From Desulfococcus multivorans (GTDB lineage: Bacteria > Desulfobacterota > Desulfobacteria > Desulfobacterales > Desulfococcaceae), in contig NZ_CP015381.1 in the NCBI RefSeq assembly GCF_001854245.1, forward strand, positions 3,197,001 through 3,261,000: a stretch of 64,000 nucleotides of DNA. The letters run 5' to 3'. The translations under genes and the position numbers were made by a program. The notes beneath the pieces were generated by a model. It was not told where the DNA came from and searched no databases. It was given only the letters and a program-made list of their open reading frames with translations. Within the stretch, counting starts at the first letter, position 1, and each line of letters starts with the position of its first letter. Below are positions 1-64,000 of this stretch, in pieces.

Positions 1-1
1 C

Positions 2-496
2 TTTGCTCCTGACGAGAGTGCCGCCGCCGGGGGCACCATCACGGACAAGTCCGGGGACGTGGGCGATCTCGCCGCGGGACGCCGCTACCTGGAGACCCTC
101 GTGGCCGAGGTGGGGGACGTGGACATCACCAAGTCCGAGATCCTCGTCTCCGTAGGCCGCGGGATCGAGGATCAGGACAACCTGGAGATCGTGAACGATC
201 TGGCCAGGGCCATGGGGGCCGACGTCTCCTGCTCCCGTCCCATCGTGGACGCCAAATGGCTGGAAAAATCCCGTCAGGTCGGCACCTCCGGCCAGACCGT
301 CAGCCCCAAGGTCTATCTGGCCTGCGGCATCAGCGGCTCGTTCCAGCACATGGGCGGCATCAAGGGCGCCCCTTTCATCGTCGCCATCAACAAGAATCCC
401 AAGGCTCCCATCTTTCAGGTGGCCGACGTGGGCATCGTGGCCGACATCCTCGAATTCCTTCCCGAGCTGACGGAAGCCGTCGAGCAAGCCAAATAG
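2..496 (+). CDS. etfA: Electron transfer flavoprotein alpha subunit, C-terminal part (5' end outside window)
   Basis: The reading frame is open from base 2 and the gene starts before the window, so only about the last 164 residues are present. The protein carries the FAD-binding half of EtfA: SVGRGI and a DNLE segment, then SGQTVSPKVYLACGISG, which is the FAD-contacting signature of the family, then QHMGGIKG, and the usual ending VADILEFLPELTEA. EtfAB passes electrons from acyl-CoA dehydrogenases to a membrane quinone reductase or, in anaerobes, to a bifurcating partner. The acyl-CoA dehydrogenase at 16771-17922 is a possible client, though it is far away. etfB is expected just upstream, outside the window. 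A strong terminator follows the stop. The family call is secure; the partner is inference. Confidence 0.95.
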   Translation, partial: FAPDESAAAGGTITDKSGDVGDLAAGRRYLETLVAEVGDVDITKSEILVSVGRGIEDQDNLEIVNDLARAMGADVSCSRPIVDAKWLEKSRQVGTSGQTVSPKVYLACGISGSFQHMGGIKGAPFIVAINKNPKAPIFQVADVGIVADILEFLPELTEAVEQAK

Positions 497-543
497 CGCC
501 CTCTTTTACCTAGATCGTTTTACTTAGATCGATCGATTACGGA

Positions 544-581
544 AGCGGCCTGCTTCTTCAAGAAGCAGGCCGCTTTTTTTT
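544..581 (+). terminator. Rho-independent terminator of etfA
   Basis: Perfect 15-bp inverted repeat (arms 544-558 and 560-574, AGCGGCCTGCTTCTT and its complement) running directly into eight T residues. It lies 47 nt after the etfA stop and separates etfA from the MscS gene. Confidence 0.92.
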
Positions 582-658
582 CAAGCGATCGCACAAAAGC
601 GACGCAACAGCATAGCATTATGCCATCAATCCAATTCCCAGTATAAAGGAGCCTCTCG

Positions 659-1927
659 ATGTCAAGAAAGTCTTTCGGCCTTATCGTTCTGATTCTGATG
701 ACTGCAGCGATGAGTATCACCGCCCCAGCGGCCTTATCCAAGGAGCCGGCATCGGTTCCGACCACCACCGTCAACATCAAAATTTCCGTCCCGGACCTGA
801 AGATCCTCCTGACACCCCTGACCCAATCGGAACTCGCCGTGGAAGTCGACGCCTGGCAAAGGCTCGTGAAGGATAAGGTCACGGAGATCAGCAGATTGCA
901 GATCCAGAGCAAAACCGTTGAAGGCGAGGAAAAGCAGAAGATCCTCGATCAACTGACCCGACTTCGGGAGGAGCGCACCGCTTTAATCGACCGATTTAAC
1001 GCCGTACTCCGGGAACTGAACGCCAAAGGCGGCGATGTCGCGACCTATGAAAAATATGTCAAGGCTGTTTCAGGCATCGACATCAGCAGTGATGACGCCC
1101 TCTCGAGCTGGTCGGCCGTTCGCGGATGGTTGATCTCCAAGGAAGGCGGCATCCGGTGGATATTCAACATCGTCAAATTCATCCTCATCCTCCTCGCTTT
1201 CATGATTATCGCCAACATCGTCGGCGCCATGGCCCGAAAATCCCTCACCAGAGCCAGTCTATCGGCACTGCTCAAGGACTTTATCGTCAACACAACCCAG
1301 AAGGTCGTTTTCATTCTCGGTTTGATCATCGCTCTCTCCATGCTCGAGGTCAATATCGGACCGCTTCTGGCCGGCCTCGGGGTTATCGGTTTCGTCGTTG
1401 GCTTCGCCCTTCAGAACACCCTTTCCAATTTCGCCGCAGGCTTCATGATTCTGCTTTACCGACCCTATGACATCGGCAACTTCGTGACGGCCGGCGGCGT
1501 CACCGGTACCGTCGATTCCATGAACCTGGTGTCGACCACGATCAAGACCCCGGACAACCAGAGTCTGATCGTCCCCAACGGCCAGATATGGGGGGATGTC
1601 ATCACCAACGTCACCGGGAACGCCACCCGGCGGGTGGATCTCGTTTTCGGGATCGGATACGACGATGATATCGCAAAGGCCCAGAAGGTTCTGGAGGATA
1701 TCGTCGACGGTCATAACCTGGTGCTCAAAAATCCCGCCTACGTCATCAAGGTTCATGAATTGGCGGATTCGTCGGTCAATTTCATCTGCCGTCCCTGGGT
1801 CAGAACCGGGGATTACTGGACGGTCTACTGGGATATCACTCGCGCCGTCAAGGAGCGCTTCGACGCCGAAGGCATCGGTATTCCATATCCCCAGCGGGAT
1901 GTTCATGTCTACCAAATGACGGAATAA
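659..1927 (+). CDS. MscS-family mechanosensitive ion channel
   Basis: 422 residues. A likely cleavable signal peptide (about 1-28) is followed by a charged, heptad-rich periplasmic stretch (about 55-115, probably coiled coil). Three membrane segments follow near 166-188, 211-232 and 235-262. The last is the glycine/alanine-rich pore helix (GLGVIGFVVGFALQNTLSNFAAG), typical of MscS TM3. The beta domain follows (RPYDIGNFV, VPNGQIW) and the C-terminal alpha/beta domain ends with GIPYPQRDVH, the usual family ending. It acts in the inner membrane as a tension-gated release valve in hypo-osmotic shock. Start chosen at ATG 659, which has AAAGGAG 8 nt upstream. It looks monocistronic, with a terminator before it and typA 135 bp after it. 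The extra periplasmic N-domain makes it longer than E. coli MscS (about 286 aa). Confidence 0.93.
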   Translation: MSRKSFGLIVLILMTAAMSITAPAALSKEPASVPTTTVNIKISVPDLKILLTPLTQSELAVEVDAWQRLVKDKVTEISRLQIQSKTVEGEEKQKILDQLTRLREERTALIDRFNAVLRELNAKGGDVATYEKYVKAVSGIDISSDDALSSWSAVRGWLISKEGGIRWIFNIVKFILILLAFMIIANIVGAMARKSLTRASLSALLKDFIVNTTQKVVFILGLIIALSMLEVNIGPLLAGLGVIGFVVGFALQNTLSNFAAGFMILLYRPYDIGNFVTAGGVTGTVDSMNLVSTTIKTPDNQSLIVPNGQIWGDVITNVTGNATRRVDLVFGIGYDDDIAKAQKVLEDIVDGHNLVLKNPAYVIKVHELADSSVNFICRPWVRTGDYWTVYWDITRAVKERFDAEGIGIPYPQRDVHVYQMTE

Positions 1928-2062
1928 CCCATTATAATGGATCATGACCTGAGAATGTGAGTGTTCGACGTCGTATCGGGCTTGTCATCGACTCCATGAT
2001 GATTATGGTTATTAATTGCGTCTTGTCGGCGCGATCCTATATCACCACGGAGAATAACCATT

Positions 2063-3892
2063 ATGTCAAAGATGCTGAGAAACGATCGGCTGAGAAACAT
2101 CGCCATCATTGCTCATGTCGACCACGGGAAAACCACTCTGGTGGACGCCATGTTTCACCAGAGCGGCCTGTTCCGGGCCAACCAAGCCGTTGATGAACGT
2201 CTCATGGATACCATGGATCTGGAGCGGGAACGCGGCATTACCATTGCGGCTAAAAACTGTTCAGTGGTGTGGAAAAACACCCGCATCAACATCATCGACA
2301 CGCCGGGTCATGCCGATTTCGGCGGAGAGGTGGAACGTGCGCTCTCCATGGCCGACGGGGCAATTCTCCTGGTCGACGCCTCCGAAGGTCCCCTGCCCCA
2401 AACCCGCTTCGTCCTCAAAAAGGCCCTTGAGGCCAACCTTAAAATTGTCGTGGTCATCAATAAGATCGATCGTCAGGATGCCCGCCCCGACGAGGTCCTG
2501 GATGAGATCTATGACCTGCTGATCGATCTGGACGCCACCGACGAGCAGCTTGAATTCCCCCTGCTTTACGCCGTTGGTCGGGACGGGGTCGCCATGACCT
2601 CGCCGGACGCCCGCGCCGACAACCTCCACGCCCTCCTCGACACCATCATCGAGGAGATTCCCGGGCCGACCCACGACCCCATGGCGCCGTTCCAGATGCT
2701 CGTTTCGGATCTCGGGTACTCCGATTATATGGGCCGACTGGCAGTAGGAAAGATCTTCAACGGCACCGCCCATTCCCGGGACAACCTCGTCTGCATCGCT
2801 GAAAACGGCCGAAGCATGCCGCTCAAGGTCTCCAAGCTCCAGGTCTACGAAGGGATGAAACTGGTGGACGTAGACGACGTGCAACCCGGGGACATCGCCG
2901 TTCTGGCCGGCATCGAAGACGTCAAGATCGGCGACACCATCTGCAACCGCGAAAACCCGAAGGCATTGCCGCGGATCCGGGTGGACGAACCGACGGTCTC
3001 CATGAAGTTCACCATCAACAATTCCCCTTTTGGCGGGAAGGAAGGCAAGTATGTCCAGTCCAGCCGTATCCGCGAGCGTCTGCAGAAGGAGACCCTTCGC
3101 AACGTCGCGATTCAGGTGGAGGAGGTGGGCGACCGGGACAGCATTCTGGTCAAGGGACGTGGGGAGTTTCAGTTGGCTATTCTCATCGAAACGATGCGCC
3201 GGGAGGGATACGAATTTTGTGTGGGTCGTCCGGAGGCTATCTTTCATCATGAAAACGGCATCAAGATGGAACCTCTGGAACGGTTGATGGTGGACTGCGA
3301 AGAGCGATTCCTGGGGGTGGTCACCGAAAAACTATCCCTGCGCAAAGGAAAGATGACGAACATGGTCAACAACGGCAAGGGCCGCGTCAGAATGGAGTTT
3401 TCCGTGCCGACCCGGACCCTCATCGGGTATCGGGACGAATTTCTCACCGACACCCGGGGAACCGGCATCATGAACTCGCTGTTCGACGGATACGGCGAAT
3501 TCCGGGGGGAATGTCCCAGCCGGTTCACGGGGTCCATCGTCGCCGATCGAACCGGAACCGCCGTTGCCTATGCCCTTTTCAACCTGGAACCCCGGGGCCG
3601 CCTTTTCATCGAACCCGGCCAACCGGTCTACGAGGGCATGATCGTCGGAGAGCACAACCGAGCACAGGACATCAACGTCAATCCCTGCAAAGAAAAAAAA
3701 CTGACCAACATGCGGGCATCGGGAAAAGACGACAATGTCATTCTCTCGCCCATCAAGCCGATGACGCTGGAACAGGCGATCAATTTTATCCGGGAAGACG
3801 AGTTGGTCGAGGTGACGCCGCTGTCCCTGCGCATGCGGAAGGCAGTGCTCTCGGCCCAGAAGCGCCACAACATGCGCGGCGCACGGGAATAA
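2063..3892 (+). CDS. typA: Ribosome-associated GTPase TypA/BipA
   Basis: 609 residues, full family length. The translational-GTPase G domain is at the N-terminus: P-loop [11 protein letters not shown] near 16-26, switch [16 protein letters not shown] near 73-86, and [13 protein letters not shown] as the guanine-specificity motif. The EF-G-like domains II, III and V and the TypA-specific C-terminal domain follow. TypA binds the 70S ribosome and helps 50S assembly and translation under cold or other stress. ATG 2063 has GGAG upstream. It is transcribed alone: a long leader precedes it, and a hairpin shared with the convergent thioesterase gene follows the stop. The identification is very firm; its regulation cannot be read from the sequence. 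Confidence 0.97.
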
Positions 3893-3931
3893 GATGAACC
3901 GATCTCCTTCCCGAACCCCACTGGCCGGGAG

Positions 3932-3975
3932 GTAAGACGAGCCGCATCGAATCTTCAATGCGAAGGCGGTCTTAC
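3932..3975. terminator. Hairpin between convergent typA and thioesterase genes
   Basis: Inverted repeat with outer arms GTAAGAC (3932-3938) and GTCTTAC (3969-3975) and inner pairs GCC/GGC and GCAT/ATGC with small bulges. It sits between the typA stop and the facing thioesterase stop, so it could end both transcripts. There is no clear T-run, so the assignment is moderate. Confidence 0.5.
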
Positions 3976-3976
3976 A

Positions 3977-4360
3977 TTATGCCAGGACATGCCGATCCAG
4001 AACAAAGCAAACCATTTCTCCCTCGAAGACTCGGACACTCCCTGACGAAGCAGTGACGCGAACGACACGCTTTTTCCCGCTTTCCTCGATCACCGAAGCT
4101 TCGGCGGTGACTGTCTCTCCCGCCCGAACCGGTTTGAGAAATCTGACGTCGGCGCTGCCGAGAACGACGTTGGGGTGGTTGACGGCGATCATGGCCGCAT
4201 AATCCGCCAATCCAAAAACAAAACCGCCATGAACAAGCCCTGAGTCATCTGCAACCATCGCTTCGGTGGTCGACAACGCTACGCGGCTGTTGCCTTTTTC
4301 AACCGTCAAGGGTCGGCCGCACAGGGTTTGATTGATCTTCCGGTGTGTGATGATGTCCAT
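3977..4360 (-). CDS. Hotdog-fold thioesterase-superfamily protein
   Basis: 127 residues, the usual length of a single hotdog domain. The stretch DSGLVHGGFVFGLADYAAM matches the central hotdog helix region, where an HGG motif precedes the long helix. VRFLKPVRAGETVTAEASV is the typical strand-turn pattern of PaaI/YbgC-like acyl-CoA thioesterases. It would hydrolyse or bind an acyl-CoA thioester in the cytoplasm; the substrate cannot be named from sequence. Start ATG 4360 has AGGAACGGG just upstream. The gene stands alone, convergent with typA. A binding-only member of the superfamily remains possible because the nucleophile or general base is not certain from the sequence alone. Confidence 0.8.
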   Translation of the reverse strand: MDIITHRKINQTLCGRPLTVEKGNSRVALSTTEAMVADDSGLVHGGFVFGLADYAAMIAVNHPNVVLGSADVRFLKPVRAGETVTAEASVIEESGKKRVVRVTASSGSVRVFEGEMVCFVLDRHVLA

Positions 4361-4659
4361 ATCCCGTTCCTGTATTGAGGTAGGCAGTTATCGGTATTTC
4401 CACGGTACGCGCCATGGAGAGATATCCGATGTATCATGGACCGTTACCATGCCGTCCCTTAAATCGTCAAGGATCGTGAAATCCATGAACGAGACTTGCA
4501 ACTTTTCATTGATGTCGTTATGTTAGATCTTCAGCTTCCGGAAAGTGAAGATTTTTCTTTTCATCATCAGGTCGTAATGCCATAAACAAGCCTGTACCGG
4601 CTGTTTTTTTCATGCCGCGGAAGCACTGATACCTGACAAGACGGAAGGAAGTCGATCAT
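4361..4659. other. Divergent intergenic region with a T-run hairpin
   Basis: About 300 bp between the divergent thioesterase gene and the small gene at 4660. It must hold both promoters, but I could not single out convincing -35/-10 pairs. The only clear structure is the hairpin at 4586-4610. Confidence 0.5.
4586..4610 (+). terminator. Terminator-like hairpin in the leader of the 4660 gene
   Basis: Arms ACA(A)GCC and GGCTGT around a six-base loop, followed by a run of seven T. It lies 50 bp upstream of the start codon at 4660 and after no gene on this strand. It could therefore end a short leader RNA (attenuation) or an unseen transcript. Function is inferred. Confidence 0.45.
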
Positions 4660-5049
4660 ATGACGACAGAGTGGGTGCCTTTTGGGAATGGCGAATACAT
4701 TGTGCTGGACGCTTTTCTGATGACCCCGGACCAACAGGCCGCCGCCATCGAGAAGGCTTACATCGAGGTCTCCACCGGCCCGAGGGGCCGTCGGCAGATC
4801 ATGGGCAAAGGCATGATTCGCCCCTTCATGATTGTGGAGTTGCACGAGAATAACGATATCATCGATCTGGTGATTGATCTGGGCGGGTCATTCAAATATC
4901 GTCTCAAAAAGCCGGTTCTGAAATCAGGGAAGGTATTTTCACCGGCTGTGAACGCTCTCCTTCAGTTCTTCCCATCACAGCCGTGGGAGCAAATCTCCGA
5001 AAGCGAGTTTCACGAAATACGCAAAGGCCTCAAATTTCTCACGGACTAA
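4660..5049 (+). CDS. Conserved-looking protein of unknown function (129 aa)
   Basis: I do not recognise this family. The protein is soluble, with no signal peptide or membrane segment and no cysteines, and alternates beta-like and charged stretches (IRPFMIVELHENNDIIDLVIDLG, FKYRLKKPVLKSGKVFSPAVNALLQFF). The ending EFHEIRKGLKFLTD is helical. Start ATG 4660 has GGAAGGAAG upstream with good spacing, and third-position GC use matches neighbours, so it is probably a real gene. It is preceded by a terminator-like hairpin and followed 8 bp later by the convergent arfB stop. Nothing in the neighbourhood suggests a role. Confidence 0.65.
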   Translation: MTTEWVPFGNGEYIVLDAFLMTPDQQAAAIEKAYIEVSTGPRGRRQIMGKGMIRPFMIVELHENNDIIDLVIDLGGSFKYRLKKPVLKSGKVFSPAVNALLQFFPSQPWEQISESEFHEIRKGLKFLTD

Positions 5050-5057
5050 GCTGAAGC

Positions 5058-5510
5058 CTAAAACAGAACGGGACCAGCTTCCGCCGGCCCCGTTCGTTGA
5101 GCGACACTCCCTCTCAGCCGTTTGACACGGCTTCGGTGCCTTTTGTTATCGAGGCGACGCTGTCTCGCGCCCCGAGGCACACGGGTGGCTTTTCTGGAGA
5201 CAGGTTCCTTGAGCGCCTCTCCGATCATCTCCTCCAGCCGGAAAAACGCCTCTTGGCGGTTGCCGAACTGGCTGCGGTGCTTCTGGACCGTCAGCACGAT
5301 CTCCCCAGCCTTGTTCATGCGATTTCCGGCAATTCGAATCAGACGGCTGCGGACATCCTCGGGCAGAGAAGCGCAGTCCTGAACGTTGAAACGCAGCTGA
5401 ACTCCGGAATTGACCTTGTTGACGTTCTGACCGCCGGGCCCTGAACAGCGCATGAAGGATTCGTGAATCTCTTCGGGGCCGATGGCGATGCCATGCAGTT
5501 CAAGCATCAT
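5058..5510 (-). CDS. arfB: Peptidyl-tRNA hydrolase ArfB-like (class I release-factor domain)
   Basis: 150 residues carrying one catalytic release-factor domain without codon-recognition domains. The GGQ motif is present in the diagnostic context CSGPGGQNVNKVNSGVQLRF (about 22-41), and the C-terminal tail is rich in Arg/Lys (RGARQRRLDNKRHRSRVKRLR). ArfB (YaeJ) inserts this basic tail in the empty mRNA channel of stalled ribosomes and hydrolyses the peptidyl-tRNA. Length and tail fit ArfB better than PrfH or full RF1/RF2. ATG 5510 is preceded by AAAGGG; the adjacent second ATG is also possible. The gene is alone on the minus strand, with a hairpin between it and the trpA stop upstream. Confidence 0.9.
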   Translation of the reverse strand: MMLELHGIAIGPEEIHESFMRCSGPGGQNVNKVNSGVQLRFNVQDCASLPEDVRSRLIRIAGNRMNKAGEIVLTVQKHRSQFGNRQEAFFRLEEMIGEALKEPVSRKATRVPRGARQRRLDNKRHRSRVKRLRGSVAQRTGPAEAGPVLF

Positions 5511-5531
5511 AATACATCCCTTTCTATTTTA

Positions 5532-5552
5532 ACCGGCCTTTTATCGGCCGGT
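5532..5552. terminator. Hairpin between trpA and arfB
   Basis: Perfect ACCGGCC (5532-5538) / GGCCGGT (5546-5552) stem with a seven-base A/T-rich loop, 78 bp after the trpA stop on the minus strand. The following sequence is A/T-rich rather than a pure T-run. Confidence 0.5.
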
Positions 5553-5629
5553 CCGTCTTCCAGATGACGATAAAGTAGCGCATCTGCCCGTGAAGTCAAG
5601 CCGATATGCCCCCAATATGCCGGCATGAA

Positions 5630-6391
5630 TCATCTCAAGGTCCGAATGAAGGCGGCCACAGCGCCTGTTCCTTCCCGATCCATCAACCGTATGGTCTCGG
5701 AGCCCACCACGGCGATGTCGGCTTTGCCCCTGAGAAAGTCGATATCCGCCCGGCTTTTTACGCCGAAGCCCACAGCCAGCGGCAGTTGGGTGGCCTGACG
5801 ACACCGGGCAAGATAGTATTCCAGATCTGTCGAAAAATCGGTTTCCGCGCCGGTCACTCCCTTCCGGGCCACGCAGTATATGAATCCCCGGGAGACGTCT
5901 GCAATGCGCTTCATCCGTTCCAGAGGGGTCGTCGGGGCATAGATATGGATGGGATCCAGGTTGCGGCCTGCCATGGCCGCTATATAATCGCCCCCCTCCT
6001 CCGGCGGCAGATCGGGCACGATGGCCCCCTGAATCCGGCTATCCGCCATCATGTCCACAAACCGGGCAACCCCATAGCGATACAGGATATTGTAGTAGCT
6101 CATGAACAGAAACGGAATGTCGAATCGCGCGGCGGCATCCCGCGCGAAATCGATACATTTCGCCACGGTGGCCCCTCGCTCCAGAGCACGCTGATTTGCC
6201 GCCAGAATTACCGGTCCGTCGGCGATGGGTTCTGAAAAGGGAATCTGAAGTTCCATGAGATCGACACCCGCATCGACCATGGCCGCCACGATCTCAAGAG
6301 AAGCTTCAAAGGAGGGATACCCCATGACGATATGGGTCATCAGCAGAATATCCCGCTGTTTCAGCTGATCATGAATATAGCCTTCAAGCAT
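5630..6391 (-). CDS. trpA: Tryptophan synthase alpha chain
   Basis: 253 residues. TrpA cleaves indole-3-glycerol phosphate to indole and glyceraldehyde-3-phosphate inside the alpha2beta2 enzyme. The two catalytic acids are visible: Glu in LMELQIPFSEP and Asp in IADGPVI. The phosphate-binding end of the TIM barrel is also visible (AVGFGVKSRADI, VVGSETIRLM). The start was placed at ATG 6391 because the upstream trpB stop (6384-6386) overlaps it by 8 nt in an ATGCTTGA arrangement, which is typical of translational coupling. It is the last gene of gntR-trpB-trpA. No other trp gene is in the window, so this pair is separated from any complete trp operon nearby. Confidence 0.96.
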   Translation of the reverse strand: MLEGYIHDQLKQRDILLMTHIVMGYPSFEASLEIVAAMVDAGVDLMELQIPFSEPIADGPVILAANQRALERGATVAKCIDFARDAAARFDIPFLFMSYYNILYRYGVARFVDMMADSRIQGAIVPDLPPEEGGDYIAAMAGRNLDPIHIYAPTTPLERMKRIADVSRGFIYCVARKGVTGAETDFSTDLEYYLARCRQATQLPLAVGFGVKSRADIDFLRGKADIAVVGSETIRLMDREGTGAVAAFIRTLR

Positions 6392-7610
6392 GGTATTGTT
6401 CCGCCTTTCTGATGATAAACGCCTTCCATCCGGGATCGTCGAAAGCGTCTGCCACCGTAAAGATATCCTTGTCGCCCCGACCGGATTGGTTAATGATAAT
6501 GCTGTCATCCCGGGAAAGCGCCGGGGCTTCCTTGAAGGCCTGTACAAAGGCATGGGCGGACTCCAGGGCCGGAATGAGCCCCTCCTTCCTGACGGTGAGG
6601 GCAAGGGCGTCGACGACCTCCCGGTCCGTCGCAGCCGCAAACCGGGCCCGACCGGTTTCCTTCAGATCGGAAAGGATGGGAGAGACGCCCACATAGTCTA
6701 AGCCGGCCGCGATGCTGTGGGTCTCCTTCATCTGACCGTCCGCGTTCTGCAGGAAATAGGTGCGGTAACCCTGAGCCACCCCGATGCCGGCGTCCGGTGA
6801 ACAGAGACGGGCGGCATGCCGTCCCGATTGGAGGCCTTCGCCCCCGGCTTCCACGCCCACGAGTTCCACCGGATCGTCCATGAAACCGCTGAAGATTCCC
6901 AAAGCATTGGATCCGCCGCCGACGCAGGCATAGACCCGCCTGGGCAACCGCCCTTCGGCCTCCAGAATCTGCTCGCGGGCCTCCCGTCCGATGATGGACT
7001 GAAAATAGGCCACCATCTCCGGAAACGGATGGGGGCCGCAGGCCGTTCCCAGCACATAATGGGTCGTGTCCATGTTCGAGACCCAATCCCGAAAGGCTTC
7101 ATTGATGGCGTCCTTGAGGATGCGCGTACCGTTGGTAACGGGCTGAACCCTGGCGCCCAACCGCTCCATCCAGAAGACGTTGGGGCGCTGCCGCTCCACG
7201 TCGACCTCCCCCATGTAAATGGTGCACTCGAAGCCGAATCTAGCGGCCATGGTGGCCGTGGCCACACCGTGCTGTCCGGCCCCGGTCTCCGCGATGACCC
7301 GCTGCTTCCCCATGCGGCGGACGAGCAGCCCCTGGCCCATGACGTTGTTGGCCTTGTGCGCCCCGGTATGATTGAGATCCTCCCGCTTGATATAAATCCT
7401 GGCGCCCCCGAAATGGCGAGTGAGGTTTTCGCAGTAGGTCAGCGGCGTGGGGCGGCAGGAATAGCTGCTCATCAGCGAGGCGTAGGACTGCCAGAAGGCC
7501 GGATCGTTCTTCGCTTCCCGGAAAGTCCGTTCGAGCTCGTCAAAGGTGGCCGTCAGGATCTCGGGCAGATAGGCGCCGCCGAACTGATGATAATATCCGC
7601 GGTTATTCAT
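6384..7610 (-). CDS. trpB: Tryptophan synthase beta chain
   Basis: 408 residues, TrpB1-type length. The PLP lysine is in REDLNHTGAHKANN, the substrate loop is AETGAGQHG, and the phosphate-binding glycine loop is CVGGGSNALGIF. TrpB joins indole (channelled from TrpA) with serine to give tryptophan. It overlaps trpA by 8 nt and its own start codon overlaps the upstream regulator gene by 8 nt, so the three genes are translationally coupled. Being linked only to trpA and a GntR/HutC-type repressor suggests a separately controlled tryptophan synthase, perhaps for indole salvage; that use is inference. Confidence 0.96.
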   Translation of the reverse strand: MNNRGYYHQFGGAYLPEILTATFDELERTFREAKNDPAFWQSYASLMSSYSCRPTPLTYCENLTRHFGGARIYIKREDLNHTGAHKANNVMGQGLLVRRMGKQRVIAETGAGQHGVATATMAARFGFECTIYMGEVDVERQRPNVFWMERLGARVQPVTNGTRILKDAINEAFRDWVSNMDTTHYVLGTACGPHPFPEMVAYFQSIIGREAREQILEAEGRLPRRVYACVGGGSNALGIFSGFMDDPVELVGVEAGGEGLQSGRHAARLCSPDAGIGVAQGYRTYFLQNADGQMKETHSIAAGLDYVGVSPILSDLKETGRARFAAATDREVVDALALTVRKEGLIPALESAHAFVQAFKEAPALSRDDSIIINQSGRGDKDIFTVADAFDDPGWKAFIIRKAEQYHA

Positions 7611-8334
7611 GGGACAGTCCTCCTAGGGTCTGAGAAAAAACATATCGGTCGGTTCGGCAGAACAGCTCCGAATAGACGGCGTTGTCCGCCTGCGGAAAAT
7701 TGAGAAATCGGTTAACGACGAGCAACGGCGTAACCTTCCCAACGCCCAGCAGGACAGTCCTGTCATCCTCCAGATAACCGATCCTGAAATGCTGTCGGGC
7801 GCTCTCGGGCCGCATGTAGTAGTATTCATCGGCGATCTCCGACAGGGAGCCGTTTACGAGATCGAAACGGTCCACTCCTGCGAAGAGCGTCGGATGAAGG
7901 TAGAGATCTTCAAGAAGCACCGGGATCTTTTCGACCTCCACGAGCCGCTGAAAGACATAGGCCGACTTGCCGCCAAACGGATTTTCCGGATTTTCGGAAA
8001 CTGTTTTGAGCTGGATCGTCTCGATGATGCGGGTCGTCGTGGAAAGACCCTCTTTACGAAAGGAAGCGGTAGTCCCGTCAAGAGAAAAGAGATCGATCGC
8101 CGCCTTCCGCGCTTGAACAAAAGTGCCGGCCCCCCGCTTTCTGGAAAGAAGACCTTTCCTGACCAGCACTTCGACGGCCTGTCGGACGGTGGGACGCCCG
8201 ATTCCATAAATTTCAGCCAGCATCAGCTCCGATGGGATACGAGACCCCGGCGGATATTCACCCGCCCTGATTTTGGCCAGAAGAATCTCTGCGAGTTGGT
8301 GGTAAAGGGGCTTGGGGGCGTTTGGGTTCAGCAC
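7603..8334 (-). CDS. GntR-family (HutC-type, UTRA domain) transcriptional regulator
   Basis: 243 residues. The N-terminal winged helix (about 1-75) has the GntR signature: PLYHQLAEILLAKIRAGEY, then PGSRIPSELMLAEIYGIGRP, then TVRQAVEVLVRKGLLSRKRG. The rest (about 90-235) is a UTRA ligand domain in the chorismate-lyase fold, with a typical ending DRYVFSQTLGG. HutC-type proteins bind short palindromes and are released by a small metabolite. Its 3' end overlaps trpB by 8 nt, so it most likely controls its own operon. A palindrome at 8388-8408, just upstream of the gene, is the candidate operator. The ligand (tryptophan, indole or another aromatic metabolite) is unknown. Confidence 0.92.
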   Translation of the reverse strand: MLNPNAPKPLYHQLAEILLAKIRAGEYPPGSRIPSELMLAEIYGIGRPTVRQAVEVLVRKGLLSRKRGAGTFVQARKAAIDLFSLDGTTASFRKEGLSTTTRIIETIQLKTVSENPENPFGGKSAYVFQRLVEVEKIPVLLEDLYLHPTLFAGVDRFDLVNGSLSEIADEYYYMRPESARQHFRIGYLEDDRTVLLGVGKVTPLLVVNRFLNFPQADNAVYSELFCRTDRYVFSQTLGGLSHE

Positions 8335-8387
8335 GATTCGCTCATTTTTTCAGCTGCCACTTAAGGTTTTTCAGAGAAAATTTTAAC

Positions 8388-8408
8388 TACCGATCCCATA
8401 TATTGGTA
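8388..8408. promoter_or_regulatory. Candidate GntR operator upstream of gntR-trpBA
   Basis: A 21-bp imperfect palindrome: TACCGAT ... ATTGGTA, with six of the seven outer base pairs complementary and a seven-base A/T-rich centre. It lies 54 bp upstream of the gntR start. A TTGACA-like -35 sequence on the minus strand (8413-8418) touches its upstream edge, though I see no good -10 at the standard distance. Assignment to this regulator is inference from position. Confidence 0.5.
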
Positions 8409-8576
8409 AAGTTGTCAAGACAATTTTAGAAAATTGAGATGCTTGAGGTCGACCCGTCGTCCGCCCCTCGAGGCATCCACTATCCCGGTGCCCTGAGCGA
8501 CACCGGCGGACCGTACCCTGGGCGGGATGCGATTTCTCACTTCATCTCCGTGCTGAATGCTGATATACTTTGCAAT

Positions 8577-9317
8577 ATGAATGCCGCAGCCCGACATCTT
8601 CCCGTCAAAAAACAAGAAACCCGCAGGAACCGCTGTCTTTCCTGCGGAACATCTGAAAACATGTCCCGTCGGCGCTACTGCTCCATTGCCTGTCGGCAGC
8701 TGCTGCGACGAAAACTGGATCAACGCACCGGTCTCCTCCGGGCGTTGAACACTCGATATGCCACCTTCTATTTCACCGACGCCGTGATCGTCATGGACCT
8801 GATGCCCTACGGTGAACGAAGGATCTTCTCTTTCATCTATCCCCGATCCGCAAACCGGGCCCCGGCAGAGGACTACAGCGATCTTGGTGACATCCTCGGC
8901 AAGGCATGGTGGACCGAACACGAACGTACCCGAAAAAAATACCTGGCCTCACGCCATGTCCTGGCCCGATGCAACGGCAGCCATGGGTCCCCGCGATCGG
9001 TTTCTCCTCTGGAGCTTCATATCCCGACCTTGAAAGGCAATGCCCTGGTCCATCTAAAACTGGATGAAGCCGACCTGACCCGACCTGAATGTCGGGAGAT
9101 CATCAAACAGGCCTATCGCAGACAGGTCATGCGCCATCACCCGGACCACGGCGGAGATGCGCGATCCTTCATTCGGATTCACCAGGCTTATGAAGCCCTT
9201 CTGGCGTGGGCCAAAAGCCCGAGCTTCATCCGGCGGCGAGGGTTCCCCGATAAATGGTTTTACGACGGCGCCAGAAACGCCTGGGTTCAACCCATTCCCG
9301 AAAACCGATCAGGATAG
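8577..9317 (+). CDS. J-domain protein with N-terminal zinc-finger-like motif
   Basis: 246 residues from ATG 8577; the frame is open further upstream (ATG 8439), but that stretch overlaps the leader of the divergent operon and reads poorly. Near the N-terminus four cysteines form CLSCG and YCSIAC, a likely zinc-binding pair. The middle (about 50-150) is unassigned. The C-terminal part (about 170-225) is a DnaJ domain with the invariant HPD tripeptide: YRRQVMRHHPDHGGD, then the helix RSFIRIHQAYEALLAW. Here the J-domain is at the C-terminus, unlike classical DnaJ, so it is a specialised co-chaperone that would stimulate DnaK on particular clients. The client is unknown. Convergent with the acetoacetyl-CoA synthetase gene. 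Confidence 0.82.
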   Translation: MNAAARHLPVKKQETRRNRCLSCGTSENMSRRRYCSIACRQLLRRKLDQRTGLLRALNTRYATFYFTDAVIVMDLMPYGERRIFSFIYPRSANRAPAEDYSDLGDILGKAWWTEHERTRKKYLASRHVLARCNGSHGSPRSVSPLELHIPTLKGNALVHLKLDEADLTRPECREIIKQAYRRQVMRHHPDHGGDARSFIRIHQAYEALLAWAKSPSFIRRRGFPDKWFYDGARNAWVQPIPENRSG

Positions 9318-9343
9318 GGAATCCCATAACCGGCGGATCGGCC

Positions 9344-9377
9344 TCCCGGTGGTACGGATCCCTCCGCACTACCGGGA
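9344..9377. terminator. Hairpin between convergent J-protein and acsA-like genes
   Basis: TCCCGGT (9344-9350) pairs with ACCGGGA (9371-9377), extended by GT/AC after a one-base mismatch. It lies between the two facing stop codons and so could serve both strands; no T-run follows. Confidence 0.45.
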
Positions 9378-9460
9378 AGTGCCGACAGGTCACACAGACC
9401 CTTCGTTTCAAAAACCGAACACTCACCTCAAGCAACGTCGAAGAAATTCCCGCGAGGGGC

Positions 9461-11413
<1,953 letters not shown>

Positions 11414-11486
11414 TATGCCCCCTTGGTCGAATGTCATATCGGTCTGAAAAATCCTTCGGAATCGAAGGTTCTAATTGAAAGGCAGA

Positions 11487-12254
11487 TCACTTTTCGGACG
11501 GTATTCCCAGGAATCTGACCACCTCGGCGATGAGGGCCTCTGGCTTTTCGACGGCCATCATGTGTCCGGCGCCCTCGATGAGGGCGAATGTCGCCCCTGG
11601 AATATGCCGGGATAGATATTGCCCATACTTGACCGGTGTCATCCGGTCGTCAGTGGCGGATATCACCAGTGCGGGACAGTCGATATTCCCGATGTCGTCC
11701 ATGACGTCAAAGTGATCGCATGCGAGATAATCGCCTGAAATCACATCAGGTTCGTTGTGCAGCATCTGATGTTGAAGCGCCGCTTTCAGGGATGCCGACG
11801 CCCGAGGCCCAATGGACTGGCGACAGATCATGTCTATGGTTTCCTCGAAAGCGTTCTCAAATCCGTCTATAATCTTCGGGAGAACCCGCAAGCGGGCTCC
11901 GGTGCCCACAAGGATGGCGCCGTTAAGCCATCCGGGTTTTCGAATCGCCAATGTCAAGGCGACGGCACCGCCCAGAGAGTGGCCGGCTACCGCCGCTTTT
12001 TCGATCCCGAGGCTTCGGGCAAACCGATCGATAACATCGGCATAAGCCTCGACGCTTGTGCATCCAACGCCGGATGATCGCCCATGACCGGGCAGATCCG
12101 GTGTATAGACCCGAATCCCCGGATGATGCCGCAACCCTTCCGGCCAATGGGTGTGATCCCCGCCGGAGCCGTGAACCAGGATAAGGGCCGGACCCGTCTC
12201 ACTGTCGCTTCGATCATAATACAGCATTTTCTTGTCGACTGCCGTGACCGGCAT
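11487..12254 (-). CDS. Alpha/beta-fold hydrolase
   Basis: 255 residues in one alpha/beta hydrolase domain. ILVHGSGGDHTHWPEGL provides the oxyanion-hole HG, and the nucleophile elbow is AVAGHSLGGAVAL (Ser near 99). An acid is likely in ALVISATDDRMTP, and the catalytic His is in IEGAGHMMAVEKPEAL near the C-terminus. The pattern fits esterase or enol-lactonase-like members; the substrate is not predictable. It lies 73 bp upstream of the acetoacetyl-CoA synthetase gene on the same strand. A hairpin lies between it and the XRE-cupin gene upstream, so it may be expressed partly separately from the acyl-CoA genes. Confidence 0.85.
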   Translation of the reverse strand: MPVTAVDKKMLYYDRSDSETGPALILVHGSGGDHTHWPEGLRHHPGIRVYTPDLPGHGRSSGVGCTSVEAYADVIDRFARSLGIEKAAVAGHSLGGAVALTLAIRKPGWLNGAILVGTGARLRVLPKIIDGFENAFEETIDMICRQSIGPRASASLKAALQHQMLHNEPDVISGDYLACDHFDVMDDIGNIDCPALVISATDDRMTPVKYGQYLSRHIPGATFALIEGAGHMMAVEKPEALIAEVVRFLGIPSEK

Positions 12255-12294
12255 GCGCGCCTCCCTTTCACTCCGGGTTCCAAAATCGGATATT

Positions 12295-12325
12295 CCCTGC
12301 CGTATTCCGGCAAAGGAAGGCAGGG
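12295..12325 (-). terminator. Hairpin between XRE-cupin gene and hydrolase gene
   Basis: CCCTGCC (12295-12301) pairs with GGCAGGG (12319-12325), with an inner TTCC/GGAA stem. On the minus strand it follows the regulator gene by about 45 bp and is followed by an A/T-rich stretch. It may attenuate transcription into the hydrolase and synthetase genes. Confidence 0.45.
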
Positions 12326-12369
12326 GCGGCAGGACCGTGCGGCACCCCGGAGGTCGCCCCTTTCAGGTT

Positions 12370-13008
12370 TTATTTGTCGTAGATGACGGCCAGAATCGTA
12401 GCGCCGTCATCCTTTGCCGCGATCCAGTGGGGAATAGTCGACAGGTAATACACACTATCCCCCGGCTCCAGTTCGAAATGGTCCTCTCCGATCTCCAGCA
12501 CTACACTTCCCTTGAGAACATAGATAAACTCCTCTCCGTCGTGCTGGGAGAGCTCTTTTTCCGGCGCCGGCTGAAGATGGACAATCAGCGGTTCCATGTT
12601 CCGTCCCTTGACCTCGGGCGCCAGCCCCTTGTAGGTGTAGATATTTTTCTGCCCTTTGTGGGATGTGGAACGGGCCACTGTTCTCTGGTCCCGGCGACGC
12701 GTAATGGAATAGGGTTTGTCGCCCTTGCCGGCCAGAACCTGTCCGAAAGCCGCATCCAGTGATTTGGAAAGCTTGATGACCGTCCCCAGCTGAGGATAGA
12801 TTTCCTGGCGTTCAATCTTGGCCAGAAACTCTGCGTCGTACCCTGTTCTCCCGGAGAGTTCCTCGAGGGATAGTCCTTTCTCCTCTCTGAGAGATTTCAG
12901 ACGTTTCCCGATTTCGTCGATCCCACTCTGCCCGGATTCCGCAATATCTCCGGTCAAATCTTCAAAATAGTCCACGTTGATATGAGGTGGCTGTTCTTGT
13001 GCTGTCAT
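12370..13008 (-). CDS. XRE-family regulator with C-terminal cupin domain
   Basis: 212 residues. A lambda-repressor-like helix-turn-helix lies at about 30-90 (IGKRLKSLREEKGLSLEELSG, then a second helix with PQLGTVIKLSKSLD). A cupin_2 barrel follows at about 140-208 (QHDGEEFIYVLKGSVVLEIG, FELEPGDSVYYLSTIPHWI). Such proteins sense a small ligand or metal in the cupin and repress or activate metabolic genes. Start at ATG 13008 with GGAG eight bases upstream; two earlier ATGs lack a site. It sits inside the acyl-CoA cluster, 159 bp after the lyase gene. It is a second candidate regulator of the cluster besides the TetR protein. The ligand is unknown. Confidence 0.88.
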   Translation of the reverse strand: MTAQEQPPHINVDYFEDLTGDIAESGQSGIDEIGKRLKSLREEKGLSLEELSGRTGYDAEFLAKIERQEIYPQLGTVIKLSKSLDAAFGQVLAGKGDKPYSITRRRDQRTVARSTSHKGQKNIYTYKGLAPEVKGRNMEPLIVHLQPAPEKELSQHDGEEFIYVLKGSVVLEIGEDHFELEPGDSVYYLSTIPHWIAAKDDGATILAVIYDK

Positions 13009-13167
13009 AATGTTCACTCCATAATGTGTTGGTGTCCGGTTCATTACCATCCGCCGGGTCCCGGCGATCACAGGCCCGAATTTGACATCTGCTTCCGGCC
13101 CCGCCGAAGCTGACGAATGGCGGGCCGGTAAGGATTATATCAGAATGATCCTGAAATATGAACGCCT

Positions 13168-14340
13168 TCATTTCCGGGCACGATACTGTTCCGGGAGATT
13201 CGCCTTTTCGTCCCAATCCCTGGGAAGCTTCTGCCCCGGATCCTCACCGAGTTTGGCCTTGACCTTGACAAGCCCCGGCCGGGCAAATTCCGGATGTCCT
13301 TCCTTGAGGGTTCGACCGTTGAGAATCGCCTCCGACCGCAGGCGCCGACCGACGGTCCGCTCCAGCTGTTTCCCGATCCAGAGAACCCGGTCCACGTCCC
13401 AGCCATGCTTTATGCCCATCTCATCGATCTGAACGAGGGTATCCTCCAGAGTGACCAGGCCCACATACCGGGGATCCTCGTAATAATATTCGCCGGTACC
13501 CTTGACGGGGCAGTCGTCGAGGAAATTTGCCGGTTGACCGCCGAGACCGCCCAGGGTCGCTTCGAAATTCGTAATGCCGGCTTGAAGCGCCGCCAGAACG
13601 GAGGCCGAGGCTACCCGCTTGGTCTCGTGGAAATGGGCGATGTGGAGACGGGTCTCGGGGATTTCATCGAGGATCATGGAAAAATACCGATAGACGTCCG
13701 GCGCCGATGCGCTGCCGTCATGATCGGCGTGCTCCACGTCGTGAGCCCCGATCTCCAGCCACCGCTTGGTGAACTCCACGGCATCCTTCATGTCTGTGGC
13801 GCCGCCGATGGGGCTGCCCCAGATGGTACTGACCGTCCCGCACATCTTGATGCCGGCGTCGGTGCACTTCTTGATGCACCGCTCCGCCTCCTTCCAATAA
13901 TCCGGCAGACTCGTTCCGGAGTTGGCGAAATGATGCTCCTCCTCCGTGGAAACCATCATCAGCACACGGTCGGGTCCGAGGCCCTTCTCCTTGAGTTGGA
14001 TGGCCCGATCCACGGCGCCTTCCCGGATGGTGATGCAGGTGAGACAGATATCGTCGTAATTGATGCCCTTGCGCTCACATTTCTTCTTGAAACGGTCTCC
14101 CCGCAGATGGGCAAGCAGCTCTTCAGCGTCTCGGAACTGGGGCATCAAGTAAGGGTTGCCCAGATTTGTAACCTCGATATGCCGACATCCTGCAAAGATC
14201 AGTTCCTCAAGATAAAACTTCTTTGCCGCCGTAGAGATGAATTTTTCCTCGTGCTGGAATCCATCCCGGACGGTGATGTCGCCGATGGTCACCTTCTTCG
14301 GCATTCGGGGGAAAATTTTCCAGTAATCATATTCCGTCAT
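13168..14340 (-). CDS. HMG-CoA lyase-like enzyme (DRE-TIM metallolyase superfamily)
   Basis: 390 residues, longer than classic HMG-CoA lyase (about 300). The N-terminus ITVRDGFQHEEKF provides the metal-binding Asp and the RDGxQ motif. The barrel metal histidines are visible in LHIAHFHETKRVASASVLAALQAG. HMG-CoA lyase cleaves 3-hydroxy-3-methylglutaryl-CoA to acetyl-CoA and acetoacetate, which fits the downstream acetoacetyl-CoA synthetase. However, where HMG-CoA lyases have GLGGCP with a catalytic Cys, this protein reads GLGGQPANF, with no Cys at that place. Substrate or mechanism may therefore differ. Start ATG 14340 has AAGGAGAGAGGG upstream. It follows the carboxyltransferase gene by 16 bp, so it is in the same operon. 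Confidence 0.82.
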   Translation of the reverse strand: MTEYDYWKIFPRMPKKVTIGDITVRDGFQHEEKFISTAAKKFYLEELIFAGCRHIEVTNLGNPYLMPQFRDAEELLAHLRGDRFKKKCERKGINYDDICLTCITIREGAVDRAIQLKEKGLGPDRVLMMVSTEEEHHFANSGTSLPDYWKEAERCIKKCTDAGIKMCGTVSTIWGSPIGGATDMKDAVEFTKRWLEIGAHDVEHADHDGSASAPDVYRYFSMILDEIPETRLHIAHFHETKRVASASVLAALQAGITNFEATLGGLGGQPANFLDDCPVKGTGEYYYEDPRYVGLVTLEDTLVQIDEMGIKHGWDVDRVLWIGKQLERTVGRRLRSEAILNGRTLKEGHPEFARPGLVKVKAKLGEDPGQKLPRDWDEKANLPEQYRARK

Positions 14341-14356
14341 GGTCCCTCTCTCCTTT

Positions 14357-15949
14357 CTAAAATCTGAAATTTCCAAACGACGGTTCACCGATGGGCTCAA
14401 GCAGGCTCACCTCAAAGGCCATACCCAACCAATCACGGATTTCGGAAAACTTGAGGACGCGGTCGCTCAAAATCCGGGCGCCGCAATAGAAAGGATGCGC
14501 TTCACCGTCGTATTTGTCGATCATCTTCCGGCTGAATGCCTGTTTTTCCTCGTCGGTCATGGGCTTTCCCTTGGCCGCTCGGTTGCGCTCCTCAATGGAA
14601 AGGAGGACACCTGCAGCGCTCCGTCCGCTCATGACACCGGTTCGGGCTCGCATGGTGTGAAAAAGGAAGTGCGGCTTGTAGGCCCGGCCGCACATGCCGT
14701 AATTTGCCGCGCCGTTGTCGGGGCCGATGACGAGTTGAATTCGGGGCACCTGGGCGCAGGAGACCGCCCGCACCATGTCCGAACCATATTTCCCGATACC
14801 CTGATGCTCTGATTCCGAGCCGACCATATAACCTGGAGCGTTCTGAACGAACAAAAGGGGTGTTTTTTCCTGTGAACAGCGGACGATCCATTCGGCCGCC
14901 TTTCGCGCCGCCTCGGCAAAAATGATCCCCACGGCATTGGAGGCGACGACGCCGATGGGTATTCCCTTGATGCGGATCTTTCCGCAGAGAATATTGTCGC
15001 CCCTGCCCGGCGCATAATCCCGCTTGTACTCGATGAAATAGGAATCGTCCGCTATGGCTTCCAGAATCTGTCGACCGTCGATGCTTTGATGGATGCCCGC
15101 CGGCATGAGGTCGTACAGGGCATCAGGGCCCACGGCAGGCGGTGATTCCGCATACCGGTGAACCTGAAGCGTTTGAGGGGGTTCCAGGGCCAGGATCTCC
15201 CGTACCCGCGTCACCGCATCCGCCTGGTTTGCGCAGAAATGATCCGCACCGCCGGAGATCTGGGTATGAACCCGGGCGCCTCCCAAATCCTCTGCGGATA
15301 TCACTTCACCGGTAGCCATTTTCACCAGGGGCGGTCCGCCCAGAAAGGAGTAGGCCAGTTTGTCGATCATGACGGACTGGCAGGCCATGAAGACGATGTA
15401 GGCACCCCCGGCCGTGTTGCCGCCGGTACTCAAGGTCACCTGTTTGAGCCCCTTGGCCGACATGCGCGCCATATTGAAAAACATGGAACCGAAATGACCG
15501 TCGTCGGGAAACACCTCGGCCTGCATGGGGAGAAAGGCGCCGCCGGAATCGGCGATATAGACGCAGTTCAAGCCGCACCGTTCGGCGATGGCCTGGGCGC
15601 GAACGTGTTTTTTCAGCGTGATGGGGAAATAGGTGCCTGCCTTGACCCGGCTGTCGTTGGCAAAGATCATGGTCCAGTTACCCTGGATCTTCCCGATGCC
15701 GGTGACCAGCCCGGCGCAATGAACATCGTCGATGCCGCCGGGATAGTTCACACCGAAGCCGGCAATCCGACTCAGTTCAAAAAACTCGGTTCCCGGGTCG
15801 ATGAGAAGCCCAATCAGATCCCGTACCGGCTGTTTTCCCTGTTTAGCCAGACGATCGACGGCTTTCTGGCCCCCGGGCCATGTTGCTTCGTGTACCCGCT
15901 CATCCAGTTTTCTTTCTTCATTTTCCCAAAAGGTTCTGTTTTCGCTCAT
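14357..15949 (-). CDS. Acyl-CoA carboxylase carboxyltransferase subunit (methylcrotonyl-CoA carboxylase beta-like)
   Basis: 530 residues, the size of MccB/LiuB. Two crotonase-like halves form the carboxyltransferase. The N-half has IADSGGAFLPMQAEVFPD and GGNTAGGAYIVFMACQSVM, and the C-half has NAPGYMVGSESEHQGIGKYG and SGRSAAGVLLSIEERNR. FLGGPPLVKMATGEVISAEDLGG resembles 3-methylcrotonyl-CoA carboxylase beta rather than PccB or AccAD. It would move CO2 from carboxybiotin to methylcrotonyl-CoA. No biotin carboxylase or biotin carrier gene (MKM-type motif) lies in the cluster, which is unusual; the partner must be elsewhere or the enzyme works differently. ATG 15949 has GGGGAGATGAG upstream and begins 1 nt after the hydratase stop. 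Confidence 0.9.
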   Translation of the reverse strand: MSENRTFWENEERKLDERVHEATWPGGQKAVDRLAKQGKQPVRDLIGLLIDPGTEFFELSRIAGFGVNYPGGIDDVHCAGLVTGIGKIQGNWTMIFANDSRVKAGTYFPITLKKHVRAQAIAERCGLNCVYIADSGGAFLPMQAEVFPDDGHFGSMFFNMARMSAKGLKQVTLSTGGNTAGGAYIVFMACQSVMIDKLAYSFLGGPPLVKMATGEVISAEDLGGARVHTQISGGADHFCANQADAVTRVREILALEPPQTLQVHRYAESPPAVGPDALYDLMPAGIHQSIDGRQILEAIADDSYFIEYKRDYAPGRGDNILCGKIRIKGIPIGVVASNAVGIIFAEAARKAAEWIVRCSQEKTPLLFVQNAPGYMVGSESEHQGIGKYGSDMVRAVSCAQVPRIQLVIGPDNGAANYGMCGRAYKPHFLFHTMRARTGVMSGRSAAGVLLSIEERNRAAKGKPMTDEEKQAFSRKMIDKYDGEAHPFYCGARILSDRVLKFSEIRDWLGMAFEVSLLEPIGEPSFGNFRF

Positions 15950-15950
15950 C

Positions 15951-16733
15951 TCATCTCCCCTTGTAGACCGGTTTCCGCTTTTCCCGAAACGCGGCAAGCC
16001 CTTCCAGGCGATCCTCGGTGGGGATGGTCACCCAGTAGGCATTGGATTCAATGGCCAAGCCGGTGGCAAGATCGGTCTCCATGCCGTAATTGATGGCATA
16101 TTTAGCTTGTTCGATGGCAACAGGCCCGGTCTCGCACATCATACCGGCCATTTTTTTGGACGTGGTAATCAGGTCTGCGGCATCCGATACCGCATTGACC
16201 AGCCCGATGTCGAGGGCCTCGGCCGCATCCACCCGCCGACCGGTAAAAATCAATTCCTTGGCTTTGCCTTTACCAACAAGTCGCGGCAGCCGCTGCGTGC
16301 CGCCGGCACCGGGAATGATGGCCAGGCGGGTTTCAGTAAGCCCCATGGTTGCGCCCGAAGCAGCGATGCGGACGTCGCACGCCAGTGCCAGTTCAGTTCC
16401 ACCGCCCAAAGCAATGCCGTTGACGGCGGCGATGACCGGTTTAGGCAGCTGCTCGATGGTCGTAAAGAGGTTCCGAATGGTAAAAATGTATTCCTTGACC
16501 TGGACCGGCGACAGGGTGGCCCGCTCCTTGAGATCGGCCCCGGCACAAAAGGCCCGGTCGCCTGCACCGGTGATGATGACAACCCGGACATCGGGATCAA
16601 ATCGCAGCGTTTCCACCTGATCCCTCAAAGCCCTCAGCATGTCAAAATTGAATGAATTCATCACCTGGGGACGGTTGAGGGTCAGTATCGCAATTTGATC
16701 CTCCCGCTCCACCAGCAGCAAACTTTCGCTCAT
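15951..16733 (-). CDS. Enoyl-CoA hydratase/isomerase family protein
   Basis: 260 residues, one crotonase domain. The oxyanion-hole segments are AFCAGADLKERA and NGIALGGGTELALACDVRIA. A catalytic Glu is present in MGLTETRLAIIPGAGGTQRLPR; the second Glu is in the GGGTELA helix, so the hydratase pair is intact. In this operon the expected substrate is 3-methylglutaconyl-CoA, giving HMG-CoA, but short straight-chain enoyl-CoA cannot be excluded. The start was set at ATG 16733 because GGAGG precedes it and an upstream in-frame extension would run into the dehydrogenase gene. It lies 37 bp after that gene and 1 bp before the carboxyltransferase gene. Confidence 0.92.
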   Translation of the reverse strand: MSESLLLVEREDQIAILTLNRPQVMNSFNFDMLRALRDQVETLRFDPDVRVVIITGAGDRAFCAGADLKERATLSPVQVKEYIFTIRNLFTTIEQLPKPVIAAVNGIALGGGTELALACDVRIAASGATMGLTETRLAIIPGAGGTQRLPRLVGKGKAKELIFTGRRVDAAEALDIGLVNAVSDAADLITTSKKMAGMMCETGPVAIEQAKYAINYGMETDLATGLAIESNAYWVTIPTEDRLEGLAAFREKRKPVYKGR

Positions 16734-16770
16734 GGTATCCTCCGATAAACCGGTTTTAGAGTAAGGGGTT

Positions 16771-17922
16771 TCAACAGCCGATGTGCCGGGAGATGACGAT
16801 ACGCTGGACTTCGGAGGTTCCCTCGCCGATATCCAGAAGTTTCTGATCCCGATAAAAGCGCTCCACATTGTAGTCCTTCATAAGGCCGTAGCCGCCGTGG
16901 ATCTGAACGGCACGATCGGCCACCCGGCCCATGAGTTCCGAACAGTAAAGTTTGCCCATGGCGGCGTAAATCTCAAAGGGCCGGTTCCGGCTCCTCAGCC
17001 AACAGGCTTTGTAGAGCAGATTTCGGGCACATTCGATCTCCATGGCACTGTCGGCCAGCTTGAAGGCCACCGCCTGGAATTTGCTGATGGGTTGTCCGAA
17101 CTGCTCCCGCTGCTTGGCATATTTCAGCGCCAGTTCATAGGCGCCTTGAGCGCCGCCCAGACCCATGGCGCCGATGGAAAGCCTGCCGCCGTCAAGGGTT
17201 TTGAGCATTTGGTGAAAACCATCGCCGGGCTTGCCCAGAATGTTTTTCTCTGGGATGCGAACGTCGTCGAAATAGAGCTCGGCTGTGTTGGAAGAGCGCC
17301 ACATCATCTTCTTGTGCATGGGAACGGCTTTAAACCCCTTTGTTCCGTGTTCCACGATAAAGCAGGTATACTCGGGCTTGCCGTTGGGGCGCGTGCCGGT
17401 GATGGCCTGAACGGTAACCCCCAGGGACATCTCGCAAGCCGCATTGGTGATGAAGATCTTGGAGCCGTTCAGCACCCATTCGTTCCCGTCCTTGACGGCT
17501 GTCGTTTTGCTTCCGCCTGCGTCGGAGCCGGCGGTGGGTTCGGTCAGACCAAAACCCCACAACGCTTCACCCCGGCAAAGCTTGGGCAGATATTTTTGCT
17601 TCTGTTCCTCGCTGCCGAAATAATAGAGGGGACCGATGCCGAGAGAGTTACCGGCGGCAACGGTTGCGGCCTGGGAGCCGTCGATACGGGCAACCTCTTC
17701 CACGGCAATGATGTACGAAAGATAATCCAGACCCTGACCCTCATATTTCTCAGACACGAACATGCCGAACAGCCCGATTTCTCCCATTTTCCGGGTCAGA
17801 TCGACGGAAAACTCCTCCTTTTCATCCAACTCTTGAGCTACCGGCGCGATTTCGCTTTGAGCAAATTTGCGCACCTCTTTCCGGATCATTTCCTGTTCTT
17901 TTGTCAAATCAAATTCCAACAC
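16771..17922 (-). CDS. Acyl-CoA dehydrogenase (short/branched-chain type)
   Basis: 383 residues, FAD-dependent. FAD and substrate motifs visible are GFGLTEPTAGSDAGG (about 125-139), KIFITNA, REQFGQPISKFQAV and QIHGGYGLMKDYNVER. The catalytic Glu is in DIGEGTSEVQR near the C-terminus, the position used by short- and medium-chain and 2-methyl-branched enzymes. Authentic isovaleryl-CoA dehydrogenase usually has Ala there and a Glu elsewhere, so a butyryl-, 2-methylbutyryl- or similar substrate is as likely as isovaleryl-CoA. Electrons go to an electron transfer flavoprotein. It is the first gene of the acyl-CoA operon, with a TetR-type palindrome about 260 bp upstream. Identity is firm, substrate open. 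Confidence 0.93.
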   Translation of the reverse strand: MLEFDLTKEQEMIRKEVRKFAQSEIAPVAQELDEKEEFSVDLTRKMGEIGLFGMFVSEKYEGQGLDYLSYIIAVEEVARIDGSQAATVAAGNSLGIGPLYYFGSEEQKQKYLPKLCRGEALWGFGLTEPTAGSDAGGSKTTAVKDGNEWVLNGSKIFITNAACEMSLGVTVQAITGTRPNGKPEYTCFIVEHGTKGFKAVPMHKKMMWRSSNTAELYFDDVRIPEKNILGKPGDGFHQMLKTLDGGRLSIGAMGLGGAQGAYELALKYAKQREQFGQPISKFQAVAFKLADSAMEIECARNLLYKACWLRSRNRPFEIYAAMGKLYCSELMGRVADRAVQIHGGYGLMKDYNVERFYRDQKLLDIGEGTSEVQRIVISRHIGC

Positions 17923-18295
17923 GGCCTCCTTTCAAGGGCGATTCCCCTGCAGATTATCGCCGAATCGGTCCGTTTCAGACCCGTTTTCAGTTTCCATGGA
18001 CTTTCGAGCCTCGGCAATTCACCATCGACCTCCGCCAGCCTGTTTCGCGATCCGCTGCCGGTGTTCATTCTCCGACACCCATCGCGGGCACCCGGGGGGC
18101 CATCGAATCGGATAGTGTCACGCCTGCCCTTACCGTCCGGACGTTAGATTTCCAAACCCACCACGCCTTATCGGTATTTTACCGAACGGTCGGTAGGGTA
18201 GCATCAGCTGCTTCTATATAGCGCCGTCGTTTGTCAAGACCCGAGCGCCGTTCCCAGAAACAGTCATACACAATAACGCTGTAGTGTTTCCTGGA
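17923..18295. other. Promoter region of the acyl-CoA operon
   Basis: 373 bp without a convincing gene, between the acyl-CoA dehydrogenase start and the tetR stop. It holds the TetR-type palindrome at 18180-18195. On the minus strand it also holds a TTGACA (18232-18237) followed by an A/T-rich TATATA, at a spacing shorter than standard. Overlapping open frames here have no ribosome site and unusual composition, so I treat it as non-coding leader. Confidence 0.6.
18180..18195. promoter_or_regulatory. TetR-type operator upstream of acyl-CoA operon
   Basis: TACCGAACGGTCGGTA: perfect six-base arms TACCGA/TCGGTA around a four-base centre. The same word, with one change, occurs in front of tetR (18974-18989). 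The ACCGA...TCGGT pattern is typical of operators bound by TetR regulators of fatty-acid and branched-chain acyl-CoA catabolism. Confidence 0.8.
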
Positions 18296-18922
18296 CTATG
18301 CTTTACAAATCGCCATGCCTTTCGCTCCGCATCTCGACGGCGCCGACGCCTCGCACGCCTGTTTCAGACCGTTCAGGATAAACTTCTCGTAAATGTCTGC
18401 GATTTCATCAACGGTGAGGCGACCACCGGGATTGAACCAGGATGCACCTGCCGTACAAAGCGTCAATATGGCATAGGAAAGAATCTTGACGTCCACATCC
18501 GCGAAGATCCCTTCCTCGCGACCTTGCCGAATCAAATCCTGAAAAATCCGCTCGTACTCATCGCGTTTCTCGACGATGGCCCGGTAATGTTCCGAGGTGA
18601 GCCCCCGCAACTCGCTGTTGGCAATGAAATTTTCCTTCTGGCGCTCCAGATGGAAGCGGACATGACCGTGTACGGCAACGCGAATTTTGGACTCGATGTC
18701 GTCAAGCCCCGCAAGGTTGTTTTTCAGATATCGCGTCAGGTCGTCCATGGTCGCTTTCAAGATGCTGAAAAGCAGGTCCTCTTTGCTCCTGTAATGATAA
18801 TAGATGCTGGCTTTCTGGATACCGCTTCCCTTTGCGATCTCACTGATGCTCGTCGCGAAGTACCCCTTTTTGAAAAAGAGTTCGATGGCGATCGACTTGA
18901 TGGTATCCTTCATGCTGCTCAT
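18296..18922 (-). CDS. TetR-family transcriptional regulator
   Basis: 208 residues. The N-terminal TetR helix-turn-helix is at about 5-50 (AIELFFKKGYFATSISEIAKG, then GIQKASIYYHYRSKEDLL). The C-terminal half is helical and probably binds an acyl-CoA ligand; SWFNPGGRLTVDEIADIYEKFILNGL is typical of FadR/PaaR-like members of this type. It is transcribed towards the acyl-CoA operon, ending 370 bp before it. Nearly identical palindromes lie before the operon and overlapping this gene's own probable transcription start, which points to repression of both. The nature of the inducer (isovaleryl-CoA, HMG-CoA or other) is not shown by the sequence. Confidence 0.93.
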   Translation of the reverse strand: MSSMKDTIKSIAIELFFKKGYFATSISEIAKGSGIQKASIYYHYRSKEDLLFSILKATMDDLTRYLKNNLAGLDDIESKIRVAVHGHVRFHLERQKENFIANSELRGLTSEHYRAIVEKRDEYERIFQDLIRQGREEGIFADVDVKILSYAILTLCTAGASWFNPGGRLTVDEIADIYEKFILNGLKQACEASAPSRCGAKGMAICKA

Positions 18923-18973
18923 CTAAAATCCCTCTTCAGTCCCGACATGCGTCGGACCGCTGCGACACTGTTT

Positions 18974-18989
18974 TACCGACCGGTCGTTA
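18974..18989. promoter_or_regulatory. TetR-type operator at the tetR promoter
   Basis: TACCGACCGGTCGTTA, one mismatch from a perfect 16-bp palindrome and closely matching the operator at 18180-18195. It lies 52 bp upstream of the tetR start codon, where transcription would begin if TTGACA at 19020-19025 is the -35 element. Confidence 0.8.
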
Positions 18990-19157
18990 GGTTGAGTCTA
19001 TTTCACATCGGCTAAATTTTGTCAACAGAATTTTTGCCGCCGGCAGCGGCTTCGGGAAAAATACGGAAGGTTCGCGAGCGCTCCCCCGATCCGGCGCTTC
19101 GTCGCGTCAATCTCGTCGGGACTGAAGTGCTTTATCCAGGATTATACGCTAACCCGA

Positions 19158-19229
19158 CTCTCGGCTTTCATGACGGCTGCCGGAAAGAAGTGCCGGGAGG
19201 GAGCGGCCCATCTATACCGAAAATTGAAA
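19158..19229. repeat. Dispersed intergenic repeat, copy A (long)
   Basis: About 70 bp starting CTCTCGGCTTTCATGACGG and ending CCGAAAATTGA. It aligns without gaps, at roughly three matches in four, to the copy at 47043-47113. Ends are related to an inverted pair CTCAACTTTCGG / CCGAAAGTTGAG. Confidence 0.75.
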
Positions 19230-19274
19230 CTCTCAGTATCGGGAACAGGGCAGATCTCATGACAGGGTGGCCGA

Positions 19275-19685
19275 TCACACTTCCGGGATATTCCAGGAAA
19301 CTTTAAGGGCGTCGATAAAGGCACGCGTGCCGTCGATGTCGAGGGCTTCCCATTTGGGCGTCACGAATCGGTTCCCACGAAACGTGAAGGTGACCCTGTG
19401 GTAGATCTCAGCCACCCGGTAAATTCGCCGACCGTCCACCCATTTTTCCGGATAATGCTCGATCCAGAAGACATTATCGGGGTCGAGTCGGTATTTCTGC
19501 AGGATGATGGTTGCAAGGATCGGTGCTCCGCTGCTGATGCTCATTCCCGATGCAGCATCATCCTCACGCTCTGTCGCCACCACCAGCGCGCTTTTTTCAA
19601 ACAGAAAGATATCGAGGTCACAGCGGCTGGCAAAAGAACCGGCGGTATGAATCCATTGAAAGGGTTTGTGTTCGATGTGGATCAT
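19275..19685 (-). CDS. Protein of unknown function (136 aa)
   Basis: I do not recognise this family. The sequence has features of a small soluble enzyme or binding protein: DIFLFEKSALVVATEREDDAASGMSISSG, then a basic/aromatic stretch (VFWIEHYPEKWVDGRRIYRV) and a beta-like ending (YHRVTFTFRGNRFVTPKWEALD). No signal peptide, membrane helix or metal motif is obvious. Start ATG 19685 has GGGTGG upstream. Base composition resembles its neighbours. It is the only gene between the TetR region and the DUF4136 lipoprotein gene, all on the minus strand. Upstream 113 bp hold no clear promoter. Confidence 0.6.
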   Translation of the reverse strand: MIHIEHKPFQWIHTAGSFASRCDLDIFLFEKSALVVATEREDDAASGMSISSGAPILATIILQKYRLDPDNVFWIEHYPEKWVDGRRIYRVAEIYHRVTFTFRGNRFVTPKWEALDIDGTRAFIDALKVSWNIPEV

Positions 19686-19798
19686 GGAACCACCCGTTAT
19701 TCAACACACCGTCGTCGACAATCCAACGCGACTGTCAGGATGGGCCCCTCACACCCAGGAGAGTCCGTCGTCACGAATCAATTCTCCGAACCGATGCG

Positions 19799-20362
19799 TT
19801 ATTTCCGATTTGAATTCTCGACATCCGGAGGAAACGCCTTCAAAATTTCCCTTACCGTCTCCTGAATGCTCTTTTCCATCTGCTCGACGTCGGCATATTC
19901 ACGAACGATGCCTTCGTTGATGCCTCGCCATGCCAGTTCCCGGGTGTCGGCGTCGATGACGTCGATGACCAGGGTGCCTTCGGTGTAATAGCTGACGTCG
20001 ACCTGTCCACCATAAGGCCCCCACCAGGGGTCATACCATCCACGGCTTCCCCAGTTGGTAACGCGCATCCGCTCTTTGACGCCGGCATGAACGACAACCG
20101 TAAAATCGACCGAACCGGCCGTCTTCAGCCTGAACCCTTTTTCCTGCAATACCTGATCCACCGCTTTCTTGATCCGCTTTCGCATCAGGGGATCCCTGGC
20201 CAGCGCATCGCTCGGTGTCTGCTGTTCAGTGTCCCATGCATAGGTTTCATACCGCTTGAAATCGACGCTCGGGTCATAGTCGGTTTGAATCGATACCGTT
20301 GCACACCCCAGCAACCCAACAATGGATATGCCGATCATCCAGCAGCTGAGCCGTTTTATCAT
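19799..20362 (-). CDS. DUF4136 family lipoprotein
   Basis: 187 residues. The N-terminal lipoprotein signal is clear: a positively charged start, a hydrophobic core and the lipobox LLGCAT with Cys near residue 20. The mature part begins VSIQTDYDPSVDFKRYETYAW, the hallmark of DUF4136, and continues with helical KRIKKAVDQVLQEKGF and strands such as YTEGTLVIDVIDADTRELAWRG. Members are anchored in the outer membrane or periplasmic face; their molecular role is not established. Start at ATG 20362 with GGGAGGG five bases upstream; the ATG just before it is too close to that site. Monocistronic by position. Confidence 0.9.
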   Translation of the reverse strand: MIKRLSCWMIGISIVGLLGCATVSIQTDYDPSVDFKRYETYAWDTEQQTPSDALARDPLMRKRIKKAVDQVLQEKGFRLKTAGSVDFTVVVHAGVKERMRVTNWGSRGWYDPWWGPYGGQVDVSYYTEGTLVIDVIDADTRELAWRGINEGIVREYADVEQMEKSIQETVREILKAFPPDVENSNRK

Positions 20363-20532
20363 CATTCCCTCCCGGTTTGATGGAATCATCAGTTGAAACA
20401 TCCGATCCTTGCCATCAATTCTAACTAGATGTTAATAAATATATTTCTACATAGTCTTGTCAGGATCATACGTCATTCCGCCAAAAACCCTCAGGGCACT
20501 TCGTGAGACCATCAAATCGATAATACATTCAT

Positions 20533-20575
20533 TCAACTTTCGACTTTCATAGGCCGGTGCCGGGAGGCTCTGGCC
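20533..20575. repeat. Dispersed intergenic repeat, copy B (partial)
   Basis: Reads CTTTCGACTTTCAT, then after a deletion AGGCCGGTGCCGGGAGGCTC and a further GGCC, matching the two ends of the long copies but lacking part of the middle. Confidence 0.6.
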
Positions 20576-20708
20576 ATTCCGTTCAACGGGGAGAAAGACT
20601 GCCGATGAACGGATCGCCATCGCATATGGCAAGCCGACCATAAATTCGGCTGTCAAGCCCGTCAAGGACTCGTTTTCAAGGACAGTTCCCAACATTTGAC
20701 TTAGAACC

Positions 20709-20742
20709 GCCGGTGCCGGTCTCCATCATGCAAGTCGAAAAT
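20709..20742. repeat. Dispersed intergenic repeat, copy C (partial, inverted)
   Basis: On the minus strand it reads TTTTCGACTTGCATGATGG then AGACCGG. This matches the first part of the copy at 47043 (TCGACTTTCATGATGG then TGACCGG) with only two differences over about 24 bases. Confidence 0.65.
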
Positions 20743-20944
20743 TATGATATCTATTTTAACATAATCTGCATTGGAACGAAGATCAAGCGCTTCGGCGTCG
20801 GCGTGCCGTTCATTGCTGACAGACGCTTCTTCGAGTGGAGTTGGATTGAAAATGAATCATCGATGCTTATGATACGAGTTGGTATCTTGCGGGAGAACCC
20901 GTGAGTTTATTCTTTTAAATCGACAACATCAATGAGGTGTATCC

Positions 20945-21088
20945 ATGAGCGATGAATCCAAAAATATCGACAGGGACTGTTTGAAAAATTGTGACCAGTC
21001 GTTCGAGGAATGTCTGAGCAGCGGCGAGGATGAGTCAGTCTGCCGCATGAAACGCGTTCCCTGCGACTGCAGCTGTATGATCGGATGA
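20945..21088 (+). CDS. Small cysteine-rich protein (47 aa)
   Basis: An acidic 47-residue protein with seven cysteines. It has the spaced pair CLKNC, a single Cys in FEECL, another in SVCRM, and a tight CDCSC near the C-terminus. No signal peptide. ATG 20945 is preceded by GAGGTG at good spacing, and a strong hairpin follows the stop by 17 bp, so it looks like a complete small transcription unit. The cysteine pattern could bind zinc, iron or a cluster, or form disulfides; I recognise no family. It is isolated between repeat copies and the MlaF-like gene. Real-gene confidence comes from the ribosome site, hairpin and non-random cysteines. Confidence 0.65.
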   Translation: MSDESKNIDRDCLKNCDQSFEECLSSGEDESVCRMKRVPCDCSCMIG

Positions 21089-21104
21089 TTGCACGCAGAT
21101 ATCC

Positions 21105-21129
21105 GGCGAAGGGGGTTCTCCCCTTCGCC
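21105..21129 (+). terminator. Hairpin after the small cysteine-rich gene
   Basis: Perfect 10-bp stem GGCGAAGGGG (21105-21114) / CCCCTTCGCC (21120-21129), five-base loop, 17 bp after the stop. The bases after it are not a T-run, so termination strength is uncertain. Confidence 0.65.
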
Positions 21130-21258
21130 CTTGAACAGTCTCATATCGGCATTCGCCTATCTTTCATTTGACATCACCACGGCATCCCCCTAAGATGCCC
21201 GTGCAGTCTTTGGTGTCTCCCTCAGCCGCTATTCGGTCACGTACAGGACATTGTCATT

Positions 21259-22023
21259 ATGACTCAACAGACCCTGCCCATTATCGTCAGAAATCTCGAG
21301 ATCGCTTATGGGGATTTCGTAATCCAGCGGAATCTCAACTTCCAGGTCAATAAAGGAGAAATCTTCGTCATCATGGGAGGAAGCGGCTGCGGCAAGACCA
21401 CCGTCATGCGATGCATGAGCGGTTTGAAGCCGCCTTCCCGAGGGGAAGTGCTTATCGAAGGCGTCAGCCTGTGGAGGGTGGATCCCGATCGACGCGCGGG
21501 GGTTTCCAGTCGATTCGGCATCGTTTACCAGAGCGGTGCGCTATGGAGTTCCATGACCCTCGCCGAAAACATCGGCCTCCCCTTGGGAGAATATACCGAT
21601 CTCAGCCCGGCCGACATCCGGGACCTGGCTGCGCTGAAACTTGCTCTGGTCGGACTTGCCGGTTTTGAAGATTATTATCCATCGGAAATCAGCGGCGGCA
21701 TGCGGAAGAGAGCAGGCGTTGCTCGCGCGTTGGCGCTCGATCCCAACATCCTTTTCTTTGACGAACCTTCCGCCGGACTCGACCCGATCACCTCATCCCA
21801 CCTGGACGACCTCATCGTTCAACTCCGTGACCATATCGGCATGACCATGGTACTGGTTACCCACGAACTCCCGTCGATTTTCGACATCGCCGACAATGCC
21901 GTCTATCTCGATGCAGAAACCAAAAGCATGATCGCTACGGGAAGCCCCGATCAGCTCCTTTCAGAAAGCGCCGATCCGAAGGTTCGGGCGTTTTTAACCC
22001 GAAACGGCAAAATAAACCTCTAA
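21259..22023 (+). CDS. ABC transporter ATP-binding protein, MlaF-like
   Basis: 254 residues, complete ATPase domain: Walker A MGGSGCGKTTVMRC (about 39-52), Q-loop VYQSGALWSSMTLAEN, signature SGGMRKRAGVARALA, Walker B ILFFDEPSAGLDP, and switch His in LVTHELPS. The SGGMRKR signature and the DPITSxxLDDLI pattern are typical of MlaF/Ttg2A, the ATPase of the MCE-type phospholipid transporter that keeps outer-membrane asymmetry. The usual partners (MlaE permease, MlaD MCE protein) are not next to it, so it is an orphan here. Start ATG 21259 has a weak AGGA upstream. The MlaF assignment rests on motif style; other MCE-linked ATPases are possible. Confidence 0.86.
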   Translation: MTQQTLPIIVRNLEIAYGDFVIQRNLNFQVNKGEIFVIMGGSGCGKTTVMRCMSGLKPPSRGEVLIEGVSLWRVDPDRRAGVSSRFGIVYQSGALWSSMTLAENIGLPLGEYTDLSPADIRDLAALKLALVGLAGFEDYYPSEISGGMRKRAGVARALALDPNILFFDEPSAGLDPITSSHLDDLIVQLRDHIGMTMVLVTHELPSIFDIADNAVYLDAETKSMIATGSPDQLLSESADPKVRAFLTRNGKINL

Positions 22024-22186
22024 CGTCGAGCCGTCGTTCTCATCCCGAGTCGAATCGAATGAAGAAACAGCATGTGGCTTGTGATTCTCCCAATCGTCTT
22101 TATATTAGAATTCAACTTTTAACCATGCCCCACCATTTCCGTCTACCATCCGGGCCTCCCGGGGACACGCAGAAAGGAGTCAGATA

Positions 22187-22537
22187 ATGTTGACGCTCGA
22201 GGACATCAAAAAAGACAGAGACCTGATCAATTCCATCAACTGGGAAATGACGCCGGAAGAAGCGGTCCGGCTCTATCTGGAATGGGGCAACAACTGGGCA
22301 AGAGGCGACGGTTATGTGATTCGATCACCGGACGATTACACCACCTATTTCGTCATCAACTGCTGGTCAAGACCCTATTATATCTACCTTATCCGACGGA
22401 ATTCGGAGGCAGCCGTCGAATTGGCAAAATTCGAGCTTCCTGAGCGGTTCGAAAAACCGGTCTGCGAACTCAAAGGGGTTTATGCCCTGGAAGACGACAT
22501 CAAGGCATGGCTCAAAAAAGAGCTGGATGCGGATTGA
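22187..22537 (+). CDS. DVU0772-family protein
   Basis: 116 residues beginning MLTLEDIKKDRDLINSINWE and continuing TPEEAVRLYLEWGNNWARG and YFVINCWSRPYYIYLIRRNSE. This matches what I recall of the family named after Desulfovibrio vulgaris DVU0772, small soluble proteins common in sulfate reducers and of unknown function. A ribosome site GAAAGGAG precedes ATG 22187. No catalytic motif is evident; the high content of aromatic residues in the middle suggests a compact binding fold. It stands alone between the ABC ATPase and the GAF gene. Family recognition is from memory and is moderately sure. Confidence 0.75.
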   Translation: MLTLEDIKKDRDLINSINWEMTPEEAVRLYLEWGNNWARGDGYVIRSPDDYTTYFVINCWSRPYYIYLIRRNSEAAVELAKFELPERFEKPVCELKGVYALEDDIKAWLKKELDAD

Positions 22538-22829
22538 GATGGTGGTTTCCAAGCCTCGGGTCTCCTGTCATCCCAGGGCGGGGACCATCTGAAAATGCCT
22601 GGGCACCATGATCGGCGTCCAGGCAGCGAAACAAACGACGGCGGCAATCGGTCCAGACATCGAAAACGCGCCGGGCAGAAATCCTCCTTGATTTGATACG
22701 GTAAATCATCTATATCTTCTTCAAGTATTCGACGGCGCCCCAATTCACCTACCCCGGTCAAAGCTCCACACGAAACAAGGCACCTTATTTTCGATGCTTT
22801 TTTCAATACAGGCGTGAGGAGACACAGCG

Positions 22830-23390
22830 ATGGAAGACGCGGCAAAAATTCATTTCAAGGAATTCAAGGCCATAAGCCGATCCATTTTGGCCTACACCGA
22901 CCTCAAGCTCTTGATCAACCACATTGCGGAACGTATATGCAGCACCCTGAAAGTTAAGGGGTGCAGCGTCATGCTTTACGACGAACGGGAGGGGCAGCTC
23001 TTTCGGGTCGCCAGCTGCGGCATCAGCGAGACCTACCTTGACAAGGGCCCGATATTCATAGATGACAAATATTGTGCATTTTCCGCACGTGCACCCGTTT
23101 TCATCGAGGATTTCCAGAACGATCCCCGGGTTCAGTATCCGGAGGACGCCCGAAAAGAAGGCATCACCTCCATGCTGTCGGTTCCCATCCACTATCGCAA
23201 GTCTCCCGTCGGTCTGATACGGATCTACCATGACAGTGTCTGGCGCCCCAATGACGATGATCTCGATTCATTCGCATTGCTTGCAGACTATTTGGGGGTG
23301 GTCATCGAAAACAACGGCCTCCGCAATTTTCTTGAGAAGGTGAAATACGCCATGGAATCCTTGCCGCTGAGAATGCTGGAAGGATTATAG
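22830..23390 (+). CDS. GAF-domain protein
   Basis: 186 residues, nearly all one GAF domain (about 20-160): CSTLKVKGCSVMLYDEREGQLFRVASCGIS, DDKYCAFSARAPVFIEDFQNDPRVQYPEDARKEGI as two separate stretches, then SMLSVPIHYRKSPVGLIRIYHD. GAF domains bind small ligands, haem or nucleotides. No output domain is attached, so a signal would have to pass to a partner. The kinase-like gene begins 6 bp after its stop and a universal stress protein gene follows, which suggests a three-gene signalling unit. ATG 22830 has GAGGAGACAC upstream. The ligand is unknown; two cysteines (in KGCSV and KYCAF) could take part in binding. Confidence 0.88.
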   Translation: MEDAAKIHFKEFKAISRSILAYTDLKLLINHIAERICSTLKVKGCSVMLYDEREGQLFRVASCGISETYLDKGPIFIDDKYCAFSARAPVFIEDFQNDPRVQYPEDARKEGITSMLSVPIHYRKSPVGLIRIYHDSVWRPNDDDLDSFALLADYLGVVIENNGLRNFLEKVKYAMESLPLRMLEGL

Positions 23391-23396
23391 AAGTCC

Positions 23397-24308
23397 ATGG
23401 GAGGCAAGGTCTTCACGGATACTTCCGATTTTTTTGCCATCGATAATGGGGATGAAATTATCGTCGGTGAAGAGCGGTATGCTGTGTTCGGGCACGAACG
23501 GGAACGTCGTTTCGGCATCGATGACCCCAAATTCTGGGTCAAAAAAGTCAAAAATATCCACACCGGGGAAAAAAGACTGATCAAGCTTTCATATCTTGAA
23601 ACCTTTTTCGTCACCATCGGCGGCGTCCCCATCCGTTGCTTCAGAGACCCGGACAAGGAGAGCCGAATTCTGGAACTCGTTAAAGGCCACCCCCATTTCA
23701 TGCAGGGAGTCTCTTTTAAAGATACCAGAAACAATAATATACGGGTACTCGATATCGTACCGGGACCGAACCTGTTCGTTCAACTCGGTACGATCACGAT
23801 GGATCATTACACCTATTTCCACACCCTTCTTCCCGATATTCTCAAACATTTGATCACGGCTTTCAATGCGATACAGTTTCTCCATGCCAACGGGTTTCGA
23901 CACGGGGATATCCGAAACGATCACATTATCGTGGAGCGGCATACGGGTAATTATGTCTGGATCGACTTCGACTTTGAATTCGATGCGCCGGAAAATCCTT
24001 TCAGCCTCGACATTTTCGGGATTGGAAACCTCCTGATCTACGCCGTCGGAAAAGGATTTCATACGGTTCACGGCATCCGCAACGATCCGCGCACCTATGG
24101 AAATCTGTTTGATCGACTGGAGCCCGGTGATTTTTCTCTCCTGGATAAATGGCGTTTTGTCAATTTACGTAAGTTCTATCCCTACATTCCACCCATGCTC
24201 AACGATATATTGATGCATTTTTCGCAGCAAGCCGAGGTCTACTATGAAAGTGTCGGCGAGATATCAGATGCGGTCGACGGATATATCCAATCCATGGGTA
24301 ATCTATAG
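23397..24308 (+). CDS. Protein-kinase-like fold protein
   Basis: 303 residues. The middle has a kinase catalytic-loop pattern, HGDIRNDHIIV (near 173-183), and about 15 residues later WIDFDFEF in place of the DFG segment. These are the loop-Asp and metal-Asp patterns of atypical kinases (RIO, ABC1, aminoglycoside phosphotransferase-like). An N-terminal lobe candidate has KRLIKLSYLETFF with a possible ATP lysine and GGVPIRCF. There is no canonical glycine-rich loop, so the N-lobe is divergent. It probably phosphorylates a protein or small molecule in the cytoplasm, or is a pseudokinase. It is tightly linked to the GAF gene (6 bp) and the UspA gene (12 bp). ATG 23397 lacks a strong ribosome site, consistent with coupling to the upstream gene. 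Confidence 0.72.
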   Translation: MGGKVFTDTSDFFAIDNGDEIIVGEERYAVFGHERERRFGIDDPKFWVKKVKNIHTGEKRLIKLSYLETFFVTIGGVPIRCFRDPDKESRILELVKGHPHFMQGVSFKDTRNNNIRVLDIVPGPNLFVQLGTITMDHYTYFHTLLPDILKHLITAFNAIQFLHANGFRHGDIRNDHIIVERHTGNYVWIDFDFEFDAPENPFSLDIFGIGNLLIYAVGKGFHTVHGIRNDPRTYGNLFDRLEPGDFSLLDKWRFVNLRKFYPYIPPMLNDILMHFSQQAEVYYESVGEISDAVDGYIQSMGNL

Positions 24309-24320
24309 CAGGGGGTTGAC

Positions 24321-24773
24321 GTGAGACAACAATCCATTCTCGTGGCACTGAAAGATTCCAAAACCGCTCGAAGCGTGGTTCAGTATTTTGCCGGACTGCC
24401 CTTTCAAGCGGATCGCCTCGACATCACCCTCCTTCATGTCTTCCGGCAACAGCCGACAAGCGGCGAAGAAACCATGGGGGAGGATTTTTTGCGAAAGGAT
24501 GCCCTGCGGGCCCGGAATGTCTTGGAAGACGCCAGGAAAATTCTGGTCGAAGGCGGCATCGATCCAGAGAATATCCATATTCTCCTGGATAAGAACCCCT
24601 ATCCAACGGCCACTGACGGCATTATCGATCATTTCAGCCGCAATGTCTACGATATGGTGGTGATAGGACGCCGGAAAAAATCCAAATCCGAGGAATTCGT
24701 GCTGGGAGACGTCAGTATCAAGCTGGTGAGAGCCCTCGAAGGCGCCGCAGTTCTGGTGGTGAAAACCATTTAG
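24321..24773 (+). CDS. Universal stress protein (UspA family)
   Basis: 150 residues, one Usp domain. It opens with SILVALKDSKTARSVVQYFA, has the typical strand DITLLHVFR, and closes with VIGRRKKSKSEEFVLGDVSIKLVRALEGAAVLVVK. The ATP-binding variant of the family has G-2x-G-9x-G(S/T) here; this one reads GRRKKSKSEEFVLGDVSIK, which departs from it at the first glycine spacing, so nucleotide binding is uncertain. Start is GTG 24321, chosen because GGGGG precedes it at good spacing. Third gene of the GAF-kinase-Usp unit, beginning 12 bp after the kinase-like gene. Convergent with rseC. Confidence 0.9.
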   Translation: MRQQSILVALKDSKTARSVVQYFAGLPFQADRLDITLLHVFRQQPTSGEETMGEDFLRKDALRARNVLEDARKILVEGGIDPENIHILLDKNPYPTATDGIIDHFSRNVYDMVVIGRRKKSKSEEFVLGDVSIKLVRALEGAAVLVVKTI

Positions 24774-24830
24774 CGGTTCAGAGGCTTCACAACCAGGATT
24801 CAAGCTGCGCCGGGAGGAGTTCGAACGGCG

Positions 24831-25304
24831 TCATCCGTTGCTGCACGGCACAGACGCAGAAGATTCTTCCGCGACTGGTGCCCGGCCTCTGATTTTGATG
24901 ATTTTGGCCTGATATCTTGCGTTTCCCGATATCCTGCTGCTGGTCAGGCGGATACAGACAAACGAGATGAAAAAAGAGCCAAAGGCAAAAAGAGCCGCCG
25001 CCGCGGATTCGTCCATGCCGTATTGCGGGGCCAGGTAGGTTCCCAGAACCGCGCCGCCGATCATGAAAAGCACCGGAAAGATATAGAGGAGCATGGAGAT
25101 CTTTATCAGCGAGCCGGTTTCGAATCCCACCGTCACAGTATCCCCGAGCCCAGCCCCGACAAGGTTGAGCGCTTCCACATGACCCGTTTTGGCCGCCTCG
25201 CAGGAGTCTTTGGAACCACAGCCCTCACAGGTGCTTCGCCGAACGGTTTTAACCCATGCACTTTTGACATCGACTTGTGTGACGATACCGTATTCGGTGA
25301 TCAC
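24831..25304 (-). CDS. SoxR-reducing system protein RseC family
   Basis: 157 residues. The N-terminal half has four cysteines in STCEGCGSKDSCEAAKTGH, the RseC/MucC pattern, followed by a beta segment (LGDTVTVGFETGSLIK). Two membrane helices follow (about 70-92 and 100-122). In other bacteria RseC sits in rnf or rpoE operons and is a membrane redox protein. Here it is 76 bp downstream of an RnfB-containing fusion gene, which supports a tie to Rnf-type electron transfer. A strong hairpin lies between the two genes, so it may be transcribed less than the upstream operon. ATG 25304 has AAGGAGG upstream. Confidence 0.87.
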   Translation of the reverse strand: MITEYGIVTQVDVKSAWVKTVRRSTCEGCGSKDSCEAAKTGHVEALNLVGAGLGDTVTVGFETGSLIKISMLLYIFPVLFMIGGAVLGTYLAPQYGMDESAAAALFAFGSFFISFVCIRLTSSRISGNARYQAKIIKIRGRAPVAEESSASVPCSNG

Positions 25305-25333
25305 GTCAACCTCCTTTTCCCTTAAAATATCAT

Positions 25334-25366
25334 AACGGAGCGCTTCCCTCGAGGAAGCGCTCCGTT
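25334..25366 (-). terminator. Strong hairpin after the RnfB-GltD fusion gene
   Basis: Perfect 14-bp stem AACGGAGCGCTTCC (25334-25347) / GGAAGCGCTCCGTT (25353-25366) with a five-base loop, 14 bp after the fusion-gene stop on the minus strand. A T-rich stretch (TTATGATATTTT) follows on that strand. Likely terminator or partial attenuator before rseC. Confidence 0.8.
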
Positions 25367-25380
25367 ATTTCGCGGACCGG

Positions 25381-27471
25381 CTAGGCCGCTGCGCTTTTAT
25401 TGCCGGCATGGACAGCCGGTGTCTTTTCATAACAGATCAGTCCGCACTGAAGGCAGCGATTGGCTTCCTTAACAGCCATGGCCTCGGTGAACCCTTTTTC
25501 GAGGATCCCCTTCTCCGCCAGTTCCCGGGGAGTGGCAATGGGCATAATCTGCCGCGGCACGGTATTGACATTTTCCACGTGATCCACATCCTGGATCATG
25601 GACGCGGGCGTCAGAACGTTGTCGTCCAGCGTGAGCGGGATCCCATACATCATCCGATGGATGGATGCGGCAGCCCGACGACCGGCGCCGATGGCCCGGA
25701 TCGCTGCGCTGTAATCCGTCACGACGTCTCCTCTCGAGAAAACGCCGATCTCCTCCTTGAATGCCGGATTCTTGTATACGGCGGTGCCGACCCACCGGCT
25801 CGTTTCCAACGAAGTCTTGGCCGCATCATCCGCATCCGCGACATCGGCCGATACGTCCCGGGTAAAGATCATTTCAGGAAAGCGCCCCGCAGCGACGAAA
25901 AGGTTCTGAGCCTCGACCGTGACGGCCGCGCGGGTATCCACATCCACGTATTCGACGGCTTCGAGATTTCCACCATCGCCGAAGACACGGGTCAAAGCAG
26001 CATTGTAAACGATGGAAACAGCGTCCGCATCTTCCAATTCCGGCAGTAGTACCAGAGATTCCTTGGTCAGTTGATCACGGGATTCCCGTAAAAGCACGGT
26101 GATTTTTTCGGCACCCAGATCCCAGCAGATTTTGGCCGCCTGGAGGCCCGTAGCACCGCCGCCCAGAATGACCACATCGGTTTTTAGCGGCATGGTGTTA
26201 TGACGTTCGGAATCTGATTTGATCAGGTCGATGAGCAGATAGGTTCCGGGGAAGACCGCTTCAACCTCATCCGGAGAGATGCGGGTGAGACGATTGTCCC
26301 ATCCGCCCGTGGCCAGAAAGACCGACTCGAACCCGTCTGCCAGCAGTCGGTCCAGGGTGAAGTCCCTCCCCATGGAGAGCCCTGTCCGGGCCGTAACCCC
26401 CATGTCGAGGATACCCTCGATATCCCAATCGAGAATCTCCTCCGAGAGGCGTTCAGGGGCGATTGCGGTTCTGAGCAGCCCGCCAAGACGATCCGTCGCC
26501 TCGAAGACGGCGACATCATGCCCCAGTCGCGCAGCAAAAAAGGCGGTGGAAAGTCCTTCCACCCCGCCGCCGATGACGGCGATCCGCCGTTGGGTTGGCG
26601 GAGCCTTGTAAGGCTGAATCCGCTCACCGCTCTCCTTCTCGAAATCAGCGGCGAAACGTTTGAGAAAGTTGATGGCCACCGGTTCGTCGGCGAGGTTGCG
26701 TCGACAGGCGTTCTCGCACGGACGCGGGCAGATCCGACCAATCACCGTGGGAAAGGGATTTCGCTCTTTGATCACCTGGACGGACCGATGGTAATCCCCC
26801 AACTGGATCTGACGAATGTACTCCCGGATATCGATGCCGGCTGGGCATTCCCGCTGACAGGGGGTGGTGCATTCGTCTTCGGTATACTCCCTGAGGATCC
26901 GTCGGGTCACCGAAGAGAGGGTAATGATGTGCTTGGGGCAAACCCGTTCGCAGGTGCCGCATCCGGTGCATTTTTCCGCATCCACGATGGGAAGATTGTC
27001 CGGCCCCATGACGATGGCGCCGAATGGGCACGCCCGCGCGCAGCTTCCCAGCCCCAGACAACCGATGGTGCAGACCTTCATTCCACCGCCGAGAAGGGAC
27101 GCCGCGCGACAATCATTCATGCCGTTATAAATATACTTCAGATCCGCATCCTGGGTTCCGAAATAGCATCCAGGCTTGGCGATATCCGGCTCTTTTGCCT
27201 CAATGGCCACCCCGAGGATGGCGGCAATGGCCTCGGCGGTTTCGATGCCCGCCGCCACACAGGAGTTGGGGGCGGATTTACCGGCGACGATGGCTGCGGC
27301 ATTGGCCGAACATCCGGGATATCCGCAACCGCCACAGTTGGCGCCCGGCAGCACCCCTTCCACGGCCTCGATCGTCGGATCCACCCAAACGTAAAAGACC
27401 TTGGACGCAACGGCCAGACCGACGCCGACGATGACTCCTAATCCTCCCATTATACAAACGGCTGTTATCAT
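25381..27471 (-). CDS. RnfB-like ferredoxin fused to GltD/NfnB-like FAD-NAD(P) oxidoreductase
   Basis: 696 residues with two modules. The N-terminal module (about 1-190) is RnfB-like: a membrane helix (about 3-25), the [4Fe-4S] cluster motif GANCGGCGYPGC (about 44-55) and two ferredoxin clusters (CTIGCLGLGSCARAC and CTGCGTCERVC). The C-terminal module (about 195-690) is GltD-like: CTTPCQRECPAG and GRICPRPCENACRR bind clusters, an FAD Rossmann motif is IAVIGGGVEGLSTA, an NAD(P) motif is VVILGGGATGLQAA, and RCLQCGLIC lies near the C-terminus. The fusion links a membrane-anchored cluster chain to an NAD(P)H flavin site. It follows nuoF by 63 bp in the nuoE-DRTGG-nuoF operon, so the encoded proteins probably form one electron-transfer or bifurcating complex; electron direction and acceptor are inferred. 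Confidence 0.88.
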   Translation of the reverse strand: MITAVCIMGGLGVIVGVGLAVASKVFYVWVDPTIEAVEGVLPGANCGGCGYPGCSANAAAIVAGKSAPNSCVAAGIETAEAIAAILGVAIEAKEPDIAKPGCYFGTQDADLKYIYNGMNDCRAASLLGGGMKVCTIGCLGLGSCARACPFGAIVMGPDNLPIVDAEKCTGCGTCERVCPKHIITLSSVTRRILREYTEDECTTPCQRECPAGIDIREYIRQIQLGDYHRSVQVIKERNPFPTVIGRICPRPCENACRRNLADEPVAINFLKRFAADFEKESGERIQPYKAPPTQRRIAVIGGGVEGLSTAFFAARLGHDVAVFEATDRLGGLLRTAIAPERLSEEILDWDIEGILDMGVTARTGLSMGRDFTLDRLLADGFESVFLATGGWDNRLTRISPDEVEAVFPGTYLLIDLIKSDSERHNTMPLKTDVVILGGGATGLQAAKICWDLGAEKITVLLRESRDQLTKESLVLLPELEDADAVSIVYNAALTRVFGDGGNLEAVEYVDVDTRAAVTVEAQNLFVAAGRFPEMIFTRDVSADVADADDAAKTSLETSRWVGTAVYKNPAFKEEIGVFSRGDVVTDYSAAIRAIGAGRRAAASIHRMMYGIPLTLDDNVLTPASMIQDVDHVENVNTVPRQIMPIATPRELAEKGILEKGFTEAMAVKEANRCLQCGLICYEKTPAVHAGNKSAAA

Positions 27472-27534
27472 ATCCTATACTCCTTGATCTCTTATAGTCT
27501 CTTGTGATCCTACGATGCTTCCGCGACTCCCTCT

Positions 27535-29382
27535 CTAACTGATGGCATCAAATTTACATCGGTCGAAACACGTCAGACATTTGACACATTTCTCTTTATT
27601 GATCACGGCCACTGATTTCTTCTGCCATATGATGGCATCCGCGGGGCAAGCCTTGAAACAGGCACCGCACATGGTGCATTTTTCCGGATCCACCTCGAAG
27701 TTCAACAATGCCGCACAACGTTTGGCCGGACATTTCTTGTCATAGACGTGGGCATGGTACTCATCCCTGAAATACCGAAGCGTGGAAAGCACCGGGTTGG
27801 GTGCCGTCTGTCCCAGACCGCAGAGGGATCCTTCCTTGATCGTTTCGGACAGTTCTTCGAGAACCTCAATATCTTCAGGCGTTCCCCGTCCGTCGCAGAT
27901 CTTCTCCAAGATCTCCAGCAGGCGCTTGGTGCCCTCTCGACAGGGGGTGCATTTGCCGCACGACTCGTCCTGGATAAAATCCATGAAGAAACGCGCCATG
28001 TCGACCATACAGGTATGATCGTCCATGACGATCACGCCGCCGGAGCCCATGATCGCCCCGACCTTCGCGATCTCCTCGTAGTCGACCTTGGTGTCGAGAT
28101 ATTGTTCGGGGATGCATCCGCCCGAAGGGCCGCCCAACTGAACCGCTTTGAACTTACGTTTGTCAGGAATGCCGCCGCCGACATCGTAAATGAGGGTTCT
28201 GAGAGGCGTGCCCATGGGCACCTCGACCAATCCGATGTTGTTGACGTCCCCGGAAATGGCGAAGACCTTGGTGCCCTTGCTTTTTTCGGTACCTACGCCG
28301 GCATACCAAGCCCCTCCGTTCAAAATGATCTGGGGGACATTGGCCAGGGTTTCCACGTTGTTGAGAATGGTGGGCTTCTCCCACAGTCCCTTGTGGGCCG
28401 GAAAGGGCGGCCGAGGCCGAGGCATCCCCCGACGGCCTTCGATGGACCGCATGAGCGCCGTTTCCTCTCCGCAGACAAAGGCGCCTGCCCCCTGGTATAT
28501 CTCGATATCGAAATTCATGCCGGTGCCGAAGATGTCATCTCCCAGCAGACCGTAAGCTTTCGCCTGTTCGATGGCGATTTCCAGACGCTTGATGGCCAGG
28601 GGATATTCGGTTCTGGCGTAGATGTAGCCCTTGCTGGCGTTAATGGCTCGGGCAGCGATAATCATGCCTTCGATCACGGCATGAGGATCGGCTTCCAGAA
28701 TGCTCCGGTCCATGAAAGCGCCGGGATCCCCTTCGTCGGCGTTGCAGAGGACATATTTGACGGTTCCCGGGCTCTTACTGGCGAAATCCCACTTCATGCC
28801 GGTGGGAAAGCCGGCGCCACCCCGCCCTCGGAGGCCGGAAATCTTCATTTGCTCGATAATCCCCGCGGCGGACATCTCCTTGAGCGCCTTGTGCGCGCCC
28901 TGATAACCGTCCCGGGCGATGTAATCGTCGATCTTCTCCGGATCGATCATGCCTTTGTTTCGAAGCGCCCGCGGCATCTGGTTCGCAAAAAAGGGGATAT
29001 CGTTCTGAAGGGGTATTCTTTTTTTGGTGGCGGGATCCTTGTACATGAGCTTCTCGATGGGCTTACCATCGATGAAATGCTCCTTGATCATTCCGGGAAT
29101 ATCCTCCGCTGTAAGCTTCTGATAGAAAATACCGTCCGGATGGACCACCAGAATCGGTCCCATGGCGCAAAAACCGTTGCATCCGGTTTCCACCACCCTG
29201 AACTTTTCCGAGAGACCCTGCTTTGCAATCTCGTCTCTGAGCGCATGAATGACGGCGATGCTTCCCGTGGCATGACACCCGGTGCCGCCGCAGACGAGCA
29301 GATGTTTCACGTCCGCTGATCCCAGATCGCCCTCGTGCTCTTTTTTTATCCGTTTCAGATCGTCTATGGTCAATTTTGCCAT
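27535..29382 (-). CDS. NuoF/HydB-like NADH-binding flavoprotein subunit with extra Fe-S domains
   Basis: 615 residues, the extended HndC/HydB form. An N-terminal thioredoxin-like [2Fe-2S] domain has CGGTGCHATGS and, about 35 residues later, CNGFCAMGP. The NuoF core has the FMN/NADH motif GRGGAGFPTGMKW and then YQGAGAFVCGEETALM. A SLBB segment follows, then the [4Fe-4S] motif ESCGKCTPCREGT. The C-terminus carries two more clusters (CTMCGACFKACPAD and CVKCLTCFDRCKFDA). It oxidises or forms NADH in a soluble multi-subunit complex with NuoE. ATG 29382 has GGAAAGAG upstream. Encoded with NuoE, a DRTGG protein and the RnfB-GltD fusion, not with a hydrogenase large subunit, so the electron partner is probably the fusion protein. 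Confidence 0.95.
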   Translation of the reverse strand: MAKLTIDDLKRIKKEHEGDLGSADVKHLLVCGGTGCHATGSIAVIHALRDEIAKQGLSEKFRVVETGCNGFCAMGPILVVHPDGIFYQKLTAEDIPGMIKEHFIDGKPIEKLMYKDPATKKRIPLQNDIPFFANQMPRALRNKGMIDPEKIDDYIARDGYQGAHKALKEMSAAGIIEQMKISGLRGRGGAGFPTGMKWDFASKSPGTVKYVLCNADEGDPGAFMDRSILEADPHAVIEGMIIAARAINASKGYIYARTEYPLAIKRLEIAIEQAKAYGLLGDDIFGTGMNFDIEIYQGAGAFVCGEETALMRSIEGRRGMPRPRPPFPAHKGLWEKPTILNNVETLANVPQIILNGGAWYAGVGTEKSKGTKVFAISGDVNNIGLVEVPMGTPLRTLIYDVGGGIPDKRKFKAVQLGGPSGGCIPEQYLDTKVDYEEIAKVGAIMGSGGVIVMDDHTCMVDMARFFMDFIQDESCGKCTPCREGTKRLLEILEKICDGRGTPEDIEVLEELSETIKEGSLCGLGQTAPNPVLSTLRYFRDEYHAHVYDKKCPAKRCAALLNFEVDPEKCTMCGACFKACPADAIIWQKKSVAVINKEKCVKCLTCFDRCKFDAIS

Positions 29383-29425
29383 ATTTCTCTTTCCTCCGAC
29401 TATTGCTCCGGCTTTTGATCCGGCG

Positions 29426-29779
29426 TTACCAGGACCCGTCGAGCCCCCTGAGCCCGTTCATATAAAGACGACCACTCGCGACAAACATGGAATAACTCGT
29501 GATCAGAATCGGCAGATCGTACGATCGTGCCAATTCCAGTATCGAATTGTTGGGTTTTTTCCCCCTGACGAAGACCACCGCCCCAACCTCGGCGATTTTC
29601 GCGGTACGGATCACCTGTTCCGAATTGAGACCCGTCAACAGAACGGACCCTTTGGCGACCGCGGAGAGGATGTCGTCCATCAAATCCGCGCCGCCTCCGC
29701 CGAATACCGTACGGTCCATGTGCTCTTCGCCGACGACGAATTCAGCGTTCAATATCTCTTTTATTTCAGAGAGTTTCAT
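29426..29779 (-). CDS. DRTGG-domain protein
   Basis: 117 residues consisting of one DRTGG domain: MKLSEIKEILNAEFVVGEEH, GGGGADLMDDILSAVAKGSVLLTGL, VGAVVFVRGKKPNNSILELARSYDLPILITSYSMF (read as separate stretches), LYMNGLRG. These domains are small ligand-binding modules also found beside CBS and phosphotransacetylase domains. They are often seen next to NuoE/HydABC-type clusters, as here between nuoE and nuoF. It may sense a nucleotide or redox cofactor for the complex; this is inference. An inverted repeat AACCCTT / AAGGGTT (29791-29822) lies in the 50 bp between it and nuoE and may tune expression. ATG 29779 has a weak ribosome site. Confidence 0.82.
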   Translation of the reverse strand: MKLSEIKEILNAEFVVGEEHMDRTVFGGGGADLMDDILSAVAKGSVLLTGLNSEQVIRTAKIAEVGAVVFVRGKKPNNSILELARSYDLPILITSYSMFVASGRLYMNGLRGLDGSW

Positions 29780-29829
29780 TTATGCCTGCCAACCCTTCTC
29801 CTGTCCGGAGGACGAAAGGGTTAAAAGTC

Positions 29830-30324
29830 TTATTCATATCTCTGGAGGATGTCCAGAACCGTATCCGCCTTTACAGCGCCGTGGACATTCTCGCCGATGA
29901 CCATGACCGGCGCCAACCCGCAGGCTCCCAGGCATCGGACGGATTCCAGTGAAAAGCAACGATCGGCGGATGTACACCCCTCGGCCATGTTGTACTTGTT
30001 GCTGATACGGCTGATGACCTCTCGAATGCCTTTGACGTAGCAGGCGGTTCCGGTACAGACCTTGATCACATGCCGCCCTTTGGGTTCCAAGGAGAACAGG
30101 GAATAAAACGATGCCACGCCGAAAACGTCGCTCCTCGGCAAATTGAGGCCCGCGCTGATGTAGTCCATCAAGGGTGCCGGCAAATACCCCACAACGCTCT
30201 GGCTTTTTCGCAGTACGGCAATGATGCAGCCGGGTTGTCCGTAATGCTCATCAATGATCTTGTCGACATCTTTCCACATCTCTTCAGTAATATCCGGGTG
30301 TTCTGGATGTTCTAACTCGAGCAT
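29830..30324 (-). CDS. NuoE/HndA-like [2Fe-2S] subunit
   Basis: 164 residues. The thioredoxin-like [2Fe-2S] domain has CTGTACYVKG in the middle and CLGACGLAPVM about 35 residues later, the four-cysteine pattern of the 24-kDa complex I subunit. The N-terminal helical part (DKIIDEHYGQPGCIIAVLRKSQ, ending VGYLPAPLMDYIS) is usual for HndA. It transfers electrons from the NuoF flavin. The start was set at ATG 30324 (GGGAGA upstream); the earlier ATG at 30348 lacks a site. It is the first gene of the nuoE-DRTGG-nuoF-RnfB/GltD operon. The 236 bp upstream, shared with the divergent purine phosphorylase gene, should contain its promoter. Confidence 0.94.
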   Translation of the reverse strand: MLELEHPEHPDITEEMWKDVDKIIDEHYGQPGCIIAVLRKSQSVVGYLPAPLMDYISAGLNLPRSDVFGVASFYSLFSLEPKGRHVIKVCTGTACYVKGIREVISRISNKYNMAEGCTSADRCFSLESVRCLGACGLAPVMVIGENVHGAVKADTVLDILQRYE

Positions 30325-30560
30325 GTTGTAATCTCCCAAAAAATTCAAATATTTTAATAAACCCCGTTACCGGATCTCGCCAAGATATTTTTACCAAACG
30401 GTACCATTTCATACAAATCGAAAAAAGTCAATCACATCGACGCCAATTTGAAGGATTGACGGAACCGTTGGTCTCGACTATAAAAATAGGAGTTTTCATC
30501 GAAAAAAGATGGATTTCAATCCACATGACACATCGACAACGATACCGGAAAGGCAACATT

Positions 30561-31394
30561 ATGGCCGATTACAGACAAATGATTGAGGATGCCGCCGATT
30601 TCCTGGAAAAACGGATCAGCCCCAACCCTCGGGTCGGCATTCTGACCGGCACGGGGCTCGGGGAAGGCACCGATACACTCAACGTTTGCAACGCCTTCGA
30701 CTATCGCGAAATTCCCCATTTCCCGGTTTCTACGGTGGAAAGTCATCGCGGTCGCCTTCTCTTCGGCATCATGGGCGGTATGCCGGTGATGGCCATGCAG
30801 GGCCGAATCCATCTCTACGAAGGCTATACACCCCGTCAGGTGACCTTCCCCATTCGCGTCATGCGCCGGCTTGGCGTCGCAGCCCTGATCGTCTCCAACG
30901 CCGCCGGCGGACTGAATCCGACCTTCCGACCCGGCGACGTCATGCTCATAACGGACCACATCAACCTGACCGGTACCAATGCGCTCATCGGCCCCAACGA
31001 GGCGGACTGGGGCATCCGCTTTCCCGACATGACCCATGTCTACGACCCCGATCTCCGAACACTGGTCCGGACCGCGGCCGATCAGTGCGGCATTTCACTC
31101 CGACAGGGCGTCTATGCGGGTCTTAAGGGACCTTCCCTGGAAACCCCGTCCGAGGTCCGGTATCTCAGAACCATCGGCGCCGATGCCGTGGGATTCTCGA
31201 CGGTTCAGGAGGCCATCGTCGCCGTTCATGCCGGCATGAAAATCATAGGACTCTCCATCATCACCAATGTCAACGACCCGGACCGCCCGATGCCGGCGAC
31301 GGTTGAGGATATCATCGCCGTGGCCAACGCCGCCGCACCGAAGCTGAACCGTCTCATCAACGCGATACTTCAAGGGATGAACGCCCATGGATAG
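30561..31394 (+). CDS. Purine nucleoside phosphorylase (PNP-I type)
   Basis: 277 residues, one PNP/MTAP domain. It has VGILTGTGLGEGTDTL (phosphate site), VESHRGRLLFGIMGGMPVMAMQGRIHLYEGY in two stretches, SNAAGGLNPTF, and ETPSEVRYLRTIGADAVGFSTVQEAIVA near the active site. The enzyme splits purine nucleosides with phosphate to base plus sugar phosphate. In place of the usual GMSTVPE the read is GFSTVQEAI, which may affect specificity. The start is ATG 30561 with AAAGG upstream; upstream in-frame ATGs have poor sites. It overlaps the deaminase gene by 8 nt. With that partner it likely acts on inosine-type products such as 5'-methylthioinosine or on inosine; this pathway is inference. Confidence 0.9.
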   Translation: MADYRQMIEDAADFLEKRISPNPRVGILTGTGLGEGTDTLNVCNAFDYREIPHFPVSTVESHRGRLLFGIMGGMPVMAMQGRIHLYEGYTPRQVTFPIRVMRRLGVAALIVSNAAGGLNPTFRPGDVMLITDHINLTGTNALIGPNEADWGIRFPDMTHVYDPDLRTLVRTAADQCGISLRQGVYAGLKGPSLETPSEVRYLRTIGADAVGFSTVQEAIVAVHAGMKIIGLSIITNVNDPDRPMPATVEDIIAVANAAAPKLNRLINAILQGMNAHG

Positions 31395-32694
31395 GCATGC
31401 GGATATTCTCATCACCGGCGGCCTCGTTCTGACCATGGATGACGAGGATCGTACAATTCCGGACGGCGCTGTCGCCGTATCGGGGGACATCATCGCCGCC
31501 GTGGATGATGCAGCCGGATTCGAGGGATGGCGCGTCGATCGAACCGTCGATGCTCGGGGCGGTATCATCATGCCCGGGTTGGTCAACGTCCACACCCATG
31601 CGGCGATGACCTGTTTCCGGGGTCTTGCCGACGACCTCCCCCTGATGACCTGGCTCAACGATCACATCTTTCCGGCCGAGGCGACACTGGATCGGGAGAA
31701 GGTAGCGACCGGGACAGCGCTGGCCTGTGCGGAAATGATTTTGTCGGGCACCACCTGTTTCTGCGACATGTACCTGTTTGAGGACGCCGTGGCGGAAACG
31801 GCTCGACGAGCCGGGATGAGAGCCGTGGTCGGAGAGGTGCTTTTCGACTTTCCATCTCCCGCCTACGGGCCCCTTCGCAAAGGCTTCGAAAAGACGCAGG
31901 CCCTGATCGACCAATGGCGGAAAGATCCATTGATACGTATTGCCGTGGAGCCCCACTCTCCATACCTCTGCGCACCTGATCTCCTGAAGAAGGCCGGAGA
32001 CACGGCATTGAAAAACGACTGCCTGCTCGTCACCCATCTCTCGGAAACCCGAAACGAGGTCGACCAGATTCAAAAAACCTACGGCCGCACCCCGATAGCC
32101 CATATGGCGGAACTCGGCCTTCTCGGCCCCCATCTTCTGGCCTGTCATTGCGTGGTTTTGACGGCATCGGACCGGACACTCCTGGCCCGATACGATGTCA
32201 AGGTGGCACACAACCCCGAAAGCAACATGAAGCTGGCATCGGGCATCGCCCCCATTCCCCAGCTCCTGGATGCCGGCGTCTGCGTCGGGCTGGGCACCGA
32301 CGGCTGTTCCAGCAACAACGACCTTGACATGCTCCTCGAAATGGACACCGCCGCCAAGCTGCACAAGGTGGCCAATCTCGACCCCACGGTCATGGACGCC
32401 CGGACCGTACTGAGAATGGCCACCATCGAGGGGGCCCGGGCCCTGGGGCTGGATGGGATCACCGGTTCTCTTGCACCGGGAAAGCAGGCCGACGTCATCA
32501 TTGTCGACACCGAAAAACCCCACCTCCAACCCATGTTCCAGCCAACGTCGCACCTGGTCTATGCCGCAAGAGGCAGCGACGTGGCCTTCGTGATGATCGC
32601 CGGGCGCGTCGTCATGGAAAACGGCGCTGTCTTCACCATCGACGTCGACAGAGCCATTCGGGAGGTCAATCGCATCGCCCGAGGTCTCCGTTGA
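31387..32694 (+). CDS. mtaD: S-adenosylhomocysteine / 5'-methylthioadenosine deaminase (MtaD-like amidohydrolase)
   Basis: 435 residues, amidohydrolase superfamily. The metal-binding HxH is in GLVNVHTHAAMTCFRGLADD, followed by conserved LMTWLNDHIFPAEA. The later ligands are in EPHSPYLC, VTHLSETRNEVD, CHCVVLT and GLGTDGCSSNNDLDM (metal Asp). The family deaminates adenosyl compounds (SAH, MTA, adenosine) to inosyl forms. Its ATG overlaps the phosphorylase stop (ATGAACGCCC... arrangement, 8 nt), and deamination followed by phosphorolysis is a known salvage order in bacteria lacking MTA nucleosidase. Kinetics, and hence which substrate, cannot be told. Histidine kinase and regulator genes follow 45 bp downstream in the same direction. 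Confidence 0.9.
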   Translation: MDRHADILITGGLVLTMDDEDRTIPDGAVAVSGDIIAAVDDAAGFEGWRVDRTVDARGGIIMPGLVNVHTHAAMTCFRGLADDLPLMTWLNDHIFPAEATLDREKVATGTALACAEMILSGTTCFCDMYLFEDAVAETARRAGMRAVVGEVLFDFPSPAYGPLRKGFEKTQALIDQWRKDPLIRIAVEPHSPYLCAPDLLKKAGDTALKNDCLLVTHLSETRNEVDQIQKTYGRTPIAHMAELGLLGPHLLACHCVVLTASDRTLLARYDVKVAHNPESNMKLASGIAPIPQLLDAGVCVGLGTDGCSSNNDLDMLLEMDTAAKLHKVANLDPTVMDARTVLRMATIEGARALGLDGITGSLAPGKQADVIIVDTEKPHLQPMFQPTSHLVYAARGSDVAFVMIAGRVVMENGAVFTIDVDRAIREVNRIARGLR

Positions 32695-32738
32695 TCCGGA
32701 ACGGTCCCGTCCAACGAATGATGGAAAAGAAGGACGCC

Positions 32739-34226
32739 ATGTGGCACCGACTCAATCTCAGCTTCCGCATCCACAGCATACTGGCTGTGCTGCTTCTCAT
32801 CACTCTTTTTGGCGGTGTCGTGATGGTCTGGTACACCTACCGGATGGACGGTATCCTGACAGACATCATCGACAAGGACACCGCCGCCTTCGAAACGGCC
32901 CAGGAGCTCGAAACCGCTCTGGTCAACCAGAAAGGTTTCGTCTCCTATTATTTTCTGGACGGAAACCCGGACTGGCTGAGGCAATTGGGGGAATACCGCC
33001 AGATCTTCAAGACGCTCATCGGCAAAGCCCGACTGGTGACGGTCACCGCCGACCAGGAGGCGGCCATCGAGAGAATTGCCGCGGCCTATCAACAATACGT
33101 CCTTACCAAGGACCAGGTAATCGACTATTACCTGGCCGGTGACCGGGAGACCGGCGGGCGCCTTCATGCAGCGGTACGAGAGCATTTTTTCAAGGTTCTC
33201 GATCTGTGCGAGGAATTCAAGGCCCTTTATAAAAAAGAGATCCAGAGGGCCAAACGGGAGAGCCAGGAGCAAGCCCGACAGCTTCGCGTAATGGCTATTC
33301 TCGGCATGGTCATGGTCTTCCTTTGCGGCGTTTTTCTGGCCGTTCTGCTCATGAAACACGTCCTCGAGCCGGTGCGCGAACTGACGCGCATGGCCGACCG
33401 GCGTGAAAATATCTCTCCCAGAGAAAACGAAATCAAAGCCCTCAGCAGAACCGTGCACGGACTGATCGAGGATGTCGATTTCACCCACTCCGAACTTGAA
33501 AAAAGCCGGGAGCACCTCCTTCAGTCGGAAAAGATGGCGATGGTGGGGAAGCTGGCCACCGGTATGGCCCACACCATCCGAAACCCGTTTACTTCCATCA
33601 AAATGCGCCTTTTCTCCCTGAGTCGGACCCTCGAGCTCGATGAAACCGAAAAAGAGGATTTCGACGTTATCGCCGAGGAGATCCGGCATGTCGACACCAT
33701 CGTCCAGAATTTTCTGGAATTCTCGCGTCCGCCGAAGCTGAGGATGCAGCATATCAGTCCGTCTCAGGTGGTCGACACGACCTTTCAATTACTGGCGCAT
33801 CGCCTCAGGTCTTACGACGTCGCGGTGAAAATCGTTCGCGAAGAGCCGCTGCCTTCGGTGGAGGCTGATCCGGAGCAGCTCAAGGAGGTCTTCGTCAACC
33901 TCATTATCAACGCCTGCGAGGCTATCGGCACCGGCCGGAACGGCAAGATCACGGTCCACGAGACAACCACCGCCGATGCCGCCCATGGTCGGAAGGTGAT
34001 CATCCGGATCAACGATAACGGTCCGGGGATACCCGAGGCCATCCGGCAAAAAATATTCCAGCCGTTTTTTACGACCAAGGACGAAGGGACGGGCCTGGGG
34101 CTGTCCATTGCCTACCGAATCATCGGCGAGCACCGCGGACGGCTGGAAGTGCATTCCGTCGAAGGAGAGGGCGCCACGTTCATCATCACCCTTCCGGTCT
34201 GTGATCGGCCGGATCATCAGGAATAG
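32739..34226 (+). CDS. Membrane sensor histidine kinase
   Basis: 495 residues. A first membrane helix (about 10-32: ILAVLLLITLFGGVVMVWY) and a second (about 182-208) frame a 150-residue helical extracytoplasmic sensor. HAMP, then the dimerisation/phosphoacceptor helix with GMAHTIRNPFTSIK (His near 277; Thr replaces the more usual Glu after His), then HATPase with NLIINACEAIG, INDNGPGIPEAI and GTGLGLSIAYRI. Start at ATG 32739, which has AAGAAGGA upstream; alternatives at 32718/32721 overlap poorer sites. The sigma-54 activator gene follows 89 bp downstream, so this is a two-component pair. It lies in the same direction behind the MTA/SAH salvage genes; a shared transcript is possible. Signal unknown. 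Confidence 0.93.
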   Translation: MWHRLNLSFRIHSILAVLLLITLFGGVVMVWYTYRMDGILTDIIDKDTAAFETAQELETALVNQKGFVSYYFLDGNPDWLRQLGEYRQIFKTLIGKARLVTVTADQEAAIERIAAAYQQYVLTKDQVIDYYLAGDRETGGRLHAAVREHFFKVLDLCEEFKALYKKEIQRAKRESQEQARQLRVMAILGMVMVFLCGVFLAVLLMKHVLEPVRELTRMADRRENISPRENEIKALSRTVHGLIEDVDFTHSELEKSREHLLQSEKMAMVGKLATGMAHTIRNPFTSIKMRLFSLSRTLELDETEKEDFDVIAEEIRHVDTIVQNFLEFSRPPKLRMQHISPSQVVDTTFQLLAHRLRSYDVAVKIVREEPLPSVEADPEQLKEVFVNLIINACEAIGTGRNGKITVHETTTADAAHGRKVIIRINDNGPGIPEAIRQKIFQPFFTTKDEGTGLGLSIAYRIIGEHRGRLEVHSVEGEGATFIITLPVCDRPDHQE

Positions 34227-34315
34227 ACCACACGTCCGGGAATGTCGACGGGAGTTTCCCTCAGACGGATTTGTCGACCGGCATTATCAGGCATTGGACC
34301 GACAGGAGACACACA

Positions 34316-35743
34316 TTGAGCATCATTCTAGTTGTCGACGACGACGATCAGCTCCGGAAAAGCTTTCACAAGCTGCTGACGGAAGAGGGATACACCGTTC
34401 TGACGGCCGCATCGGGAGAAGCCTGCCTCCTCGAGGTTCGGGAGAAAACGCCCGATCTGGTGATTTTGGACGTCCAACTACCGGGGATCAACGGGCTTGA
34501 AACCTTCAAAAGTCTCAACCGCATCGACCCGAAGCTCCCCGTCATCATCATGACGGCCTTCGGCACCACCGAGACCGCCATCGAGGCGACACAAATGGGG
34601 GCCTTCGACTATGTTCTCAAGCCGTTCGAGATACCCGAAATGCTCAAGATCATCGAAAAGGCCATCGAAGCAGGCCGCTTCATGCGATCTCCGGTGGATA
34701 TGGACGTCTCCCCCGACGAAACCGCCCATGACGCCCTGATCGGCCGAAGTCCGGCCATGCAGGAGGTCTACAAGGCCATCGGCCGGGTCTCGTCCACGGA
34801 CGCCACCGTGCTGATCCGAGGCGAGTCCGGCACCGGCAAGGAATTGGTCGCCAGAGCGATCTATCAGTACAGCCAGCGGCGGGAAAAACCGTTTCTGGTG
34901 ATCAATTGCGTCGCCATTCCCGACACGCTCCTGGAAAGCGAGTTGTTCGGGTATGAGAAAGGGGCCTTCACAGGTGCAATCCACCGGCGAATCGGGAAGA
35001 TTGAACAAGCCCACGGCGGCACCATCTTCCTGGACGAGATCGGAGACATGCCCGTGACCCTTCAGTCCAAAATGCTGCGGCTTCTCCAGGAAAAAAGCAT
35101 CGAGCGCCTGGGGGGCCGCGAGACGATCCCCACCAATGTTCGCATCATCGCAGCAACCAACCGTGATCTGGAAAAAGCCATTGCCGAGGGTCGGTTTCGG
35201 GAGGATCTCTACTACCGGCTCAAGGTGGTCACCATCTGGCTGCCGCCGCTGGCCAAGCGTTCGGACGACATTCCGCTGCTCGCCGAATACTTTCTGGCCC
35301 GTTACGCCGGCAAAAACGGTATCGACAACCCGGGGATCACCGAGGAGGCTAAAACCCTGCTCAAAGGATATCGATGGCCCGGCAACGTCCGGGAAATTTC
35401 CAACGTCATCCAGAAGGCCCTCATCTTCAACCGGGGCACGCCCCTGTCGCCCGAGGACATTACCCTGTCGGTCACGGAGAAGCCATCTGTCAAGGAGACC
35501 GGAACCCGTGATCTGGACGAGGCGTTGCGGCAGATGATTCGAAAGGAACTGATGAACCCGTCCGACAAGCACCTTTTCGATGCCTGCATCGACCGGTTCT
35601 CGGGCATCCTCATCGGTGAAGCCCTCAGCATGACCGACGGCAACCGGTCTCGCGCCGCGAAACTCCTGGGCCTCTCCCGACCGACGCTTCATGCCAAAAT
35701 CGACAAATACAAGATCCGGATCGAAACCACGGTCAAGGAATAG
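34316..35743 (+). CDS. Sigma-54-dependent response regulator (NtrC family)
   Basis: 475 residues. Receiver domain 1-115 with the acidic pair DDDD near 8 and the phosphoacceptor Asp in VILDVQLPG near 52. AAA+ sigma-54 interaction domain at about 145-370 with Walker A GESGTGKE and the sigma-54 contact loop ESELFGYEKGAFTGA; Walker B is IFLDEIGDM. C-terminal Fis-type helix-turn-helix GNRSRAAKLLGLSRPTLHAKI. The start is probably TTG 34316 because AGGAG lies 8 nt upstream and the first residues would be SIILVVDDDD as usual; the earlier in-frame ATG at 34271 lacks this. It activates sigma-54 promoters on signal from the adjacent kinase. Its targets are not shown; the C-terminal HTH is standard. Confidence 0.95.
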   Translation: MSIILVVDDDDQLRKSFHKLLTEEGYTVLTAASGEACLLEVREKTPDLVILDVQLPGINGLETFKSLNRIDPKLPVIIMTAFGTTETAIEATQMGAFDYVLKPFEIPEMLKIIEKAIEAGRFMRSPVDMDVSPDETAHDALIGRSPAMQEVYKAIGRVSSTDATVLIRGESGTGKELVARAIYQYSQRREKPFLVINCVAIPDTLLESELFGYEKGAFTGAIHRRIGKIEQAHGGTIFLDEIGDMPVTLQSKMLRLLQEKSIERLGGRETIPTNVRIIAATNRDLEKAIAEGRFREDLYYRLKVVTIWLPPLAKRSDDIPLLAEYFLARYAGKNGIDNPGITEEAKTLLKGYRWPGNVREISNVIQKALIFNRGTPLSPEDITLSVTEKPSVKETGTRDLDEALRQMIRKELMNPSDKHLFDACIDRFSGILIGEALSMTDGNRSRAAKLLGLSRPTLHAKIDKYKIRIETTVKE

Positions 35744-35773
35744 CCTCCCGCGACAGATGCCGCCGCCGCGGAA

Positions 35774-36601
35774 TCAAGGCCGTTCAAACACCATAGCCGC
35801 CCAACCCTTCTCCACTGCCGCCCAGCGGCAGGCAACGTCGTACATGCCGCAGAGGGCCCGAAAGGGTCGAATCTCGTCGATCCGAATCCCGGAGAAGACC
35901 CATGCCGCAGGAGACGAACTCACGCGAAACATTTCAGGAAGGATCCGTCTGAGAGTGGGGTATCTCAGATTGGCCAGGACGAGGTTGAAAACGCCGTGAA
36001 GCGCCTCCACGGGAACAGCGTCCACGGAAAGGCGTTCGGACAGATCGTTCAATGCCGCGTTTCGTCGGGCTTCATCCACGGCGCAGGGGTCGATGTCCAC
36101 GCCGACCCCCCGTCGAATTCCCAACATCAGTGCGGCAATGGCGAGTATACCCGATCCGGTGCCCACGTCCAGAACGGCCGAGTCGCCCTGGAGTTCCACC
36201 AGGGAAAGCGTCGTCAGGGCCGCATCGATGCCCCGCACCGATAAACGGGTGGTGGGGTGTTGTCCCGTGCCGAAGGCGGCGCCGGGAGCCAGGCGAATGA
36301 CGATCTCATCCTGGGCGGGGGTATAGGCTTTGCCTGGCGGCTTCACGACCACATGGGTGGAAAAACGGACCGCCCGATCAAAGGAAGGCTCGATGATCGT
36401 ATGGCCGTGCTGTTCCCGATAGGCAAGCTCGCCGTCGGCCACCAGCCCGCAGAGGACAGACCGGGCCCATCGCCGGCTTTGTCCGAAAACATCTGCCATC
36501 AGGCCGACAAAAACCTGCGGAGTCACGCCGTCGGTCCGCTCCTCCAGAATACGGAGAGCGGCGGTCTTGACGTCGAATGCGGTCTGGGACGGCTTATTCA
36601 C
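35774..36601 (-). CDS. PrmA-like SAM-dependent methyltransferase
   Basis: 275 residues. The C-terminal two thirds (about 85-275) is a Rossmann methyltransferase like ribosomal protein L11 methyltransferase: LAPGAAFGTGQHPTTRLSV is the hallmark PrmA motif, then VLDVGTGSGILAIAALMLG is the SAM loop I, and VLANLRYPTLRRILPEM is the catalytic-region NLRY in place of PrmA NILA. The N-terminal 80 residues resemble a winged-helix (LRILEERTDGVTPQVFVGLMADVFGQSRR, in two stretches) rather than the usual L11-binding domain. The target is therefore probably not ribosomal L11. It lies 39 bp after ycaO in the tat operon and may act on the same substrate protein; that link is inference. Confidence 0.8.
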   Translation of the reverse strand: MNKPSQTAFDVKTAALRILEERTDGVTPQVFVGLMADVFGQSRRWARSVLCGLVADGELAYREQHGHTIIEPSFDRAVRFSTHVVVKPPGKAYTPAQDEIVIRLAPGAAFGTGQHPTTRLSVRGIDAALTTLSLVELQGDSAVLDVGTGSGILAIAALMLGIRRGVGVDIDPCAVDEARRNAALNDLSERLSVDAVPVEALHGVFNLVLANLRYPTLRRILPEMFRVSSSPAAWVFSGIRIDEIRPFRALCGMYDVACRWAAVEKGWAAMVFERP

Positions 36602-36640
36602 GGCATCGAGGATGGCATCTGAAAGGGAAGGACATCGGCT

Positions 36641-38371
36641 TTACGATTCGCCGAAGTTCCGGAGGTAATTGGCGAAAAGCCGGGGATGCACCCGGGAGAA
36701 ACGGTCGAAATCCGCCGTGATCTCCATTCCCGGAACAAGGGCACGGACCACGGGCAACCCCACATCCTCTCGGGTGAGGTCTACGTAAACGGGTCGATAC
36801 CCCCAGGCGGCAAGAAGGTTTTCGAGGAGCCTGAGATCGGCGGCACTGTTGCCCAGCCGATAGTCCGGAAGATTCTCCAGGGGTACGCGGACCAGCCCGT
36901 GCAGGCCGCTCCCCGACGGGGGCCCGTAGGGAAAAGCATAGGGGGTTTCGGTCATGGCCGAAAGCAGTGCCCTTCGGGCATCGAGATGACAACCGGTTCC
37001 CTTCACAATACCCCCGCCAATGTCCCGGACGAAGCACTTGCAGCAGGGGACGCCCAGCCTGGACGTCAGATCCTGGAATTGCAGATGAATCCCCAAATCC
37101 CGGTAGCTCTCAAGAAGAGGCCCCACCCGGGGATCGACAGTCTCGACGGTGAAGCACTGGGAAGGGTGGAAGGGCGTCGTTCCGTCGTGATCTCTTTCGA
37201 TAATCTCCAGAAGCGCGCTCAATCTGGCCTCGTCCATGGTGTTGCCCGATGCCAGGCCGGTGGACCCCAGCGCTGAAAAGAGTTTTATCTCGTCAAGATT
37301 ACAGAACAGAAAGATGCATTGGGCCGGCACCCAAACCGACGCGGCCCCGTCACGCCCGAACGCCTCGCCCTCGATCCAATGGAGAGGCTCGTCACCGTAT
37401 GGCGCCTCCAAGGCCAGACGGTTGGGGTCCACCGCCGGAATGCCGGCCTTGACGAGTTCGGAATACCGTGCCCGCTTCAAGGGATATGATCGGATATAAC
37501 CTTCTACCCCCTCATCGCCGACCGAGGCAAACGCGGAACACCGCTCGATCATCTCCATGGCCAGAGAGGCTTGGGCCGCAGGCAACGAAAGCCCCCGACC
37601 ATATGAGTTTTGGAGCCCGCTGATCCGGAAACGGTGTCTTCCGTTGCAAACGCCGATATCGACATGCCACTGCCGCAGCAACGCAACGGGGCTGAGGGAG
37701 GCTACATGTCGCTGGACCTCCCCGGCGATGATGCCCAGGGCGTCCAGTTTTTCCAGGGCGATTCGGGAGGTCTCCTCCAGAGGGGGGCGGGGGGGCGCCT
37801 CGGGCAATCCCATTGCCGCTGTTTCTTCCCGAACGGCCGTTATGCCCGGATGGAGCGGATCGGCCTGGGAAAGGGTCTTGTCGAAAAACGGCGCCGAAAG
37901 ACCGGTATTCCGGGGCGGGGGCAGCATGCGGTGCGCATTGAGATTGGCCCGGAACAAATCAATCCATTGGGAATGAAGGGGCTGATCCGGGACAAGGTAG
38001 GATTTGAGGTAAATGAACGGCGTTTCGCCCGTTATCCGTCGGACCTTTTCCGGTCGCAGGGTGTCCCTCAGGGACGCGAAGTGATCATACACCAGAATCG
38101 CCTCGTACAAAAGGGCGCGCAGGAATCCGTCCGCAGCCGGTATCGATCGGAGACGGGCCCCCAGATCTGCCGGGTCCCAAAGGCTGATCCGTTTAAGCAT
38201 GTGACGGCGCAGAAAGGCGTCGTTGGGCCGGGTACGGAGCGCTTCGAGGCATGCTGCGTCGTCGATCTCCGTCTTTGGTACGCACGAAAAATAGCCGATG
38301 CCGCCATCGGTCTGCATCAGTGCAAGTCGGTATTCGACGAGGTCTGCCGAAAAAGATGCCGCCTCAGGCAT
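36641..38371 (-). CDS. YcaO-domain protein
   Basis: 576 residues. The second half (about 240-575) is a YcaO domain. ATP/metal-binding segments are visible: ASLAMEMIERCSAFASVGDE (first Glu-rich motif) and EARLSALLEIIERDHDG, plus CHLDARRALLSAMTE. The N-terminal 200 residues are unassigned and helical. YcaO enzymes activate backbone amides with ATP to make azolines or thioamides, or help RimO in E. coli. The C-terminal proline-rich tail seen in RiPP cyclodehydratases is absent, so a thioamide/other role or a RimO-helper role is more likely. The start at ATG 38371 overlaps the tatC stop by 8 nt (ATGCCTGA), which signals coupling. A PrmA-like methyltransferase gene follows 39 bp later. Substrate unknown. 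Confidence 0.88.
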   Translation of the reverse strand: MPEAASFSADLVEYRLALMQTDGGIGYFSCVPKTEIDDAACLEALRTRPNDAFLRRHMLKRISLWDPADLGARLRSIPAADGFLRALLYEAILVYDHFASLRDTLRPEKVRRITGETPFIYLKSYLVPDQPLHSQWIDLFRANLNAHRMLPPPRNTGLSAPFFDKTLSQADPLHPGITAVREETAAMGLPEAPPRPPLEETSRIALEKLDALGIIAGEVQRHVASLSPVALLRQWHVDIGVCNGRHRFRISGLQNSYGRGLSLPAAQASLAMEMIERCSAFASVGDEGVEGYIRSYPLKRARYSELVKAGIPAVDPNRLALEAPYGDEPLHWIEGEAFGRDGAASVWVPAQCIFLFCNLDEIKLFSALGSTGLASGNTMDEARLSALLEIIERDHDGTTPFHPSQCFTVETVDPRVGPLLESYRDLGIHLQFQDLTSRLGVPCCKCFVRDIGGGIVKGTGCHLDARRALLSAMTETPYAFPYGPPSGSGLHGLVRVPLENLPDYRLGNSAADLRLLENLLAAWGYRPVYVDLTREDVGLPVVRALVPGMEITADFDRFSRVHPRLFANYLRNFGES

Positions 38372-39275
38372 TCTTTTCTCCGCTCTCGGGGCTGGAGACC
38401 TCGCTCCGGGCGTCCTGATCATCGGATACGCCGTTTTCATTTTCGTGCCCCGTCTTCGGGGTATCCGCCTCGGGGGGTTTTCCTTCGGCTTCCGCCGCTT
38501 CTTCGCCGGCTTTCTTCGGTTGGAATACTTTGGCTCCGACGATGCTGAGTTCGTAGAGGGCCATCAGGGGCACAGCCAGCAGGACCTGGCTCACCACATC
38601 CGGCGGCGTAACGATGGCCGCTCCGACGAAAAAGAGCAGAATGGCGTACTTACGATTTTTTTTAAGGAAAACGTCGGTCACGATCCCCATGCGGGCCATG
38701 CCGGTCAAGACCAGCGGGAGTTCGAAAGCAAGGCCGAAGGCGATAAGCAGTTTGGCGGAAAAGGAGAGATACTCCTTCATCGAAGGCAACGCCTGAATTT
38801 TCTCATTGGCAAATCCGAGAAAGAACTGGAAGCCGATAGGAAAAACAAAAAAATATCCAAACAACGCCCCGCCGACGAAAAAAAAGGTGGAAAGCACGAC
38901 GATGGGCAGCAGGATCTTACGTTCCTTCCGATAGAGCCCCGGTGCCACGAACATCCAGAACTGATAGATGATGACCGGGGAGGCCACCATCAGCCCTGCC
39001 AGAAACGCCACCTTGAGATAGGTGAAAAAAGCCTCGGGCAGACCCGTATAAATGAGCGTATCCCCCTCTCCCATCACTTTGACGAGCGGACGAATGAGAA
39101 TTTCAAAAATCTTGTCCTTGAAGCCATAGGCAATCAGGAAACCTGCCCCGGCCGCAATGAAGGATTTGATCAAACGCTCCCGGAGTTCCTCAAGATGGGC
39201 GGTGAAGGGCATTTTCTCGTCATCCTCCAGGTCGACGCCCCGACGACGGTTGTCGGGCTCGTGATCATGCGTCAT
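38364..39275 (-). CDS. tatC: Sec-independent (Tat) protein translocase subunit TatC
   Basis: 303 residues. The core has the TatC features: an amphipathic N-terminus with FTAHLEELRERLIKSFI (first Arg/Glu pair for signal-peptide binding), six membrane segments, FWMFVAPGLYRKER, and GVVTPPDVVSQVLLAVPL-type C-end (here AAIVTPPDVVSQVLLAVP). The C-terminal 55 residues are a highly charged, probably disordered extension. TatC binds twin-arginine signal peptides in the inner membrane. It overlaps tatB by 11 nt and ycaO by 8 nt. Folded cofactor proteins of this anaerobe would be clients. The identification is certain. Confidence 0.98.
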   Translation of the reverse strand: MTHDHEPDNRRRGVDLEDDEKMPFTAHLEELRERLIKSFIAAGAGFLIAYGFKDKIFEILIRPLVKVMGEGDTLIYTGLPEAFFTYLKVAFLAGLMVASPVIIYQFWMFVAPGLYRKERKILLPIVVLSTFFFVGGALFGYFFVFPIGFQFFLGFANEKIQALPSMKEYLSFSAKLLIAFGLAFELPLVLTGMARMGIVTDVFLKKNRKYAILLFFVGAAIVTPPDVVSQVLLAVPLMALYELSIVGAKVFQPKKAGEEAAEAEGKPPEADTPKTGHENENGVSDDQDARSEVSSPESGEKNA

Positions 39276-39630
39276 CGTTGGCCGCCTTCTCCTTCAGCGT
39301 CTCTCCGCTGGATTCGGATTCCGGCTTTTCAAGCTTCGAAGCCGGGGTTGAAGCTTCTTTCGCAACATCCGACATTTCCGTCTTCTGAACCGTTTGGGGG
39401 GCTGCGTCGACGGATGTCTTCAGGGTCTGATCCATGTCCTTGAAGGTCTTTTTCACGTCCATCACATCGGTGTCGACCTCAAGGGAGGATTTGAGTTCGG
39501 ACGTCGCCCGCTTGAACTCGATCATTGCCCGTCCCAGAGATTTGGCCAGGTCCGGAAGCTTCTTGGGTCCGATCACGATAAGCGCGACGGCCAGGATCAG
39601 TAAAATCTCGGGCATTCCCATGCCGAACAT
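39265..39630 (-). CDS. tatB: Tat translocase subunit TatB (TatA/B family)
   Basis: 121 residues. One N-terminal membrane helix (MPEILLILAVALIVIGPKKL) ends in the GPKKLP hinge, followed by an amphipathic helix (LAKSLGRAMIEFKRATSELK) and a long acidic tail. The Glu of the helix (PEI) and the longer length favour TatB over TatA, but in Desulfobacterota one protein can do both jobs. Start ATG 39630 lies behind GAGAGG. It is the first gene of tatB-tatC-ycaO-prmA-like, controlled by the promoter at 39690-39718. No separate tatA is in the window. Confidence 0.9.
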   Translation of the reverse strand: MFGMGMPEILLILAVALIVIGPKKLPDLAKSLGRAMIEFKRATSELKSSLEVDTDVMDVKKTFKDMDQTLKTSVDAAPQTVQKTEMSDVAKEASTPASKLEKPESESSGETLKEKAANDDA

Positions 39631-39689
39631 ATATACACCTCTCTCGAAATACCGTTATTTTTGTGGGAAACACAGTGCTAAGGCGGTTA

Positions 39690-39718
39690 TTTGTACTGAT
39701 TTTGGCAGGGGGTGTCAA
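39690..39718 (-). promoter_or_regulatory. Sigma-70 promoter of the tatBC-ycaO-prmA operon
   Basis: On the minus strand: TTGACA (39713-39718), a 17-bp spacer, then TACAAA (39690-39695). Transcription would start near 39683, about 53 bp before the tatB ATG at 39630. Confidence 0.75.
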
Positions 39719-39932
39719 GGGGAAGGAAAAGTTCTTTGCGGGACGATCCGGTTGTCTTCATCGACCCTCTGAAACGTGATGTTCATTAATGACCCAATCT
39801 TTGCCCCCCAAAAAGTCATATTGACCCGATCTTGCATGTTTTCCCCTGATAAAAATCTTCTCCTTGACTTTTATTTTCCAGTCCCCCACATCCATGTTGA
39901 CGTTTTTCCCGGAGATCGTCATATTTTTCTTG

Positions 39933-39983
39933 CTCAACTTTCGGCTTTCGTAGAGATAGGGGCTGAACACCGAAAGTTGGATT
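39933..39983. repeat. Dispersed intergenic repeat, copy D (internally deleted)
   Basis: Keeps both ends: CTCAACTTTCGGCTTTCG at the left and CCGAAAGTTGGA at the right, with only about 20 bp between them instead of about 45. The ends show clearly that the element is bounded by an inverted pair. Confidence 0.65.
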
Positions 39984-40050
39984 TCCTATAGCTGCGCCGT
40001 CGTCTTGAAAGCCCATGTCGGCCGGCGTCAAAAGTATCGGAGGACTTACG

Positions 40051-40587
40051 ATGGCATCATCCATACCCAGAATTCAAGTACCCCCTGAGGCATGGCAGGA
40101 CCTGACCATTCTCTTCCAAAAGGGAATCCGGGTGGATATCGAAACCGGTTGCACGGTCAGATCACTTCTCCTGGATCAGTGGCACTTACCCCCCGAAGTG
40201 GTGACGGAAAGAATCAGCACCCTGTTTCTCAACGGCAAACCGGTGGACGACATGGACGAGGCCCGTGTCAGGGACGGCGCGATCCTCGCCCTTTCCTCGG
40301 CCATGCCCGGACTCGTAGGCGCCGTCATGCGGCGTGGAGGGTTCTATGCCGCTCTTCGCAGCGGGATCACCTATCACGAAACGACGGCGAATGTGGACGT
40401 TCGCAACGGTTCGATCACGGTCAAACTCTTCAACATGCTTATCGGAGAACTCGGTCCTCTTTTTCTCCAGCGAGGCTTCCGTGTCTCCCGACAGGACCTG
40501 CCGGACAGCATTCCATCCGGATCCGAAGACGTCGATGAACCCAACAGCGAGGTCTTCATTATCGCATCGCCCCCTTCCTCCTGTTAG
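40051..40587 (+). CDS. Protein of unknown function (178 aa), possible beta-grasp fold, upstream of AOR
   Basis: I do not recognise a named family. Residues about 28-85 have an order seen in MoaD/ThiS-like sulfur carriers: CTVRSLLLD, then a hydrophobic strand FLNGKPVDD, then VRDGAILALSSAMPG, matching the NG and DGD-like turns. A conserved-looking MPGLVGAVMRRGGFYAALRSG follows. The last third is acidic. It lacks the terminal GG of a free carrier. Start at ATG 40051 behind GGAGG. It lies 276 bp upstream of the AOR gene, whose promoters are in the gap, so the two are separate transcripts in the same direction. A role in tungstopterin or AOR maturation is a guess from fold resemblance and position. 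Confidence 0.65.
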   Translation: MASSIPRIQVPPEAWQDLTILFQKGIRVDIETGCTVRSLLLDQWHLPPEVVTERISTLFLNGKPVDDMDEARVRDGAILALSSAMPGLVGAVMRRGGFYAALRSGITYHETTANVDVRNGSITVKLFNMLIGELGPLFLQRGFRVSRQDLPDSIPSGSEDVDEPNSEVFIIASPPSSC

Positions 40588-40648
40588 GTCACTTTCACTG
40601 CCCTGCTTCGCAGGCCTCGTCCCCTGTCGACAGCATTCGCCTACCATA

Positions 40649-40665
40649 TTGGCAGGTATCTTGCA
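40649..40665 (+). promoter_or_regulatory. Sigma-54-type promoter upstream of AOR
   Basis: TTGGCAGGTATCTTGCA matches the consensus YTGGCACGRNNNTTGCW at nearly every fixed position, with GG (40651-40652) and GC (40663-40664) ten bases apart. Start of transcription would be near 40676. A sigma-54 activator gene lies at 43916-45289 converging on AOR, which makes the site plausible. Confidence 0.7.
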
Positions 40666-40708
40666 TTTCCTGACAAACAACGGGTTTCGCGGGGAAGGGC
40701 TATTTATA

Positions 40709-40737
40709 TTGACATGCAGTAAATACCTAAATATAAT
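40709..40737 (+). promoter_or_regulatory. Perfect-consensus sigma-70 promoter upstream of AOR
   Basis: TTGACA (40709-40714), 17-bp spacer, TATAAT (40732-40737): both hexamers and the spacing are exactly consensus. It lies in an A/T-rich stretch; start near 40744, 120 bp before the AOR ATG. Confidence 0.85.
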
Positions 40738-40863
40738 AAAAATATATAGTTATAATAAGTTAATATATATAACTCCATTCCTATCAGATTTAGAAACTTC
40801 CTGAACATAGTCTATTCAAACCGATATTAACCGAAACGAACACGTGAAGGAGGATGTAACCCT

Positions 40864-42600
40864 ATGGACAAAATTCTACGTATCGATGTAGGCGCGGAAG
40901 GCGGCCCCAAGGTCACGGTAACCGAACTCGGTGCATATGCCGGGATGGGCGGAAGGGCCATGACTTCCATGGTCGTCGGCAGCGAAGTTCCTCCGGACTG
41001 TCACCCCCTGGGTCCCGAAAACAAACTCGTCATCGCCCCCGGGTTGATGAGCGGTTCCGCAGCATCGACCTCCGGACGGATTTCGGTCGGCTGCAAGAGT
41101 CCGCTGACCGGCGGCATCAAGGAGTCCAACGCGGGCGGACAGGCCGGTCAGGTGATGGCTCGGCTGGGATATGCGGCCATTATCATCGAAGGCGAGCCCA
41201 AAACCGACAATCTCTACAAGGTCTTCATCAACAAGGACACGGTGGAAATCACTCCGGCCGGTGAATTTAAAATGACGACCAACTACGATCTGGCCGAGAA
41301 GATGAAAGCCCTGCACGGCGACAAGGTCGCTATGATCTCCATCGGACCCGCCGGCGAAATGAAGCTCTGCGCCGCTTCCATCGCCGTCACCGATCGGGAG
41401 TTCCGGCCCTCGCGCCATGCCGGCCGCGGCGGTGTCGGCGCAGTCATGGGTGCCAAGGGGATCAAGGTCATCATCCTCGACGACGCGGGGTGCGGCATGC
41501 GTAAACCCCGGGATCCGGAGCGATTCAAGGCGGCCAACAAGTCCTTCGTGGAGGGATTGCGAAAGCACGCCGTCACCGGAGAGGGTCTGCCGGCTTACGG
41601 TACCAACGTACTGACCAATGTCATCAACGAAGCCGGAGCCTATCCGACCTATAATTTCCAAAAAGGCCAGTACGCGGATGCCGCCAAGATCAGCGGCGAG
41701 GCTCAGGCCGAACTGGAGCAGAAACGCGGCGGCAACCCTACCCATGGGTGTCATGTGGGGTGCGCCATCCGGTGCTCCGGCATCTTCGTAGACAAAGACG
41801 GCAACTACATCACCAAACAACCGGAATATGAGACGGTTTGGGCCCACGGCGGCAACTGCGGCATCTGCGACCTGGACGCCATTGCCAAACTCGACTTTAT
41901 GGATGACAATATCGGTCTGGACACCATCGAGATGGGGGTGACCATCGGCGTGGCCATGGAAGCCGGACTCCTCAAGTTCGGAGACGCCGAAGGCGCCGAA
42001 AGGCTGATAGAGGAGGTGGGCAAGGGCACGCCTTTAGGCCGAATTCTCGGGAACGGCGCAGCTTTTACCGCCAAAGCCTTCGGGATCGAACGTGCGCCGG
42101 TGGTCAAAAATCAAGCCATGCCGGCCTATGATCCCAGGGCCATCAAAGGGATCGGCGTGACTTACGCCACCACGCCCATGGGGGCCGATCACACCGCCGG
42201 ATACGCCATCGCCACCAATATCCTCAAGGTCGGCGGCGACGTCGATCCCTTGAGCAACGAAGGTCAGATCGAACTGTCCCGAAACCTTCAGATCGCCACA
42301 GCCGCGCTGGACGCCACCGGCTATTGCCTGTTTATCGCCTTTGCCATTCTCGACCAGCAGGAGACCTTCAACGCCATGGTCGATACCATCAACGGCATGT
42401 ACAACCTGAACATGACCGGCGACGACGTAGTGGCTCTGGGCAAGAAGATCCTTTCCATGGAACGGGAATTCAATCGAAAGGCCGGTTTTACGAAAGAGGA
42501 CGATCGCCTGCCGCGTTTCATGAAGCGAGAACCTGTCGGCCCCCACAACGTCACCTTCGACATAACGGATGAAGCGCTCGACACGGTCTTCAACTGGTAA
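40864..42600 (+). CDS. Aldehyde:ferredoxin oxidoreductase (tungstopterin AOR family)
   Basis: 578 residues. The N-terminal domain carries MDKILRIDV, then GMGGRAMTSMVV and SGSAASTSGRISVG, typical of AOR pterin-binding. The [4Fe-4S] ligands are in HGCHVGCAIRCSG (Cys-x3-Cys-x3-Cys) with a fourth in DATGYCLF. EYETVWAHGGNCGICDLDAI and GADHTAGYA are other family segments. AORs oxidise aldehydes to acids, or reduce acids, with ferredoxin as electron partner; the sub-class (AOR, FOR, GAPOR or a WOR/benzoyl-CoA-reductase-like type) is not decided. ATG 40864 has GGAGG. Strong promoters precede it and moaD/moeB genes converge from downstream, supplying pterin sulfur. A T-run hairpin follows. Confidence 0.92.
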   Translation: MDKILRIDVGAEGGPKVTVTELGAYAGMGGRAMTSMVVGSEVPPDCHPLGPENKLVIAPGLMSGSAASTSGRISVGCKSPLTGGIKESNAGGQAGQVMARLGYAAIIIEGEPKTDNLYKVFINKDTVEITPAGEFKMTTNYDLAEKMKALHGDKVAMISIGPAGEMKLCAASIAVTDREFRPSRHAGRGGVGAVMGAKGIKVIILDDAGCGMRKPRDPERFKAANKSFVEGLRKHAVTGEGLPAYGTNVLTNVINEAGAYPTYNFQKGQYADAAKISGEAQAELEQKRGGNPTHGCHVGCAIRCSGIFVDKDGNYITKQPEYETVWAHGGNCGICDLDAIAKLDFMDDNIGLDTIEMGVTIGVAMEAGLLKFGDAEGAERLIEEVGKGTPLGRILGNGAAFTAKAFGIERAPVVKNQAMPAYDPRAIKGIGVTYATTPMGADHTAGYAIATNILKVGGDVDPLSNEGQIELSRNLQIATAALDATGYCLFIAFAILDQQETFNAMVDTINGMYNLNMTGDDVVALGKKILSMEREFNRKAGFTKEDDRLPRFMKREPVGPHNVTFDITDEALDTVFNW

Positions 42601-42627
42601 TCGCTCTTCAGGCGACGCTGCATAACG

Positions 42628-42666
42628 GCGGGGAGGGGCTTGTTCAGTTCCACCCCGCTTTTTTTT
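42628..42666 (+). terminator. Terminator of the AOR gene
   Basis: GCGGGG (42628-42633) and CCCCGC (42653-42658), with a 19-base loop that can pair partly, followed by eight T. It lies 27 bp after the AOR stop. Confidence 0.75.
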
Positions 42667-42794
42667 GGGACGCCCGGCAGGTCGCAATCAACTTGCAGTG
42701 CAAGTCTGTTTCCGGCCCGGCACGGGGAAGAGCGCGTCGAACGGCAGGGGTGTCCCCTGAGCCTCGAAACCGATATGTTGTCGGTTCAGCATGA

Positions 42795-43676
42795 TCACGC
42801 CAGTTCAAGAAGTTCAAAGGTGTAGTCTGTAAGATCCATAACCAGTAATCGGTTTCGGAGGGTTTCGGAATTTCCCAGGAGAAGTTTGAAGACCTCGGCG
42901 CATTCCAGGGCGGAAAGGATGGTAATGGCATGGGGAAGACACCCCAGGGAGCGCTCGACCCCCTTTTCGTCGACGCTGTCCCGATCCCCATAAATGCGCG
43001 AAAGCCCTTCATCCTCAGGCAGAATGGTCGTGACATGCCCGGCCACCCCGGCGATGGCGGCTGACACCATGGGGATCCCCAAATCCTTTGCCGCGGATTC
43101 CAGAACGAAGCGATATTTGAGGGTATCCAGGCAATCCACCACCACGTCGGCGCCCCGAACCAGGTCGACCGCCCTTTCCTCATCGAGAAACACCGGGTGG
43201 GCGGATACCGCGACGGAAGGATTGACCGCTGCAATCCGAAGACGGGCCGCCTCAGCCTTGGATAAACCAATGTTCGCAACGGTGCTGTAAAATTGACGAT
43301 TGAGGTTCGACTCGTCGAACCGATCCGCATCGATGAGTCCGAGGGTGCCGATACCCCCTCGGGCCAGGATCTCCGTTACGGTGCCCCCAAGACCGCCCAA
43401 CCCCACCACCGTAACCGCAGCCCCCAGAAGTCGGGCCTGATCTTTCGAGGAAAACGTCTTCATATTGCGGATGTAACGCTCCGGCCACACCCGGTTTTCG
43501 AGGGCGGTGCGCTCCACCGTCCAGCCGGCGCTCCGGAATTCACGAGCGATTTCGGCCACCGCACCCGTACCGATGCCGTCGTAGGGCGTACCGTCGGGAA
43601 GGTTCCCCCTGCGGGCCGACCGTCGGATAGCCGCCGCCATCCCCTTGGTCATATCATCCTTTACGCAATCCATCAT
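42795..43676 (-). CDS. ThiF/MoeB-type adenylyltransferase (E1-like)
   Basis: 293 residues. A Rossmann ATP-binding fold begins near 90 with VTVVGLGGLGGTVTEILARGGIG (E1 signature GxGGxGG), the adenylation site is LIDADRFDESNLNRQFYS, and DVVVDCLDTLKYR follows. MoeB activates the MoaD C-terminus as an acyl-adenylate for sulfur transfer in molybdopterin synthesis. The first 70 residues are extra and basic. MoeB-type zinc cysteine pairs (CxxC) are not visible, so ThiF/HesA-like variants are possible. Its ATG overlaps the moaD stop (ATGATG/TGA), so the pair is coupled. Located beside the AOR gene, it probably serves tungstopterin supply. Confidence 0.86.
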   Translation of the reverse strand: MMDCVKDDMTKGMAAAIRRSARRGNLPDGTPYDGIGTGAVAEIAREFRSAGWTVERTALENRVWPERYIRNMKTFSSKDQARLLGAAVTVVGLGGLGGTVTEILARGGIGTLGLIDADRFDESNLNRQFYSTVANIGLSKAEAARLRIAAVNPSVAVSAHPVFLDEERAVDLVRGADVVVDCLDTLKYRFVLESAAKDLGIPMVSAAIAGVAGHVTTILPEDEGLSRIYGDRDSVDEKGVERSLGCLPHAITILSALECAEVFKLLLGNSETLRNRLLVMDLTDYTFELLELA

Positions 43677-43906
43677 CCTCCCCCCACCGGCGGAAAGATC
43701 CCGAGTCGATCACCGTCATCGAGCACAGATGTCAGAAGGGCCTTCCTGTTGTTGACGAAAATGAGTCTGGCCTCGTCTTCCTTTATCTTGAGCCGCTCGA
43801 CAATATCCCGGACAGTGGTGCCCTGCGTAATGGGATATCGATCGGCGTCCTCCGGCATGCGTTTGGACAGGGTGGCAAAAAGTCTCAGAGATATGGTATC
43901 CGTCAT
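43673..43906 (-). CDS. moaD: MoaD/ThiS-type sulfur-carrier protein
   Basis: 77 residues, beta-grasp fold: ISLRLFATLSKRMPED, TTVRDIVERLKIKEDEARLIFVNN in two stretches, then LDDGDRLGIFPPVGGG. The C-terminal Gly-Gly(-Gly) is the site of adenylation and thiocarboxylation. It supplies sulfur for molybdopterin dithiolene, which AOR needs with tungsten. It is coupled to the E1-like gene by overlap and follows the sigma-54 regulator gene by 9 bp, so regulator-moaD-moeB form one operon. A ThiS role cannot be excluded from sequence, but no thi genes are near. Confidence 0.9.
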   Translation of the reverse strand: MTDTISLRLFATLSKRMPEDADRYPITQGTTVRDIVERLKIKEDEARLIFVNNRKALLTSVLDDGDRLGIFPPVGGG

Positions 43907-43915
43907 GGATGCACC

Positions 43916-45289
43916 TCAATTGAAGGACGGCGCGTTTTCATTTTCCGTTTCATAGCTTTTGAGCTTTCGGTAGAGGGTTTTCCGACCGATGCCGAGGATC
44001 TCGGAAGCCTTGGCCCGGTTGCCGCCCACAAACCGCATCACTCGCTGAATGTGATTTTTCTCCATGTCCGCCAGGCTGAAAAAGGGCGTATCCTTGGACG
44101 GTGTGTCGCGGATCGCCTCGACCAGTTCCCGGGGAAGCCCCCGTTCCGTTATCCACCCCTCTTCCGCCAGAATGATGCCCCGCTCGATCACGTTCTGGAG
44201 TTCCCGAATGTTGCCGGGCCAGTCGTAGACCATGAGGCACTGCATGGCCTTTTTGGACACTTGACACGGCGGGGTTGCGACGCTCAGTTTCCGGCGGAAA
44301 TGTTCAACCAAAAGCGGTATGTCTTCCTTTCTCTCCCGCAACGGCGCCAGTTCAATGTTGAATACATTGATCCGGTGGTACAGGGCCTGACTGAAACGAC
44401 CGGCTTCCACCTCATCGGTCAGGTTCCGATTGGTGGCGAAGATGAAACGAATGTCCACGCGGCGTTCATTCTGCCCCCCCACCCGCCGAAAGGTCTGACT
44501 CTCAAGCACCCGCAAAAGGGATGCCTGGACGTCCATGGGAAGTTCCCCGATTTCGTCCAGGAAGAGGGTCCCCTTGTGGGCCAGCGCCAGAAGGCCGTCC
44601 CGTGATTCCGCCGCTCCGGTAAAGGCACCTTTCCGGTGCCCGAAAAGCTCACTGAGTATCAATTCCTTCTGAAGCGTGCCGCAATTTTTGGTGATCAGCG
44701 GATAGCCCGATCGCCGGCTCAGGTGATGGATGTTCCGGGAGACGACGTTTTTTCCGGTGCCGCTTTCACCAGTGATGAGCACCGGCACCTGCGTCGGCGC
44801 GACTTTTTGCACCAGAAACCGCACATGGTCGAGGGTCGGCGAATTGCCGATAAGGGTGTGGGGCGGGGATTCTCCCTGTTTGTGACGGAGAAGACGGTTC
44901 TCCCGCGTAAGGCAGGCCCGCTGATAGGCCTTTTCGACGACCAACTCCAATCGGTCGAGGTTGAAAGGTTTGGTGATATAATCATAGGCGCTTCGTTTCA
45001 TCGCCTCCACCGCGCTGTCGATATCCCCGAACCCGGTGACCAGGATGATTTCCGCGCCCATGGAGACTTTTCGGAAACGCTCCAGCAACTCCAGGCCGTT
45101 GCCGTCGGGCAGTTGAATATCGAGAATAATGACATCAAACGGTTTCCTTCGGACCAGCGCAAGGGCGTCCCTGGCCGTCCCCGCCGTTATCACGTGATGT
45201 CGTGTGGGCGACAGCTCCTTTTCGAGGAGCCGCCGGATGGAATGTTCGTCATCGACGACAAGAAGCTGTATGGGTTCCAATCGTTGCAT
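43916..45289 (-). CDS. Sigma-54-dependent response regulator (NtrC family), linked to AOR genes
   Basis: 457 residues. Receiver domain with acidic pair VVDDEH near 12 and phosphoacceptor Asp in VIILDIQLPDG near 56. The AAA+ domain has Walker A ITGESGTGKN, the sigma-54 loop LSELFGHRKGAFTGA and Walker B LFLDEIGELPM. The C-terminal helix-turn-helix is GGNRAKASEILGIGRKTLYRKL. No kinase gene is beside it, so it is an orphan regulator. It is first in an operon with moaD and the E1-like gene and converges on AOR, whose upstream region has a sigma-54-type promoter; regulation of AOR by this protein is a strong but unproved inference. ATG 45289 used. Confidence 0.93.
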   Translation of the reverse strand: MQRLEPIQLLVVDDEHSIRRLLEKELSPTRHHVITAGTARDALALVRRKPFDVIILDIQLPDGNGLELLERFRKVSMGAEIILVTGFGDIDSAVEAMKRSAYDYITKPFNLDRLELVVEKAYQRACLTRENRLLRHKQGESPPHTLIGNSPTLDHVRFLVQKVAPTQVPVLITGESGTGKNVVSRNIHHLSRRSGYPLITKNCGTLQKELILSELFGHRKGAFTGAAESRDGLLALAHKGTLFLDEIGELPMDVQASLLRVLESQTFRRVGGQNERRVDIRFIFATNRNLTDEVEAGRFSQALYHRINVFNIELAPLRERKEDIPLLVEHFRRKLSVATPPCQVSKKAMQCLMVYDWPGNIRELQNVIERGIILAEEGWITERGLPRELVEAIRDTPSKDTPFFSLADMEKNHIQRVMRFVGGNRAKASEILGIGRKTLYRKLKSYETENENAPSFN

Positions 45290-45325
45290 ATCAACCCGCT
45301 GGTCTCATGAATTCATTCGCTGAAC

Positions 45326-45350
45326 TCAACTCGACTTTCGTGATGGTAAT
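45326..45350. repeat. Dispersed intergenic repeat, copy E (left end only)
   Basis: Reads ACTCGACTTTCGTGATGG then TAA, matching the first 20 or so bases of the copy at 47043 with two or three differences. The rest of the element is missing. It lies 40 bp upstream of the sigma-54 regulator gene. Confidence 0.5.
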
Positions 45351-45388
45351 CTGATTTACTATAAGACATTTTCATTGTTGAGACAAAT

Positions 45389-45411
45389 ATCCCGCCCCGG
45401 CAGGACGGGAT
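45389..45411 (-). terminator. Hairpin after the AICAR formyltransferase gene
   Basis: ATCCCG and CGGGAT arms (45389-45394 and 45406-45411) with inner CC/GG pairing around a G/C loop, about 36 bp after the stop on the minus strand. Only a short T stretch follows. Confidence 0.45.
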
Positions 45412-45446
45412 CCATCCGACCCCGTGAGCGACGATCGTTGCGGAAA

Positions 45447-46697
45447 TCAGTGTTTGAAGCTTCTCTGACCGGTGTAAACCATGGTGACCCCCGCCGCATT
45501 GCACGCCTCGATCGACTGATAGTCGTTGGACGAGCCGCCGGGCTGTATCACGGCCGTCACCCCTTCCTGAATACCGACATCGATGCCGTCACGGAAAGGG
45601 AAAAAAGCATCGCTTACCATGGCGGCACCCGTCAACCCCCCTCGCTCCTCGGCGACCCGTGCGTCGATCGCTGCCCTTCGGTCAGGATCCGTAAGCTCCT
45701 TATAGGGGATGCCATGCGCCTCGAAACAGTATCGGTCCGCCAACTTCCGGTAGGCCTTGTCTCGCGCGATCTCGGCCACACCCACGCGATCCTGCTCCCC
45801 GGTGCCGATGCCGACTGTAACCAGATCCTTGACATAAATCACGGAATTGGAGGTGATGCCCGATTCCACCAACCATCCAAACAGCATGTCTTCATACTCC
45901 CGGGAGGTCGGCTCCCGACGGACCCGGTAGGTCTTTCCCTGATACTCGCACTCGGCAAGTTTCAGGTCTGTCGGAGTTCTCGCTGTGGGAACAAACGACC
46001 ACTGGACAATATGGCCTCCGTCAATGAGGCTTTTGAATTCCACGAAACGCTTGCCGATGAAATTTTTGAGACGAGCGATGTTACCGATTCGGATGACCCG
46101 CAGGTTTTTCCGGCGTCCCAGAATATCGAGAACGCCTTCTTCAAAATCGGGGGCAACCACCACTTCGGCATACTGGTCCGAGACCGCCTCCGCGGTGGTC
46201 TTATCCACTGAACGATTGAGCGCAATACAGCCGCCGAAAGCGGCTACCCGGTCGGCCATGTAAGCCCTGTGATAGGCGTTCGAAAGGGTATCCGCCCGAG
46301 CTGCCCCACAGGGGTTGTTATGCTTGACGATCACCGCTGTCGGCTTGTCGTCGAAGTATCGGAGAATGTTCAGAGCGTTGTCCGTGTCGGTCAGGTTGGT
46401 CTTCCCCGGATGCTTCCCCGACTGGAGCAGTTCGATGTCCGAAGCCAGGTATTGCCCGGGGAGGAGGGTCTCGATATCCCCCAGCATCAGATTGCCGTTG
46501 ACCAATCGATAGAGCGCCGCCTCCTGTCCGGGGTTTTCACCGTACCGCAACCCCTTCTGGACACCATCGATGGCCCACGTGACCTTCTCGTAGAACAAAG
46601 TCTGCCGTTCGGTCCCTTCTATAAAACTGATCTCCATCTCCGGTGGGAAATGATCCTCATTGATGGTCTGGTACATTTTTTTAAGATTTTCTGTCAT
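45447..46697 (-). CDS. Stand-alone AICAR formyltransferase (PurH C-terminal type)
   Basis: 416 residues, all AICAR transformylase; the IMP cyclohydrolase (MGS-like) half of bifunctional PurH is absent. The active-site Lys-His pair is in AVIVKHNNPCGAA, and there are conserved RYGENPGQEAALY and VSDAFFPFRDGIDVG, ending with GGSSNDYQSIEACNAAGV. It transfers a formyl group from 10-formyl-THF to AICAR in purine synthesis. Start ATG 46697 was preferred because GGAAGGAG lies 6 nt upstream; 38 more residues to 46811 would be composition-poor. The cyclohydrolase must be encoded elsewhere (e.g. PurO or PurH-N). Overlaps the 3' end of a possible small upstream gene by 17 nt. Confidence 0.93.
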   Translation of the reverse strand: MTENLKKMYQTINEDHFPPEMEISFIEGTERQTLFYEKVTWAIDGVQKGLRYGENPGQEAALYRLVNGNLMLGDIETLLPGQYLASDIELLQSGKHPGKTNLTDTDNALNILRYFDDKPTAVIVKHNNPCGAARADTLSNAYHRAYMADRVAAFGGCIALNRSVDKTTAEAVSDQYAEVVVAPDFEEGVLDILGRRKNLRVIRIGNIARLKNFIGKRFVEFKSLIDGGHIVQWSFVPTARTPTDLKLAECEYQGKTYRVRREPTSREYEDMLFGWLVESGITSNSVIYVKDLVTVGIGTGEQDRVGVAEIARDKAYRKLADRYCFEAHGIPYKELTDPDRRAAIDARVAEERGGLTGAAMVSDAFFPFRDGIDVGIQEGVTAVIQPGGSSNDYQSIEACNAAGVTMVYTGQRSFKH

Positions 46698-46857
46698 ACG
46701 TGACTCCTTCCATGACGGCCTCGGGATGGTGAAAGACATCGTCGCACGGCTTTCCGGCCAACCGCGCAAAAAGATTTTCGATTTTGTAACAGACCGCCCT
46801 GTTGCGGTCAAGTCGGAGATCCCCCGCTATAGGTTTTTCAAACGACGGGGCCGGCAT
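46681..46857 (-). CDS. Possible small gene (58 aa) overlapping the AICAR formyltransferase start
   Basis: The frame reads KPIAGDLRLDRNRAVCYKIE, then LFARLAGKPCDDVFHHPEAV and MEGVTYDRKS, a composition and codon use like the neighbouring genes. Its stop lies inside the start of the formyltransferase gene (17-nt overlap), as is common for coupled genes. The start at ATG 46857 has no good ribosome site and the first residues come from a G/C-rich word shared with 60414-60431, so the true 5' end is uncertain. It could also simply be leader sequence. I recognise no family. Confidence 0.35.
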   Translation of the reverse strand: MPAPSFEKPIAGDLRLDRNRAVCYKIENLFARLAGKPCDDVFHHPEAVMEGVTYDRKS

Positions 46858-47133
46858 CACCCGACACACGGTCGGGCGAATCCGTATAGTGGGACAACAC
46901 CGCGTCGGGACGACCGGAAACAAGCCATCGCTTTGCTTTTCCTTTTGGGAAAACTGTGATATTTATAAAAACAGGTACTGTTACCATGTATCCATCCTCG
47001 AATTGAGTAGAATCTGTCGCGCGGCGGATTGACGGAACGCAGCTCTCGACTTTCATGATGGTGACCGGATAGCAGGGCCGGAAGGATACGGCCTGTGACA
47101 GCCGAAAGTTGAGGACGGAATAAAAGGAGAATC
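46858..47133. other. Divergent intergenic region with repeat copy
   Basis: About 275 bp (435 bp from the formyltransferase start) between divergent genes. It holds the best long copy of the dispersed repeat (47043-47113), which ends 21 bp before the MazG-like start and so may lie in its leader. Confidence 0.5.
47043..47113. repeat. Dispersed intergenic repeat, copy F (long)
   Basis: About 70 bp: CTCTCGACTTTCATGATGG at the left, two G/C-rich CCGG-containing segments in the middle, and GCCGAAAGTTGAGG at the right. Aligns gap-free with copy A over about 65 bp. Confidence 0.75.
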
Positions 47134-47541
47134 ATGACGACGGCGTTGAGCATCACGTCATATCAGAAAATGGTGGATGAATGGGTGCGCACCATCGGAG
47201 TGCGCTATTTTTCGGAGCTCACCAACCTGGCCCAGTTGGTGGAAGAGGTCGGAGAAGTCGCTCGGATCATGTCCCGCGTCTTCGGAGACCAGAGTTTCAA
47301 AAGATCCGCTGATGACGTGGCGCGTTCAGGCGAGCCTTTCGACGGTCCGTTCCCGGATCCCAAGGATACGCTGGCCGATGAACTGGCCGATGTGATGTTT
47401 GTGCTCGTATGCATTGCCAACCAGACCGGCGTCGACCTGACGGACGCCCTTTGCAAAAACCTTGAAAAGAAGACCCGTCGCGATGAAAACAGACACCGGA
47501 ACAACCCGAAACTTCGCAAATCATTCACCTCGGATTTATAA
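47134..47541 (+). CDS. MazG-like nucleotide pyrophosphohydrolase
   Basis: 135 residues, an all-alpha MazG domain. The metal-binding acidic motifs are AQLVEEVGEVARIMSR (EEVGE) and, after a 40-residue gap, DELADVMFVLVCIANQTGVD (ExxD). The family hydrolyses NTPs or modified NTPs to NMP and pyrophosphate as house-cleaning enzymes. It is about half the length of E. coli MazG and lacks its second domain, as in the iMazG/MazG-like group. ATG 47134 has AAAGGAG. The lipoprotein gene follows 25 bp later on the same strand. The preferred nucleotide is unknown. Confidence 0.9.
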   Translation: MTTALSITSYQKMVDEWVRTIGVRYFSELTNLAQLVEEVGEVARIMSRVFGDQSFKRSADDVARSGEPFDGPFPDPKDTLADELADVMFVLVCIANQTGVDLTDALCKNLEKKTRRDENRHRNNPKLRKSFTSDL

Positions 47542-47566
47542 GGCGTTGAAAATACCGCCTTCATCA

Positions 47567-48085
47567 ATGATTGTCAGGCGTTGGGAACCGCTTCAGCGGC
47601 GCCGGGCAGCCGGGGCTCCGTTTGCGGCCGCTCTCGCTTTCCTGCTCCTCCTGGGATGCGCGGCTCCGGGCAAAAGACTCGAAGCACCCTACATCTCTCT
47701 CACCCGGATAGAGGTCGATAGCACCACCGTATTCGAGACGGTCATGACGGTAACTCTCCGCCTCCTTAACACCAACGACGTTCCCCTCACGCTGAAAGGC
47801 GCGGACGTAAGGCTTACGGTCGACGGCAAAGACGTCGCCCATGGCGTCTCTCGCATGGAAACAACCCTTCCGGCCTATGACACCGCCCTCGTTCCCATGA
47901 CGCTCTATTCATCCATGATCGACCTGGCCCAGGGACTTTTGAAGATAAGGGATCAAGAGCCGTTGAAATACGGTATTCGCGGGAATGTCCGCATCGAGGG
48001 AGGATTTTTGATGCCGTCGACCCTCCCCTTCTCCCACACGGGCGAACTTTCTCTCGACGGAATTCACACACGAAAACAGAGGTAG
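47567..48085 (+). CDS. LEA14-like (WHy domain) lipoprotein
   Basis: 172 residues. After a basic N-terminus a signal helix (AAALAFLLLLGC) ends in the lipobox LLGCAA, so the protein is probably a periplasm-facing lipoprotein. The mature part is a late-embryogenesis-abundant type-2/WHy beta-sandwich: ISLTRIEVDSTTVFETVMTV, then LRLLNTNDVPLTLKGADVRL, YDTALVPMTLYSS. Bacterial members are often lipoproteins of unknown role, some tied to desiccation or surface stress. Start ATG 47567 gives a normal signal peptide; longer forms would overlap the MazG-like gene. It likely shares a transcript with that gene. Confidence 0.85.
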   Translation: MIVRRWEPLQRRRAAGAPFAAALAFLLLLGCAAPGKRLEAPYISLTRIEVDSTTVFETVMTVTLRLLNTNDVPLTLKGADVRLTVDGKDVAHGVSRMETTLPAYDTALVPMTLYSSMIDLAQGLLKIRDQEPLKYGIRGNVRIEGGFLMPSTLPFSHTGELSLDGIHTRKQR

Positions 48086-48087
48086 AC

Positions 48088-48266
48088 CTATCCCTCGACC
48101 GGGGCGTAGCAGCAGCGCTTCGGTGAAGTCATCTTCCCCGCTTTTCTCAACTTTGCATTCACCTTGGATGCCGCCTGGGTTTCCATGCCGACCATGGCCG
48201 CGACATCCCCCCCGGCCGCACCGGTTTCCCGGCGTCCCGTATGGCTTTCAGCACGTTTTCTTCCAT
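48088..48266 (-). pseudogene. Frameshifted small winged-helix-type protein gene
   Basis: Two frames on the minus strand join across a run of seven G (48205-48215 region). The first frame, from ATG 48266, gives MEENVLKAIRDAGKPVRPG. The other frame continues GDVAAMVGMETQAASKVNAK, then LRKAGKMTSPKRCCYAPVEG and a stop at 48088-48090. With six G instead of seven, the joined product is a 58-residue protein with a winged-helix layout (KPVRPGDVA, SKVNAKLRKAGKM, SPKRCCYAP). This looks like a small family I recall in Desulfobacterota, seen there as intact genes of about this size. Either a real frameshift or a homopolymer sequencing error. No clear ribosome site precedes the ATG. Nearby region 48091-48387 holds nothing else I can assign. 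Confidence 0.6.
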
Positions 48267-48387
48267 TAAACGGACGGTCGCGTTACATCTCTTTCTAAAT
48301 CAGTTTCGGAGAAAACGATAATCATCCGTCGCTCCGGGGCAGGTACCGGGAGATAAAAGGAAAAAAATATTCCTGAGCGGTAGAAAA

Positions 48388-48429
48388 CGGGCTGCGAACC
48401 CTGAAACGCTGGGAGGGGATCGCAGCCCG
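48388..48429 (-). terminator. Terminator of the hdr-mvhD-metVF-frhB operon
   Basis: Perfect 10-bp arms CGGGCTGCGA (48388-48397) and TCGCAGCCCG (48420-48429) extended by inner GGG/CCC pairing; on the minus strand it is followed by GTTTTCT. It lies 27 bp after the FrhB-like stop. Confidence 0.85.
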
Positions 48430-48455
48430 GGGAGGGCGGCGGCGAGACGCGCGGT

Positions 48456-49574
48456 TCAGCCGCGTCCGCCCCGCTGGGCGAGAAGCAGGGCGTCATGCAT
48501 CCGCTGGGAGTATTCTTTCTTTTTCCTCGATTTTTCCCAAACCTTGTCCTGGATCTCGGCGGTCATATCGGGACGGCTGGAGACGCCGTAGACCTCCAGC
48601 GTGCTGTTTTTGGCATCGGCTATGATGGCACGTCCAACGGGCGAACGGGTGATCACGGTAGTCCAGCCTTCCAACGAACCGATTCCGCCAAAGGAGACGT
48701 CGGCATACTCGGAGGCGTAATCCGGACAGAATCGGCAGGCGTACCGTTTCATGAAATCGATCTTCTCAAGAGGCAGCGTTTTAAGGGCGCCCGAGGTCAG
48801 ATGAATCATCAACTCATCCTTGATGTTGATTTTCCGGACATCGTTCCAGGAGATTCCGGCGATACCCTCGAGCCTCCGCCGCTCTTCCTCGTCGAATATG
48901 AAATTTCCCGAACAGAAGAGGCCCAGGGTATATCGGATACTGTCGGACGGCACGATACTCATGGCCTCCATCTTTCGAAGGGTTTTGATCTGACAGGGCG
49001 TACCCACCAGCGCGACCCGCCTGAGTCCCTTCTGCATCATGGGCCGGAACTCCTGAACCGATGGGGAATAGGTGGAATAGTCATGTCCGAAGTGCTTGAC
49101 GCCGTGAGAGCTGTCGAAATAGAACCCCGCCGAGTCGATAATCTCCTGGCGGGTGGCGGCCAGCATGGGATCCCGCTCGAAGGGCCCCATCTGCCGGGTC
49201 ACAATGGCGCCGTCGATATGTCCCCGATCAAACAGATGGACGAGAAGCGCCGTGACCACGCCCCCGTCCGTGGCTTTGGCCCGTATCGCCGGATCGGCGG
49301 CTCTTGCCGTCAGGGTCTCGATGATATGGCCCATGGGCGGCGTCCAACCGGCCACTTTTTTGGTTTCCTCCTGATATTCATCGATTTCAGGACATATCGA
49401 ATAGCAAAGGCCGCACTCGATGCATTTTTCGCGGTCCGCGTACTGCGGTGATCCGTCGTCACCGAGCTTCAGTGCGCCGTAGTTGATCGACGTGCAGAAG
49501 GTCACACATCCCCCGCAACGGTGACAAAGGCCGGGCTTCTGGACTTCGTCTATCAAGTCATTAAAGGTTTTCAT
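48456..49574 (-). CDS. FrhB-like flavoprotein (coenzyme F420 hydrogenase/dehydrogenase beta-subunit family)
   Basis: 372 residues. Two ferredoxin clusters lie at the N-terminus (CHRCGGCVTFC near 17-27 and CIECGLCYSIC near 51-61). The FrhB flavin domain follows: ATDGGVVTALLVHLFDRGHID, VALVGTPCQIKTLRKMEA, GLFCSGNF, CRFCPDYASEYADVSFGGIG. FrhB-family proteins carry FAD and exchange electrons between Fe-S clusters and a deazaflavin or another acceptor. It is 8 bp after metF and last in the hdr operon, before the terminator. Its place suggests another flavin port for the Hdr-MetVF complex; F420 use is not implied, because the family is broad. Confidence 0.88.
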   Translation of the reverse strand: MKTFNDLIDEVQKPGLCHRCGGCVTFCTSINYGALKLGDDGSPQYADREKCIECGLCYSICPEIDEYQEETKKVAGWTPPMGHIIETLTARAADPAIRAKATDGGVVTALLVHLFDRGHIDGAIVTRQMGPFERDPMLAATRQEIIDSAGFYFDSSHGVKHFGHDYSTYSPSVQEFRPMMQKGLRRVALVGTPCQIKTLRKMEAMSIVPSDSIRYTLGLFCSGNFIFDEEERRRLEGIAGISWNDVRKINIKDELMIHLTSGALKTLPLEKIDFMKRYACRFCPDYASEYADVSFGGIGSLEGWTTVITRSPVGRAIIADAKNSTLEVYGVSSRPDMTAEIQDKVWEKSRKKKEYSQRMHDALLLAQRGGRG

Positions 49575-49582
49575 GGTCCCTC

Positions 49583-50518
49583 CTACACTTCCGGCCGGGG
49601 GTACAATCCTGCCGCTTCCACGATCTCAGGCACCTTCTCTTCCCACTCGATGGCCATGATGTGGAAGCCGGCAACGCCTTTGACTTCCTTGAGACGCTGA
49701 ATCTGCTCGATGCAGATCTTGATGCCCTCCTCAGCCTGCTTTTCCTTGGGCGTATCGGCCAGCCGCTTGACGATCGCATCGGGAACATCCATTCCCGGCA
49801 CCCGATTTTTCATGTAACGGGCCATGCCGACGGATTTCATGGGCGTCAGCCCCGCCATGATATACACCTTCTCGTGAAGCCCTCGATCCACAATCTGCTT
49901 CATCCAGTCTTCGAACTTCTCCATGTTGTAAATGCATTGGGTCTGGATAAACTCGGCCCCGGCAGCCACCTTTTTGGCGAGGCGCGAAACCCGGATTTCG
50001 TAAGGATCGGCAAAAGGATTGGCCGCGGCGCCCACAAACATCTTCGGAGGACGCTTGATCTCGTCTCCACCGAGGAACTTGCCCTCGTCCCGCATCAGTC
50101 GAACGGTCTGGAGCAACTGCATGGAATCCAGATCATGAACGTTCTGCCCTTTGGCGTGATCGCCGAAACTCTGATGATCCCCGGAAAGGCAGAGAATGTT
50201 GTTGATATCCCAGGACGCAGCCCCCAGGATATCGCTCTGGAGGGCGATGCGGTTTCGGTCCCGGGTCACCATCTGCAGCACCGGCTCCACCCCCAGGGTC
50301 TTGAGGCGGATACAGGCCGCCAGCGAGCACATTCGGCAGACGGAGGTCTGGTTATCCGTGATATTTACGGCGTCGACATGATTCCGGATCAGAGCCGCCT
50401 TTTCACTGATCGCTTCAGGGTCGCTTCCGCGGGGCGGGCCGCACTCGGAGGTGACGCCGAAATGACCTGCGGCGAGAATCTTTTCCAGTTTACTTGGGGT
50501 CCGGCTTTCTTTACTCAT
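49583..50518 (-). CDS. metF: Methylenetetrahydrofolate reductase MetF
   Basis: 311 residues. TIM-barrel MetF: it begins with GHFGVTSECGPPRGSD, where the catalytic Glu of this family lies, followed by DAVNITDNQ. The later FAD-contacting segment is LCLSGDHQSFGDHA, and AGAEFIQTQCIYNMEKFEDWM is a typical MetF segment. The enzyme makes 5-methyl-THF from 5,10-methylene-THF, the methyl branch of the Wood-Ljungdahl pathway, used for CO2 fixation or acetate oxidation. In Moorella MetF works with MetV and HdrABC-MvhD. The gene overlaps metV by 8 nt, which fits a shared complex. ATG 50518 chosen at that overlap. Confidence 0.95.
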   Translation of the reverse strand: MSKESRTPSKLEKILAAGHFGVTSECGPPRGSDPEAISEKAALIRNHVDAVNITDNQTSVCRMCSLAACIRLKTLGVEPVLQMVTRDRNRIALQSDILGAASWDINNILCLSGDHQSFGDHAKGQNVHDLDSMQLLQTVRLMRDEGKFLGGDEIKRPPKMFVGAAANPFADPYEIRVSRLAKKVAAGAEFIQTQCIYNMEKFEDWMKQIVDRGLHEKVYIMAGLTPMKSVGMARYMKNRVPGMDVPDAIVKRLADTPKEKQAEEGIKICIEQIQRLKEVKGVAGFHIMAIEWEEKVPEIVEAAGLYPRPEV

Positions 50519-51179
50519 CGATCAGATCCTCCCTCACCAGTTTTCGGGGTCCGCCGGCCCTGTCGGTGGACCAGTCCTTAATGGGGGCCAGGGCCTCGTA
50601 GTCCGCCATGCGACCCAGCAGCTTCAGGCGATCTATGATGAGCTGCCAGGCACAGTCCACATCCTTGCTGATTTCGCACTTCCCTTTGGTGGACCCCCCG
50701 CAGGGTCCGTTCAGTATGCGCTTGGCACACCGGGCGATGGGACAGATGCCCCCGGTCCTCCCGAGGATACACGCACCGCAGGCCTGGCACCGCTCGGTAT
50801 AGACGCCTAGTCGCTCCACAGCTCCCAGGAATGTCGTGTTCAAGCCGGGATAGATGGGCTTTGGATATTTCTCAGCCATGAACTGGACGCCGATACCGCA
50901 GGCGGTGCTCAATACGGCTTCGGTAGCCTGGATCCGGCTCTCGGCTTTTTCGAAAAATTCATGTTCACACTGGCGTTCGATGCCGGAATCGGTGATCTCG
51001 ATGTCGACATTTTCCTGAACGGCCTTCATCCGCAGCATGGACGCCAGGATCTCCGCCTCCTTGTTGCCGCCCTGCTGGCAGACCGCCACACAGGTGTTGC
51101 AGCCAAAGACCAGGACCTTCTTGTGGCCCTTGATCATGTCCCAAATTTCTTCCAGGGGTTTTTGTTCTCCGACGATCAT
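50511..51179 (-). CDS. metV: MetV-type zinc/Fe-S subunit of methylene-THF reductase
   Basis: 222 residues. A conserved N-terminal domain has GHKKVLVFGCNTCVAVCQQGGNKE. The C-terminal part is the MetF C-terminal zinc/Fe-S domain: ERCQACGACILGRTGGICPIARCAKRILNGPCGGSTKGKCEI, given here in pieces, with eight or more cysteines (CQACGAC, CPIARC, GPCGG, GKCEI). MetV joins MetF in acetogens and sulfate reducers and carries the electron relay to the flavin. Its ATG overlaps the mvhD stop by 4 nt, and metF overlaps its 3' end by 8 nt. Family recognition is strong by motifs and neighbours. Confidence 0.92.
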   Translation of the reverse strand: MIVGEQKPLEEIWDMIKGHKKVLVFGCNTCVAVCQQGGNKEAEILASMLRMKAVQENVDIEITDSGIERQCEHEFFEKAESRIQATEAVLSTACGIGVQFMAEKYPKPIYPGLNTTFLGAVERLGVYTERCQACGACILGRTGGICPIARCAKRILNGPCGGSTKGKCEISKDVDCAWQLIIDRLKLLGRMADYEALAPIKDWSTDRAGGPRKLVREDLIDE

Positions 51180-51688
51180 CCTGCCTTACTCCTTTCCTTA
51201 GCTTCCCTAAGAGCAAACCAGATGGGAGACGGACCAAGCGCTCTGATCTTCTCTGTGAATTCGGTGCAGATCTCCGCCCATCTCGGTCCCATGGCCGCAG
51301 AGAGATTGTACATCTCAAGCCTGTCCGGATCGATGCCGACCTGGGACAGCAATTTTTTGAGATGATGGACTCGTTTCTTCGCGTTGAGATTTCCTTCCAG
51401 GAAATGACATTGTCCTTCCAGTCACCCGGCCACGAACAGGCCGTCCACGCCGCGCTCAAAAGCACGGAGCACATAACTGTGGTCCAGTTTGCCGGTGCAG
51501 GGCAGGCGGATGATCATGACATTGGGAGAATAGGATAATCGCATGACACCCGCCAGGTCGGCTGCCGCGAATGCGCAGTAATGGCAGGCGATGGCAAGAA
51601 TCCTGGGCTCCCATCCAGGAGGCGCCTCCCGGGGTGCCTCCAAAGGGACGGCCGTCTCCCGCACTGTCGTTTGTGGTAGTCCGGTCAT
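51176..51688 (-). CDS. mvhD: MvhD-like hydrogenase/Hdr-linked iron-sulfur subunit, selenoprotein (in-frame TGA)
   Basis: 170 residues if the in-frame TGA at 51422-51424 is read as selenocysteine (residue 89). Before it the protein reads ILAIACHYCAFAAADLAGVM, then NVMIIRLPCTGKLDHSYVLRAF and GVDGLFVAG; after it LEGQCHFLEGNLNAKKRVHH, then AMGPRWAEICTEFTEKIRAL. MvhD proteins have a Cys at this place in GVFVAGC-type motifs, and selenocysteine versions are known in Methanococcus VhuD and in sulfate reducers. A hairpin starts 16 nt after the TGA. Stopping at TGA would leave an 88-residue half-protein. The stop overlaps metV by 4 nt. MvhD carries the [2Fe-2S] link into HdrA. Start ATG 51688 behind AAAGGAAA. 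Confidence 0.93.
51389..51424 (-). other. Selenocysteine TGA codon and SECIS-like hairpin in mvhD
   Basis: TGA at 51422-51424 on the minus strand, 16 bases, then a stem ATTTCC / GGAAAT with the five-base loop TGGAA (51389-51405). Bacterial SECIS elements lie immediately after the UGA within about 40 nt, as here. The conserved reading frame on both sides of the TGA and the GVDGLFVAG-x-LEGQCH context are the main support. Confidence 0.88.
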
Positions 51689-51756
51689 GGTATGTTTTCC
51701 TTTTTTTGTTCGGTGATCCCGATGGCTCCCTTCACAGTGCGCTGCAGAGTGCCGTC

Positions 51757-54700
51757 CTATTCCATCTCCGTGGCCGCGTCGATCATGGCGATGATCTGAT
51801 CGTCCCGGAAGCTGTTGACCTGGAACGCCTTGGCCGGACAGACGCCGGCACAGATGCCGCACCCGGTGCAGATCACCTCGTTGTGGCTGATCTTCCCGTC
51901 CTCATCGATAAACGGCGAGCCGAAGGGGCAGAGCCGCAGGCAGGCCAGGCAGGACATGCAAATATCCCGGTTGTGTTTGGAAATAATCCCCGACACGCTC
52001 AGACGGTCGTGGGAAAGCACCACGCCCGCCCGGCCGGCGGCAGCCAGTGCCTGACTCAAGGTTTCATCCAGGTTCTTGGGGGCGTGGGCCAGCCCCGCCA
52101 CGTAAATGCCTTCGCTGGGAAAGTCCACAGGCCGAAGTTTTACGTGGGCCTCAAGAAAATACCCGTCCGGATTGACCGTCAGCTTGTACTGGCGGCCGAT
52201 CTTCTCGGTCAGCGGATGGGGCCGCAGTCCTGTAGAGAGGACTACCCAATCCGGTGAAAAGCCCACCTCGCGATTGAGAACATAATCATAGGCCGTGACC
52301 CGCAGCCTGTCTCCTGATACGGTTACGTCGGGTTTTCGGTCCGGTTCGAAACGAACGAACAGCACCCCCAACGCCCTCGCCCGCTGGTAGTAATCCTCCC
52401 GCAGACCGTAAGTCCGTATATCCCGGTATAGAATTGTCACCTGAGCCGTCGGGGAGGCTTCCTTGATGGCGATGGCATTCTTGACGGCATCCTGGCAACA
52501 GATCCGGGAGCAGTAGTTGTGGGGTTCCTCGCGGGAGCCGACACACTGGATCATGAGAAAATGCCGGTCTCCCGGATCCATCCCCTGGGCAATCCGCTTC
52601 TCCAGATCCCGTTGGGTGATGATCCTGTCACTCTCTCCGTAGCCGTATTCCCGGGGTGTGTATTCCACACCTCCGGTGGCCACGACGATAACGCCATGCT
52701 CGAAGACATCTCCGTTGGTGAGGGTGGTCTTGAAATTGCCGATATACCCGCCGGTGCCGTCAACCTCCGCCCCGGTGTGAACGTTGATTCTGGGGTGGGC
52801 CTTCACCTGATCGATCCGAGCCTTCACGAATGACTGTACGTCGGCGCCGTCCAAGGTCCGGTAAACGCCTGCGGCCAGACCGCCCAGACGCTCCTCTTTT
52901 TCAACGACATGGACATCAAACCCCTGATCTCCCAGGGCCAGCGCCGTCGTCATGCCGGCCAGGCCGCCGCCGATGACCATGGCACCGGGAATCACCGGCA
53001 CCGACTCCGTCTGTACCGGTTGGAGCTTCCTGGCTTTGGCAATGTTCATTTTGACAATCCGGGAAGCCTTTTGGGTGGCGACATCCTTCTGGCCCATGTG
53101 GCACCAGGAACACTGCTCCCGGATGTCCGCCAGTTCGAAAAGATATTTGTTGAGTCCGGCATCCCGAATGGTGTCTTGGAAAAGCGGCGCATGGGTCCGG
53201 GGCGTACAGGAGGCCACGATGACCCGGTTGAGCTTCTTTTCCCGGATGACATCCTTGATCCGCTCCTGACCGTCGGGGGCACAGGCGTACATGAGATCGT
53301 CCGAATAGACGACCTCCGGCAGCCCCCGCATCTCTTCGGCCACCTTTTTAACATCCACGGTCTGGGCGATATTGATGCCGCAGTGACAGACAAACACCCC
53401 CACCCGGGCCTCCTGGCCGGTGATGTCGGTTTCGGGCGGCAGTTCAGGAGCCACGATCTCGGTCCCCCGGGCTTCGCCCAGAAGGGCCATGGCCCGTCCG
53501 GCAACGGCGCTGCCCTGGGCCACCGTCTCGGGGATATCCTTGGGCCCCTGGAAGGTGCCCGTGACGTAAACTCCCTCCCGGCTGGTCTCCACCGGTGCCA
53601 GGGTAGCGGTTTTGGCAAATCGATGCACATTGGCGTCGATGCCAAAGGTCTTGGCGAAGGCCAGAGCGTCACGGTGAGGCTCAAAACCAATGGAGAGGAC
53701 CACCATATCGAACATTTCGTCCACCATGGTTCCATCGATTGCCGCATACCGGAGCAGCAGGTTCCCGGTGCCGGGCTCCTCCTTGATGTCGGAAATCATG
53801 GTTCGCCGGTAGACGACGCCGTATTGGTTTCTGGCACGATCGACATATTTGTCGAAGTCCTTGCCGAAAGCACGCATCTCCATGTAGAAGATCGTCGGCT
53901 GAATGCTGCCGTCGTGCTCCTTGGCGATGACCGCCTGCTTGGTGGCGTACATGCAGCAAACCGAAGAACACCAGGGATTGGCGTTCCGCGGGTCTCTGGA
54001 TCCCACGCACTGGATCCAGGCGACCTTCTTGGGGTGTCGCTCGTCCGAAGGGCGCTTCACCTCTCCCATGAAGGGGCCGGAGGCGGAGAGAATTCGCTCG
54101 AACTGGATGGAGGTCACCACATTGGGCCAACGGCCGAAACCGAGTTCTCCGCGGACCTTCGGATCGTATCGATCCAGCCCCGGACTCAGGATGATGGCGC
54201 CCACCTGGAGATCGTAGACCTTCTCCGTATCCTCGAAGTTGATGGCGTCCGTCTCACAGAATTTGGTACAGGCCCTGCACTTCCCCTTGGTCAGATAAAT
54301 GCAGTTGTCTTTGTCGATGACCCGGGTATGGGGGACCGCCTGGGGCAGGATCGTATAGATGGCCTTACGCTTGCTGAGACCCTGTTCAAAAGTATTCACC
54401 ACCAGCTTAGGACATTTCTTCTCACAGGCACCGCACCCGGTACAGCGCTCCGGGATCACGAACCGCGGCTGCTCCCGGACGGTTACGGTGAAGTCGCCCG
54501 GGAGACCTGAAACCGCCTCGACATTCGAGAGGGTGTGAATTTCGATGTTGGGATGCCGCCCCACCTCCACCATCTTGGGCGAAATCATGCACATGGAGCA
54601 GTCACCCGTGGGAAAGGTCTTGTCCAGCATCGCCATTGTTCCGCCAATGGAGGATTCCCGCTGAATCATATGGACCTTAAACCCGCTGTCCGCAAGATCG

Positions 54701-54780
54701 AGAGCGGCCTGCATGCCGCCGATCCCGCCGCCCGCGATCAGAACCGAGCCGCGTTTGATGTGTTGTCGACTATCGTTCAT
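51757..54780 (-). CDS. hdrA: HdrA-like flavoprotein, tandem (two HdrA modules fused)
   Basis: 1007 residues, about 1.5 to 2 times a single HdrA. Module 1 (about 1-480): FAD Rossmann VLIAGGGIGGMQAALDLADSG, then SSIGGTMAMLDKTFPTGDCSMC with the HdrA cysteines, two clusters CTGCGACEKKC and CRACTKFC. Module 2 (about 480-960): VGVFVCHCGINIAQTVD, then SCTPRTHAPLFQDTI, a second FAD site MVIGGGLAGMTTALALGDQG, and ending with two ferredoxin clusters (CMSCLACLRLCPFG, CTGCGICAGVCPAK). HdrA holds the bifurcating FAD and cluster chain that splits electrons between high- and low-potential acceptors. Module 2 lacks the GGT...DCSMC-type cysteines. It overlaps hdrB by 11 nt. All its cysteine positions are TGY/TGC; no internal TGA. 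Confidence 0.92.
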   Translation of the reverse strand: MNDSRQHIKRGSVLIAGGGIGGMQAALDLADSGFKVHMIQRESSIGGTMAMLDKTFPTGDCSMCMISPKMVEVGRHPNIEIHTLSNVEAVSGLPGDFTVTVREQPRFVIPERCTGCGACEKKCPKLVVNTFEQGLSKRKAIYTILPQAVPHTRVIDKDNCIYLTKGKCRACTKFCETDAINFEDTEKVYDLQVGAIILSPGLDRYDPKVRGELGFGRWPNVVTSIQFERILSASGPFMGEVKRPSDERHPKKVAWIQCVGSRDPRNANPWCSSVCCMYATKQAVIAKEHDGSIQPTIFYMEMRAFGKDFDKYVDRARNQYGVVYRRTMISDIKEEPGTGNLLLRYAAIDGTMVDEMFDMVVLSIGFEPHRDALAFAKTFGIDANVHRFAKTATLAPVETSREGVYVTGTFQGPKDIPETVAQGSAVAGRAMALLGEARGTEIVAPELPPETDITGQEARVGVFVCHCGINIAQTVDVKKVAEEMRGLPEVVYSDDLMYACAPDGQERIKDVIREKKLNRVIVASCTPRTHAPLFQDTIRDAGLNKYLFELADIREQCSWCHMGQKDVATQKASRIVKMNIAKARKLQPVQTESVPVIPGAMVIGGGLAGMTTALALGDQGFDVHVVEKEERLGGLAAGVYRTLDGADVQSFVKARIDQVKAHPRINVHTGAEVDGTGGYIGNFKTTLTNGDVFEHGVIVVATGGVEYTPREYGYGESDRIITQRDLEKRIAQGMDPGDRHFLMIQCVGSREEPHNYCSRICCQDAVKNAIAIKEASPTAQVTILYRDIRTYGLREDYYQRARALGVLFVRFEPDRKPDVTVSGDRLRVTAYDYVLNREVGFSPDWVVLSTGLRPHPLTEKIGRQYKLTVNPDGYFLEAHVKLRPVDFPSEGIYVAGLAHAPKNLDETLSQALAAAGRAGVVLSHDRLSVSGIISKHNRDICMSCLACLRLCPFGSPFIDEDGKISHNEVICTGCGICAGVCPAKAFQVNSFRDDQIIAMIDAATEME

Positions 54781-55651
54781 CTCCCTCCAGCTCCTTTAAA
54801 AGTGTGGTCCCGTCTATAAAATGCCGATCCACCTGAAGCGCCTCCGGGGATATTCCCATCGCCGCGCCGACAACCTCTGTGATAAAAAAGACCGGAAGTC
54901 GCTCTTCGATACCGCTCCTTCGGCAGAACGCATCCTGATGGGCGTCCAGGTTCAACTGACACATGGGACAGGTCGCCACGAAGCAGTTGGCTCCCCTGAG
55001 AAGCGCATCTTTCATGATTTTCCCCATCAGATTCAGGGACGTTTCGGGATCGTTGACGGCAGCCGACGCACCGCAGCAAAAGGTTTTGTGACTCCAGTCG
55101 ATGGCTTTGACACCCAGTGCGCCCAGCACCGTTTCCATGCCCTGAGGATTTTCCACATCGTCGGGAACCGGCACCGTGAAGGGAAAACGGGTCTGCATAC
55201 AACCATAGTAGCATACGGGCTTGAGCCGTCTGAACTTTCTCTTGAGCTTGGGCTCGAGGGCGCCCGCCGCGATTCGACCAAGCAGCACCTCTAGAATGGA
55301 AGAGATCTTCAAGCCGCCGTTCATTTTTTTGGCGAAAGCACCATTGATCTCCGCCTTCAGCCGGGCGTCGCCTTCAAGCCGCTGCTGTGCCACGAGAGTC
55401 CTGGAGTAGCAGGCGGAACAGGGGATTACGATCTCCCGGTACCCGGCAGCCTCTGCAATGCCGATGTTTCGAGCCGGCATGGCCACGGCCAGAAAATCAT
55501 CCACCTTTCCGGCGGATGTGGCGCCGCAGCAGTTCCAGTCCTCGATTTCCTTCAGCTCAACCCCCAATTCGGAAAAAATCCGGCGGCTCTGGATATCGTA
55601 CAGCGCGGACGACTGTTTCAGGGAGCATCCGGGGTAATACGCGATTTCCAT
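54770..55651 (-). CDS. hdrB: Heterodisulfide reductase subunit HdrB
   Basis: 293 residues, with two CCG domains. The first has EDWNCCGATSAGKVDDF and IVIPCSACYSRT, the second HKTFCCGASAAVNDPE and CFVATCPMCQLNLDAHQ, i.e. the two Cys-rich CX31-39CCX35-36CXXC motifs that bind non-cubane [4Fe-4S] clusters in HdrB. It starts YYPGCSLKQSSALYD, as usual. In methanogens HdrB reduces CoM-S-S-CoB; in bacteria the final acceptor can be the MetVF reductase or another disulfide. It overlaps hdrA by 11 nt and follows hdrC by 16 bp. ATG 55651. Confidence 0.95.
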   Translation of the reverse strand: MEIAYYPGCSLKQSSALYDIQSRRIFSELGVELKEIEDWNCCGATSAGKVDDFLAVAMPARNIGIAEAAGYREIVIPCSACYSRTLVAQQRLEGDARLKAEINGAFAKKMNGGLKISSILEVLLGRIAAGALEPKLKRKFRRLKPVCYYGCMQTRFPFTVPVPDDVENPQGMETVLGALGVKAIDWSHKTFCCGASAAVNDPETSLNLMGKIMKDALLRGANCFVATCPMCQLNLDAHQDAFCRRSGIEERLPVFFITEVVGAAMGISPEALQVDRHFIDGTTLLKELEGDER

Positions 55652-55667
55652 GATCTACCTCTTTCCT

Positions 55668-56300
55668 CTAAGGGTTCACGCGGGGTGAGACCCCCGGTTT
55701 TTTGCGGGTCTTGCGATATAGCGCCTTGATTTCCTTTCGTCCTTTTGTCGTCATGAAACCGGCATGCATGCGCTTCAGCCTGAACATGGCCATACCCAGC
55801 TTCGCCTGCGTCTTCAACTCGTCGACGATGGCCTCGTAATTCCTGGCACGCGCCTCTCTTATGATGTTTTTCATTTCGTAGACACCCATGAATTCCATCT
55901 CGTTGACCCGGCCCCACCGCAAACCCGATTCCAAAAAGCTGTCATGGAACGCTGCCACCTTTGGCTGAAGCGGTGCGATGTGTGCCTCCTTGGCCATCTT
56001 TTTGAGAGTCTCGGTGATTCTGGCGGTCTGAATGTCGTTGGGGCAGCGCGTACCGCATGTGTAGCAGGAGACGCATTTCCAGACCAGAGGGTTGGAGAGG
56101 GCCGTTTCCCGATCGCCCAGAATAACGGTGCGAATCAAGATGTTGGGGGTGAAAAAACCGGTTTCGTCGGCCACCGTACATCCGGCCGCACATCGGCGGC
56201 ACTGGTAGCAGGCGGTCAGCATCTGCCCCGAGCGTTCCATGACCTCCTGGAGCAGGGGTTTTGCCTGCTCGGGCCTGAATTCGAGTAATGGTCCCGTCAT
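55668..56300 (-). CDS. hdrC: Heterodisulfide reductase subunit HdrC
   Basis: 210 residues. Two ferredoxin-type clusters lie near 31-42 (CYQCRRCAAGC) and near 75-86 (CVSCYTCGTRC), each ending in CP further on, the HdrC pattern. A helical C-terminal part follows (MKNIIREARARNYEAIVDELK). HdrC relays electrons between HdrA and HdrB. Start ATG 56300 behind AAGGAG; a longer open frame upstream to 56447 has no good ribosome site and odd composition. It is the first gene of the hdrCBA-mvhD-metVF-frhB operon; its promoter is at 56483-56510. Confidence 0.94.
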   Translation of the reverse strand: MTGPLLEFRPEQAKPLLQEVMERSGQMLTACYQCRRCAAGCTVADETGFFTPNILIRTVILGDRETALSNPLVWKCVSCYTCGTRCPNDIQTARITETLKKMAKEAHIAPLQPKVAAFHDSFLESGLRWGRVNEMEFMGVYEMKNIIREARARNYEAIVDELKTQAKLGMAMFRLKRMHAGFMTTKGRKEIKALYRKTRKKPGVSPRVNP

Positions 56301-56754
56301 TTTTTCTCCTTCTCCGTGAAGGGTTTTATTTCGAGGCCAGCCCGCATACCGCTGTCGCTGTCGATAGGATCTGTTTCCGTGGAATCGGCGTGATTGGCAC
56401 CCAAATAGGCGTTGATGCCACCCTGTTTGACAAAGGCAACCTGTCAATCAATGTGCAATGAAAAATTTTATGAATGATATTTATTAGATTTATCGTCGTC
56501 CATTTGTCAAGAACAAAATGCCCAGGGGCAGCAATCTTTTTTTTGGAATCAACCAACATGATCACCTCCGCCAACGATCTCATCATCATATTCGACGACG
56601 AATGTGAGGAGAGACATCGGCGGACCTTCGCCGGCGGGTAACAGCGTATGGAATTTGAAACGGAAAGAAAGCAGAGGGATAGGGTTGACTTCAAATCTGA
56701 CATTGTCTATGGTCAGATCGACGATTTGGATGACTCTCAAAAAAAGGAGAAAAA
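56301..56754. other. Divergent intergenic region upstream of hdrC
   Basis: About 450 bp between hdrC and the ACT gene. It holds the hdr promoter at 56483-56510 and about 175 bp of leader before hdrC. Short overlapping frames on both strands lack ribosome sites and I leave them out. Confidence 0.55.
56483..56510 (-). promoter_or_regulatory. Sigma-70 promoter of the hdr operon
   Basis: On the minus strand: TTGACA (56505-56510), 16-bp spacer, TCTAAT (56483-56488; five of six bases of TATAAT). Start near 56476, leaving a leader of about 175 nt before hdrC. Confidence 0.7.
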
Positions 56755-57237
56755 ATGGTTCGAACGGAAATATCGCTGTTTCTCAAAAATGTTCCCGGAG
56801 AGTTGGGGCGGCTGTCGACCCTCTTCGCCGACGCAGGCATCAACATCGATGCCATCACCATCCAGGATGCCTCGGCCTATGTACAGGCCCTGTTTCAGGC
56901 CCGTGGGAAATCCCTGAAGCGGATCGCCTCGAGCGCCAGCTACAACTCCATGCGAAAGGATTCCTCCGAATTCGCCCTGATCCGACTCCTGACGGATAAA
57001 ACCGAGGAAGCGGTTCAACTTTTGGAAAAGCACGATTATCTCTTCGACACAGTTGAGGTTATCGCCGTCAAGCTCGAAAACCGACCCGGCGAACTGGCAA
57101 GGATCACCAACCGATTCGGCGAGGCAGGCATCAACATCAACTACGTCTACGGGTCCGTTTCCTCTCCCGAGGAAAAATGCCTTTTTGTGTTCTGCCCCGA
57201 GGATATCCAACTGGCTTCCAGGATTTTCGCCGAGTAA
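56755..57237 (+). CDS. Two-ACT-domain protein
   Basis: 160 residues made of two ACT repeats. The first begins ISLFLKNVPGELGRLSTLFADAGINIDAITIQDA and the second VIAVKLENRPGELARITNRFGEAGININYVYGS (given as repeats of the pattern NxPGELxxI, here about 10-45 and 100-135). ACT pairs bind amino acids or other small ligands and regulate enzymes. Stand-alone ACT proteins of this type are common in anaerobes near acyl-CoA or aromatic-amino-acid genes. ATG 56755 has AAAGGAG. Divergent from hdrC, and convergent with the membrane protein gene across a strong hairpin. Ligand and target unknown. Confidence 0.9.
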   Translation: MVRTEISLFLKNVPGELGRLSTLFADAGINIDAITIQDASAYVQALFQARGKSLKRIASSASYNSMRKDSSEFALIRLLTDKTEEAVQLLEKHDYLFDTVEVIAVKLENRPGELARITNRFGEAGININYVYGSVSSPEEKCLFVFCPEDIQLASRIFAE

Positions 57238-57259
57238 CCCCATCGGCGACAGAACACGA

Positions 57260-57298
57260 GGGCATGCCCCCTGGTCCGGCAGACCAGGGAGCATGCCC
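57260..57298. terminator. Bidirectional hairpin between ACT and membrane-protein genes
   Basis: Two nested stems: GGGCATGC / GCATGCCC (57260-57267 and 57291-57298) and CCTGGTC / GACCAGG (57270-57276 and 57282-57288), with a five-base loop. It lies between the two facing stops, so it can end both transcripts. No T-run, but the stem is very stable. Confidence 0.7.
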
Positions 57299-57314
57299 AG
57301 GATAAGCGGTTTCG

Positions 57315-57971
57315 TCACATCTTGTATTTGAGGGTGATCTCATCTTCCGAATTGTCACGGGTCTTATCGGGGCCTTCCGGAGGAAATGGGGGCTGAGTGG
57401 CAGGCGGCGTCGGGGCATTGCCGGCGACCTTTTCCTCATAGACCCGCATGAGGAACACAGTGGCCAGAGGCTGGGTAAAAAGCCACCCCACGAATACGGA
57501 ACTGCCGATGGCCGATATCCCCATGAAAAGAATCGCGACGATCACGTGGTCCATCAGCCCGTCCCCCGTCACGATTCGAAAGCTCTCCTTTACGGCATCG
57601 ATCAGCCCAAAGTTCCGGTCGGTCATGAGGGGCATCATGTACAGGCAGACAAAGGTCACCCCGCAAACGATCACGATGCCGGGAAGGAACAGTATGGAAA
57701 AACCGATCATCGATGCAATCGCCACGACGATGCCGAAGGCCAGAAGCGGCAGAAACAGCCGCATTTCCGAAAAAAGGTCCTGAATCTTCGGCTCCCGTCC
57801 GCTCCTTACCATCATCAGAATCGACTGCATATAACCAGCCATCGTGACCGGCGCCAGGATCCCGAGGGAGAGGAAACTGACCACCCCCATGACCAAGGTT
57901 ATAAGCAACAGGGACACGATGTATTTCAGCGTCAGATGCCATGCGGTTTCCAGATGAGACTTAAAATCCAT
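57315..57971 (-). CDS. Multi-pass membrane protein of unknown function
   Basis: 218 residues with about five to six hydrophobic segments (e.g. YIVSLLLITLVMGVVSFLSLG, FLPLLAFGIVVAIASMIGFS, LPGIVIVCGVTFVCLYMMPLM, HVIVAILFMGISAIGSSVFVG). The layout with a middle RNFGLIDAVKESFRIV helix resembles DUF4013/DUF975-type membrane proteins, whose function is not known; recognition is only moderate. The C-terminal 40 residues are proline-rich and acidic. Start ATG 57971 has GGAG upstream; a GTG two codons earlier is less likely. Isolated gene. Confidence 0.75.
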   Translation of the reverse strand: MDFKSHLETAWHLTLKYIVSLLLITLVMGVVSFLSLGILAPVTMAGYMQSILMMVRSGREPKIQDLFSEMRLFLPLLAFGIVVAIASMIGFSILFLPGIVIVCGVTFVCLYMMPLMTDRNFGLIDAVKESFRIVTGDGLMDHVIVAILFMGISAIGSSVFVGWLFTQPLATVFLMRVYEEKVAGNAPTPPATQPPFPPEGPDKTRDNSEDEITLKYKM

Positions 57972-58102
57972 GTTCACTCCTTTTCACACCAGGTATGACG
58001 GGTTGATGTTGTTCTATACGAGATATTTCCTGATCTAAAAAAAGTAGATCAAGATACTGTATCCAAAACAAATTTGTCAAATACTATTGCGATTCCCCGA
58101 GA

Positions 58103-59308
58103 TCATACTCTGCAGGAAAAAACCGACTCCGATTTGACCGGTGCGGACAACACCACACGAGTGCCGCTGCCGGGCGAAGCGGTGATGACGAACTCTCCGC
58201 CGAGATGACAGAGGCGCTCCCGGATGGAAAAGAGTCCGAAACCACCCCCCTCGGCGCTGAAACGATTTTCGGCGGCGTCAAAGCCGACCCCGTCATCCTC
58301 TACCACAACGGTGATGCGGTCGCCATTACGCGTGATGCAGATGTCTACATGGGCGGCATGGGCATGCTTGACGACATTGAAAAGCAGTTCCCGAATGGAT
58401 CGAAAGAGATGGATTTGAGTCGGATCATCCAGAATCTTGATGTCGGCAGTGCAATGAAAATCGATGGTCAGACCATGCCGCTCCGCGATGTCTTCGATAT
58501 GATGCTTGACCGCAGCCGCAAGTCCAAGTTCGTCGAGAATCGGCGAACTGAGCTCATAAGAAAGCTCCCGCGTTTCCTTGATGATCTCCCGGGTATTACG
58601 GATGATGCCGTCGATGGCCGCCACATGGTCGGCGTTCTTCACCGACCGCTTGAGCCGCCCAAGATCGATCTTGATCATCGCCAGGGACTGCACCACGCTG
58701 TCATGGATATCGCTTGCGATCTCGCGCCGGTCACGCTCCTCCATCAGGGTCAGCTCTGCCGTCAGAGACCGAAGCTTCATCTGGTGGCGCCGGAGTTCCT
58801 GTTCCGTCCGAATCCGTTCTTTATTTTCAAGAGCCAGCCGCAGGTTAATACGCTCCAGTTCGGCCGTACGCTCCCGAACCCGCCGCTCCAGTTCATCGCA
58901 GGCATTCCTGAGTTCTCCCGTCCTGAATTTCAACGCCAGGTTATTCCTCAGCCGCGCCAGGAGCTCCGCCCTGCTGAAGGGCCTGGTGATGTAATCCGAA
59001 GCGCCCACCTTAAAACCTTTGACAACATCCTCGGGCATCCGCCAGTGGGCGCTGATGAAAATCACCGGGATCTCCCGCGTTTCCTTCCCCCGTTTCAGCC
59101 GCCGACAGACTTCGTAGCCCTTGATGCCCGGCATCTCGATGTCCAGAAGGATGAGGTCCGGTCGGAGGTCTCCTGCGATTTCCGGCAGTCCGACCCCACT
59201 GGTGGCAAAGGAGATCCGATAGCCCTCCCGATGGAGAATGCAGGTCAAAAGTTGAATATTTTCAAGGAGATCATCCACAATCAAAATCATCGGGGGCATT
59301 TTGCTCAT
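58103..59308 (-). CDS. Receiver-histidine kinase fusion (NarX-type HisKA_3)
   Basis: 401 residues. A receiver domain opens the protein (about 5-125: ILIVDDLLENIQLLTCILHREG, phosphoacceptor in LILLDIEMPGIKG). A coiled-coil linker follows (ELERRVRERTAELERINLRL). The HisKA_3 phosphoacceptor is in DRREIASDIHDSVVQSLAMIK, and HATPase has FRSIRELLFNVVKHAHA, VEDDGVGFD and GGGFGLFSIRERLCHLGGEF. It is soluble: no membrane segments, so it senses through its receiver. Start at one of two adjacent ATGs; 59308 suits the AAAGGA site better than 59311. No response regulator gene is adjacent; the output partner is unknown. Confidence 0.92.
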   Translation of the reverse strand: MSKMPPMILIVDDLLENIQLLTCILHREGYRISFATSGVGLPEIAGDLRPDLILLDIEMPGIKGYEVCRRLKRGKETREIPVIFISAHWRMPEDVVKGFKVGASDYITRPFSRAELLARLRNNLALKFRTGELRNACDELERRVRERTAELERINLRLALENKERIRTEQELRRHQMKLRSLTAELTLMEERDRREIASDIHDSVVQSLAMIKIDLGRLKRSVKNADHVAAIDGIIRNTREIIKETRELSYELSSPILDELGLAAAVKHHIEDIAERHGLTIDFHCTADIKILDDPTQIHLFRSIRELLFNVVKHAHAAHVDICITRNGDRITVVVEDDGVGFDAAENRFSAEGGGFGLFSIRERLCHLGGEFVITASPGSGTRVVLSAPVKSESVFSCRV

Positions 59309-59628
59309 CATCCATTCCTTTGGCATCAGCAGCTTGAAATATCTCCTCAGATCGGAAGTACGGCATCTCAACAATTTGTATTCTTTATGATTACCCTAAA
59401 CCAATTGACAAAAAATGCAAGCGACTTTTGATGCGTCCCGAGAAAAGGGGGCATCGGCCGAAAGCTCCCGGGATCTATCCGTTTGACAAACAGGCGCTTC
59501 ATCGAATACTGATGGGCGGTATGTGACGTCATTCGGCCGGAGTTTACACCATAAACCGTTTAACATCGCCCGGAGGGAGAACCGATTGACCTCCTCGTTC
59601 TCTTCCGGCGTCAACAAAGGAGATAACC
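59309..59628. other. Divergent intergenic region before ssb
   Basis: 320 bp between the kinase and ssb, which must hold both promoters. It includes a TGACGTCA palindrome (59523-59530). I could not find a clear -35/-10 pair. Confidence 0.45.
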
Positions 59629-60210
59629 ATGGCGGGAGTCAACAAAGCGATCATTATTGGCCGGCTGGGGCAGGACCCGGAAATCCGTTACTTTCAGGAC
59701 GGCTCGGCCGTCGCCAACTTCAGCGTAGCCACATCCGAGGAATGGCGGGACAAGGAGACCGGGGAAAAACGGGAGCGGACTGAATGGCACCGTATCGTTG
59801 CATTTCGGAAACTGGCCGAAATCTGCGGCCAATACCTTTCCAAAGGCCGGCAGGTTTATATCGAGGGTCGGATTCAGACCCGGGAGTGGGAGGACCGTGA
59901 CGGCACCAAACGCTATACGACGGAGATCGTTGCCAACAACATGCAGATGCTGGGGTCCCGGAACGATGTCGGGCCTCAGAATGCTCAGGGCGGTGGATAC
60001 AACCGCTCTCCCCAAGGCAGTCAGGGAACTCAGAGCGGCGGCTACCCGGGCGGGCCGGGTCCCGGCGGCGGCGGATATCCCGGTGGTCCCACGGGGAGCG
60101 GGCCCAGCGCTTCGGAAGGCGCTCCCGACAAAGGGTATTCAGACGACAGGGGTTTCAAAGGGAATTCGCAACCCGATATAGGTCCGGATGACGACGATAT
60201 CCCCTTCTGA
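59629..60210 (+). CDS. ssb: Single-stranded DNA-binding protein SSB
   Basis: 193 residues. The OB-fold is at 1-110: [76 protein letters not shown] glycine/proline-rich linker (about 112-180) follows, ending in the acidic tip DDDDIPF that docks SSB partners. ATG 59629 has GGAGATAACC upstream. The gene is alone and convergent with the radical SAM gene across a hairpin. Identity certain. Confidence 0.98.
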
Positions 60211-60278
60211 TCCATAATCCCCCCTGCACGCGACTCATAAGTCCAGGATAGTCTATTGATAAAAAACGGCTGAATTCA

Positions 60279-60308
60279 GGGTGGGCATCTTGACCCCAAG
60301 ACCCACCC
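60279..60308. terminator. Strong hairpin between ssb and radical SAM gene
   Basis: Stem GGGTGGG (60279-60285) / CCCACCC (60302-60308), two-base bulge, then inner stem TCTTG / CAAGA, four-base loop. It lies between the convergent ssb and radical SAM genes. On the minus strand a T-run follows about 20 bases later. Confidence 0.6.
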
Positions 60309-60486
60309 CCGAACAGCGCCTTGTCGTTTTCCATGCAAACCATTTCCTGCCGCCGGCGTCTAAAGCCGCCAATGACACAACCCCAAGGAGGCTTCTCCAC
60401 ACCAGGCATCACGGACGGGGCCGGCATCACCGTTGAGACGGCTGATTTCAACTCGTATAACAAGGATGGAGAAATTATTCCGATCT

Positions 60487-61323
60487 CTACGAAAGATGAA
60501 CATTTTTCAGGCTGAGGCCGCCCAGCCATTCGGCGTAGGCGTTTCGCCACGAAGGAGAGCACTTCGCGCGTCGCGTCGGCCAGGAAAAGCCGAAGTGACC
60601 ACACAAGGGGCAAAAAATCGCCAGATGCTCAAGCATTCGGTCGCCGGGATCGGGAAGTTTTTCCCTTCCCATGCCGAAGCCGAAGACGCGATCGATGCCG
60701 CCGGCAATAGCGCAAGGATAATAGCCCGAGGGTGTTAGTCCGATGCCGCAATCCTCGATGATTCGGCATCCGGAAGTGTAGTCGGCAAACCGGTACCAAA
60801 GGCTGTCGACGGGCGCCTTGTTGAAAGGCCTGAACAACCGTTGTCGGTCGGTCTTGAAGGTGTTTTTGATCTCGACACCATGAGGAAGTCGGTCGAGAAC
60901 CCGGTTAACCCGGGCACCCCGGCCGTTGGTGCAGACCACGATGCGCAGGTCTGGATTGTGGCGGGAACGATAGGCCAACAGGAGGTGCAGGATGTCAAAA
61001 AAATCCCGATGAAGCGTGGGCTCGCCGCCCAAAACCCGGATTCGCCGCCACCGGATGCCCTTCTCGATGCTTTCGCTGATGAAATCGGCGATTCGCGAAG
61101 TCGGCATCTCGATGTCGGTCGGGGCCTGGGTACACGACCGGTTGCAATTGGCGCATCGCAGGTTGCAACGGTAGGTGATATCGATCTCCACGAATCGGCG
61201 ACCGACCGAGAAGGCCGGGCCCATCCGGCGAGTGATGAATCGCTGGGATCGGATGAACTGAAAAAAATCGAGGCTCATCCGTTTCAGCGTGACATTGTGG
61301 TGAATTCTACTTTCCTTGTCCAT
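60487..61323 (-). CDS. Radical SAM protein
   Basis: 278 residues from ATG 61323, which overlaps the end of the upstream DUF89-like gene by 17 nt; a later ATG at 61278 is also possible. The radical SAM cluster is YRCNLRCANC near 53-62 (CxxxCxxC), and conserved later parts are IRVLGGEPTLHRDF and VVCTNG. The C-terminal part has scattered cysteines (SGCRI, EDCGI, YPCAI, FCPLCGHFGF), which could be an auxiliary [4Fe-4S] cluster or SPASM-like site. It would generate a 5'-deoxyadenosyl radical to act on a peptide or small molecule. Coupled to the DUF89-like gene, so the two probably share a substrate. Substrate unknown. Confidence 0.88.
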   Translation of the reverse strand: MDKESRIHHNVTLKRMSLDFFQFIRSQRFITRRMGPAFSVGRRFVEIDITYRCNLRCANCNRSCTQAPTDIEMPTSRIADFISESIEKGIRWRRIRVLGGEPTLHRDFFDILHLLLAYRSRHNPDLRIVVCTNGRGARVNRVLDRLPHGVEIKNTFKTDRQRLFRPFNKAPVDSLWYRFADYTSGCRIIEDCGIGLTPSGYYPCAIAGGIDRVFGFGMGREKLPDPGDRMLEHLAIFCPLCGHFGFSWPTRRAKCSPSWRNAYAEWLGGLSLKNVHLS

Positions 61324-62860
61324 GGATCCACTCTGTTTCAGCGTAAGACGCAATCGCCTCCGGTAAGGGTTTCCGGACACGCCGGCAATAGGCGGCCAAA
61401 CGGCGGTTGAGGGCATACTCATCCCCCAAGCGCCCCAGCATTCGACGGTATGTATCGCCGCACAGAACATCATAAAGCGCGCGGGTCGTCATGCGCGCGA
61501 ACCGGACGCCCGCGGTTCCATAAGACGGGCTTCGACCGATACGGGGCATCATGAAGCCGTCATAGGCATTGAGCCCCGGCGGAATCCTGAGAAACACGGG
61601 CGAACCGTCCACCTGAACCGTACGGATACTGAGGGCGCGGTTGCAGTTAAAAGCGGCGTACCAGGGCATCGGAAGATCTCCCCGGAGCATCTCGAAATTT
61701 CTGCACCCCTTGGTTTCCAGGATGATCCGACGACCCGCGCCCAGGCAATCGATCTCGTCGATGAGAGCGTCGCTGACGCTCCGCGGATCGATGCACCCGG
61801 CGCGAGGTCCGTTTCCACTGATCGCAATCCGCCCGTTCCGAAGAAGATCGCATACGCCGGCGTAGGGTTTTTCCGCGAGAACAGCGGGGATGTCCTGAAC
61901 AGCAAGATCGTTGCCGTAACGCCCGTTTCGCGGCACGAAGAGCAGGATCAGGCGGCGATTCCCACGGAGCATGGCCTCGAATCGCTTCAAATCGATCATG
62001 GATTCAAGGTAGTCGTCGCAGAAAAAGACCACGAGGGTCGGCTGATCGGTCTCCACCACTTCCCGAAAATACATGTCCAGGGAGTCAAGAGCGAATCGGC
62101 CCAGGGCCGACGACGTCAGGTCGATCAGTTCCCGGGCCACGGCCGAGAGAGCCTGTCGGGATACCGCCCTCACCTTCGCCATGCTCCCGACCCAACCGGG
62201 ATCAATGGAGATGAGGTTCCGGTTGAGAAGGTCGGACGCCGCCGACGCCGAACTTTTAAGGTTGATGCCTACATATCCGGAAAGTACCGCTGTTTGAATC
62301 AACCGCGGGATGTCTGCCGTGCCGTCACCCAGAATGCCGGCATCGGCCATGGTCGCCATCAGGATGAGGCCAAGGCGGTGACAGAGCGCGTTGAATTCGG
62401 CATACGGATGAACATTGCGGATGGGGCCGGGGCCGTTGGGCATCATCGACAGCAGCCGAACAAATACATCCTCGTACATTTGCTGAGGCACCGCTCCGTG
62501 GAGGGGAAGCCCGGCCGAGATCTCGAATTCCAAAACGTTTCCCGCCTCCCGAAGTGTTTCTTCGACCGCTCTGTTATCCGGTCCCCCCCTATCGACTGGT
62601 ATTCCTGAACGGGTCAGCATTGTGAGGGTTTTTCTCAGTACCCGGTCCAGCCACTCGTCGTAGGTTTCGAATGTCGAATCGAGGGTATCCTGGAAAATCT
62701 CGGGAGCGATTTTTCGATCACCGATCGTCATCGTCCCCGGCCGCCGGAAGGGCCCGAAATAGCGGGCACTTCGCAATTCGGGTGCGGGACGGCGTTCCGG
62801 GAACAGAATCCTTCGGGTCAAAGCCCGTCGTTGTTCGGTTGTCGCCCAGACCAATCGCAC
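61307..62860 (-). CDS. DUF89/ARMT1-like protein
   Basis: 517 residues. The second half has DUF89-like signatures: VVFFCDDYLESMIDLKRFEAML, LLFVPRNGRYGNDLAVQDIPAVL in two stretches, then ALIDEIDCLGAGRRIILETK with GCRNFEMLRG after it. In DUF89 phosphatases (ARMT1 and archaeal relatives) Asp/Asn ligands in the D(N/D)xxE and GND, and the KGxGNxE motifs bind metal; KGCRNFE is close. DUF89 proteins remove damaging sugar phosphates. The N-terminal 200 residues are helical and unassigned. The start may be GTG 62860 or ATG 62731. It overlaps a radical SAM gene by 17 nt, which is unusual for DUF89. Assignment of family is fair; substrate is open. Confidence 0.7.
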   Translation of the reverse strand: MRLVWATTEQRRALTRRILFPERRPAPELRSARYFGPFRRPGTMTIGDRKIAPEIFQDTLDSTFETYDEWLDRVLRKTLTMLTRSGIPVDRGGPDNRAVEETLREAGNVLEFEISAGLPLHGAVPQQMYEDVFVRLLSMMPNGPGPIRNVHPYAEFNALCHRLGLILMATMADAGILGDGTADIPRLIQTAVLSGYVGINLKSSASAASDLLNRNLISIDPGWVGSMAKVRAVSRQALSAVARELIDLTSSALGRFALDSLDMYFREVVETDQPTLVVFFCDDYLESMIDLKRFEAMLRGNRRLILLFVPRNGRYGNDLAVQDIPAVLAEKPYAGVCDLLRNGRIAISGNGPRAGCIDPRSVSDALIDEIDCLGAGRRIILETKGCRNFEMLRGDLPMPWYAAFNCNRALSIRTVQVDGSPVFLRIPPGLNAYDGFMMPRIGRSPSYGTAGVRFARMTTRALYDVLCGDTYRRMLGRLGDEYALNRRLAAYCRRVRKPLPEAIASYAETEWIHGQGK

Positions 62861-62942
62861 CTCTTCCGATTATCGTCGCCGGTTGCGAAACAAGTCATCG
62901 CGGGCCGCAAGCCGGCCGCTTTCCAAATGGCTTGAAAGACAC

Positions 62943-63389
62943 TCAACGCCGATCATCCGGTCCCTGATAAAAATCCCGCCCGCTGTAGCGTTCCCCTCGC
63001 TTCATGAGAAAATAGCCGACCGTCAGAGCGACGATAATCGCTGCGATACCCATCAAGCTCAGGCTGTCCACTTCCTTGAGGTCCAGGATGATGACCTTTC
63101 GGGAAATGGCGATGATGGCCACCGATAGAACGACCTCGTAATGAGGTTGTCCCTGGGTAAGATAGGTTTTCATGATGGTCTCCAGGAGCTCGATCCCGAT
63201 CACGACCAGCATGAAGAGACCGAAGATATCGAGGAGTTGGTTAACGCTCAGGATAAAAATGGGCGGTTCCAGAATATCCCGGAGGATGAGCCATCCGAGA
63301 TCGATGGTAACAAGCCCCAGCACGATCGCCATCATCACCATCAGCGCCTGAATCATGAACCGTTCATATCGCTTCAGCATATCGAACAT
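62943..63389 (-). CDS. PsiE-like membrane protein
   Basis: 148 residues with four hydrophobic segments (FMIQALMVMMAIVLGLVTIDL, FILSVNQLLDIFGLFMLVVIGI, YEVVLSVAIIAISRKVIIL, LSLMGIAAIIVALTVGYFLM). The order and the loop ETIMKTYLTQGQPHYEVVLSVA resemble phosphate-starvation-inducible PsiE, a small inner-membrane protein of unknown role. No Pho-box is visible upstream. ATG 63389 has a weak ribosome site. It follows the DUF89-like gene by 82 bp on the minus strand but faces no other clear partner. Confidence 0.78.
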   Translation of the reverse strand: MFDMLKRYERFMIQALMVMMAIVLGLVTIDLGWLILRDILEPPIFILSVNQLLDIFGLFMLVVIGIELLETIMKTYLTQGQPHYEVVLSVAIIAISRKVIILDLKEVDSLSLMGIAAIIVALTVGYFLMKRGERYSGRDFYQGPDDRR

Positions 63390-63613
63390 GATCTTTGTGC
63401 CCCCTGCGTCGACATAAGGTTCAAGAAACGCTTCAGATGATTTTTTGCCGGTATGTTAACCGGACTCGACTGTCGATATTCGTAATATTGACCCGAAAAA
63501 GACGGATAACGGCTCCGTTTACCGCGGCTGTCCCCTTCAATCTGACCGTCTGATGTCGTGGGATGCGGCTCGCCATCAGACAGCCCGCCTCCTGGAAATC
63601 GAAGATTGATTTG

Positions 63614-64000
63614 CTAGTATGTATAGTACAGCTGCTGCAGTTCCGCAAGGCTTCTCCGCTTCGAAAGGGCCAGCATAAGCAGGATCCGTGCCTTGGCCGG
63701 ATTGAGTTCGTCAGAGACGAGAAAGCCAGTTTGGTCGTCGTTCACCTCGACATTCCGGGTTACCGTCCCGGTGGGAACCCGCGAGCTCCGGACGATAACG
63801 ATGCCCTTGGCCGACACCGCCGCAGCGGTGGAGAGGGTGGCCGCATTCATGTTTCCGTTGCCGTCTCCGGCAATGACGATACCTTTGGCCCCCCGCTCCA
63901 CCGAACAGTCGATCAGATCCGCAGGCATGTCGGCGCAGGCATACAGAATATCGACACGGGGCAAAACGGTACCGCCCTCCACGGAAAATTCGCTCCGATA
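63614..64000 (-). CDS. L-asparaginase (type I/II), C-terminal part, gene truncated by window end
   Basis: The frame is open from 63614 to the end of the window on the minus strand and lacks its start. Present are about 129 C-terminal residues: VIAGDGNGNMN, then VRSSRVPTGTVTRN and DELNPAKARILLMLAL, the usual substrate-site and C-terminal pattern of bacterial asparaginases. The catalytic Thr pair and the start lie upstream, outside. The enzyme hydrolyses asparagine to aspartate and ammonia. The 224 bp to the PsiE-like gene hold no gene I recognise. Confidence 0.9.
   Translation of the reverse strand, partial: YRSEFSVEGGTVLPRVDILYACADMPADLIDCSVERGAKGIVIAGDGNGNMNAATLSTAAAVSAKGIVIVRSSRVPTGTVTRNVEVNDDQTGFLVSDELNPAKARILLMLALSKRRSLAELQQLYYTY

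Follow-up and report, generated by a model that had tools for sequence, protein, structure and literature searches.

MvhD proteins carry one [2Fe-2S] cluster and hand electrons to HdrA (PMC6019823, PMC12350162). Selenocysteine (Sec)-containing members of the family have been reported as FrhD in Syntrophobacter, Syntrophus and Moorella in 2006 (PMC1794560), as MvhD1, 2, 3 and 5 in Desulfobacterium autotrophicum HRM2 in 2009 (PMC2702500) and as methanogen VhuD/FrhD with a CxxU motif (PMC13188914); the initial annotation had likewise named MvhD/VhuD selenoproteins as known. The arrangement HdrCBA-MvhD-MetVF has been proposed as a type of methylene-THF reductase, with pull-down support in Sporomusa ovata (PMC9430772). 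For Desulfococcus multivorans DSM 2059, the genome paper describes acetyl-CoA oxidation through the Wood-Ljungdahl pathway, a set of five genes in which a Sec UGA is accompanied by a SECIS element, including mvhD (dmul_C28840/50), and an mvhD2 that adjoins hdrA2BC at 3.25 Mbp; it also reports the detection of every HdrA2BC subunit during growth on cyclohexane carboxylate (PMC5109826). The mvhD gene analysed here is the same gene, judged by its position and the reported Sec UGA/SECIS, and no difference was found from the account in that paper; its match to the tags dmul_C28840/50 was drawn from position and tag order. The Sec-containing mvhD of D. multivorans is not new, having been reported in 2016 in the same bacterium. 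Our analysis adds to the published record its linkage to metV, comparative evidence for the hairpin, Sec genes that were not listed and, as a caveat, a second UGA-reading pair.

The gene lies at 51176–51688 on the minus strand of the 64-kb window (the whole stretch of DNA analysed), corresponding to genome positions 3,248,176–3,248,688; the genome was analysed as one contig of 4,455,399 bp. Read from 51688 to 51176, its 513 nt comprise 170 codons and a TGA stop, with a further in-frame TGA at 51422–51424 (minus strand) as codon 89. The initial annotation, which named no strand, had described an 88-residue fragment if this TGA is a stop and a 170-residue MvhD if it encodes Sec, and both lengths were reproduced. 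Standard translation ends at 88 residues and an ordinary gene caller cuts the gene there, as had been anticipated, making mvhD a clean example of a gene split by automated callers at a Sec UGA. The 88-residue ORF is also what would be seen if the TGA were a nonsense mutation, with mvhD a pseudogene or two split ORFs. MvhD motifs were recovered on both sides of the TGA (GVDGLFVAG-U-LEGQCHFLEGN), and the FlpD domain (PF02662) is continuous across it, the Pfam profile spanning residues 30–152 over its positions 1–123 of 123 (E 5.8e-47). In comparison to solved MvhD chains, all five conserved Cys/Sec sites are present (C35, C38, C64, U89 and C94). Sec is predicted at 89 only (AGUxxxxCH), where it would stand in for one of the five conserved MvhD cysteines, and residue 38 remains Cys. 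Codon usage, as a screen for further Sec genes in the window, was not discriminating, with mvhD ranking only 14th; none of six other read-through frames in the window had a Pfam match, and a search of the plasmid collection returned no match.

Relatives were retrieved with search patterns built from a query carrying Cys in place of Sec, and therefore without bias towards TGA. A TGA was found exactly at codon 89 in 69/76 genome_contigs loci (65–92% identical), from the Desulfobacterota and Nitrospirota, and all 69 of these Sec-type relatives continue past it. The remaining seven loci, from Chloroflexota, Armatimonadota, Planctomycetota (two), Desulfarculus, Cloacimonadota and Methanomassiliicoccales, had TGT or TGC, and remoter MvhD homologs mostly carried these Cys codons at the aligned position. 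A Cys at residue 89 in remote homologs would be in keeping with a sequencing or assembly error that turned TGC or TGT into TGA; however, the same TGA recurs in dozens of unrelated assemblies and in a congener that was assembled separately (L059/L030, 92% identical), and the probability of such an error is vanishingly small. Pairwise dN/dS of mvhD versus six orthologs was 0.02–0.11 before the TGA (codons 26–88) and, where computable, 0.07–0.12 after it (codons 90–156). These low values downstream of the TGA indicate that this part of mvhD is translated and constrained. Against a nonsense mutation, then, stand the fixation of the same TGA across Desulfobacterota and Nitrospirota, the low dN/dS of the downstream codons and the near-invariant hairpin described below; the pseudogene reading appears to be already refuted through conservation, and we regard it as extremely improbable.

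A SECIS-type hairpin (ATTTCCT-GGA-AGGAAAT) is located at 51389–51405 (minus strand), within codons 95–100. Its first base is nt 17 past the TGA, leaving a 16-nt gap. The stem comprises six base pairs and a seventh that can close, in agreement with the 6-bp hairpin of the initial annotation. Judged from this single gene, the hairpin carries little weight: among synonymous encodings of HFLEGN, ~13% pair equally perfectly and 12% fold equally stably, and an argument from the D. multivorans gene by itself was dropped on the former count. It is comparison across orthologs that places the hairpin far beyond chance. In 74 distinct orthologs, relative synonymous entropy was 0.13 at codons 95–100 versus 0.91 at 98 other positions, none of which fell below 0.35. 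These nearly frozen codons were CAT (74), TTC or TAC, CTG (74), GAA (67), GGA or GGT, and AAT (73). The two variable choices were strictly associated, TTC occurring with GGA (54) and TAC with GGT (20) without exception, and this covariation preserves the pairing between base 2 of codon 96 and base 3 of codon 99. All seven pairs can form in 70/74 orthologs and six in the other four, compared to mostly three to five in 29 Cys homologs. Treating the 54/20 split as independent events was dropped. On the tree, which has few columns and many open forks, two changes suffice for the flip between TTC/GGA and TAC/GGT, and the flip is therefore supporting evidence only. The SECIS call was made from conservation and pairing. 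On this comparative footing, mvhD appears to possess the conserved SECIS hairpin of a bacterial selenoprotein gene, and this in-frame element just 3' of UGA 89 would direct Sec insertion.

The machinery for Sec insertion was also apparent in the genome. The tRNA-Sec scored 77.2 bits (cut-off 47), with anticodon UCA and G73, and was accompanied by selB (361 bits), selA (619 bits) and two selD genes (374 and 372 bits), such that neither selB nor selC, whose absence the initial annotation held would speak against Sec, is missing. Both machinery and relatives support the Sec reading proposed there. From sequence comparison, the mvhD2 of D. multivorans DSM 2059 almost certainly encodes a selenoprotein, most likely one that belongs to an Hdr-type methylenetetrahydrofolate reductase, with UGA codon 89 predicted to be decoded as Sec by SelB and tRNA-Sec at the SECIS hairpin.

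Other in-frame TGA codons were observed in the same genome. Both selD genes, at genome 392680–393600 (L018, plus strand) and 2844887–2845810 (L019, minus strand), have one close to the N-terminus (GAGUASK and TCGUAAK). A second MvhD-like (FlpD) gene, with a ferredoxin-like C-terminal part, has a TGA at codon 38 (CxxU; CHWU) and adjoins a bam-type cluster (L135 6699–7070, minus strand; genome 2744698–2745069). Directly upstream of it is an HdrA-like gene with a TGA at residue 73 (CSMU), which is probably the published BamE. At least three Sec genes, namely the two selD and the CxxU MvhD, are absent from the five listed in the genome paper (PMC5109826), and the published tally is too low. Most MvhD paralogs of related genomes have a Cys codon at position 89. 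They may combine it with Cys or with Sec (CxxU) at codon 38, whereas others have Sec at 89. Three such Sec-89 paralogs (L044, L045 and L050) combine a TGA at 89 and the identical 17-nt hairpin with a place in a separate, mainly Cys-containing clade, through a separate gain, inheritance or transfer. The Sec-MvhD of the Nitrospiraceae isolate fen_1308 (L111) has the Nitrospirota-type pair TAC/GGT and grouped weakly with the Desulfobacterota, reflecting either poor resolution or transfer.

The tRNA-Sec search also returned a second match at 45.6 bits, just below the cut-off, which ARAGORN called as tRNA-Sec with anticodon UCA. This selC*-type tRNA (genome 1716502–1716415, minus strand; L002 1588–1497) has A1:U72, an 8-bp acceptor stem, discriminator U73, an encoded CCA and a T-stem of 4 bp that contains an additional A. 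A second selB-family gene, which has the SelB barrel as well as the final winged-helix domain, begins ~18 nt downstream, the pair occupying genome 1716506–1714445 (L139/L010, minus strand). The primary paper on selC* is reportedly that of Mukai et al. 2017. A review describes selC* tRNA-Cys together with selB* in Desulfobacterales, with features as in the second tRNA here, and reports a cysS* without the anticodon-binding domain downstream of selB* (PMC7609411). The second UGA-reading pair is an already known kind of system, and the available part of the D. multivorans genome paper makes no mention of it (PMC5109826).

Through this pair, a selC*-type tRNA-Cys and a SelB-like factor could insert Cys at UGA 89, either always or in a fraction of the protein, for example under selenium-poor conditions. 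Such decoding would suit the Cys of remote MvhD homologs at this residue and the position of a UCA tRNA with selC* features directly upstream of the second selB. The pair also recurs: 8/57 relatives carry a close homolog of the second selB, and ARAGORN placed the same tRNA directly upstream of it in five of these eight and nearby in a sixth. However, the region downstream of the second selB in D. multivorans yielded no truncated CysRS (cysS*); the two CysRS genes in the genome are both elsewhere and both retain the C-terminal anticodon-binding domain. In addition, the T-stem of the second tRNA has a C:C mismatch where relatives show G:C. Finally, TGA 89 is retained in three relatives (G001, G003 and G005, of which G001 and G003 are draft genomes) in which the search for close homologs of the second selB returned none; mvhD is therefore independent of the second pair, and Sec is the main reading of UGA 89 on this comparison. 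We consider decoding as Cys unlikely. A low probability is likewise given to a scheme in which the same UGA, e.g. in mvhD, is filled with Sec or Cys according to selenium supply by two UGA tRNAs with their own SelB-like factors; the MvhD linked to metV, whose Sec is fixed at the second of the Cys sites and not in CxxU, would be well suited to testing this. The occurrence of the second pair in cultivated D. multivorans makes Sec-versus-Cys decoding testable. One of the two CysRS (genome 1621157–1622521, minus strand; L170), which keeps its DALR and C-terminal domains, lies downstream of a cysK-like cysteine synthase in the same open frame, uninterrupted over 763 codons; either a fusion or two neighbouring genes in one frame would account for this.

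The operon in which mvhD is found has the order hdrC-hdrB-hdrA-mvhD-metV-metF-frhB-like, all on the minus strand. Upstream of mvhD are hdrC (55668–56447; 4Fe-4S, start uncertain), hdrB (54770–55651; two CCG domains) and hdrA (51757–54780), whose 1007-aa product has two flavin modules and whose frame is free of in-frame TGA. Downstream are metV (50511–51179; PF12225, methylene-THF reductase C-terminal family), metF (49583–50518; methylenetetrahydrofolate reductase, PF02219) and a gene for an FrhB/FdhB-like subunit (48456–49574; PF04432 and PF04422), which adjoins metF in several Desulfobacterota too. The mvhD stop (51178–51176) and the metV ATG (51179–51177) share the 4-nt ATGA at 51176–51179, in agreement with the overlap given by the initial annotation. 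Of the 64 Sec-type loci whose sequence extends far enough downstream, 62 have metV directly after mvhD, and in the other two it lies 1.3 and 2.2 kb further on. This near-constant linkage of U89 to metV provides a concrete setting in which to study the role of Sec in an Hdr-type methylene-THF reductase. Sec insertion competes with termination, and with the metV start lying within the mvhD stop, UGA 89 might additionally serve as a selenium-dependent switch, scarcity of Sec causing a stop at 88 residues and a drop in metV translation; we hold this to be improbable.

The full gene set for an Hdr-type methylene-THF reductase (hdrCBA, mvhD, metV and metF) is present. Going by the operon order and the Moorella and Sporomusa systems, MvhD, HdrABC, MetV and MetF most likely form such an enzyme, in which electrons would pass via MvhD to the flavins of HdrA. 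D. multivorans oxidises acetyl-CoA via the Wood-Ljungdahl pathway, and the oxidative direction is therefore the natural inference: in this complete oxidiser, the complex would probably run the methyl-THF-oxidising direction of the pathway.

In comparison to known systems, the MvhD proteins of Db. autotrophicum and the FrhD proteins of Syntrophobacter, Syntrophus and Moorella belong to the same family and share UGA-encoded Sec; the Db. autotrophicum genes are linked to hdrA or hdrL. The methanogen VhuD/FrhD (CxxU, PMC13188914; PDB 9sfi_K) have the family and the electron-transfer role in common with MvhD of D. multivorans, and each of the two sites in 9sfi_K is occupied by a non-standard residue. 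The D. multivorans protein, however, has Cys at 38 and predicted Sec only at 89, and the archaeal SECIS is found outside the coding region (PMC9312934) whereas the hairpin of mvhD is inside the reading frame. The gene set of D. multivorans is the same as that of HdrCBA-MvhD-MetVF in Moorella thermoacetica and Sporomusa ovata (PMC9430772, PMC5736913), but these acetogens use the pathway reductively, while D. multivorans oxidises acetyl-CoA.
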